Positions 1-64,000 of a stretch of 64,000 nt of DNA are shown here, piece after piece; the first letter of the stretch is position 1, and each line of letters begins with the position of its first letter. This stretch comes from Thunnus maccoyii. Taxonomy: Eukaryota; Chordata; Actinopteri; Scombriformes; Scombridae. The stretch covers positions 21,847,067-21,911,066 of the forward strand of contig NC_056545.1 of the NCBI RefSeq assembly GCF_910596095.1, given 5' to 3'. A model generated the notes under the pieces. The model was not told where the DNA came from. It did not search any database and saw only the letters and a program-made list of their open reading frames with translations. The position numbers were made by a program, and so were the translations under genes.

Positions 1-200
1 CAAAAAAGTCATAATATTACATGAATAAAGTCGTAACATTACAAGAAAAAAAATTGTAATATTACAAAAAGAAAGTTGTATTATTACAAGAAAAAATTGC
101 ATTGTAAGAATAAGTCATAATATTACATAAAAAAGTTGTAATATTACAAGAATAAAGTTATGATATTATGAGAATAACCCGTTATTAGGAGAAAATTGTA
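1..200. repeat. Degenerate AT-rich tandem repeat at the left edge
   Basis: Blocks close to GTTGTAATATTACAAGAA and GTCATAATATTACAT alternate about every 25-30 bases and are interrupted by A-runs. The array starts before the window. An inverted piece of the same motif (TTCTTGTAATATTAA) recurs near 521-536. This is minisatellite-like sequence. From 201 to about 900 I recognise no gene. Confidence 0.7.
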
Positions 201-917
201 ATAGCATTTTTAAGGGGGAATATCAGAGGAGCAGTCTGCCTCTTGTGTTAAGATGAGGAATGTGGAGCATCTTGTGAGGTTATACTTTAGTTTAGGTTTC
301 ACAAATAACCAAATACTTCATCTTTTGGCATGTCAGCACCAGATTATTGTGACTATCAGAACATTAAAATGATTGTGTCTATTCTGAATGAAAGAACCAC
401 ACAGACTTGGAAGAAAATGTCTTTTTGGTGAGAGATGACTGGAAGTGATTGACTGCAGGACTACCATTGGTTACATCTGATATCTGATATTATCCCTTTT
501 TTCTTGTAGAATTAAAACTTTATTCTTGTAATATTAAAAATTCATTATCTCTTCATCTTTAAGTTTACCCCCAAACCTGATATTAAAACTTCAGATGACA
601 TTAAAGACTTAAAATTATAATGTGACCAATTTCGTGGATATATAGAATCATTTGTATTCTATATAAAAATGTGATATTTAAAAAACTATGAGAACTGTGT
701 CATTAACAAATCAAGTGGATGGACGAATAAAAAAAAGGAAAAAGTAGGAATATGGTACTTTACTACTATTCTGGACATCCATCCTTCTAAGAGAAATTTC
801 TGAGTCATTTTAAACACAAGTCTTTGTTTATTGAAATAGGTAATTGAATAGTAAAAAAAGCAAACAAAAAACCTACAGAAGGAATACGTTAACAATTTCA
901 CTCAACTTTCTACAAGC

Positions 918-923
918 TTTATT
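918..923 (-). terminator. Probable poly(A) signal of cwc15
   Basis: The minus strand reads AATAAA here, about 190 bases past the cwc15 stop codon, which gives a short 3' UTR. A second AATAAA lies about 95 bases further on. The choice between them is inferred from position only. Confidence 0.5.
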
Positions 924-1108
924 CAAAGGATGTAACTCACCAACTCATTTATGTACATTTTACGTGTTGACTGTACAAATACTAATGTATTTGAATACAG
1001 AATGTGTTTGAATGACAATTTACCATTCTTGGGACAGAGGGCAGAAAGGAGAGAGGAGAGCAGACAAATGAGATTAAAAAAAAAAAAACATCATAAAATT
1101 AAAGTCCT

Positions 1109-2612
1109 TTACTTGACATATTTTTCCATAAATTTCTTGTGAAACTCAGAGCGCAGCGTATCATTGACAAAGCGTTTCTCCTTCCGTGCTTCGTCCACTC
1201 CTTTGGCACAGTTCTTGAACACGACATCATCATCCCACCTAGAAAGATATTAAATTAATTGTTGATGATTAGCAGTAAGTGGTGAAAACTTATTTTCTTC
1301 AAATACAGCACTCATGTAATGCATACGTGTGTGTTTGTATGTGTATGTGAGATACCTTCTCTTGACCCTGAATGTATTCTGAGTCTGAGTCATCTGTTGC
1401 TGCTGCTGCTGTCCTGCCAAGTTAATCAACGGATTGCCACTCAAAATATTCTCCATACGAATCCTCTCCTCCTCTGCCTTTTGCTCCCGCTCCTAAAATG
1501 TGAAAAGAAACAAATTCACTGTAAAAACAACCAAACATTTTTCTTTTCTTAAACATAACCCATATCTTAATTTGCAGATTGTACTTTCATCTCGGTTCTT
1601 GTCAGACAGAAGATAGGAACAAATCAGACTGAAATGATACTTTACTTTGCGTTCTTGCTCTTCAGCCCGCTCCTTCTTGATCTTCTCCAGTTCTGCCAGA
1701 AGAGCTGCAGTGTCGTCATCGTCGCTGTCCTCCTCAGAATCCTCGTCCTCATCATCCTATAAACAATCAAGAATCATTGGTGAGGGAGCTTAATGAGTGC
1801 TAATCACCGTTAAGTGTCCAGTAGGTCTCGCAGTGCAAGCACTTACATCTGTGAGAGGATCATCAGCATCAAGATTGGCTGCTGGGATCTGATCCAATCT
1901 GGGCCTCTTTGAGGATGATGATGAAGATGATGTGGTGTGTTCTGGAAAATGAGGGTCGATGAAGTATTTTAAGAGGCCGTTTTCATAGGCATCAACTCTT
2001 TGATAAAATGAGGGACTTGGTCAGAAATTTGCACTAAAGGACATTTTCAGTAAAGTGAGTCTAATAACTGCAGACAGACCAACCTCTCGGTCCCCTCTCT
2101 CTGGTCTTTTCACGTACAGCTACACGCTCCCTCTCCTCCAGCTCCCGGCGGAAGTCACGGGCACGCACCTCCTCGGGGGCATCCTGGGTAGGTTGCCTGA
2201 GGACGGGACAAAAATTGAAGAAGAAAAAAAGAACATCACAGATTAACTGGCATGTTTTGGTACAGATTTGGAAGAACTTGTGCTTCTTGTCAGACCATTT
2301 TTTTTTACTATAAGACAGGTGAAGTGTTTTCAATTTTAAAAAGCAGCTCAGTGGGAAGAGTTCAAAAGGTGTCTTATTAGATTTACTGTGTGTCAGTGCC
2401 TGGCTAGCCAGCCAGCATTACACTCTGCATCACTGATTACAAACCCAAAAACTCAACTCCATTCATGTTCGATCTGCTGACCTGTACTTGATCTTGGTGT
2501 GACCTGGAAGATCTCGACTGGAATACTGCTTCGACAGCGCACTCAGATCACCCTCTCCTTTACCCCTCCCTCCCCTCGCCGGCTCAAACGTTGGTCTTGC
2601 AGCTGTAGTCAT
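1109..2612 (-). CDS. cwc15: Spliceosome-associated protein CWC15
   Basis: CWC15 (Cwf15/AD-002 family) is a component of the PRP19/CDC5L-linked spliceosome and works in nuclear pre-mRNA splicing. Six coding exons join in phase: 2482-2612, 2084-2196, 1847-1941, 1646-1756, 1356-1492 and 1109-1238 (read downward). They encode 238 residues; the human protein has 229. The N-terminus starts [15 protein letters not shown] and continues to HTKIKYR, the family hallmark. An acidic run ([10 protein letters not shown]) sits near residues 114-123, followed by an E/K-rich helix. The C-terminus is the conserved block from [15 protein letters not shown] to KFMEKYVK. A glutamine run (about six Q) in exon 5 looks lineage-specific. 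The ATG at 2612 matches the invariant family N-terminus. Every junction is GT/AG. A noncoding first exon probably ends at 3772. Identification is from memory of the family but is unambiguous. Confidence 0.97.
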
Positions 2613-2924
2613 CTTTGATGGCTCTGCTGTGGCAAACACATGAAAGAAGAACAAACTTGAAATGAAAACCTAGTACTTCTCCGAACAGTGCAAGACCTTA
2701 GCACAAATACACAGGGTGGGGAAGCTAGAAGCTGGCAGATCTTGACACAAATATCAAGCCTACGTGTCCATGATAAAGCAGCAATCCCCTCCTGTAAATA
2801 TAACATCTCTTATACTACAAAACAGTGATTACATGCTGCCAACTACCTAAAAATGCACAAAATTATCTGCAGGGTAAGGGGAAAATCTCTTATAATTATA
2901 TTTATTATATATATAAGAATAAAA

Positions 2925-3240
2925 AATACTTCATCAATCCTGAGGGAAATTTAAGTGTCGCAATAACACTGTCCAGCACACATAACACACAACAATAGAG
3001 CAAAACAAAATAGTTAAATATAACAGGTTATTATATACATTGTGCAGTGACAATATATATAGTATATAATGTGATCAGAGCAGCAGCAGTAGTGAAATAG
3101 ATAAAAAAATTGTTATTATCCATTGTGCAATGATCATATACATAGTATATAATGAAATAGATAAAAATATAAAATAAGAGAAGAGTCATTATTATACCAT
3201 GTGCAATAGAGACATTATTATTATTAGCCTATGCATTGTG
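2925..3240. repeat. Interspersed repeat fragment of LINE-tail type
   Basis: The stretch begins with AATACTTCATCAATCCTGAG and continues into GGAAATTT, then AT-rich blocks containing two TTGTGCA..ATGA units. Teleost genomes hold many repeats opening with a TTTATTRATCCCTGAGGGGAAATT-like string at the ends of non-LTR elements, and this resembles them. It lies in the first (UTR) intron of cwc15. The family is not certain. Confidence 0.5.
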
Positions 3241-3771
3241 CATATGTTACAGTTTACAGAATATTTGGTTTTGTAGTTATGTAGCTGTGTAAAACCTCAA
3301 CAGTTAGGATTTTATTATTATAGTTTGGAGGCATTAGGATACGTGGTTTTGCTGCTGATATCACGAGTTTCCCAGCATTTGTTCAATCGCTTAGCACTGA
3401 ATAACAGAAGAGCATTCAACAAAAAAAGGTAAGCAACACCTTAAATCTGTAAGTAAGCGTTGTGGCTGATCAAAGAGGAAAAAACCCAACAACACCCATT
3501 TTGCTACCATTTCTTTGGGAGACATATAAGCTGATTGTTAGTTTAATAAGAGTGCAAAACACTAGCCAGACATCTCACCAGCTAGCCGTTACAGCTAATA
3601 AGTTGCTAGCAGGCTAAGCAGGTCTAACAACGCAGTTTAAGAGGAAAATAATACTACTTTGCCTCTCCAGCCGATTGTGTGTCACCACAGAGAGATAGGT
3701 GTTTATTGAAATATGCCGTAAACTCAACTCACTGGCATTTTAGAAGATAATTTTAAGGTAATAACACTTAC

Positions 3772-3850
3772 GAAGCTGCTCCCACACGACAGAAAGGAAG
3801 ACCCGACACAACGAGGAACGTCACTTCCTGTAGAGACTTGATGCGTTCAA
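3772..3850 (-). promoter_or_regulatory. Likely 5' UTR exon and promoter of cwc15
   Basis: On the minus strand a consensus splice donor (TTC then GTAAGTG) follows position 3772, giving a noncoding first exon. It would splice to an acceptor just upstream of the ATG at 2612 (TTTGCCACAG). Upstream, around 3826-3870, are ETS-like cores (ACTTCCTG on the plus strand, GGAGGAAAC), common at housekeeping promoters. The start site cannot be placed exactly. Confidence 0.55.
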
Positions 3851-4149
3851 GAACACTCGGAACGGAGGAAACTCCCGTATATCCATCTAGGTAACGATTA
3901 TCAGTCATTACATATTTGTCTAAATAGTACTCTGCCAAAAAATGTGATTAAGGTGCTTAAGTCTTACTAAGTAAACACTCAAAAGTTTCTTATGTCAGGT
4001 ACTCCAGCTCTGCTGCAAGACAAGAGCAGACAACACAGGGCGATAATCAAGTCTCCTCATAGTAATATTGTGTAGTGTTGTTGTGGGGAAGGTAGGGGGC
4101 AGAAACTCAACCAGCACAGCTAGAAGAAATGTACATCACACAGATTATT

Positions 4150-4630
4150 ATTGAGAAACCAATGCACTATTTATTAACTCTCGTGCTTTAAAATTCAGTG
4201 ATCTGGTTGAGTTTAAAACTGCACAAATAATGTACAAAGTAAAAAATAACTTGCTTCCTGGCTGTCTACAAAGCGTGTTTAAAATCAGTGAGAGTCAGTT
4301 TGGATTTATGGTATTATGTATGTTTAAAAAAAACAAGGGATAGGAAAAATATAAAGAAGAGATGTATAACTTTTAAAGGGGTTAATCTATGGAATAACTA
4401 TGACAGGGAATTAAAAATATGTAGTACACTTTGTGGATTTAAAATAATGTGAAAAAATAATTTTGTAAACAAATATAAAACTGAGGTATGAACATAATGG
4501 TGAATGAAATGTTTGATTTTGTATTTTGGAAGTATTGTCTTGTATTGTTTATTTTTTGTTTGAGGTAAAAAGGGTAGACATAATAAGCTAAATAAAGCTT
4601 CAGTTTACACCTTTTTGGTCAATAATGTTT
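4150..4630 (+). mobile_element. LINE 3'-end relic (C-terminal ORF2 remnant)
   Basis: Conceptual frames give LVEFKTAQIMYKVKNNLLPG and, further on, GVNLWNNYDRELK. These are the two blocks usually seen at the C-terminus of LINE ORF2 proteins (CR1/L2/Tx1-type). Stops and frame breaks are frequent, and an AT-rich tail ending in AATAAAGC follows near 4591. This is an old 5'-truncated copy. The superfamily cannot be fixed by eye. Confidence 0.7.
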
Positions 4631-4894
4631 CTTTCTTTCTTTGTTTGATATAATTTGTAATGATTCATCTGTATATATGTGCATTCTTTTGTAGTGCTGT
4701 TAAATAAAGAACAAATAAATTAAAATAAAAAAATAGATTGTACAGTTTAGCATTTCAGTGGTATATGTATTACATGATCATAGCAGGATTGTGTAATCTG
4801 ACATCTGAAAGCTGGAAACATGGAAATGAGTGACAGTCTAAATACCTCGACTACAGCACCTACAGGAAAACAATGTCAAGCTGTCAGAAAGTTG

Positions 4895-5010
4895 AAACTT
4901 TAACTTTAGTGTCCCTGAGGGGAAATTTGTCTTGCAGCCAGGTGAAACACAGACCACATACTTGAACATACAGAACATAAATCATCACAAAATACAATGA
5001 AGAAAAACAT
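4895..5010. repeat. Short repeat fragment with GTCCCTGAGGGGAAATTTG
   Basis: This carries the same teleost repeat-end string as the fragment near 2.9 kb, followed by the AACACAGACCACATACTTGA region. It is probably the truncated end of a non-LTR or related retroposon. Confidence 0.45.
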
Positions 5011-6900
5011 TTTAAAAAATGAAAGTTATTCAAAGCACGCATACCGCAACATTTAATGTTTATGTCCTTGTTAATTGGTGTAATTACAATAATTGTAGGA
5101 GAATCATGAAGTATTATGACTTACAGTGAGTTTTTTTTTCTTATTTCCTCTGTTCACTATGCGTGCCATTTAATGCATATGGCATGCATATCAATAATAC
5201 AAAAACAATTCAACATCTCATTCCACTATGTCAGTACATACTGTATGTGAACATGTCATATGTCACTTTAACGACCTCCGTTTTGTTTTGATGATGTGCA
5301 GTAAAAATACTAGGAATTTTTACTGAAGATGTTGGCTGAGGTTCAAGGAGGTAAACCAGGTTCTACTGGATTCCACACAACATTCAAATATTCTGTGTCT
5401 AAAAGATGTTTTATCCTTTGTCAAGTGTAACTGCTCCCACAGGAGAATCAAACTCAGAAAAGTAAAGACACAATACAGAATCCCTGCCAACAAACAAACA
5501 AAGTATTTGCAGTGTTTCCTGCAACCTATACTGTGAAAAAAAAAGAATCCCACATAGGTTTTGCTTAAAGAAATTTGGTATCAACTTCTGTTGACAGAAA
5601 GTGCCCCAGATAAAATTATTTAACAAAAGAGACTGAGGTAAAGCTTGTTGGTGTGCCTGTGATTTCATTTTCATTGGAGTGAATGCACATTTCATTTGGG
5701 TGCGTTTGGGTGTAAATGATATTGAAAGGTTGTGATGAGGCAGTAGATTAAATTCCGAGGAACTGCAGGTTGAGATCAGGTCTCTCTTGATTGCCAGCAT
5801 CCTTCCAACTGGAACAGCGTGTTTGTGAAGGAATATCCTTCTTTGGAAGCTGAGAGTGAAGCAACACAAAAAGGTTTTTGATGAAATGTCTTCAGCTACT
5901 CAGATGCGGGCTTTCAGTGTAGTAGGTATAGTGTGTGAGACTAAAGTCAGTATATAAAAAAAACACTGTTAAGTACTAAATTGTAGGTTTGGTTTAAATA
6001 CTGTAAACTTGTTACACACATTAAAGGAGATTAACACAAAAACTATTGATAAAAAAGGTTATAAAACTGATGAAAGCTTTTCATTTGGTTCTCAGGAAAG
6101 TGTGGTTGTCAAAATCCGGCAGGAAAACATCTCTGGAATGTGACATTATAAACTTAAACCAGAAATGTGAAACTATAAAACAATAGCACCTGTCTACACA
6201 CACTGTGGTTGCCATGAATAACAACCCACCCACCCACTCGGTTAACCTGCATAGCAGCATCCAGGTGTGGCACTCCAGACTAGCAGGGGGTGGAATCTGA
6301 ATGATTGGGGGGGGTTGGGGCTCAGGTTGAAGTGACTCTACCTGCCTGCCTGTTTGAGACAGAGACCCAGAGGAGGTTCGACATCGCTCTGCTCTGACAG
6401 CGCTCACACATCTGCCCTGAACAGGTGAGAACACAACAAGAATGAACTTCACACCACTTACGATTTCATATTCATTAGCTGTGCAGCTTAAGAGCTCATT
6501 ACAAAGTCAGAATCGCTTTAATTTTCTGAGCATAATGAATTTGATCTGGTTAATTGGCGCTGGCGCATCTCTGGAGAGATTCATCACAAGAGATTAAAAC
6601 ACTAAGTGCAGGTCAAAATGTTAACAGGAGCTCAAAGAGAACACAGACAAGCTGCAGAGTGTGACAGGACACAAAACTGTAAACACAGAGCAGGAGTTAA
6701 CATTCAGAGTTTATTTTATTAATCCTGTCAGGCTGACATTTGAACCTGAAATGTGAAGAGCATGTGTAATAAAATATTCCATTTTAGTTTTTTATCGATG
6801 CTCCAAATTCTAAATAAACAGAACGTAGTTGTCCAGAGGGGTTGGTAAGAAATGTTAAATGCTTAAATGTCACTTTCATAGTCTGAGTCATGCTGAGTTT
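5011..6900. other. Intergenic stretch between cwc15 and znf185
   Basis: The sequence is AT-rich. The open frames here (minus strand 5411-5869 and 6081-6452) show no family signature, splice logic or biased composition. I see no gene in it. Confidence 0.5.
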
Positions 6901-7142
6901 CGGGGCAGAAGGCAGTGTTGGGGGTTGTGTATGAGATGCTGTGTCATTAAACAGGACTCCAGTCAGCAGTGAAGGGATGGAAAGATAAAGAGAGAAAAAG
7001 ATAGAAAGTATTTGCTGTATTTTATATCACAATTCTGTACACTGTGGTAACTGTTTTATTAAATATGTGGAAGTTTGTATTCTCACCTTTTTGACCTTTA
7101 AATAAATTCATCAGGTTGAACATCTGAGAAAATATCAGCATC

Positions 7143-7229
7143 ATGTCAAAAGGTATGTTTGAATCCACTATTTTACCCCTTAATAAGACGAACCTTTAAA
7201 GAGTGTTCTGAGTACCCAGGACTGACAGA

Positions 7230-7266
<37 letters not shown>

Positions 7267-10200
7267 GTAGATGTTGACAGAGACCGGGTGCTTCTAACCA
7301 CCAGGGTGCGGACTTTGCTGAAAAATGATGGCAGTTGGATCCACAGATCAAAGCAGGCGAAGGAAGAGCAAGAGGAAGCATGGTATATTGAGAAAAGCCA
7401 TATAGATGATGATATAGATGCAGACTCAAAAATAAAGTGTTGATTTAAAGCAATTATTCAATTAATCGCATGAATACAAATTTGAAGCCATCTTGCTTTC
7501 CTGTATCTTATTGATGTACTCTCACTCTTGCTGTATTTTCAGAAAAAAACATTAAAGCTGTTGGGTCCTCTTTTGTTTGGCCAGTTTTTCTAATAGTCCT
7601 ACATCATAAAACTGACATTTTACAAGACAAATGGTGCCACAAATATGCTGCTTGTTCACAACACATTTCCTCTGTCTTGCAGTGGGGACTGTGCTGCGGA
7701 GACCAAACCTGTTCCAGTCAGGCAGAAGTCGTATGTCCTCTCCACAGCCAAGAAATTCGGGTAAGTGCTATCAACATTCAGATCTGAACGTTGATGCTTA
7801 TCTTTAAAAAGTGTTGCAGAGTATATGAGTGTCTCAAAAAAAAATAAACAAACCCTCACTAAGGAAGAAACATGTCAGGGAGCAAATTATTGAGTCGCTT
7901 TTACAAACGTCACTATTTTCTGACCATCTTTAGAAACTAACTCTGTGATTTTGCAAATGTGATGGTTGATTTGAATATTTGAAGGGTAAAAATGACAAAG
8001 GAGTAGAGAAGTAAATGGACACCAAGATTCTCAAGATAACACACAGTAAAAGTTATGAGATCAGATGAAATAATATCAGATAAAGGTAAGTTTAACAGTT
8101 TTAAATCTGTCATTTGCTTTTGATAAATGGTCATTCTTTTATATCTGTAATTAACAATGTATTTTACTTTCAGGTTTAAAAATGCAGTAAAGCAAAAATA
8201 ATTTGAGCCACAGGTTATTTAAATATCAGAGGACCAGTTCAGTGGAACCATGTGGTGGCAGTCCTGCAAGTCAAAGTGAAATTGTCCTTTGACTTTGTTG
8301 TGTCAGTGAATAATAACTAAAAAATGTATAAGGACTTCAGGCACAAATCACCATCTGTGATATTAACATACATAAACATTAACTGAGCTCTGGGGCAGCT
8401 CTGCTGCATCCATAAAGACCTTCAGTACGCTGTAGGCTGACCTGTGCTGGTTGATGAAGCATTAATCTGAATACCGTAAAATCTTTACTGAAATATTTTC
8501 CCTCAAGGCAAACAGAAACATACAACACCTGAATATTTTCCCTTCAATGTCAAAAGGGTCCTCTCAGTATTATAGAAATATGAATCCTTGATCTGAGCTG
8601 TACAAATCTCATTATTCTGCTGAGCATGAAATGTCATGATTGTTTTCTTGAAAATGTTATTCAATTATTGTACATTTTTAAAAGCCATATTCAGAGTTAT
8701 GTACTTTATGTTGTAAATAGACGAAGAGATGTTCTGAAACATTCAGCGACTGTTTAGACAGTAATTATAATTATTAATACATACAGTAGTGTTCCCTGCC
8801 TGGGTATTGTGCCAGCTGTAGCTATTGCGTTCATATTACATCACCTGACTTGAACACGTCCGTAACACATACACACTTTGTTAAAAAAACAAAAGAACGT
8901 ACAAGCTCTTGTCATTAATTATTAAGCTTATGGAGACGTTTGTGCTGCAAAAATACATTTATTCTGGATTTTATCCCTGAGATCATACTGTAGGCTCCCT
9001 TCTACTGAGTGAATAGGAAACATTACACATCTGAACATGCACAAGGACTAAACTTTCCTCGATAGTTCTTAGGTTTTTTATAGAAATATTCCTCTCATAA
9101 CTATTTAATAAGCCACGTACATTCAGCAAAGGAACAGAAGATTCACAACCGAATGGAGTCTATGGTTTCATTTTTTATCATTTCCCTTCTATCAGTTTGA
9201 AGGAAACATTGTTTATGCTGCCGTTCTCTCAGTGTTTCACAGTAGGCTGGAACATCACAAAGAAAATAACACTTACAAATCTTCTGCATGGATACTGAAC
9301 CAAAATAACTTTCACCAGCCCTCAAACTCTGACTACATTTTCACATTTACTGTACGAGTTCCTGCAATTACAGAGTGTCTCGAGCTACATAACACACTGT
9401 GTTCTGAATCTGTGCTTTTATCTTTGTTCAGGATAATGAGATGAATCTGTTCTCATACTGTTTGTTATGTTAGCTGAATAAATATTACATTGAATGAGTA
9501 AACAACCAGTTTGATCAGTAAAGAGCAGAATTAGAAAGCTAGCTCACAGTGTATACCTTGTAGACTAGCCTACGGCTTACTGTCTGGGCTCCATAACCGC
9601 TTAATGCTAGTTAGCTTAGCTAGCTGGCTGACTGTCAATCTCATGCAAGAAAAATGACAGAGCTGAGGTTAAATTTGTGGTGATATGAATGTTGTAAGGC
9701 AGTAGTTCCCAACCTCTTTGGCTTTTGACCTCTTACAAAAAAGCAACATCTACTTACGAGCCTTTGTCTCACCTTAATCGGGACATGAACTGTGAGCAGT
9801 TTGACCAAAAAGTGGTATTTTTTTCACAGATTGTTTCATTTGAAGAATTTTTAGAGGCCCAAAGAGGTGAAAACATCCAATATTTCACAAGATAAATGCA
9901 ACAATTAGAGGAAACTCACAATTTTGTGTACCAGAAATATATCTTTTTCTTTCTGTTGGGACGCCACCAGGTTGGGAAACACTGTTGTACAGCATTCAAA
10001 CAATGTACATCAGATATAAAACCTCAATTACTAAATCTGAGCACAATGTTGGCAAGTAATTAACATCAACACGCCCCCTTCTTCTGGTAAGCTGACAAAC
10101 ACAGCACTGTGAGGGGAGGCTGGGGGAGGCGGTGCACAATACTCATGCAGGAGTGTAAATCCATTCAGTGTTTCAAATGATAGAACTGATTTCTGTTCAT

Positions 10201-13200
10201 TGAGGTAAAGCTGGGCGATATGGACAAAATCAAATATTGAAATTTTTTTGGACAAATTGATTTTGATAATGCGACAATATTGTAGGGATTGCTATTGAGA
10301 TTTTTGATAAATAATCACCAGTTAAGTGGATATAAGGACTAAGTGGGTAAAGGAAAATGATAGAACAGCTAGAACAGTCTGTAAGTTCAGATAATTACAT
10401 CACTTTACTGTAATGCAGCCTTTAAAACCAGGAAAAGACAACACTTATGCTATATCACGATATTATGATGTCCAAAATCTAAGACGATATCTAGTCTCAT
10501 ATCACGATATTGATATAATATTGATATATTGCCCAGCCCTACATTCAGATTTTGATTTTGAGTTTGAATTATGCAGTCAATCATTTTTCCCTGTTAGGAT
10601 GAGGGTCCAGCAGCAGTGAGGTCTCCTACAGTGTGCATCCCCTGTGCTGATGAGGACAATGAGGGTCCGGCTGCTGGGCCCGTGCTGTGCGATGGCATTA
10701 AATTTTCCTCATTAATGGCGAAGTGGTTCAGCGGGTAGATACCACATTTCCTAAAGCTTTCCTTGACAATCCTGACACCCTCCTCCTCTTTCGCTACCTG
10801 ATACGTCCCCTTAAACACACCTGAGAACTCCTTCTTGCTGACTGCAAAGTGAGTATCAGTGGTACAACCGTCACCGATCAGTGCTGCGAAGCGCTGCTTC
10901 AGGAGTGCAAAGAGACCCGCATCGAGTGGCTGCAGGACGTGAGAGCAATGAGGCGGGAGGCACAGAAGTATAACGTCCTCCTTGCGAGCAGCTTCCACCA
11001 CCTCCAGGTTCACGGGCGACTTGTGGCCGTCAAAAATCAGCAGCAGTGGACGCTCCTTTGGCGCTTGCACAAGGAAATGTTTGAGGAACCACTTCTTGAA
11101 AAGCTCAGAGTTGATACACCCCGAGTCCGACCATCCATACAGGGCGTTTGGCGGCCCTTGAGTCTTGTAGCATACTCCGCCTGGGTAGGCTTTTGAGTAG
11201 ATAATAAACGGGGCAATGTCCTCTCCAGCTGCACTAAAGCAAGCCAGGACGGAGATGTGGTCCCTGGAGCCTGGTGCTGGCTTGCAGCCCAGACTGGCAG
11301 ATTTGGGAAGAATCACCCTCTTCCTGCCCAGCTGAAAGCCCGTCTCATTGCAGTTTAAGATTTGGTGAGGCTTGTCCCTCAGCCCGTGAGCGTCCATGAC
11401 GGTGCTCAGCAAGTGAAAAAACTGATCCACCGCTTCCTTCCTTACACACACTGTCCTCCCGCGGACAACATTGTCTGCCGGCTGGATGGTAATATTCTTT
11501 TCTTGCCGTTTCCTAAAATTGAGCCACCAGGTCTGGCCCAGCTTAGAGAACGCCACTCTCCGGTGCTGCCGCTTATAAATCGAAGAGGCGAAGGACACCA
11601 GCTGCTGCTTAGTCAGTGGGAATCCATGCTTGGACATGTACAAGGAGAACTCCACCAGCAGTTCCTCGTCAGCAGAGGTTATAAGCTGAGCTGGCCCGCT
11701 GCGACTCCCTGGTGTCACCCGTCCACTGACTCTGTCCCCCAGTGAAGATTTAGGGACTCCAAACTCCTTGGCAGCCTGTCTCACTGTGCACCTCCCTGAC
11801 TTCACCTTGATCAGTGCGCGCTCCATGGCCTCCTCTGTCCATTTCTTCTTCTTTTTCCTCCCGATTTTGTCAAGATGATTTCTCGATGGCATTTTTTTTT
11901 TCCTAGGATGGCACAGAAAATGCAGGCATGAATGATGTAATGAGATAGCAACAACAAATACAGCCTAATTATGGGTTGTGAGTATCGCAAAATTCAAACA
12001 TCACTTAATTAAATAAAACCTGTTCAGAGAGACCTTCAGCGTTATTCACTCTTCCTCCCCTTTTATCTACACTTTCACCTTGAACCACAGACTGCACACA
12101 GCTCTGTCTGTTCATTTTCCTGATGGGTACAGGGATTACATCACTCCCTCTTTCTGATCCAAACTGAAGGGGAATTTTTACTTTAAAGTTGTCAAACAGG
12201 CATTAAGAGATGCTGTCTGTTCTTTATGAAAACTTTTTTCATTTGTGAAGAAAGAAAAGGGATCATTTTTCTATTTTTCTTTATGCAGACCACACAGACC
12301 AACTTTATGAAAAATTTCATATTTGGATTGGTCAAATCAATTTATTTTATTTGTGAAAACAGAATAAAACATCCAGACATCCAGACCACATAAGTCAAGG
12401 TCTGTAAAACACTGACGAGTCAAACCTGATGACTGTATGACAAGGAAATAAATCTACCTCCAGGACACAAAAGTTCTGACAGTATTTACAACTGTCTAGG
12501 TTGTCCATGTTAAAGGATAGGTTCACAATTGTTGTAATCGTTCCTGCTGTTCATACTGACCATCAGAACAGTGATTCTCAACCTTCTGGTGTCAAGGACC
12601 CCCCCAATTGATACACATCAGGCCGCTGGCCTGTATTTGATAAGATGTTGTCTCAGGGATCGCCATATGATAAGATTTAGTTATTCCATAACAGTCTATA
12701 CTGCAGATTGGCTGATTAACAGCAAAGAGTGTGACACCTACAAACAGAATAGTCATTCTTATGCATTCTCTCATTGGGCTAACTTCTATTCAATGAAATA
12801 ATAGTGAAATTAAAATATTCCCTATTTTTCTGGGGACCCTCCGGAACCCCCTCAAGGACCCCTGGGGGTCCCTGGACCTCAGGTTGAGAACCACTGCATT
12901 AGAGGATCCCTTCATAATGCAGTTACAATGTAAGTGATGGGGACAAAATCCACAAGCCTCCTTCTGTGCAACAGGGAAACACTGAGGAAATACAAAGAGG
13001 GAATTTTATGCTAAAAACACTGTAAATGTGGCGGATATCCAGTTGATATGACTAACTTACACTGCTGAAGCCTCATATAAGCTTCAGATACATTTTTAGA
13101 TGCATTTTTGCATAAAAATGTGAACACACTGTGGATTTTGTCCCCCATCACTTACACTGAAAGCACATTTGAAGGGAATAGTCAGTGTGAACAGGAGGAA

Positions 13201-16200
13201 TAATTACAGCAAGGAAAACCTCTTTCACTGTTCATATGGACACCTGACTGTTGTTTTAAGACACACTTGAAAAATTGTGAACCTATTGTTATACGAGTGG
13301 CGTAGTCTCTTTAAGAAATAGCCCAGTGCATAGGAAGTGCGCATGACGCATGCGTGTGGTCGAGCGGGAGCGAGAGGGAGAGCGTGTGTGACTGTGTTAG
13401 GGGCGACCGGAGCAGTAAGAGAGAGTTAAGTTAGCAGTTAGCTGTGACAGTAATAGTACAGTGTATGTACAGTTCGAGCTGTTCTGACAGAGAATAAATG
13501 CTGCAACTCCTCAAGATTGAAGCTGAGTTCCCGTTTCTTGCTTGCTACCTGTTGATAAAGTGGAGGGAGTTAACCCCGAAGTTATCGGTGACTTCGGCCC
13601 TGGAGCAGTAAACTAAGTCTCCCCTGTGCTTCCCGACCACGGTCTGGACGCTGAAGCAGGAAAGGTTAACACTGGCGACCACGAAGGGACCCTCTCACGA
13701 CAGGATAAGCAGCAGCAGTGGTGAGCAAAACGGTGAAATAAACCGGAAAAGTCCGCAAAAGTTCCTGTATTTCCCCGCCTGACTAAGAAGCTAAGCTAAA
13801 ATGGCGGCAGCTAACCAGCGCACCGCGGCCAATAACAGGCACAGTCAGTCTGGAAACGTAACCAGTCACTCCAATCCGTTCATGTCACTGACTGCAGTAA
13901 GTGAAATGGAAATAAAAACGGACTATGTGAGTAAAAGGAACGGAAATAATGGACATTATAACCCCTTTCTATGTGAAAGTGAGACTGTTACAGTGAAACA
14001 GCAAACGAGTGAGACATCTTATGTGCCAGCTCGGCTAAAGTTAGCGAGCACTAATCCCTTTGTTGATGCCGACGGGGAAAGTTACTGCTTCCAAGACTGT
14101 GGGGCAGACACAAAAAGCAAAGACTCGTACCCCCATGTGCTCAATCACCATGCCCATGTCCAGCCATTACAGCTATACAGCACAGTTTTGCCATCAGCTG
14201 CGGCCACTGCAGCATCCAGTGCAAACCCCTTTGCATCAGCCCATCCAGGGAGTTTTGCTCAGAGCACACCAGTCCCTTGTTACTCTTCAATCCCAACATA
14301 CCCACAGTTGCACACCCCTTGCTGCTGTTCATTCAAAGACACTAACTATGGACATTCATTTGAGCAGGGCAATAATCAAACTGTGCAGTTAAAGCACTCC
14401 TTCCCCAAATGTGAGCGGCCCAATTCACGTGCACACCAGCCCAGTCCTACATACTATGAGCCTTCATCTGAAAGTGAGGATGACTATGATCACAAGGAGA
14501 GAGTCCCCACCTTACGTCCTGGTCAGTATGATGGCACCACTCCATGGAAAGAGTTCATTCACCGGTTTGAGAGTTGTGCTAAAGCAAATTACTGGTCCAA
14601 AAAGACTATGGCTGTTCAGCTTAAGTTCTGTCTGGTGGGTGCAGCAGGGGCAGTAATCCACAGAAATCCACGGTCTTCTCAGTGGGACTACAGCCGTCTG
14701 GTGGAGGAGATGGCGACTGCTTATGGCCCCTGTTCAGAGCACGCTGCTGCCGTGGCCATTGAACTGAGACAGCGGGTCCGCAAACCAGGTGAAGCTCTTC
14801 ATGTGTTGAGGGATGACATATATGAGCAAGTGTCAGTAGCCTACAGTGACAAGACTGATAATGAGCAGGACGCCATAGGCGTTGAAGTTTTTACAAATGC
14901 TGTAGGGGATGCAGAGATTGTACAGAAACTATTAGAACGGCGACCCCGCACACTAGCCCAAGCTTATGACATTGCGCGCCGCCACGAAACCACCAAGCAG
15001 GCGGTGTCGCGGGTCACCAGCCTCATGCAATCAGTGGCATATAATACACCAGAACGGAGGTCCCGTGCTGCTATGGTTAGAGAAGGAACTGAGGGAGAGG
15101 AAGCAGAGACTGTTGTGGCCACCCCAGCTGTCAGTTATAAGCCAAAAACCTTGGACTTCCACCGCACATCGACTCCACAGAAAAGCAGCAAGGATATTAA
15201 GTGGGAGGATATTCGCTGTCATAAATGCTCTGGGATTGGCCACATGAAAAGAAATTGCCCCTCCCCTAAGAAAATGACCAGAATTCAAGCCCCAACAGCC
15301 ACCCATGATTGCCCAGAGCCCACTGTGCTTCATCTTAAAACCCATGATCAAGAAATGAGCATTCATATGCTAGTGCATGAACTGGATGTCTGTGCTGTTC
15401 TGGACAGTGGAGCACGGAAAAGTGTGTTGCCTCTGCACCATTATAATGCTATTCACCCAGATGCCCGTCCCCCACTTCAGCCGTCAGTTGTAAAGACTCT
15501 GCTAGGTGTTGGGCCCGGAGATGTTCCTGTGATGGGGGAGGCCCACATCCCTGTTCAGATCAATAACCGGCAGGTGAGCGTGCATTTCCTGGTTGCTGAC
15601 ATTGCCAGTGACGACGCCCTCCTGGGCCACCCTTTTCTCACCCAAGCCCAAGCACGCCTGGACTTTGGGAACCGCCGCATTGTACTGTTCGGTGAGGAAG
15701 TGCCATACTTCCACACCCTAAGCAAACCAAAGACACGTGCAGTGTGAGTTGGACTCTGACATCAACCAGGTGGTGCAGAGTCCAGTGGGGGTAGAGAGAC
15801 ATCCAGCCGTGACAACAGTGACTCCAGTGGGGGTAGAGGAAACCTTACACACAGACATGGACAATTTAAAGCCCCCTGAGAGAATCTATCTCACTAGGAC
15901 CAGGGAGACTGCACTGTTTCCTGGCTGGTCCCTGGAAGAGCTGCAACAGGCCCAGGAGGCTGACCCAGACATTGCGCCTATCAGGGCATGGAGGGAGGCC
16001 AGTGGCGAGCGTCCCTCATGGAATACAGTCTCCCCACACAGTCCAGCCACAAAGGCCTATTGGAGCCAGTGGAAGCGGCTCTACGTCCGAGATGGAATAC
16101 TAGTCAGGCGGTTCTATTGTCTGGATGACACCCAGTACTATCCACAGGCGGTGCTGCCACGCACCTTCCAGCCTGACGTCATGAGGCAGATGCATGAGGG

Positions 16201-19200
16201 ACCAGTTGGTGGACATTTTGGTGTGGAGCGCACTGTGGCACGGCTGCAGACTCGATACTACTGGTACCGAATGAGAGAGGATGTTGCCCTCTGGTGCCAC
16301 ACTTGCACCAGCTGTGCGTCCAAAGCCAGGCCCCTTAAGGCACCACAGGCCCCCATGGGAACCGTCAGGGTGGGAGCCCCAATGGAGCGTGTCGCCTTGG
16401 ACATTATGGGGCCACTGAATGAGACAGAGCGCAAGAACCGTTATGTGCTCGTGATACAGGACTATTTCACAAAATGGGTGGAAGCCTTCCCCTTACCCAA
16501 TGACCAGGCAGTAACTGTGGCTGAAGTGCTGGCCTCTGAGTGGGTGTGTCGCTATGGGGCACCACAGATGTTGCATAGTGACCAGGGTCGGAACTTTGAG
16601 TCAGAAGTGTTCCAGAAAATGTGCACACTGTTCGGTATCGAGAAAACACACACCACGCCCTTTCGACCTCAGTCTGATGGCCAAGTAGAAAGGTTTAATG
16701 CCACCCTGCAAAAGATTTTGGCCACAACAGCGGAGCGCTGTCACTGGGACTGGGACCTCATGATCCCCTATGCTGTCATGGCCTACAGAGCGACAAGGCA
16801 CAGTTCCACTGGATTCACCCCCAACTTCATGATGTTTGGCCGGGAAGTGAGTGAGCCGGTAGACCTCGTAACCGGCTTGCCCCCTGACTCTGAAACTGCC
16901 CCCTCTGCTCCTGAGTATGTTCAACGCCTCCGTGAGCGGCTGGAGCTGGCGCATCAAATCGCCAGGGATGCACTCGGTGAATCCGTGAAACGTGCAAAGA
17001 GGCAGTATGATAAGAACTGCTGCCGCACACAGTATCAGGTCGGAGATGCGGTGTGGTATCTCATCAAGGGCACAAAGAAGGCCAAGAACAGGGTCAGGAA
17101 GTTCCTCCCATCATATGAAGGCCCCTTCTTCATCCTAGGGCAGCTGGATGACCTAGTGTATCGCATCCAGAAAGGCCCAAGAACCAAAGTGAAAGTGGTT
17201 CACCATGATCAGCTGAAGCCCTATCGCAGCCGCGAGCTGATGGACAACACCTGGGCCATGGAGCAGGCTCAGGGCTGGGCACCGGTGGAGGTGTCACCTC
17301 CAGCCTTGGACACGGATTCTGCAGACCCAGACCTGGAGCTCTCTGGCCTCTTCTCCAACGCGGACACGGAGGAGACCCCCGGCAACACTCCACCAGATCC
17401 AGCAGGGCACACCCCTGCATCTGCTACCTCCCCCCCCTCAAACCTTCCTCACCCGGACTTTCCTTCCCCCAGGGACTTTCAGGATAGTGGGGGTGGAGAG
17501 GTGGGTCGTCGTCATCGAAGACCAAGCCGCCGTCGTAGGCCCCCGGCCAGGTATGGTGAGTGGGTGGCTCATTAAGGACAGTTGATGGACAGTTCCGAGG
17601 GTTAAAGGACAATTCCCAGTGTTAAGAGAAAAAGAATGAGGGGAAATGTCATGTACTGTTTGCTACTGTTGGAGCTAATTGTTATTTTATATGTTTACTA
17701 CATTTATAAAAAAAAAAAAAGAAACTTGAGGAGTATTTGTTTGATAATAATTATACACTGTGATACAACTGTATTTTTCTGTTAAGGGAACACCTTTATG
17801 CAGTGAAGTTAGTTTCATATGCTCCCGGTCGCCGTTTAGGGCTCAGATAAGTTCATGCCTGTGTAGTAAGTGTTATTAATGTCTCTTCCAGAGTTTATTA
17901 TGCTAGGCTGTGATGTGTGCACCCTATAAGAAAGACTGCTACATGTTCATATTTGCACTGAGAAACTGCACCTGTCGCTAGTTCCCTCCTACAATGGACT
18001 GTAAATATGCTGGTTACATTGGATCCTTTCAGATGGACTCTTTACAAATGAGGACTGTATACCTGTAAAAGAAAAAAAAAATGTTGATGTGTATCATTGT
18101 GCTGGAGTGGAATTATGGGGTAATGCCATCCAGAGTGGGGGTAGTGTTATACGAGTGGCGTAGTCTCTTTAAGAAATAGCCCAGTGCATAGGAAGTGCGC
18201 ATGACGCATGCGTGTGGTCGAGCGGGAGCGAGAGGGAGAGCGTGTGTGACTGTGTTAGGGGCGACCGGAGCAGTAAGAGAGAGTTAAGTTAGCAGTTAGC
18301 TGTGACAGTAATAGTACAGTGTATGTACAGTTCGAGCTGTTCTGACAGAGAATAAATGCTGCAACTCCTCAAGATTGAAGCTGAGTTCCCGTTTCTTGCT
18401 TGCTACCTGTTGATAAAGTGGAGGGAGTTAACCCCGAAGTTATCGGTGACTTCGGCCCTGGAGCAGTAAACTAAGTCTCCCCTGTGCTTCCCGACCACGG
18501 TCTGGACGCTGAAGCAGGAAAGGTTAACACTATCCTTTAATTTAGTCCAGGTTTACTTGGTTTAATGTTATCTTGTAAATTAGCCTATCTGTTGGACAAC
18601 TCTAAATATCCTAACAGGAATATGAGCCTTAAGTTTCCCTAAAATTCCTTCTTAAATCTTGAATAGGAAGCCAACTTCACCTTCGGCATTCAGCTACTAC
18701 AATATTATGTATTAGTATTTCCAACTGTATGACAGTCAAAGCTGCCCTTATACGTCGGGAAAACTGTTATAATACCAACTGACTTACTGGTCTTGTGGAG
18801 TCAGGAGAGATATTCAGTGTGGGACAGAAGAAAACTCGTCAAATGTTGGTTGTTTTGACGCCACACACCGTAACGTGTCGTTAACGTTACAGCTTGCAGA
18901 CTAACAATAATGTGAGCCGTGGTGGTTTTTCAGACAACAAATTACGCTTAAAACAGAAACCAGGTAGTAGTGTGTCTTCTGCGGTTGTCACTTAATGTCT
19001 GTCGGCTACAGAAAGTTGAAATGACGCGGTTACAGTCTAACAGTTTAGCATTGCTTCCCCTTCCTAGCATGACAAGAGTAAAGAAGCACTATCGCTCCTT
19101 GCCTTTGCCCCACCCGCATTCTGAGAAGTCCCGCCCTACTCTGCCTCTGATTGGCTAGATTTTGTTGCTTTCGTTGGTTAGATTGGTTAGGTTTAGTCAT

Positions 19201-20249
19201 GAGGAGTGAGATTGGTTAAGAACAGGGTAAGAATATCACGACCAAAGCCAATCAGAGGCAGGGTAGGGCAGGTCTTCACAGAATGCGGGTGGAAAAAAAT
19301 AACGCTACTGCCTCCAATCACAACAAACCCGGAAGTTTTGTGATAGTTTCTTCAAAATAAAAGTTTGGCAGTTCCTGTTACAAAAATAAGCGTCGTCGAA
19401 GTATAAACTCAATAAATTGCATCACACTAATGGATAGGTTCACAATTTTTCAAGTGTGTCTTAAAACAACAGTCAGGTGTCCATATGAACAGTGAAAGAG
19501 GTTTTCCTTGCTGTTATTATTCCTTCTGTTCATACTGGCAATTAAAAGATCCCCTTCAAATGTGCTTTCAATATAAATGATGGGGCCAAAATCCACAGTG
19601 TGTTCACACAGTCATTTTCTGCAAAAATGCATTCAAATCTGAAGCTTATATGAGGCTCCAGCAGTCTGAGTTAGTCATATCAAGTGGATATCTGCCACAT
19701 TTACAGTCTTTTTAGCATCAACCTCCCTCTTTGTGTTTCCTCGGACAGTGTTTCCCTGTTGAGCTGCGGTGGGAGTATAGTAACAAAAAGAGGGACCTTG
19801 CCACTAAAAAGACTGTAAAATTGAAAGATACTTGATGTGACTCATTTGGATGGCTGAAGCTTCATATTGACTTCAGATACATTTTTGCACAGAAGCAGGA
19901 CTGTGGATTTTGGTCCCAATCACTTCCATTATAAGTGCATTATGAAGGGATTTTTTAATGGTCAGTATGAATAGCAAGAATGATTACAGCAAGAAACAAC
20001 ATGTGCCAGTGTTTATTTTGGTACCTGACTATTGTTTTAAGACAGACTTGAAAAATTGTGTAAAATAATAAATAAAGTCATATGCTGAAACTGCCACACT
20101 TCACATCATTCCACACTGAACAGGTTTTATGTGTCGATACCATATTCAGTAAAAAAGTATACGTTTTACAATTACCTGTTGTAATATTATACATTTACAT
20201 TATCCCTTGCAAAAACCTCACCATAACCATCCTGTGGAGTATTTGGCTT

Positions 20250-20285
<36 letters not shown>

Positions 20286-20290
20286 TAGAC

Positions 20291-20328
<38 letters not shown>

Positions 20329-22669
20329 GTGTGCCTTATTGTCCCAAAGGAGATACTACTAGTACTACTAGGCTACTACTAGTTTAAAGCTGATGGAATC
20401 TTTCATCAGCAGTGAAGAATTATTTAGCTACTGTTTTGTAGCCTGCTATAAGGTTATAAATGTCAGAGTTCATGATGAGTTTCTTATTCCTTCCTTGTAG
20501 ATCAGTAGAGACTCCACAGAGCCCTCCACACCAAAAGACACAGTTAGTTCCCTCTGAAGGGTATGTATGTACTTCATTATTAATGTATGTACCTCATTAT
20601 TAATCCCAGTTAAGTCCAATATCTGTTAAGCAAGTTTTACATTTAAACCAAATATTGAATGTTAGTGGAAGATTCAATTAATCTGCACATTTTTCTGTTC
20701 TTTATATTAGTGATTCAGCTAATCAGGCAAATAGTGAAGTTATACCTCCCAAAAAAGATGCTCAGCCTGAGGGGTCAACAGTGGAGACTACAGATGATAC
20801 AAAGTAAGTATAAGAGCTCTACTGACTGTAACTGCAAGTATAGAATTAACAGATGCTGAGTGTAGGGATTTTTTTTTATCATTTGTTCATTTTGCATAGT
20901 TGGGAATAAGCAACTTTCCTTATTACAGGCCCCAAGCATCCTCAGAAGAACGTGCCCAAACTGGTGAGGCACAACCAGAAAAATCAGAGGCTGTGTCTCC
21001 TGTGGAGCCAGCTGAGCAATCAGTTGCCGAAACAACTCCAGAAAAGAAGGAAGAATGTGTTGATACACCTGTTGACCAGTCAAAGGTAGAACACAATGAG
21101 GAGGCTGTTGAGGCCTCTACAGCTTCTCATGCAGAAGTTATCCAAAATGGTGAGACACAGCCAGTTTCAAAGGAAAAAACAGAAGCAGTGTCTCCTGTGG
21201 AGCCAGCTGAACAACCTGTGGTCGACACAACTGCAGAAAAGAAGAAAGAACATGTCGACGCACCAGTTGACCTGTCAGATGTAGAATACAATAAGGGGGC
21301 TGCTGAGGCATCTGCAGCCATTCACGTGGAAGCTCCTGTTGCAAAAACCTCAGCTGAGGCAGCGACAGAGGAGAGTAAAGAGGCTGCTGAGGTCCCTGCT
21401 GTGCTCACAGTCGAACTAAAACCCGAAGTAGAACCTTCAACTGAAACAGAGCCAACAAATGTGACAAATCACGAGCCTGCAGGAGAGGAATCAACTACAC
21501 ATCCAGCAGAGGGGAGTTGTGAGAAATGTCCTCCAGAAAAGTACACAGAAGAAACTGTTGAAGCTGTAGCTGAGGTTGTGGAGGAGTCATTGCCTGAAAC
21601 TCCCGCTGTGACTAATGCGGCAGCAGCAGCACAAGAAGCTGCTATCCAAAACAGCATGGCACCTGTCCCTGATTTACTGGCTGATACTGTATCCGAATCG
21701 CCCACTCAACCTGCTACTGATACTGCTGTCAAGTCTGTAGAGTCTGCAGCACCAGCACAGTCAGCTCTAAACACCAGAGCTGAAGAAGAAAGCAAGGGTG
21801 AAGTCCAAGCTGCTGTCGAACCAGCACCCGAGACTACAACAGATCATGCGACGGAGATGAAGATCGAGGATGCTGTTGAACCTGCGACAGCTTCAGATGT
21901 TGAAGCTGTTCAGGATAAGATAGTTGTAAAAGCCATTGAACTGACAGATGCATTAGATGTGGAGGCACCCACAGCTGAAGCTGATCCTGAACCCGGGGAA
22001 GATCCAAAACAATCCCACTCAGAGGAGGTGAAACCAGATCAAAAGTCTGATGATGCCAACAAGTTAGTAAGCTCAATAAATATAAAAGCATTTACTGTTT
22101 TTCATATTCACATTTCCACTTGTGTACAATAAAACACAATTATTCTTTGCTGATGACAATTTATTTGTAGCACTGAAACGTTTGAAAAACCTGTGGAGGA
22201 GCAACAATCTACACAAACTCTGAATAAGACCAGGTGGGTGTCTCACATTAAAGTCTAAATCATTTGGTATTTTATGTAAATGGTATGTGAATTATGCAAA
22301 GTCAATACTTTGTTACAAAGTCACACAAACGTTAACAAAGGTGATGGTCTTTTTAACACTTTCTTTCAGGGATGGCAAAGCAGTTTGTTCATTCTGTGAC
22401 GAAATAATTGACGGAAGTGTCAAGATCACATTCAGCGAACCTCTGGTGAGCTACCACCCTGAATGTCTAAAGGTTCGTTTTGTCTTCTTTACCTACCCAT
22501 ATATTAAATATATAATTTTTTTATTGACTCTTGTCTTTGCATAATGTTAATACTGAGTATGTTTTTGCAGTGTGGTGTGTGCGCTGAGGCCCTGGGAGAT
22601 TTGTTGACTCCCATGTTCCTGCATGACCAACTGATCCACTGTGGTGGATGCTTTGCGAAAGCTCTCTAG
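7143..22669 (+). CDS. znf185: Zinc finger protein 185-like LIM-domain protein
   Basis: ZNF185 is an actin-cytoskeleton-associated protein ending in one LIM domain. Nine exons join in phase: 7143-7152, 7271-7382, 7683-7760, 20501-20560, 20711-20803, 20929-22062, 22171-22233, 22370-22472 and 22571-22669, encoding 583 residues. Residues 15-27 (RVRTLLKNDGSWI) match the family N-terminal KVRTTLKGDKSWI block, and SYVLSTAKKF (57-66) matches its SYVLSAAKK motif. The large sixth exon is low-complexity E/A/P/V/T-rich with a duplicated segment. The C-terminal LIM has C523-C526-H546-C549 and C552-C555-C575-C578 as zinc ligands. Exon 1 codes only MSK plus one base. Intron 3 is 12.7 kb and full of mobile elements. 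It bridges the first three exons to the rest, but both sides are in compatible phase (GG|A) and match different parts of one family, so I join them. Additional exons inside the intron are possible. Sciellin is the nearest alternative family. Confidence 0.88.
7232..7265 (+). repeat. (GT)n microsatellite abutting a splice acceptor
   Basis: About 17 GT units run to within a few bases of the TTGTAG acceptor of znf185 exon 2 (exon begins 7271), in place of a normal polypyrimidine tract. Confidence 0.95.
7761..9699 (+). other. First part of znf185 intron 3
   Basis: AT-rich intronic sequence. I find no exon with both splice sites and no recognisable repeat in this part. Confidence 0.5.
9700..9984. 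mobile_element. hAT-like MITE
   Basis: The ends are inverted repeats: CAGTAGTTCCCAACCT at the left and, on the opposite strand, CAGTGTTTCCCAACCTGG at the right. They are flanked by imperfect 8-bp duplications (TTGTAAGG at 9692-9699, TTGTACAG at 9985-9992). The CAGTG-type end and 8-bp target duplication are typical of the hAT superfamily. At 285 bp with no coding frame it is non-autonomous and fairly old. Confidence 0.8.
10207..10541. mobile_element. MITE with GGGCTGGGC-type ends
   Basis: The left end reads AAGCTGGGCGATATGG and the right end, on the minus strand, reads AGGGCTGGGCAATATATC. The interior is AT-rich with repeated ATCACGATATT blocks. It is a non-coding, multi-copy-looking element of about 335 bp. 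Target duplication is unclear (possibly TA), so the superfamily is left open. It lies directly downstream of the pogo-like frame. Confidence 0.65.
10594..11892 (-). CDS. Pogo-like transposase (psq/CENP-B/DDE_1) with altered first catalytic residue
   Basis: A single uninterrupted frame of 432 residues starts at ATG 11892. A psq-type helix-turn-helix covers about residues 18-60 (ALIKVKSGRCTVRQAAKEFG). A CENP-B-type DNA-binding domain follows at about 72-135, then a DDE_1 endonuclease domain at about 165-345. Expected catalytic positions: the first aspartate, usually in NxDETG, is asparagine here (CNETG, N182). The second (FDGHKS, D288) and third (LQPLDAG, D324) are kept. The change is GAT to AAT in the codon. 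This predicts loss of cutting activity while DNA binding could persist. The frame lies antisense inside znf185 intron 3. No terminal inverted repeats were recognised around it, so I cannot say whether it is a young dead transposon copy or a host-adopted gene. A possible splice acceptor (CATCCTAG) sits just before the ATG. Confidence 0.85.
   Translation of the reverse strand: MPSRNHLDKIGRKKKKKWTEEAMERALIKVKSGRCTVRQAAKEFGVPKSSLGDRVSGRVTPGSRSGPAQLITSADEELLVEFSLYMSKHGFPLTKQQLVSFASSIYKRQHRRVAFSKLGQTWWLNFRKRQEKNITIQPADNVVRGRTVCVRKEAVDQFFHLLSTVMDAHGLRDKPHQILNCNETGFQLGRKRVILPKSASLGCKPAPGSRDHISVLACFSAAGEDIAPFIIYSKAYPGGVCYKTQGPPNALYGWSDSGCINSELFKKWFLKHFLVQAPKERPLLLIFDGHKSPVNLEVVEAARKEDVILLCLPPHCSHVLQPLDAGLFALLKQRFAALIGDGCTTDTHFAVSKKEFSGVFKGTYQVAKEEEGVRIVKESFRKCGIYPLNHFAINEENLMPSHSTGPAAGPSLSSSAQGMHTVGDLTAAGPSS
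11893..12509. other. Intron sequence between the transposase frame and the MITE nest
   Basis: No gene or repeat recognised. This stretch would contain the promoter of the pogo-like frame if that frame is expressed, but no clear TATA box or GC-rich core is visible. Confidence 0.4.
12569..12896. mobile_element. hAT-like MITE nested in the TTAA MITE
   Basis: The ends are CAGTGATTCTCAACCTTCTG and, on the opposite strand, CAGTGGTTCTCAACCTGAGG. The flanking 8-bp repeats are CATCAGAA and CATTAGAG. The CAGTGGTTCTCAA end is characteristic of hAT/Charlie-type non-autonomous elements. The host MITE resumes on the right where it stopped on the left, so this insertion is later than the MITE. Confidence 0.82.
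13287..13671 (+). repeat. 5' LTR
   Basis: This 385-bp repeat begins TGTT and ends AACA. It carries AATAAA at 13493-13498. I saw no difference from the 3' LTR. Confidence 0.95.
13801..15747 (+). CDS. LTR-element gag and protease frame
   Basis: This 648-residue frame belongs to the LTR element. A gag-type central region lies near residues 235-410, one CCHC zinc knuckle near 475-488 (CHKCSGIGHMKRNC) and a retropepsin-like site near 535 (LDSGA) with a later LLGHPF block. It is read as a virus-like fossil part, not a host gene. Confidence 0.88.
   Translation: MAAANQRTAANNRHSQSGNVTSHSNPFMSLTAVSEMEIKTDYVSKRNGNNGHYNPFLCESETVTVKQQTSETSYVPARLKLASTNPFVDADGESYCFQDCGADTKSKDSYPHVLNHHAHVQPLQLYSTVLPSAAATAASSANPFASAHPGSFAQSTPVPCYSSIPTYPQLHTPCCCSFKDTNYGHSFEQGNNQTVQLKHSFPKCERPNSRAHQPSPTYYEPSSESEDDYDHKERVPTLRPGQYDGTTPWKEFIHRFESCAKANYWSKKTMAVQLKFCLVGAAGAVIHRNPRSSQWDYSRLVEEMATAYGPCSEHAAAVAIELRQRVRKPGEALHVLRDDIYEQVSVAYSDKTDNEQDAIGVEVFTNAVGDAEIVQKLLERRPRTLAQAYDIARRHETTKQAVSRVTSLMQSVAYNTPERRSRAAMVREGTEGEEAETVVATPAVSYKPKTLDFHRTSTPQKSSKDIKWEDIRCHKCSGIGHMKRNCPSPKKMTRIQAPTATHDCPEPTVLHLKTHDQEMSIHMLVHELDVCAVLDSGARKSVLPLHHYNAIHPDARPPLQPSVVKTLLGVGPGDVPVMGEAHIPVQINNRQVSVHFLVADIASDDALLGHPFLTQAQARLDFGNRRIVLFGEEVPYFHTLSKPKTRAV
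15737..17575 (+). CDS. LTR-element integrase frame
   Basis: This 612-residue frame contains the HHCC/H2C2 zinc finger, the integrase catalytic core (blocks around LDIMGP, HSDQGRNF and PQSDGQVERFN) and a C-terminal GPY/F-like region (YEGPFFI). A basic, proline-rich tail follows. It belongs to the LTR element. Confidence 0.88.
   Translation: MQCELDSDINQVVQSPVGVERHPAVTTVTPVGVEETLHTDMDNLKPPERIYLTRTRETALFPGWSLEELQQAQEADPDIAPIRAWREASGERPSWNTVSPHSPATKAYWSQWKRLYVRDGILVRRFYCLDDTQYYPQAVLPRTFQPDVMRQMHEGPVGGHFGVERTVARLQTRYYWYRMREDVALWCHTCTSCASKARPLKAPQAPMGTVRVGAPMERVALDIMGPLNETERKNRYVLVIQDYFTKWVEAFPLPNDQAVTVAEVLASEWVCRYGAPQMLHSDQGRNFESEVFQKMCTLFGIEKTHTTPFRPQSDGQVERFNATLQKILATTAERCHWDWDLMIPYAVMAYRATRHSSTGFTPNFMMFGREVSEPVDLVTGLPPDSETAPSAPEYVQRLRERLELAHQIARDALGESVKRAKRQYDKNCCRTQYQVGDAVWYLIKGTKKAKNRVRKFLPSYEGPFFILGQLDDLVYRIQKGPRTKVKVVHHDQLKPYRSRELMDNTWAMEQAQGWAPVEVSPPALDTDSADPDLELSGLFSNADTEETPGNTPPDPAGHTPASATSPPSNLPHPDFPSPRDFQDSGGGEVGRRHRRPSRRRRPPARYGEWVAH
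18145..18529 (+). repeat. 3' LTR
   Basis: This 385-bp repeat matches the 5' LTR. It is preceded by a purine-rich tract (AGAGTGGGGGTAG, 18132-18144) and carries AATAAA at 18351-18356. Confidence 0.95.
18541..19110 (+). other. znf185 intron 3 between the LTR element and the CCAAT cluster
   Basis: Ordinary intronic sequence with a few CpG-containing stretches near 18840-18900 (for example TAACGTGTCGTTAACGTT). No splice-bounded exon recognised. Confidence 0.4.
19111..19336. promoter_or_regulatory. Inverted repeat carrying a CCAAT/ETS cluster
   Basis: Arms 19111-19156 and 19246-19291 are inverted copies (42 of 46 bases pair). CCAAT-box cores (ATTGG or CCAAT) lie at 19150, 19182, 19211, 19248 and 19314, spaced about 30 bases for the first four. 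A consensus ETS site CCGGAAGT is at 19329-19336. This arrangement is typical of NF-Y/ETS promoters. It could be an internal znf185 promoter or a regulatory-looking MITE. Confidence 0.45.
19428..20060. mobile_element. TTAA-type fold-back MITE, copy 2
   Basis: The left end, GGATAGGTTCACAATTTTTC, pairs with the right end, GACTTGAAAAATTGTG. The two halves are long inverted copies of one another; for example AACAGTCAGGTGTCCATATG on the left matches the reverse of the region before the right end. It is colinear with copies at 12514 and 31673. The ends are eroded and the flanking TTAA is no longer clear. Confidence 0.8.
20251..20328. repeat. (AGAC)n(AGAT)n microsatellite
   Basis: Perfect AGAC units change into AGAT units over about 78 bp. 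It is followed by GTGCCTTATTGTCCCAAAGG, which resembles the end of a degraded retroposon. Confidence 0.95.
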
Positions 22670-23836
22670 ACCTGAAGCCATAACTGGGACAAATGTGTCG
22701 CCTTGGAAGACTCAAAGCACACTGTGATAAATGTGTTGTTTGGACTGAGAACCTCACCGCTGTTGCCTTCACTCTGTATCTTTCTTTTGAACCAGTTTCC
22801 CCACTGGAAGTTTTTAGGACACAGTGTATTGTCAGGATGAACTATTCTGTAATGGAACGTTTGAGCAGCATATTGTTTATTGCCAAAGATGATTAAATGA
22901 AATACTTAACAATCAACAGGGAAGATTTTTATTGCAACATACAGTATATGGTTAAAATAAAACCACAATTTAATGCCTCAGATTTAAATTGTTTAATCAG
23001 CTTTAATTTCATTTGAGCACACACAACACAATCCAGCTCAGTAAGTAGCAGGGCTACACATTAAACATGAGTCACCTGGAGGCAAGTTATTGTTAAATGT
23101 GGAAGAATCAACACTTCAGCAACATAAAAACAGCTTATTTTAAGCAGTAACCAAAACACCTCCAGGATGGAAATGGATACATGCATTTGTTTCCCCCCCA
23201 CACAGTGGTGTTTAAACAAAGCAAAAATGCATTATTAGTGAATGAAAAGTACATGTATCGTAAGTGAAGGTAAACAGAGGCGATGGCAGGTGACACCTAA
23301 CCTCCAAGAAAACTTTGGTACATTCAGCTTCACTCGCTTTAGTTCACATAATGTTGATACATAAGATGGTGATAATGAGGCAGTGGCAAAATCATATTCA
23401 TAGAACCAATATATGCATCAGTAAACACTGAATGGTGTGCATGCGGTTATGATTTGCAGGGCGAGCTGTCACTGCTCTTAATTATTCATGAAACGTCATA
23501 CATCACAATCTGACAACGGCATCAGCGCCAATGAAGCGTCACAAAAAAGGATAAGACAGGAGATGCAACCTGCTAAGAGGCAGATGAACAACAAAGCTAA
23601 GAGAATCATCTGAGAGGAGGATTTGACGAGAAGGCCAGAGCTCACTGCTGGGAATGAATTATCTTCATCTCTCTGTCTGTTGCTCATACAAAACAGTGAT
23701 GAGAAATATTTCTGTCTGTTATTGGACACGTCTAAAGAAAAACTAGCAGGTGATCCAGGTGTTTGGAAGTCACTGTTTCCCAGAGGATGAAGAGTAGACT
23801 GTCCATCTCATAGCCAGAGGATGGGGTTGACTGCAC
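22670..23836. other. Convergent 3' region between znf185 and plp1
   Basis: This holds the two facing 3' UTRs. A plus-strand AATAAA at 22956-22961 probably ends znf185 transcripts. On the minus strand, ATTAAA near 23002 is a candidate for plp1, whose mammalian 3' UTR is also long. No other gene is seen. Confidence 0.5.
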
Positions 23837-26800
23837 TTAGCGGATACCTTTCCTGCCCAGGAACCGCAAGATCGCGTAGTTGTAGGTGGTGGCAATCATA
23901 TACAGAAACTGCAAATGAAGACATTGATGGGTGGAGGAAGAGTAGGAAGGAAAAAGGTGAAAAAATGGGTTTGAACATATAGTATGTACTTGGACAATCA
24001 TGTACGGCATCATTTTAAAGGGTCAGTATACCCAAATTACAAACCCCTCAAAACAAACAAACAAAAATAAAAATAATTCTTATTCATCTCTAGTTGTATC
24101 CAACTAAACAGTTTTACAGTTTTGAGTTGTTTTAGTGTTTGAGATATCAACTTCTGAGATTTTTGCTACCAGCCCAATACAAACAGGGTGAGTAGAACTT
24201 TCTTTGTGGTGCTCAAGATTCAAGATTCCTTAATTGTTACGTCCCATTATACAAATATAAGAGAGTAAAATTCTTGGGTTTTGGCTCCTTGACACTGCAG
24301 CAACGATAACAATAATATAACAATAGAAATAGCAGTAAAAATAGCACTAAAAATACAACAAAATAAAAGTATATATATATATATATATAAATAATGTATA
24401 ATGTGTGTAAAATGCTGTGTGTGTACTAAAAATAGTACTAGAAAAGTAGTGCTAAAAATACAATACAGTAAAAATATGAATAATGTATAGTGTGTGTAAA
24501 ATGCTGTGTGTGTGTGTAGGTTCTGCCATAAATGTGCATACGTGTGTGTAGTTGTTTGCATGTTTGTGTGTTTGTGTATGCACAGCTATGTCTGTGTGTG
24601 TGCGTGTGTGTGTGTGTGTCACAGACAGACAGGCAACAGGCCATTAGTGTCCATTATTCATAAGCCTGGTTGCTTGGTGGAAAAAACTGTCCCGGAGCCT
24701 GCTGGTCCAGGCCTTGAGGCTGCGGTACCGCTTGCCAGACGGCAGCAGCTGAAACAGTCTGTGGTTGGGGTGGCTGGGATCTTTGATAATCCTGTCTTTA
24801 CTGACACACCGTCCCTTGTAAATGTCCTGGATGGAGGAATGCACACAGGACGTCTACAACGGACAGTGTGTGCTGCTCACAGTATTGAAAACTGAATTTG
24901 ACAATGTCTCTGTTACTGTGGATAATCCACATACTTTGCTGTGAGCAGTCTTCATAGGAACTATTTTTTCAGTAGAAAGTAGTTCCACTGAAAAAAAGTT
25001 CAATAGTGAGGCCTGGAAGAGATTTGGCTGCTGCATTAAAAAACACACAAAAAGAAAATATTGCTCAATGCTTTGAGCACCACAAAATAAATCTCAGTCA
25101 CCTCCATTGTATTGGAGTGGCAGAGACAAGTATCTAGAAACTATTGGCATGGCTTAATACTTTTAAATATGTACAGTATTTTTGTAATTTGGGTGAACTG
25201 CCCCTTTAAATATAGTGGTATTTACTATAGTATGCTTAAAGATCCCCTCCAGACATGTTTTAGGCATATAAAAATAGTCTTCTTGGAATAATAACTTGTG
25301 TCTGACATGTTTTGTTCCAGAACAAAGTGCAGTTAATTAGTTATAAAATCTTAATGACATCTCCTCTTTCTCCCTCCAGAATCTGGGAATATACAAAAAT
25401 GTTTAATGAATACAAGATGTCTCCTGCTTCACTGTAAAGTCCATTCTCAGTGTTTGTGCACTGGAGGCTTCAAGTTTCCACATCACACTTGTGTAGGTTG
25501 CATATTGGACCACGATTGGCTTCCAAATTAGTTGTGACGTCACAAATCACGCTCCACTGAATTAAACTCAGATTTAAGGTGAACACAAAGAAACTTTGAA
25601 AGCAGATGAATGTGAAAACAGCCTTTTTGTGTCAAACTCTGCACAGTGAAACTCATCCAAACATCCAAATGAAGTAACAATAACCAAAACACATTTATGA
25701 GTGGAGGGAGACTTTAAATATTTAATCATACCCAATAGCATATAAATTATCAAAATGATTGCTCACCAGTGCTAAGAGAGTGATCCCAGCACCAGCAAAT
25801 GCAGCTATGTACAAGTCATAGGTGACGTGGAACTGTAAGACATAACAAACACCAGTTAGTTTCATATACATTCATGAAATTTAACCAATCCCTTCTCTGT
25901 TTGTGTCATCCTATTATGTAAAAATGCTCACGTACACACCCATCTGATACTTAATAAAACTGCCACAATTCGACCAGTGTGAGGATGCAGATTTGAAATA
26001 CTGAACGGTGTAAAATGAAAAATTGAATTTATCTACTCACTTCACTGGTTTTGCAAATAGATGCCAAGGTCATCCCACAAGACTTGCCTGGCATTGCATT
26101 CCAAGGGAGCAGTCCTTAAATAAAGACATGATGTAAGTATCTCATACCACTGCTGAATCATGATGAGTTAAAGCTATTTCCCAAATCTGTCTTGCATACA
26201 GTGTATGAGGGAAGCAGCAGCAAATAAATTAATATAAAGGTGTAGTTATCTTCATTATTTCATAACTAATTTAATGACTAGTTTTGCATCCGCTGATTAA
26301 ATTCATTGCTTTAAAGGACACATTAACATTCTCATCAGGTGGACATGCGGTCAGTCATTATAAGAACAACGCACCATACTGCCTGGCGTCCATGCAAATC
26401 CAGCTATGCTGATTAATGCTGGGGGCCCTTTCTGCCAGGATGTTGATGTTGTGGCAGGTCTGCTCCATGTTGAACAAGAAGAAGACTGGGATAGCAGTGA
26501 AGGCAAACACCGCCAGCCAGATGAAGGCCAAGATGTACGTCACGATGATAAACTGTGGAAATAAAAAAGTGCAGTACATAAGGTCATAGAGATGTTCGGG
26601 TCTCTGTGTGATAAATGTGGTGTCATTAAATCAGCTATCAACCATAATTCATGAATCTACGCAGAAACAAAGAGCATTTCATTGGGCTTAGAAGTTAAAA
26701 CAAACCTGCATTCAGCATCTTAACAATGACCTGACATCACATTTCCCCCTCCCTCTTCACCCCCTCCCTCCTTTCTCTTACCGTCAGGCTGAGGCAGCGG

Positions 26801-29162
26801 CCACATTGGGTGCTCCTGAACTCCCCAAAGGTCTGCTTGACAGCACTTGTGGTGTAGAAACCCTCAGCCAGTAGCAGGATACCGTAGAGGAAGAAAAATG
26901 AAGCCAGGCCATAGATCACATACTGGAAGTATTTGATACTGGGAGAGTCATAGGGAGAAGTCAGTCAAGCAGTAAAATGCAGCAGTTCTTGAGAGGTCTA
27001 TAATCACAATTCAGAGAATGCAACTGAAGCATCACTCACAAGGAGGCCATGACCACAAAGTCCTGAACGTTGCGGGCGAAGTGAGTCTCCACGAGGACTT
27101 CGGTCTGGGACAACGCTTCGTGCCCACAGCCGCAAAATAATGCCATGCCAGCATAGCACAGCAAGGTGGCCACCAGGGATGGGTAGGGCACTGCCCCAAT
27201 GCACCGGATACAGCAATCATAACAACCTGAGGGGGCATAATATATCAGCACACAGGCGGCACACACCGCACATATAACCACACAACACATCTAAGCCACG
27301 GTGGGGGAGCTCTATCAACTTCTGGGGGAGCTATGAAATAGGCCTTGCTCTGTCTGCAAATCCATGAGCATACACCAAACCCCACCAACAGGCAAGAAAG
27401 CAACAGAAAAAAAAAAAAAAAAAAATTAGACAGCTCTGACAAACAAGAGTTCAAGCAGCGGTTCCCAATAAAGCGTCCAAACAAAAGCAGTCACCACTGA
27501 TTTCGCAACAACCTCATGCACTTCTTCCAGTGTAAGCTGCGCTGTTGAAGCAGGTAGCAAATATCCACAGTGTTAATAAATGCATTGGCAGAAATGGGAT
27601 AGAGGAAAGCACCTAAGGCTTTGCAAAGCCAAGGCTGCCTGACCGGAAACATTTGCTGCTTCTGATTCTGTACTCCACAACAAGAAGGATCCCAGTGCCA
27701 ACCAGTGATGTACAGTGCTGCCTACAAGGTATTGTTACTGTAAAATAAGCCTCTCTGTGCTGATTTCATCCGTATGCGGAGGCTCCTCTGCTTGTACCAA
27801 CACCTCACAGCTCAGCCCCTACTAACTCTGGTCCAACCCTCTTTCTCCAGCGGTCACAGGCGTCACCAGGCAAGCGAGAGATGGTGGTGAAACATTGGCT
27901 TTAGGGGCTGGAAGAAAGAGCTTCTCTTTGTGGTTGTTAATACAATATCCATTGTGTTTGCAATGATCGGGGTGAACAAAGGGCAGTGATGTCAAACAAA
28001 CAAAGACTATGGTGCCACAATACACACACACACACACACACAGCAGGAAGAAGTGGCAGAGGGGTCTCAACTCCACTGGCAAGGTCACTACTCAGGCCAT
28101 CCTCCATCCACAGCTGGCTGAGACTGGTACCACTGAGTGTCAATGCAGGCGGGGGCTGGGTTCAAGTGTTCAAAGAGTGGGTTGGAGCATAATGAAGGAG
28201 AGGGGTAATTTGAATAACTTCACAACAACAACAACAACAACCCCACTCAAAATTTTGTTGCTACACACTGTGAAATCCTGTGGTGCCTAAATTACATCAG
28301 TGTGATAAAAGATTCTGATAATTTCACAAATTAAAGGATTTTAGTTGGAAGGAACAGAAGCTGTTGGTTAAACAAACTGCTACAAAAGTATAAATAGTAA
28401 CAGCAGGAAGACTGTTGAGTCCCAAAAAACGATAGTGCCTGCAGACACCCACGTCTCAGCTGCGCCCTGCAACAGTGGTTAGAGTGATTGAGTGATAAAC
28501 AGTCCATTATATTTGAATTCATTGCGAAAGGCATCAGTGCATTTACAGTAGATGCCAGATAATCAATCAAGACTACAAAGCTGTTAAATAAAATATGCAC
28601 AAGTTGGCACGAGTTGTTTGTAAGTGACAGAAAATGGTTATCAGAAGTTGCTTGCGTCCACAGTCCTCATGGAAATTTGCTCATTTACACCCATGACACG
28701 TGTGGGAGTATCTGAACTCTTTGACATTAGTGACCTGGTATGGCCTTGACATGATGAGAGTCACTGCTTATCTCTGTCAGCCACACTGAGTTCAGTCTAG
28801 TTTATGGTTAAAAGGGGTTAGAGGACGTGATGAGGAGTTCTTTCTAGTAAGTTGAAGTCCATGTGCTGTTTTCTTTCCAGTACCCTGAAATCATCATTCT
28901 ATGTTTAACTCATATCATATATTGGGAACAAAGGGCAAAGGGTAAATCCACAATAAATTTATAATCCATAGGTGGATATCAGAATAATTTTGATAAATCA
29001 GAGCACTGGATTAATTTGCCCACAGTGCATGAGGGCAACATGATGTCTAAGGCCAGAAAGCACATATTAAAGGCTACAGTAGTAAGTTATTGAAATTCAC
29101 ATCATCAAATCATATTAATAATAGATGATAAAAGTTATTAAAGATTCTGTGCACTCACCCAT
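23837..29162 (-). CDS. plp1: Myelin proteolipid protein, DM20 type
   Basis: This is a four-pass membrane protein of the PLP/DM20/M6 family, found in myelin and glial membranes. Seven coding exons join in phase: 29159-29162, 27040-27226, 26782-26938, 26375-26552, 26041-26114, 25767-25832 and 23837-23908, encoding 245 residues (human DM20 has 242). As in mammals, coding exon 1 holds only ATGG. Predicted membrane spans are about residues 11-34, 66-90, 117-143 and 206-235. Family hallmarks include [31 protein letters not shown] and the large extracellular loop with its conserved cysteines (QTC, WIC, KSC, SIC). N-terminal cysteines C6, C7 and C10 match the palmitoylated positions of PLP1; C3 is additional. 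The 35-residue PLP-specific insert is absent, as expected in fish. [15 protein letters not shown] and the [15 protein letters not shown] block favour PLP1 over GPM6A/B. Fish have duplicates (a/b); which one this is cannot be told here. Confidence 0.94.
24019..25205. mobile_element. TTAA MITE of a second family, in plp1 intron 6
   Basis: The ends AGGGTCAGTATACCCAAATT and, on the opposite strand, AGGGGCAGTTCACCCAAATT are bordered by TTAA (24015-24018, 25206-25209). The inner arms also pair: TTGTGGTGCTCAA near 24205 matches TTGAGCACCACAA near 25073. A retroposon-like segment from about 24214 to 24950 interrupts it. Confidence 0.78.
24214..24950. mobile_element. Retroposon-like insertion inside the MITE
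   Basis: It begins GATTCAAGATTCCTTAATTG and contains (AT)n at 24370-24388 and (GT)n near 24594-24619. It then runs through AAAACTGTCCCGGAGCCTGC and GGCAGCAGCTGAAACAGTCT, a block I remember as widespread in teleost non-LTR-type repeats. The exact family and right boundary are uncertain. Confidence 0.55.
27227..29158 (-). other. plp1 intron 1
   Basis: This intron separates the four-base coding exon from the rest of plp1. It contains a (CA)n tract at about 28021-28041 and (CAA)n near 28221-28239. I see no further exon. In mammals intron 1 of this gene holds glial regulatory elements; nothing here can be assigned. Confidence 0.5.
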
Positions 29163-29357
29163 GTCCAGAAAGAAGTGTGGGGGTTATTGAAGTTTTGCTG
29201 AGTGGCTTTGTGAGTAGTGATATGCGGATATGAGAAGTTATTCCCCGCCACTCCTATATGAATCTGACTCGCGCTTTTGTCTCATCAACAATAGATAGAC
29301 CACATCTCCCCGAGTCACATCTTAAAGTCACAAAGTCCCATTTCAGCTGCCAGTCAT

Positions 29358-29365
29358 TATTTATA
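29358..29365 (-). promoter_or_regulatory. TATA box of plp1
   Basis: The minus strand reads CTATAAATA about 195 bases upstream of the plp1 ATG, preceding a short 5' UTR. An E-box CAGCTG lies at 29345-29350. Position and sequence suit a TATA-driven start near 29330. Confidence 0.55.
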
Positions 29366-30607
29366 GAGCCCTGGGTTCAGTACTAGGGACAGAAGCGGGT
29401 CACAAATTCCAATATGCGCTGTTTTTTTCTGGTATTTGGTGCGATTTGCTGCATTTTAGCTGTTTGACTTAACATGTGGGTAATTAAGTAAGACGTTTTT
29501 ACATGCACACTTCATACACAACAGTATATCCACAAATTATCAGATTAAATCAGTTTATACACTTTGGCCAATCTAAAATTAAATTACATTTCATTTTCAT
29601 AGATGAAATATGCATCATATAACTTATATAATATATAACTTAATCTGCACAATGCAAATTAACTAAGACACTTATATAACAATTTTTACACATTGTCACC
29701 TCAGATTTGTTCAATTATTGCGCACCTTAGTGTGTAGAGTGCATGGCATTTCATTCGCATTTCAATAGTTCATCTGTTTATGGTCAACATGTGTGTGTTG
29801 TTTGTCTGCACACACCACATGCTGCACGTCAGCGAGATATAATTAGCAGGTCTGAGGGTCCTCAGAGCAGCATCTTTAAAAAAACACAAAGAGATAAGAG
29901 GTATAAGCACAGACAAAAGGGTGAAATAAATCGAAACGCCACTGACTGACATTGATGAAGTTGACTAACAAGGGTGACATTGACGGTCGGGTCCAGCTGC
30001 TGCCCTCCTTCCCTCCCTCCCTCATGTTTGACCCAGTTGATGTCAAAGCTGGGTTCAGTACAAAGAAGCTAGTGTGGGGCAGGAGAAAACACCATGCTAT
30101 CTTGTTTTTTTTTTTTTGGAGAAGCCCCTCATCTTATTTTTCCTTGCCATTTTGAACCCATGGCAAACAACTGGACAATGTTATCAAAAGACATTAATAC
30201 TCATGCCATTATATAACACTATATTGCATTATATTTAAATGAAATGCTATCAGTAGTTTGTAACAGACTACACTTTGTAAGTCAGCATCACTAACCCTGA
30301 GTTACAGAGACATCAGATTTACCAGTTGGGCCAGACAATAATCCATTTAATGATCATCTGGTCATTTAAAAAATCTGAACATTTTTGAGTGATTTGCTAT
30401 TGGACATCAATTCACTCCTCAAAGATGTCGTGTTAGAAGAAAAAAAACCCCACACCACTGGTAAATTGTTCGGTGTGAGTCCGTCTCCTTTTGTCTTCTG
30501 AGCAATAGTAATTAGTATGCAGAGAGGATTAATGGCATGAGCATTGTTAAGCTGAAGGAGAAGCGCGGAGAGGAATGATGCCTTTAAAATCTCTGAGAAA
30601 ACCAGGC

Positions 30608-30645
<38 letters not shown>

Positions 30646-31672
30646 GGGGGGAAGACGAGAAGCATTAATTAACCTGAAGTACTGTATGTGAGTGCGTATA
30701 ATGGCTGTCAGCTTTACTTGTGAGATGTGAATAAGCAATAATGTTGACAATCAAAGGAAGGGATTAGGTAGGAGGACAAGTTTTAGAGGCTCGCTAGCTT
30801 GGGTGACAGGAAGAGGGCAATTCATTAATTTATGAATAAACTCTATTCCAATAAAGCGGATGCAGATGGTGGTCAGGGATGTGAGCAGCTCAGATGATGA
30901 ATTATTGGGTAACACTTAATAAGGCTGCCCGACAGTCATCAGTTAATGCATGAGCTGATTTTGAACAAACACATTACTCTCCAAGCTTTCAACTTAGTCA
31001 AAAATGCTATTTAGTTGCATTTATCATAATACATTTTGCATAATCAGATAGAAAATGGTACCTATATCATGATCAGCACTGACTACATTGTGAGTGCACT
31101 ATATGTCAATGTGAGTGTGTATGTATACTGTATGTACGTGGCACAGTGATCTATCTGTATGTCATTCTCATAACTATTTGCTGTGTGATAGATACACTTG
31201 CCAATATTTGTGCATTGAACGTGGTAATTTGCATGTGTTTATACAGGGGAGGAGGGGGCCCTGTAAAAATATTTGCACCACTTCCTATCCCTGCTATGGT
31301 AATCTGTGTTATGTTATCTTGTGACAAAGTGAACAAACTGCCATCAAACAAACAAACAAGCAAAGGACAAGAACGTGTCAGGCTCAGTCAGAAGTGAATT
31401 CAATGGCAATGACCTCCTGTGGCGGACGTCTGAATTATTTGTTTTACCGCATGATGAGGTAAGAGGAGGACTGAGCTCTTCTCCAACCGGGTGTTTATTT
31501 GTTTGCATGTTTGATTGTCTTTCATGATAATCTGCTGGCTGTTTGAAACCTGGGGAAACTGCAACCAGCCTCTGCTGCGTTTCAACATTTTCAAAGATGT
31601 GCTAAAACTGCAGGAGGAGCACAAGGACAAAGAGGACTGGGAGAAGTGTGTCTGTTGTGTTGTTGGAGGTAG
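29366..31672. other. Intergenic region between plp1 and the third MITE copy
   Basis: No gene recognised. A (GA)n microsatellite lies at 30609-30642. Short open frames here are low-complexity or unsupported. Confidence 0.5.
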
Positions 31673-32261
31673 TTAAATGATAGATTCATAATTTTTAACA
31701 ATGGTCAGGTGCCCCAATAAACATTGAAACAGGTTTTTCTTGCTTTACTCATTCCTCCTGTTCATACTGACCATTAGAAGATCCCTTCATAATGTACTCG
31801 CAATGTAACTGATGGGGGACAAAATCTACAGTCCTCCTTCTGTGCAAAAATGTATTTAAAAGTTTATTTGAAGTTAATATGAAGCTTCAGCTGCCCAAAT
31901 TAGTCATATCAAGTAGATATCTTTCAAAGTCTTTTTAGTGCCAAATCCCCTCTTTTTGTTACAGTCCTTCCACTGCGGCTGAACAGGGAAACACTGTCGA
32001 GACACAAAGAGGGAATTTTCTACTAAAAAGACTAACTGTGAAAGATATCCACTTCATTAGACTAACTCAGACAGCTGACATTTCATATTAGCTTCAGACA
32101 AACTTTTAAATACATTTTTGGTCAAAATGAGGAGGGTGGATTTTGTCGCCCAACACTTGTAAGTGCATTTGGAGGAGCTCTTTTAATGGGCAGTATGAAG
32201 AACAAGAATGATTACGGCTAGAAAAAACAGTTTCAATGTTCATATGGCTGACAGTCAAGTA
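31673..32261. mobile_element. TTAA-type fold-back MITE, copy 3
   Basis: It starts TTAAATGATAGATTCATAAT and is colinear with the copies at 12514 and 19428. Shared blocks include CTGTTCATACTGACCATTAG, GATCCCTTCATAATG, TCATATCAAGTAGATATC and GGGAAACACTGTCGAGACA. The right end is eroded. It is the most diverged of the three copies. Confidence 0.8.
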
Positions 32262-33233
32262 TGGCAGAGAAACATGATGGTGTGGGGTAGTTAAGTTATT
32301 ATCAACAGGTCGCGTTTTTATAAACTGTACATTCAACAGTGTGACATGACTACTGGTGCATGTCTATAGTGTCTGACGCTAGTGCCTTAAAGAGAGACTA
32401 TGTAACTTCTGCTTAACAGGGGTCATTTGGATTTTACATAGGCTACCGTAACATAATGGTAAATGGTAAAACTTAGTGTAATAGTAGCAAAAATCGTAGT
32501 CAGAAAGTTAGCTAACTGACTCAGTAACACAACATTATACTTTGAAAAGTTAGCTAACATTAGCCACCATAAGCTACTAGAGCAAGTAAGGTTGTAGAGG
32601 TAAAACACTTGAGTATAAGGAACTGATCAAGGGTTCATTTCATTTCTTACAATTTCAACTTTTAGTTTTGTCAGAAGAAGAATGTATAATTTATTTTACA
32701 TAACTTACTGACTCCATTTTATTCCCAAGATAAATCCAACCTGATTCTTTTTCCAAAATTGACCCCAACTCTCAAGTTAACCTGGACCCAGACACTGAGT
32801 AGGTGTGGATTACATTTCACACAGTTATGAATATCTCTTTAAAGACACCTTTAAGCCAGTTATTATACTTGCCTTATTCATACAAAGTGTGATCAAATCC
32901 CAATTTTTGACAAGACCCATCTTTAGTTCCAAAAATCTTTTAATAGTCGTCTCATTTAGGTTAAACAACATTATGACAGGTTCAAAGACATCAAATCTCA
33001 AAGCTTGACGTCCATCATGTCCATCCAGTAAAGAGTGACCCCCGGATATATCTTGGTACGCATGGGGTCCAAACCACTTTGGAGCAGGAGCAATAATCTG
33101 TAAGTTTCATGAAACTCCTTTTAAAATGTGAATAATTGAGTTGGTATACATACAATTAGAATGTAATTACAGTTATCTTTCTGAAGACCTTACAGTATTC
33201 ATAAACAAACGACAAATAAAATGTTGGTCTAAG
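32262..33233. other. Intergenic region beyond the nlgn3 3' end
   Basis: AT-rich sequence without a recognised gene or repeat. Confidence 0.4.
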
Positions 33234-33239
33234 TTTATT
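33234..33239 (-). terminator. Candidate poly(A) signal of nlgn3
   Basis: AATAAA on the minus strand about 950 bases past the nlgn3 stop. The intervening 3' UTR contains a (CA)n tract at 33497-33542. Other signals further on cannot be excluded. Confidence 0.4.
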
Positions 33240-34187
33240 CTGTACAAACAAGCCAAGCCAAAAGAACCATGTGTTGGTTAGAGTAGGAAAACACATTTTT
33301 TAAGCGAGTCTCTTTTTATAGTAAAGCAGAAGTTATATTCCTACAGTGTAGTAAGCAAAATCAGAGACACATGAAACAAAAATATAGCAAGGATACTCAA
33401 ATAGACTACAATAGATTACACAACACTACATATGCAAAACTTAATGGTTACTTTCAAACAATGCCTAATTTACATTTTTGTAGCGCACTTCTCAGTACAC
33501 ACACCCACACACACACACCCACACACACACACACACACACACGGGGGTGCTATTTTTAGCATTGCCAGATAGACATATTTTGGTTAAATTGGATATTGTT
33601 AACACGTGTGACCAGTATTTGAGTAAAATTTCAATCCATTATTGTTATGATTCCACAGCAATTCCTTATGTGAGCGAGTTACAAGGCATTTTAAAGTAAT
33701 TACAGTAAAAATACATTTTCATAATAAGCAATGTACCATGAGAAATATGTATAAAATAGCTTGATAATAGTAATAATAATACTGCTTTTCAGCTTTTCCC
33801 AGATCTCATCTCTGTCCGCCACGAGTTGTAATGTCACTTTGTTCCACGAGATCAAAATAGATATCACAGAGTAAGAAAAAGCTTCCCATACAAATCCAAC
33901 TGTATAAACATTATACTAAGTTCTTGCTAGGTAAAGTTCCAAAAAAGCCAAAGTGGAAAATGAAATGCACTTTTTCTTTTTCACTGCCTTTGAAAATGAT
34001 TATTATAAAATGACTCTGCAGTTAGACTTCCTATTATGAGAGAGCAAAGGCAGGATGTTGGAGGTTGTACACCTTTGGAAAAGACAGAACGAACATATTC
34101 AATCCTATTTTACCTACACATCCTAAATACAGCTTTACATTTCCGTGTTTTATGTACGTCGCAGGTCTCCTCTCGTCTCCGGCCAGG

Positions 34188-46059
<11,872 letters not shown>

Positions 46060-46249
46060 GGTCTGGGCAAGACAGTGCCCTGGCACAACACAAATGCACA
46101 CTGTAGTGTCCGCTCAGTCCCTCTGCACTGACCCTGTCAAACACACATCACTCACTGCGCCTTTGGCTCCAACGGTTATCAAATCCAAATACACCTCAGT
46201 CAGGTATGGACCACCCACGCTTCCGCTTTTCATTGCAGTGCACACAGAT

Positions 46250-49200
46250 CTGAAAACAAGAGGATAAGAGAAATGAGACAATTAAACATCACAAATATGT
46301 GAAAATAGTCTTGAAAATCTTTATAATTGACATTTTTGATGAAAGTAGTATCTTCTTACTAAATATTGGAGCTCAAAATACATATTTTTTATATAAGCTG
46401 TGTATTACTTCACTGCTAATAACCTCTTTGGACAAACTGCAGTCTTATAAGAGCAAATGTATGCTTTTACATATACAAATCATTAAATACTGATCTTTAT
46501 GTACCAGTGGAGGAGGCGATGGGAGGAATCTGAAAGACCCATCTGCTGTGATGTTGGAGTGATGCTGCAAAAGCATCTCAAGATAAAAAGGTGTTAAGCA
46601 CCCTGTTTCTTATGTAAAAGCAACCCAGTGAACAGCGAAGAAAGACAAATCTTTAATATGCACTGAAGAGAAATTAAAAGGTCTTCGTTGGAAAGAAAAT
46701 CTATGAGTTGATTATGATGTTTCAGTGTTTCAAAAACACCAAATAGCCTATCTCAAATCATTTTGTCAAACATTGTGTCTTCCATCTTCAGTCAGCAACA
46801 CTTTCAGCTGCTGACATGAAGATGCGTGATGGAAGTGTTTCACAGAACAAACATGTCTGATGGGAGTCACACCAGCACCAAACCCTCCTCATGAAGTAGA
46901 GTAATTGCAGGTTAATTGAAAGACTTGAGAAAGGCTTATAGCAGCATAAGACCGTTGGAATTCAATATTGGAAGAAAAGGATCCTTTGACGCCTTTCTGA
47001 AAAGCTGATTTGTTGCAGTCTGTGTGTGCTGCAATCCATTTTTCCCCAGTTTTCTCTTCTTTCAGCAAACACAAATGGTTAGTCAATGAAAGAAAAGTGC
47101 GTGTTATTCAGCCTTTATTGTCATAATAACTACATGAAACTGTTTTTTATTCTTAACACTAAATCAAGTATTAAGAAACACTACTAATTCACATAGCAGC
47201 CCTTTTGGAAGCCTAGATAAAATCTAATTGATTCCACATTTTTCTCAGTGACAAATTCCACTAATATTACACTACTTGAAGTGCAGATAACAATCTCTAA
47301 CCCAAACCACTGTTACCAGAGCTTCTATATGAGGATGAGTGTTAACTAGTAGCTGGTTCATCAGCGTACACTGTGAATGCTTCAGTAAACAGGAGATACA
47401 CATCCACCCCTAATCACATGTGCACACTGTACGTCAAATGTAAGTACAGATCTACAGAGAGAAAACCGTGTTGTGCTTCTTTCAATCTTGTAATCTAAAC
47501 TGCACCCCATTTAAGTCCTCACAGCAGTAAGCATATATTGCTCGACATGGGGTTCTCGCTGGCTTGTCAATGAACAAAACAAAAAACAAGCTTGTTAACC
47601 TAATCAAACTGCCTGGAGCATTGTGAAAGACTGCAGCTAAACAGCTCTCTTTCAAACTGATGAACCTATCTATTAAGACGGGAGACAATTTCTTCCCTCG
47701 AATATGAGCAACTAATTAACCGTACATGCGGTGTATTGGCTTTCCTCTCTCCCTGCAACACTTTTGTTTACACTAGCAGGAAAATAAACACAAATAAAGG
47801 CAACTCGCCCCCTCTCTTTCACAGGTGCGGCACATTACCTGATATGCACAGCCTCACCGTCTGCCCTTTTTTTTTTTTTTTTTAAAGAACGAAACATATT
47901 ACAGTAAGATCACAGAGGTTCATTTGAGAAATGCTGTACCCCTCTCTGCTCTGGGCCAGCTTTGTCTGTTTTAATTAACACTTAGATTTGTTCCTTCTCC
48001 TCTCTGTTATTTGACAGTGATATACGGGCTCCCAAGACATCAAAATGGAAAAGATGGAGAACCTGATTTTTTTTTTTTTTTTGTAGATCGGGGCACATCT
48101 TCTGGTTTTGATCTGACGCTGATAATAAATAACTGGATTCCATTTGGAGGTTAAAAAAAAATCTGATGTGAAATCATTATCAATTAACAAATTAGCAGAC
48201 ACATGCTGCACAGTGGGCATCACTAATGAGACTTGGTTAGTTGTCTCGAGCTTAAGATGCAGCTCTGGCAGTAAAAAAAAAACTACCAGGGCTGCTGCAG
48301 ATCAAAGGGATAATATGAATTCTTAAAATGAGCGGCATTTCCATTTAAATTATACATGCATTCGTGATATTTGTATCAATAGATTTGCATTTCCTACCAG
48401 TGTGACTTCAAATGAAACATCTAATTGGATTGATTGGAACAAAGCTAGCTTTTTTATGACTGTACCTGATATACACTTCTTTCATTTTGTTTTCCTGATG
48501 TTACTGCAGAGAGTCCACTGAATACCGCCTTCAACTAGGCTGCAAAGTCTAATTTTTCCAACTTGTGGTCTGCGATGGGCCAGATGTGGATAAAAGCTTT
48601 ATAGCTTACACCAAATGGGCCATGTAATAAAAGTGAGCCATCACTCAGTCAAATTTGATACACTGCAAGTTTTTGGGCAATTTAAACTGGCAAAATGCCC
48701 GGCAACAAGTAAGGAAAGACACTAGCTGGGTAAAATATTTTTTCCAATTAAATGCCTACAATAACTCAGCAACTAAGTGATATGTTCAAAAAATGTTTTA
48801 CGACCATAACATTTTATTCTAACAGACAATTTTGCAGCATCAGCCAGATGTGTATGCATCACAGTGGTGGCCAGGTCTCATGGGTTTTCCTGGAACCTTT
48901 AAATCACTATGACAGACTTTGGTTCCAGTTAAAGACGTATTAAAATGATTGTTATAATCATGTTTCACATCTCTACACCTGCATCATTGACAGGCACACA
49001 AGTCAACACCAATTCACCACTAATAAAAATCTCTGGGACAGCATCTTATTGATTGGTTTCTGGTAGCCGGGGGCCCCTTGTCATGACAGCATTTGTGAAG
49101 CCCTACTATGTCAGACAACAACAGTACCGGGCTCCCAATGCCCTTGTAATGCGACTGGTGTGGATTCAGACCGTTTTAGTGGATTCCCCCAAATCCGCCT

Positions 49201-49370
49201 AATATAGCAGTGCAATAAAGAGGAGGAGGGATTGATGCAGGGAAGACTAACAGACAGAAAACATGCAGGTGGCACTCCACATGATGACCACTGCTTTTAT
49301 AAATGAATGAAATGATCCAGACCCACAGAGAAAACCAAGCCACAGCCCAGATAGCATCGACAAACTGCTG

Positions 49371-49446
<76 letters not shown>

Positions 49447-49676
49447 CCTCACGTTGTGACAGGGAAGCTTGTTTAATCTAGGTCTAGGACGGTGTAATAT
49501 TGGATACAATGGGGGGAAAAAATTGACGAGCCAACAATTACTCCATCACGGTCAATCGTAGAGAAATAGCTCTAGATAAAACAATTAGCCCAGATGTCTG
49601 TGATCAATCTGAACAAAGATTCGTCCCACGGAGAAAAAAAAACAAAAAAAACCCCAGAATCATTAGGTTAACTCAC
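46250..49676 (-). other. nlgn3 5' UTR intron
   Basis: The intron between the noncoding first exon (donor at 49677) and the start-codon exon. It is AT-rich, with A/T runs near 47870 and 48070 and the long (GT)n at 49373-49443. No gene recognised. Confidence 0.45.
49373..49443. repeat. Long perfect (GT)n microsatellite
   Basis: About 35 uninterrupted GT units, 230 bases inside the nlgn3 5' UTR intron. The lack of interruptions suggests a hypervariable locus. Confidence 0.98.
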
Positions 49677-49960
49677 CTGCTTTTACAGAAGCTGATACGC
49701 GCTCCATCTCGAGATTTCCTCCATACCATGCCCGTCAGTTTCGCAAAAAGACAACGGACAGCGAGTGAAATATCCCCCAGTTTCAGCATCAAACACACAG
49801 ATCTTCACTCTTATCTCCTGCTTTGCACGGTCTGCGTGCTTTGCGCATTCACGACGCCAAGGTCAGGAGCGCCAACGGTTTTAATGGAGCGCCCACCATA
49901 GAGATCTCTCTACGGCGCCCACTGCCAGCGCGTTACTAGGCAACCACCGGGATACGCCAG
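49677..49960 (-). promoter_or_regulatory. nlgn3 noncoding first exon and probable promoter
   Basis: A donor AGCAG then GTGAGTT on the minus strand at 49677 closes a noncoding exon. Just upstream (49855-49960) the sequence becomes GC- and CpG-richer. It carries GTTACTAGGCAAC at 49932-49944, close to the RFX X-box consensus. The start site is inferred. Confidence 0.5.
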
Positions 49961-51122
49961 TGCATTAAATTCACCCTCTAACAGCCGACAAAATCCCAAT
50001 TTAGAAACCATTAACTAACCACCTTAAACCTCGGACAGCACTCACGCACTCACATGCTTTGTGCTCGGCCGAAACCCATCTGCCTTTGACTAGATAAGTG
50101 TTTTTTTTTTTTCAAGAAGCGTGCAGGCCTGCGCGGTGAGAAGATGTGCGGGGTAGTTTAGAGCGAATACATTACATTTCATTGGCACATATAAGCCTTT
50201 TAGCAAATTTGTTACAGCCATGGCAAAATGGGATATAGGAAAATAAGAAAACACCAGAAAGAAACTGCAAACTGTCTTCCAATATGTTTATGTAGGCCTA
50301 TATGTATATTTTAAATTCCTAATAAACTAATCCCCTCGTAGCTAAGTCTAAAAAATATGGATTCACTAATCAAACCTCTGTGCTCACACCACTATGTGAA
50401 TTGTTTCTAAAAAACAACAACAAAACTCAGTGCTGGAGAGCCTTGCAAATTAATGAGAGCAATGAAACAACAGGCCTGCACTCTTGTTTAACAAGCAGAT
50501 TGGATGGGCAATGCATGGAGAGTCTTCCCCCTATTTAACCACAATAGAAAACCCTTTAACAACTGTTGTGATGCAAAATGACCACAGGTGGCAGGAAATT
50601 AGTTTAAGACAAGGGGGAGCGAAAAGTTCTTTTCATGATGAAATACACTGCATACTGAAAATCACTAGTATTATGGTATTGTTTCTGGTGCTTCTTGAAC
50701 TCATCGCCTGCTGGCTGCTATAAATGTTTCTTATGTGTTTATTTTAAGTATTTTTAATTTAGGGATTTAAGCTTACTTGGCTTTTCCGCTGTTAAATTTC
50801 TCCAGAAGTGTCATCTAAATGGATAAACTGAATCCCCATATGGAATCTGCTTTGACCATACACTCCAAATCCACTAACAGTATGAAATGAAATCCAGACA
50901 GCTGCTGACAAAGCAAACATTTTCCCCCACATATCGTTTTTTTTTCCATAATGCCCAGTGGCCATAGCTGTGATCTTTGCATGTTTAGAGCAGAGGCAGA
51001 GAGATGCTGCCTCTTGATGTCTGTTTAAAGCTGGGTTACCAAAGCGAGGAAAAAGCTTTTTATATGAGAAAATGGCCTGCATGGATGTCTGCTGATGCTC
51101 ATGCAGGGCACAATATCTAGTT

Positions 51123-51159
51123 CTATATCTATATCTATATCTATATCTATATCTATATA
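51123..51159. repeat. (CTATAT)n microsatellite
   Basis: Six tandem CTATAT hexamers. Confidence 0.95.
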
Positions 51160-51894
51160 CTGTAGGTCACATACCATTATGAAGGTTATATTTCAAAATG
51201 CATGGAGATAATTACCTTCCATAATCAAGTTAGTTTTATGCATTCCAGACTTTCTGAAGAGGACATTTTTTTGTGCACTGGACTTATCAGCATTACCCTT
51301 GTGCCATGCGAAAAGTCCAACAAGTACATTCTGAAAGGAAGACATTTTAATTAAAGACCCAATTTCCACTCCAGATATGTGCAGTCATGGATAGTTTCTC
51401 CACATGAACTCTAAATGTGGGCTGAATCAGCTTGATTAGGGAGAAAGATGAAGCAGCTTCCGTGGCCGTGATTGTGCCAGAGCAGCCGTCGTCCTTCACT
51501 GTCTTCTTTCATAATGCAAAAATTCACATCTAGGGTTGGTAGGCATTCAGAGCTTTGCCGAAGGACAGCTCAGCAGGATGAAAGCTTACTGTACAGGACT
51601 TTAAACTGACTTCGCTTACAGTCCCCAGCATACCTTATAAAATACGAGGTCCTGTAGAATGCAAGCTCTTGTACTTAGAGGAGTGTTTCAGTGGTGCCAC
51701 AGGCATCAAAATACATATTTATACCAGTCTTTCAGGCATCATATACTTAATTTCTGCATATATTTGCTCTAGTACATGTCATGAAAGCCTGAATGTGTGT
51801 AGCCTGGGATCAATCTATCAAGGCCTCAACCAGCCTGTCCTGATGGGCCCACTTGTCAATAATCCAACATTGTTTTTTTCAAGCTGAGCCTGAC

Positions 51895-52380
51895 TGGGCA
51901 CCATGATTGCAGGCCTCGGCCACCAGGCACTCACCCATGAGCTCCCCTGCAGGCCTGGCTGGAGGAAGGAGCATCAGTGGAGCAAACTCAACTGTGAGAG
52001 GGGTTTGGCAGAATCAAGAAGAAGAACAACTGACACGGCCTCTGTGGTCACAAGCACTGGGTGACTGAAAGATTAAAATCAAGGTTACAAGAGGTCGAAT
52101 TGGGCTCACCCTGAGGGTCTTAGCAAGGACCTCAGATAAATGAAAGGTACTCAGTGTAGTCTCCCTTCCTTGAAAGGAACCAGCTTAGGTGGTTTGTGCA
52201 TCTGATAAGCATGACTCCCTGTGGAGGTACATCCAACAATAAAGGGATTACATATCCCATCTGCCCTGAGAGCTCCTCGGGATAACCCAGGAGGAGCTGG
52301 AAGACGTAGCTGAGGAGAGGAACACCTGTGCTATCTTGCTGCTGTTGCCGCCACCTGATCCCAGATCAATTTGCCATATT
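51895..52380 (+). mobile_element. Decayed LINE relic
   Basis: The blocks GGCCTCGGCCACCAGGCACT, GAATTGGGCTCACCCTGAGG, GAAAGGAACCAGCTTAGGTG and CCCAGGAGGAGCTGGAAG follow one another in the order seen in a very common teleost non-LTR retrotransposon, with gaps. The frames are full of stops, so this is an old internally deleted copy. The intergenic sequence on either side (50000-51890, 52380-53010) shows no gene. Confidence 0.65.
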
Positions 52381-53009
52381 AAACCTTTTTGGCGACAACT
52401 CATAAACCTACCACAGTCTGCTGTCTGCCTTTTAAAAATGCTCTTCTCATCTGTCATGTCTGTGTTTCAAGCACTGTAATCAGTGAATATCCACCTTCAT
52501 TATCTCTTAAGCATCCTTCAAGGAGACATAGCATCTTAATTCAACCCTTTGTCTAATAAGGGTCAGTATTGTCTTTGCTTTCTGGATTCCCAGTGGCCCT
52601 TTCCCACCCCTCTTTTCCTCTGCTTTGTTCTTCAGGACCTACTGCAGTGTCTGTTGAGTGCTGAGACGATACAGCACCAGCATGCCCAAATAATGCACAG
52701 CACTCCTACCGTTCTCCTCAAACAACCATTTCACTACATAATGGATATGATGCAAGATTCACAGTCTTTCATGTTGTCCTGGCATCTCTCGTGTTTCTTG
52801 GTAATGTACCTATATTTCTATACATTTTTGTCATTTGTTGAGATATTTACATAGCCATCTCCTTCCTACAACTTCTTCCTCTCAGTTAATTTACTTTCTG
52901 TATGTCACTGGATTTCATTGTCAGGTTATATTTATATATTTTTTCATTAATGTAAATGAAACAAAATAAAATGTATCTTTGTTCCTTGAATACACCATAA
53001 ATAGATTAC

Positions 53010-53240
53010 ATTAGATTAGTATGAAACTTTAATGAACCCCAGGGGAAAGTGGGTCATGGTAGCTGTAGAGATATACAGTAGATAAGACAAGAGCAAATAG
53101 AAATGGCTGATGAAGATACTAGAAGAAAAAACACAACAAGATATATAAAAAATATGGTGGTTATAGTGACTATTGCACACTGAATATACTGCCAATTGCA
53201 TAACAAGTGATAGATAGAGTCCTTCATTTGACAGTGAGCA
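53010..53240. repeat. Interspersed repeat of LINE-tail type
   Basis: ATGAAACTTTAATGAACCCC followed by AGGGGAAAGTGGG, then AT-rich sequence ending in TGACTATTGCACACTG. It resembles the fragments near 2.9 and 4.9 kb and was probably truncated on insertion. Confidence 0.5.
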
Positions 53241-53469
53241 CATGTTTTTAGGTTATAGATGCAGTGAATACAAAATGTGCATCATTGCAGACAGAGGATA
53301 GTGAGCACACAGAAATCTGTCAAAATATGCAAATGTCTAATGTAAATTATTCATATATTGATCATTTTACAGTTGGAGGTGACATATTTATAGATGCACC
53401 TCATTCCAAAAAATCAGCTACAAAAGCAACTTATTACCAAATCATTGAATTCTGCACTTATTTGCTACT

Positions 53470-53559
53470 CTAAAGGGTGCGCTCCCTTTTCTGTAGGACT
53501 GGAGATATCATGTAGAAATTGTCTGTCAGACACCTCTGGGTGTTCTTGAGGTGGGGGTC
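53470..53559 (-). other. Orphan exon-like frame
   Basis: On the minus strand an excellent acceptor (pyrimidine-rich TTTTCTTTACCCAG) is followed by 29 codons and a TAG stop: DPHLKNTQRCLTDNFYMISP, ending KRERTL. The composition is protein-like. I do not recognise the family, and no matching upstream exon was found between here and the cchcr1 promoter. It could be the last exon of a small divergent gene sharing that promoter, a pseudo-exon, or chance. Confidence 0.3.
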
Positions 53560-54399
53560 CTGGGTAAAGAAAAGAAAAGCTTAGTTTATCAATTCATTAA
53601 GTGCATGTCCACAGAGCCCATTTTCCACTAATGGTCACAATGATATCTCTATTCAAATTAAAATACCTCATGGAATAATCTCATGTGAATGCTCTTATGG
53701 ACCAGAACTTTAATTGCACACACTAAGGGACAGGTAGGCAGAGGTAATGATTAATTTTCATATGATGTATGCTGCTCTCCCTGCTGTGATTTCCCAGCCA
53801 GTGTTCATTATCAGTATCTAACAGCTTATAATGCTTTGTAATTTACCCTGCACTGAAGTATAGCTTGTTATGATAGGGATCCCCTATGGAGTTTGAGACC
53901 CTTCTATCATTACCTCCTATCATACGATACTGTGTGTCAATCAAACTCACAGCTCCACCCCTGTGCAACAAAATGTTATAGTACTGGACTTAAGATGTCC
54001 TGAGTTTAGTCTATCAGGATAGCTGCTATCCCAGGTTGGGTACTGGATCCGTGCCACGTAAACTCTGCACCAATATCACGGTTTAGACTGGGCCAATGCA
54101 GGGTTTTGTCTTGGGAAGGAGACGATAAATGTGGGGCAGTCTGATACAGCAGGAAGTCCACCCTGCAAGACTGCGCTCAGGGAAAACGAAAACCAAGTTT
54201 ACTTTAAGGTTCCTTCCAATCTCCCGTGATGCACCGCGCTGTTGTAATTTGTTGTGTATTTATATTAAATTAATAAACATGAATATTAGCCGGGTTGCAG
54301 CGACTGCTGAAATCCTTTAACTAATTTAACCGACGTTTAATTTGAACATAAAAAGTTGGCTAACAAAAGTAGCTCAGGCGGAGAGTTCACCGTTGTAAA
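53560..54399. other. Region upstream of cchcr1
   Basis: Read on both strands for exons that could precede the orphan exon-like frame; none has convincing start and splice sites. The segment around 54000-54180 looks like unclassified repeat-like sequence. Confidence 0.35.
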
Positions 54400-54516
54400 C
54401 CTGTAACTAAGGCAACGACGAATGACGTGAGTCGCGGGAGAATAAACGCGATCAGAGCAACACAACAACTTGGGAACTGTTTGTGTTCCTGTTTAGTTTG
54501 TGATTTCCAGTTATAT
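54400..54516 (+). promoter_or_regulatory. cchcr1 promoter with X-box-like site
   Basis: GTAACTAAGGCAAC (54403-54416) resembles the RFX X-box, with a perfect right half-site GGCAAC. A CRE-like TGACGTGA follows at 54423-54430. Both lie within about 115 bases of the start codon. RFX factors drive many centriole and cilium genes, which suits CCHCR1. The start site is inferred. Confidence 0.5.
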
Positions 54517-57500
54517 ATGTTGGACATGGAGGGACATAACTTTGGGAAAGACAGGCTTATCGTACCCACTGATTTCACCTCAGCGACGGTTTCAAGTAAG
54601 TCGCCTTTCCAGCCGTATTTTGGTGAAGCTGACATTTGTTCCTAACTGAAAACCAGCATTAGCTAGCCCTCAGTGTAACCTGCGTTAAATTAACACACTG
54701 GCTGAGCTATTTTGCGCTAGTCTGCTCTATTGTTAACTGATTATTATCAAGAAGAAGAGGCTGTTTTAGGGGAGGGGAGTGGTCAAGTTAATCTTTCTAA
54801 CTCTCTTTACAGTTCATTGTCAAAAGGTTTGGGGATAACGTAGTAGAAATATTTATTACATTGGTGACGACGCTGAAGTTAGCTTCTGATTGGGGGTGAA
54901 GTTAAATGAAGGGAAAAGTTACAGAGGAAAGTTAAGGGAAACATAAATGATTTTTAGCGGCTTATTCTCCGTTTTGCACCACATGCACTTGTGACAAAGC
55001 GTTACACATCGTAGCAAAAGTCTTAACGCTGTTTAAACCCACTTTCAGATTTGTGAAACCTTTATTTTGCTTATGAAAGCAGAAAAAGGGCGATATCTCA
55101 GCGTTTTCCCCCCAAAACCACTGTACTTAGCCTTGTCAAATCTGGACTAGATTAACAAGGAGACTCTCATTAAAACACAGTTTCATATTTGTGAAACCTT
55201 TATTCTATTTGTGACAACAGAAAAAAGTCGATTTAACTGCTATTTTTTTTCTGTTTTCACAAATAGAATAAAGGTTTCACAAATCTGAAAGTGGGTTTAA
55301 ACAGAATCAAGGCTTTTGCAAAGATGTCTAACACTTTTTCACAAGTGTAAGTGGTGCTAAAACTTAACTTTCCCCTTAACCCTGAATCAGAAGCTGTGAA
55401 TCGGAAGCTAACTTCAGTGTCGTACATTGGCATAGGTTTAGACTGGCTAACATATACACACTCATTCACAGTCACATTTCATTTTATGTTATGCAGGGAA
55501 TATCCAGGACAACCTGGTGCCCCCATCGCATTTCACATCGAGTGTCCAACCTGTTGGAGCACACAGAGGCGTCCAAGTCTCAGGGACACCACCATCCATC
55601 TCCTGGATAAACCCAAATTTATCATCAGCACCATCAGAGGATCCAGGTCCTGCCAACCCATGGCTGGCCATCACTCAGGCCCAACAAGAAATACTGGAGC
55701 TGAGGAAAGAAAATCAGAGGATGAGGATATTACAAAGAGACAGCGTAAGAGGAAGAGCCCCTGTGGATCACCCATCAGACTTTAGGGCAAGGTATCCCAC
55801 AATATGTTTTATATGGTCAGATATACCATTGTTGTGTGTTAGTTGGGTGCCATATCGGGTACACAAATAGCTCCTCTTCCTCAAACACAGATCTACAGAG
55901 AGAAGTGAGCAGTGGTCCAGATGGGAGTCAGAGTGGCGTCTGGAGGCAGAAAAGCACAAGGCTGAAGCTGAAAGGTTGAAGGGGCAAGTGGAGGCCCTGA
56001 AAGAGACTGCAGGGAGATACAGGGAAGAGATGAGAGACAAAGACATCACCTTGAACAGGTAGGAGATATGCTTATGTAGCAAAGCAGTGGTTTGTTGTAC
56101 TGTGCCTGATGATGCTTTGCAATTGAGTCATTTTATGGTGGAGTCCGGTATTCTCTGTGTAACTACACGTTGCAGAAATCAGTGATAAATACTTTTGAAC
56201 AACCTTAACATGGCATAACCTTTGTACAACAGACAGGGCCATGATTTGGAAGCAATGCGTGAGGAGCTTTGTAAAACAAAGACTGAACTCGGCCAAATCA
56301 GAGAGGAGCTCACTTGCAGCTGCGTGCAGAAGGAGAAAATAAGCTCACAGGTAGTGTTGTTTACTGATAAAACATTTCATTTTGACGTTACTGTCGACTA
56401 AGATCGCCAGAGAGTTACTGACATTATATAAATCAGTTTGACAGCTTGTAGCCTGGTGTTTTTAGTATAGTCTTGTTGTCTTAATAGCCGCTTACTGTCA
56501 CTTGGCAATTTTAATTCAGCAAAAATTTGCATGATTACTTTCATATATGAATATTCTTCTGTGTTTCATGTTGTGTTCAACATCATTTTGTTTCTTGCAG
56601 CTTGAAAGACTAAAGAGAGAGTCTGGTGAGGAATTTGCAAAGATGAGGAAAGCTGTAGAGAGGAGCAAAGAGGAAGCCCGGGAGCTTGCTCTGAAGGCTG
56701 AGATGGGCAGGCTACAGGCAGAGGAAGAGGCCAAAAGACATGCTCTTAGAGTGTCAGAGCAACTGGCGGAAATGCAGAAGAAGCAGGAGGTAGAGGTATG
56801 TGGCAAAAACACTGCAAGGAAATTGAAACCATCCTAAATTTTACACATATTTGGAGCAAGATGAGGCAGTGATTTGAGTGACCTCCGTTCAGCTAATGGC
56901 CCTGCAGCCCAAGCCCCCCGCGTCAGTGATTACCCACCCCGCTGAAATGTCCCTGAGCTTTTCTGTAACAGATCCTTTAGTCTGACCCTCCTCAGGGGGG
57001 GTGAAAGGAAAATTTCTCCTTGGGGATCAATACGGTATTACATCATTTGTATGTGTCTTAAAATTTCCAGTGTTTGCCTTGTTTCACTTTCAGCTGCAAC
57101 AACTGAATGATTCCCACTCTGCAGAGTTGAGTGCAGCAAGAAAAACAAACGGAGAACTACAGGACAGACTTCAAGTAATGACCTCAGAATTGCTGCAGCT
57201 GAAAAGCAGTCTGACGGAGGTATCTACTGAGAGAGACGGGCTGAAAGAACATTTAAGGTGCCACATTCAATTTAAAACTAAATAGAGATGAACTACGATT
57301 TCACTTTGGAGCCTCAGAGTTACTGATTTTTTTTTTTTTGATTTCTTTTTTTTGGATGTGTATATCATTTTTCAGCCAAATGGGACGAGCTTTTGAGACA
57401 CAATCGGCAACTCTGCACAGCCTCAGAAATTACATCGGCCAGCTCGCCCCAGAGAAAGGAGAGAGGGAACAATTAAATGAAGCTGTCGAGGTGGAGACAA

Positions 57501-60500
57501 TATAAACAGTATTGATTGCAATCAGCCTACTATAAAGTAATTGCATGGGGAAACACTTAAATGTTGTTCTTTTCAGTAGATTGATGAAAGAATAGTGGAG
57601 CAAATTAGTGTTAGATTTGCATGTTATACTAATTCATCCCATTATGTGTACTTGTTTTTAAATTATAATCTTGTAAATTTTGTAGAGGCTGAACAAAGAG
57701 AAAGCGGCTCTTCAGATGACCACAGAGCTTCTGACAGTCAGACTTAACTCTGTGAACGAGATACTCACCCTCCAAGAGGAGAAAATGGTGAAGATGGTGA
57801 GTGTTTTTTGGTTTATTCAGAGTTAGAATCAGCAACTACAACTACAGTCAACAACGGGGATGCTCAGGAAACTGTCAGAAAGCCACAAGTCGGATCATAA
57901 CTCTCTAAATAGGTCTATCAAATGATTACAAGCCTAGGCTGAGAGCACATGGTGAGCACTACCACTGCTTTTTGCAGGCTGAGCCACTGCTTTCTTCCGT
58001 ATACGTCTGTGCCAAACAAGTACTGTAATTACCTATCATTGTGTGCTGTTGGCTTTAGGTTGTAAAGTTTTCAAGGGCAGTCCTATCTCAGAAGTCTGGA
58101 AAAATGGTCTGAAGTGATTTTGAGGACACTCATGCCAACCATTTTCCAAAGCAGACCACGGGGTTTTAGATTGATAATGGAAGACAAGACTACAGAGCCC
58201 TGAAGAGAGTGATTCAGGTGGCAGAGCACTTCACCAGATGTGCTACATCCAACTTTTTTTCTTGCTTTTGTACCCGATTTTGATTTCCATTTATGTTATT
58301 GTGGAATGTATGCCAACCTGCAGAAACTTGAAAGCTGTTTGAGATAGGAAATCCATCGTAGTAAACAAGACATATTCTGTGTTCTTTGGAGGTTATGTGT
58401 TTGTTGTAATATGCTTGTGGGAGAAAAAGAAAAATCATTCATCATTTAAAAAAATTGTGCGTGTGTGTGTTTATCCTACATGTGTGTGTTTAAATAGATC
58501 TCAACTGACCTACTTGTGAAAAATGGATCTGAGGGCCTTAGTGTGCTTCACCTCTGGAGAGAGAAAGTCTTCAAGTTGTGCGTCCAGCTTCGCTCAAAGG
58601 ACATTGAACTACGAGGAGAGAAGGATAAACTTCTGTCAAAAGTATGAAAACAGTCGTCTTTTAGTATACCACAATACAATCATGTCCAGTGTGTTTGAAA
58701 CAGTGTTTAAAGTTGGGTCCTGTATCGTGCTGCGTTTTAGGTCAGATTCATGGAGCAGCAGCTCCAGCAGGAGCAGCACCGGGCAAGTGTGCTTCAACAC
58801 AGTCTAGATGACAGGATAGCTGAACTGGACCTGGAGAGAGTGGAAAAGGAGGTGAGTACCAGAGCAAGAGATGTGATTTAAGTGGCTGTCTGAAATTTTG
58901 ATGATGTATGATACATTTGGGGGCTGCTTAGTAAAGTGATAAATGCTTGCACATTTTTACCACAACAGAGGATGAGGACTATATGAAAACTTTGCAAGGT
59001 TCTAGTAGCAGGTTTGACGTTGAGGTTTTAAGAACAGCAGCTGGGCACAAAGACACACTCAAAACTGAGCATTGCAATAGATTTGTATAAGATACCACAT
59101 TATTTGGATGTGTGTTTTTCTTCCCCAGTCAGTGAAACAGGACTTAACCCAGACTCACAAGGAGAACTCACAGCTGAAGTCACAGAGTCACAAAGCAGAA
59201 GCTGAACTCAAAACCCTGACAGAAGCAGTAAATAGGTAAAACACATTTATTTGAATTCAATAATGAGAGGATTGGTTGGTTTAAAAAAAAAAAAAAAGCA
59301 AAACCACTTTTCTTGTCAGTGTTAGAAGTTTCACTACAGTTAATTCTATGTTCTCATGTATTTCCGCTGTGCCTCACAGGTTCAGTCTGGCATTTGGAAG
59401 CAAGGTGGCAGAAGTGGATGCAGCTCAAACAAGACTCAACACTTTCACCCAGAGGCTAACTTTCGCTAAAAGACGAGTGGACACCATCCATGGTGCAGTT
59501 AATGGGCTGATTGTGATGCTTCAGTTCAAACTGCATTTGTCTGATAGATAAAGGACATCACAATGTTTTTGCTTTACAGGTTTGATCATGAGGAGGCAGG
59601 CTCTGCAGAAAGTTCAGCAAGCCAGTAAACAGGCAGATCATGCTGCTGACAGGTATCTGTCAATTTTTACATGATGAATGCACCTAAACGCCACCTGGGT
59701 ACAAGAAATCAGTGTTGAAAGTGTTTATTCTGATCAACAGCATGCACAACCCCGTCTCTTCTCTTTAGGCTGTGACCAGCAGATATAATATGTTTACTTC
59801 TTAAATTATGTAAATGATGTATCACTGGTCAGATAGGCAGTTGACTGATGGATATAAATGCGATTAATTTACCATCTTCTATTGAGTATTCATTTAATCC
59901 ACCAACCCCTTCAGCACTAATTCAATGAATTTTAATTATAATCTTGATTTATACAGTGTCCAAATAAAAGCATAGTGCTTATAAAACCATGCAAAAAAGA
60001 AGAAGCTGTCAAACATTAAACAATCAGTTTCAGCTTTTTTAGGTTGGAAAAAGACTAGGTTGATGTTACTGAAATCAGTTTTGCAAAGAATATTTTTCTG
60101 ATATCTGGTCAGTATATCACGTTATTTCAATTGTATGCAAAGTCGGTTCTTCTAAGGGATTTATTAGCCTACTTGTAAAAACAGTTGGTTTCTGGCTGGC
60201 TTGTCTTGTTATACACTTTGTGCAGTTGCTTCTCTACCTCTCTGGTTGACTTTCTGCTCTTTTGTTTGCTCTGCCATCTTGTCTGTGTTGCCCTGCAGCA
60301 TCAGAAACCTCCAAACAGAGCTTAGTCTGGTGTGTGAAGAGAGGGACAAGCTAACACAGGAGCTCAAAAGAACCCCGGAGCTCATCGAGAAAGCGTTGGC
60401 TGATCTGAAAGAAAAATGTGAGCACCCTTACAACTCACAACACCTTATTAAAATTCATGATCTGTTTATCTGTTGTGTATCCGTGTTTTGGCGATACATG

Positions 60501-62853
60501 TGTCTCAGTTTACCTTCGGACGTCTCCTCAGATGAGAGCAAACTGAGGGAGCAGCAGCAGGAGCTGGAGCAGAGCTGGGTGGAGGTCCGGCAGGCTGCGG
60601 CCGGTCGAGAGGAGGCCCAGCAAAGCCTGCAGCAGATCCAGGCCCAGCTGGACGAGAGCAAGGTCAACCTGGAGAAACTCCAATCTGAACTGCTCAGCCA
60701 GCAGGAGCACAGCGAGCAGGGTGAGGCAGCAGTTACCTAAAGCCGCATGACTGTTTTTCAGCCTTGACTTATCCAGGGCGAGCAGACTGAGCACTCCTGA
60801 TCTTTTTCAGAAATGTCCTTCATCGCAGTTTCCACATATTCACACCTAAGATCAGTTTGCCACTTCAGTCTTCTCAGTAGTTTCACCGGAGCATTTGGGG
60901 ATTAAGTGACATGCTCAAGAGCACCTTGACTGTCGTTGTTCAGGGACGGTGTTACTGAGTTTCCCCAATCAGTTTTTCCCAGCTGGTTCAAGGATTCAAC
61001 CTTGCCACCTCTAAATCTTCTAAGCTTTAAACCTGCAATAACTGTTTTTTTTTTTTTGCCACCTGTGAGCATCGGAAACAAGCTGTGAACATTTACTGAC
61101 ATATCATCACCTTTTAAGTTGTTATAACAAGCTTGTTAGCAAACAGTTGCCTATATATACATCCAGCAGATGCAGACCAACATTAGCATTCATTCGGATG
61201 TTCCTGTCTACCTGGCAAATTTAAGTCCAGTGTTCACTCTCCTTTAGCTCTGTTTTGGTCTCCACAAACTGAGGGAAATATCTGGCTCTTTAACTACTAA
61301 ATGCTCTGTTTGGTGCTGAGCAGGTAGTGTACAGTGGGTTTTTTAGAGTTGTTTAGATGAAAACAGCTGTCTGCTGTGGCTGAAAACAATGGTATGAGAG
61401 TCAAGAGAATGAACCAAAACAGCAAATTTGCAGGCCACCCAACCAAAAGTCAGGTGATTATTCTCTGCAGGTTGATCACTATGAGCGAACCCTTTCACAT
61501 ACAAGTAGTCATATGATTTGTTGTTAATATAAAGATATTGATTATAGCTTTAATAACTTTACAATAAGTTTAACATAATGCAGGCATTAAATTCACACTG
61601 TTGGATGTAGTTTCTTTGAAATGCATCACTGTATATTTCTCTGCTTTTATTGAAACAAAAGCTTCGCCAATGTTTGCCACCAGCTTGAATTAAAAAAACT
61701 AAATGGAATTGATATTTGTTCTGACCTTTAGGCTATTGCTACCTTGCTGTTTGTCAGTCCTTTATGCACTACCATGGACACATTGTAATAATTCATAACT
61801 CTGAAATTGATTCAATCAGCTCCTTGTTTGTGGAGGTCGTGCTATCTATGAGAATTTGCTAACAGATTTGATCAAATCCTGTTCATCCCCTGAGGTCCAT
61901 ACAAATACAGAAATAAAGACTCATTGTTTCCCATTGTGTGAGATTCTGTACTGAGGGATGTTGTATCTGTTATTCCTTTCAGCCCTGCAGGAGAGAGTGT
62001 CTGAGATCGAAGACCGCTGTGCTGAGAAGCTGAGACAGATGGAGTTTCAAGTCAATACAGCCAGGAGAGAGCACACCAAAGCAGGTAGCAGGATTAGCAC
62101 CATGCTACCTCAGCCCACAGCAGCTTAACATGGGGGCTGAAGTCATATCTGTAAGGCAGACTGTGATCTAATATGACTGGAATTGTTTGCGCTGTATATA
62201 ACAGCATTTCCCTATGGCTTTTGATATGTCTGTATTGGCTCTTGCAGTTATGACTTTGCGGCAGTTTGAGAGAGAGGCGGCGAGGAAAGAGAACCAGATG
62301 AGAGAAACTCAGCATTTGCACAGTGAACACACAAAGAGGGAGGTCCAGAATAAACATCTGAAGGAGACGGAGAGGGACAAAAACCTACTGCTGGTAATAC
62401 TTTAAAGAAAAAGTCAGTTGTGGAAAATTTAGTTTCTTTCTTCATTGCTGTTGATGACCTCCTATGACCTGAATTTGTTGTAGGCCTCAGAGAGAGGGCT
62501 GATGAGTGAGTTTACAAGAGTTCGCACAACAGCTCTACAAAACTCTACCGCTCCCAGGGAACAACAAGAAAAACCTGCAGATAGAAGTCGCTCTGCAGAA
62601 GCAAAAATCCAGCTACCTGCACACAGTAAGTAGTTTCCTTACTGCTCACTCATCAGACATTTTTCTTCAGGCCTAACATTTACACAGACATGATTGATCT
62701 GACCAGTGACCTGTCTGTATCCTGTCAGCGAGACTCTTTTCTGTTTTGGAGGAGCTGCACACTCTCAGTGCCGCGGTGGTGAACAGCTCTGAGGACTCTG
62801 CAGAGGAGGAGGGACAGAATGACAGCGTGGAACCATCCACAGCTGATACATGA
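54517..62853 (+). CDS. cchcr1: Coiled-coil alpha-helical rod protein 1
   Basis: CCHCR1 is a long coiled-coil protein of the centrosome/centriolar satellites and P-bodies. Nineteen coding exons join in phase: 54517-54595, 55497-55791, 55891-56058, 56233-56350, 56601-56795, 57094-57257, 57376-57490, 57686-57796, 58498-58641, 58741-58851, 59129-59235, 59380-59492, 59580-59652, 60299-60417, 60532-60720, 61983-62084, 62248-62393, 62484-62625 and 62729-62853. They encode 871 residues (human isoforms about 782-871). Matches to the human protein include LVPPSHF near the N-terminus, LRNYIGQLAPE, TELLTVRLNSVNEILTLQEE, LWREKVFKLCVQLRSKDIE, AKRRVDTIHGLI, QALQERVSEIE, RREHTKAVMTLRQ and ERDKNLLLA. Most of the length after residue about 95 is predicted heptad-rich helix. 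ATG 54517 is first; ATG 54526 (GACATGG) has the better context and would remove three residues. The C-terminus ends acidic (SAEEEGQNDSVE). Confidence 0.95.
54866..55422. mobile_element. Fold-back element in cchcr1 intron 1
   Basis: The outer ends ACGACGCTGAAGTTAGCTTC and, on the other strand, ACGACACTGAAGTTAGCTTC pair. Arms extend inward to a perfect 36-bp inverted repeat (55031-55066 with 55267-55302). A further hairpin lies inside (55187-55226 with 55245-55284, 39 of 40 bases pairing, 18-base loop). It is non-coding, so probably a fold-back MITE. Target duplication is not clear. Confidence 0.75.
58459..58490 (+). repeat. Interrupted (GT)n before cchcr1 exon 9
   Basis: GTGCGTGTGTGTGTTTATCC followed by a second GT run ends seven bases before the AAATAG acceptor at 58497. 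Confidence 0.85.
60721..61982 (+). other. cchcr1 intron 15
   Basis: At 1.26 kb this is the largest intron of the gene. No repeat or nested gene recognised. Intron 13 (59653-60298) is likewise featureless. Confidence 0.45.
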
Positions 62854-63657
62854 AGACGCTTCACTGGAGCCAGTCAACACACCTTTTAATTTGTACGACA
62901 GGTGGGCAGTTTTGATGCTTTTGGAGGAAAAAAAGCCACTGGAGCCAAACATCAGAAAAACATATATATGTCACATTATTACTGAGTGTTTAACAAGATG
63001 ACAGCTAAATTTAACAAAAATATAAATTTAGGTAAAAATTCTTTCAATACATCTTCTACATTTATCTCCAAGATGATTTTTAACAGCGAAGATAAAAATA
63101 TATTGATTGACTGAATATTTAACTTAAGATTTTGTGAAATCTACAAAAGCACTTCTCAACCAAAGTTGAATGAAAGGTTCAGATTTTTATGTGAATATCT
63201 AGTTTCAACATCAAACAGAATAATCTGGTACGTCAGTCTCTTGCTTCGACTAAATAACCTCACCAATAAGACTATGTTCACTCTCATACCGAATCTACTT
63301 GTTTTGAATAGTTGCCCTTTAAAAGTGGTCCCAGACTAGTTTTGAACCGTGTTTATTGACTCAAAGAAATGCTTTAAGTTAAGTTGATACGGTTGTGAAG
63401 ATACATCAGATAAAATAATAGAATTAAAAATAACTGTCAATGGGAAAATAACTGGACACATGGTGATGACTTTATTAAATGCAAATATGTAACTAGATTT
63501 TTGTCAGTTTCAGTGAGCTTTTTATTCGTTGGCAAAGAGAAGCCTGACAGATACAAATACAGCTGACATAGTAGTCCTTTAGATGATTGTGTGATGATCC
63601 AAAGTGTCTCTTCGTTATGCAGAGACTGGTGCCATGTCTTACTTGTCATTGTGACTT

Positions 63658-63663
63658 AATAAA
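63658..63663 (+). terminator. Poly(A) signal of cchcr1
   Basis: AATAAA in ACTTAATAAAGTATTTTTGT, 805 bases after the stop codon. A T/GT-rich stretch suited to cleavage factors follows. Confidence 0.6.
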
Positions 63664-64000
63664 GTATTTTTGTATTGCAAGTTCTGTGGTGTTAAGTAAT
63701 ATGTTTTTAAACAGTATTTTGGGAAATGGTGATGAAGCAAGTGATAATTTGATCATGGCATCACTTCAGTTCACCGCTAATGCTCAGTAGCAACGTCAAA
63801 CCCATTTAAAACATTAAAGCAAGCTTTTAAATAAGTTACTTTTTAAAATTAATTCAGATTTTTGCGTTAAGAATTAAATAAATAAGAATTTAAATGAAGT
63901 TGCTGAGAATGCTCAGTTTGTTCTGATAAAGCAGGTTTTAATGTGATTGGTGCATCTGCTCTGTTTCTCTTTATATTACACAGGGACAATTGGGAAGACC
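63664..64000. other. Right edge of window
   Basis: AT-rich sequence beyond the cchcr1 3' end. No gene recognised. Confidence 0.5.

Follow-up and report, generated by a model that had tools for sequence, protein, structure and literature searches.

The locus examined here raises the question of how a young gypsy-type long terminal repeat (LTR) element could come to carry gag, protease and integrase parts without a reverse transcriptase (RT). The element spans 5,243 bp at positions 13287-18529 of the window, i.e. of the whole 64,000-nucleotide stretch of Thunnus maccoyii DNA that was analysed (G000:C13:21847067-21911066; the assembly comprises 782,140,779 bases in 54 contigs). All stranded parts of the element given below lie on the plus strand. 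The hallmarks of a Ty3/gypsy-type element are present: paired TG...CA LTRs, a 4-bp duplication, a primer-binding site and a polypurine tract. An initial sequence-only reading had described identical LTRs of 385 bp within a CTAT duplication, and both were confirmed: the 5′ LTR (13287-13671) and the 3′ LTR (18145-18529) show 0 differences over 385 nt, which sets a 95% upper bound of 0.8% on their divergence, and the exact match extends 2 nt further (CT after each LTR). CTAT stands at 13283-13286 and, matching it, at 18530-18533. The element was inserted beside an inverted repeat, the other arm of which carries no insertion and thus represents a paralogous empty site; it reads GAACCTATCC with a single CTAT. 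The presumed primer-binding site (13673-13690) starts one base past the 5′ LTR, and the polypurine tract-like sequence AGTGGGGGTAG (18134-18144) adjoins the 3′ LTR. No tRNA was found in the window by ARAGORN, and Rfam at gathering thresholds returned nothing there. A genome-wide search for a primer tRNA gene with the 15-nt complement of the primer-binding site matched only the five elements of the family introduced below.

Two long frames are open within the element, extending from stop to stop over 13795-15747 (650 codons) and 15722-17575 (617 codons). As the sequence-only reading had proposed, they carry gag/protease and integrase parts, respectively, the former with domain matches that remain sub-threshold. 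In the gag-protease frame (13801-15747), Pfam matches to a CCHC zinc knuckle (PF00098, 15214-15264, E 0.00099, 19.5 bits, cut-off 20.8) and to an aspartyl protease (PF13975, 15376-15645, E 0.0033, 18.4 bits, cut-off 28.2) both fall below the cut-off; the latter stretch includes LDSGA, spotted by eye, which we take to be the aspartyl protease motif. The integrase frame (15722-17575, first in-frame ATG at 15857) is shifted by +1 relative to gag-protease. Its H2C2 zinc-binding domain (PF17921, 16157-16321, E 1.1e-18), integrase core (rve, PF00665, 16379-16669, E 7.9e-13) and p58 C-terminal domain (p58_C, PF22938, 17120-17221, E 1.3e-11) all exceed the curated cut-offs. No RT or RNase H family was matched at E <= 1 in the Pfam scan of the two frames, in keeping with what had been noticed at first sight. 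The stretches 13672-13800 and 17573-18144 hold no stop-free run of at least 60 codons within either of them. Three antisense runs of 60-74 codons overlap the edges of these stretches.

What the window copy lacks can be seen from its relatives. An LTR search of the source genome gave at least 43 matches, two of which are the window's own LTRs; this count is a lower bound, with 40 of the 185 first-look candidates scored. Twelve stretches were compared with the window element by BLAST: the four named L031-L034, which carry paired LTRs, and the eight named L035-L042, taken from around other LTR matches. Element body was found in five of the twelve, i.e. L031-L034 and, as a partial 3′ part, L039, while the remaining seven gave LTR-only matches. 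L031 (C23:25.4 Mb), L032 (C2:9.09 Mb) and L033 (C1:40.5 Mb) are 98.5-99.0% identical to the window copy in the aligned pieces on either side of 15737-15749, and each has 1,814 additional nucleotides at that site. In L032 and L033, the extra segment encodes RT (RVT_1, E 2e-34) and RNase H (E 9e-36) within a single open frame of 1,878 codons from stop to stop, and integrase is encoded downstream of them, as expected of the Ty3/gypsy type; L031 matches a 701-nt RT probe at 99%. These are the related copies with a full part list that had been predicted, and their LTRs are 96-98% identical to those of the window copy. The 20 nt before the 3′ LTR are the same in L031-L034, and a 4-bp duplication flanks each of these copies as it does the window copy. 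L032 (CCTG) and L033 (CAAT) have identical LTR pairs of 382 nt. The LTR pairs of L031 (CAGT; 3 substitutions and 8 gap columns) and L034 (CAAG; 5 substitutions and 6 gap columns) differ, and the frames of both are interrupted. The difference-free LTR pairs of the window copy, L032 and L033 indicate recent insertions in a family with apparently complete copies; an autonomous-type partner with near-identical LTRs thus seems to be present. Two more distant sequences were seen as well. An older relative lies at C4:2.23 Mb, where RT and integrase match at 92-93% but the gag probe matches over just 53 nt; the partial copy L039 at C10:7.66 Mb has integrase and 3′ parts at about 92%.

The absence of RT and RNase H from the window copy is not a failure of sensitivity, since the same Pfam scan is strongly positive for both on the homologous segment of L032 and L033. 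A hidden or divergent RT was ruled out on these grounds, the flanks of that segment meeting directly in the window. The window copy cannot encode a polymerase.

Owing to the close identity of the siblings (about 98.5%), the ends of the event are still readable. The upstream end reads CACATGCAGTGAGAG in L031-L033 and the downstream end GCTGTGCAGTGTGAG, while the junction of the window copy (15737-15749) reads CACGTGCAGTGTGAG. Seven nucleotides are common to both ends exactly, 11 of 13 imperfectly, and the window junction retains the downstream form across the entire repeat. L034 lacks a different stretch, reaching from gag (window position 14844) into RT; the two matches that meet at its junction share 14 nt, and here too the downstream form is retained, the upstream form being taken from the sequence of the window copy. 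Retention of the downstream form would be the polarity expected of a jump during minus-strand synthesis, as far as two junctions can suggest. The loss of 1,814 nt, which is 2 modulo 3, put integrase out of frame (+1) with gag-protease, brought into the first frame the TGA (15745-15747) that closes it, and caused the two frames to overlap. Translational frameshifting between two native open reading frames was considered and ruled out, as L032 and L033 have one frame. As a result of the frame shift, the window copy probably makes little or no integrase. The notion that the element keeps its integrase is misleading, as the deletion breaks the continuity of integrase with the gag-protease frame.

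A second element with the same part list was not found in the assembly by searches with the junction, gag, primer-binding site, integrase and RT. Repeat counts are generally lower bounds; the first-look candidates were all scored for gag (6/6), integrase (13/13) and RT (9/9). The 49-nt junction pattern, allowing up to 3 mismatches, occurs once in the genome, in the window copy, so that the mobilised family sharing the RT-less part list, as originally suggested, finds no counterpart in this assembly. A 701-nt gag probe gave six matches, i.e. the window copy, L031, L032, L033, L034 (395 nt) and the 53-nt fragment on C4. The exact core of the primer-binding site (15 of 18 nt) occurs five times, in the window copy and L031-L034. 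The 13 matches of a 701-nt integrase probe fall in the five family elements and at eight further places, which are partial or more diverged. The RT probe, derived from L032, gave nine matches: L031-L033 stand at 99-100% and the C4 relative at 92%, L034 contributes a remnant of 176 nt, and the other four match at 70-78%. Internal deletions thus occur in two of the five copies that retain the primer-binding site, and the second internally deleted copy examined, L034, does not share the part list of the first.

In our view, the window copy is probably an internally deleted member of a small, recently active Ty3/gypsy-type family that lost RT and RNase H by template switching before insertion. It looks like an ordinary defective copy rather than a new kind of element, and it is a deletion derivative of a known kind. 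Minus-strand synthesis would have proceeded in a particle that a complete sibling provided, where the growing cDNA may have switched from the downstream repeat to the upstream one and bypassed the RT/RNase H region. The shortened cDNA could then have been integrated with a 4-bp duplication. The excerpts available from PMC1950507 and PMC5668417 describe template switching and high-frequency recombination as part of LTR element replication, and those from PMC10924933 describe how complete endogenous retrovirus (ERV) forms trans-complement shorter defective ones. The window copy was plausibly made with the RT of a complete relative. Of the earlier proposal that it was copied in trans by an autonomous relative, the complete relatives are therefore borne out by the existing siblings, but an RT-less family is not seen in the assembly.

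The direct parent was likewise not found in the assembly, as judged from the LTR alignment and the internal comparison with L031-L033, because the window copy has private substitutions in its LTRs and internally. Four substitutions shared by both of its LTRs (13367, 13377, 13379 and 13585) occur in none of the 28 other aligned LTR matches having a base there; these 28, several of them partial, are drawn from at least 41 others listed. Internally, with L031-L033 as siblings, LTRs excluded and L034 left out, 12 of 2,065 sites upstream of the junction and 3 of 2,402 downstream are private to the window copy (Fisher p 0.009). Given these LTR and upstream substitutions, the upstream repeat of the parent may not have matched that of the siblings. 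The skew of the internal sites is suggestive in that it would fit two templates, but it is neither specific nor proof, since the undeleted L033 is equally skewed the opposite way (1 private site upstream versus 13 downstream, p 0.0025). The mosaic-parent test was therefore set aside as proof. Upstream of the junction, 8 of the 11 private changes in coding sequence are non-synonymous, and downstream 1 of 2 is, which, over these few sites, gives no apparent sign of constraint.

The main rival is deletion after insertion, in which a complete element was inserted and its RT/RNase H region lost later in the chromosome through microhomology-mediated deletion or replication slippage. From one copy alone, deletion before and after insertion are not separable. 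The short sequence common to the deletion ends and the single occurrence of the junction in the genome would suit such a later loss, and identical LTRs with a clean duplication are equally expected from it. Nevertheless, we consider it unlikely: the difference-free LTRs, with the bound given above, leave little time for a subsequent deletion, and two of five copies deleted at imperfect short repeats, each with the downstream form kept, fit reverse transcription better, neither point being decisive.

Two further readings would make the RT-less form more than a single event. One, conceivable but of little probability, is a young lineage, copied in trans by complete siblings and still segregating at further loci among other individuals, of which the assembly caught one member. 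A dedicated non-autonomous family, i.e. a stable lineage with gag, protease and integrase that does without a polymerase and is copied in trans, appears very improbable. Near-identical and apparently complete partners are at hand for it, and since the direct parent was not found in the assembly, other individuals could conceivably carry such a lineage. Yet, the junction has its single genome match, and of the five family elements found with the gag probe, three contain RT and another bears a different deletion. Moreover, the deletion shifted the integrase frame, and the private upstream coding changes mostly (8 of 11) alter the amino acid. That the 1.8-kb segment was dropped by an assembly error is hardly credible: substitutions private to the window copy on either side of the junction mark a distinct copy rather than a mis-assembled sibling, and an assembler would be unlikely to join at a repeat as short and imperfect as the one at the ends.

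Taken together, the window copy illustrates clearly how a defective copy can arise from a complete LTR element in a single step, and both ends of this event remain legible. It also calls for caution, as the part list of a single copy can mimic a selected architecture when one frame-shifting deletion made it. No name for this gypsy-type family appears in the titles or abstract beginnings among the literature matches listed, which is not taken to mean that the family is undescribed.

With the Ty3/gypsy-type siblings L031-L033, the window copy shares LTRs, the 4-bp duplication, the primer-binding site, the polypurine tract, gag, protease and an integrase with H2C2 and rve domains. In contrast to them, it is without the 1,814 nt that place RT and RNase H upstream of integrase, and it is frame-shifted. 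Among the non-autonomous LTR elements of plants, LARD, TRIM, Morgane, BARE-2 and TR-GAG form groups with defined part lists. Like the window copy, they are LTR elements without a full enzyme set of their own; unlike it, they are families, whereas no second copy of the present form was found in the assembly. Parallels may also be drawn with defective forms mobilised in trans, for which the excerpted text of PMC10924933 names the D type of bovine ERVK[2-1-LTR], mouse IAP I-delta-1, and ETn with MusD. According to the same excerpts, the D type in cattle forms a subclade of many copies and makes up 85% of resequenced elements (PMC10924933), in contrast to the junction described here, which occurs once in the assembly. 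As far as these excerpts go, all three resemble the window copy in that a defective form exists beside complete and closely related partners.

Two inverted arms (window 12969-13286 and 19434-19761), each about 320-330 nt long, share 87% identity; the element is found where the left one has its inner end. The right arm provides a paralogous empty site, in which CTAT is present once.

Searching the source genome with the window LTR also revealed isolated and clustered matches. On C22, an LTR with 98% identity to that of the window (L003/L035, G000:C22:15066600-15066984) is accompanied by a 4-bp duplication, AGAG, and no match to the element body was found in the surrounding 9.9 kb; apparently, it is a solo LTR. 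Among the matches listed from the same search, nine related ones (L012, L013, L017-L020 and L022-L024) fall within approximately 0.8 Mb of C15 (6.21-6.99 Mb), six of which begin at an identical internal LTR position. L012 and L013 have 12 flanking bases in common on either side, which makes at least these two look like products of segmental duplication.

A second internally deleted sibling copy, L034 (G000:C23:3421290-3427154), lacks the region from gag into the reverse transcriptase (RT), and its deletion coincides with an imperfect repeat roughly 14 nt long. Its LTRs are diverged and its frames interrupted. A putative older relative is located at G000:C4:2231431-2234115, with 92% identity in RT and 93% in integrase, while the match of the gag probe is limited to 53 nt.

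The polypurine tract-like AGTGGGGGTAG, which abuts the 3' LTR at window 18134, recurs inside a 42-nt unit that is repeated in tandem, and in frame, in the stretch from RNase H to integrase, with exact copies at window 15784 and 15826; a variant occurs at window 17486. Exact copies of the unit number two each in the window and L034, three each in the RT-bearing siblings L032 and L033, and one in the third such sibling, L031. The unit could be a variable spacer. Alternatively, AGTGGGGGTAG within the unit might provide an internal start site for the plus strand, akin to a central polypurine tract.
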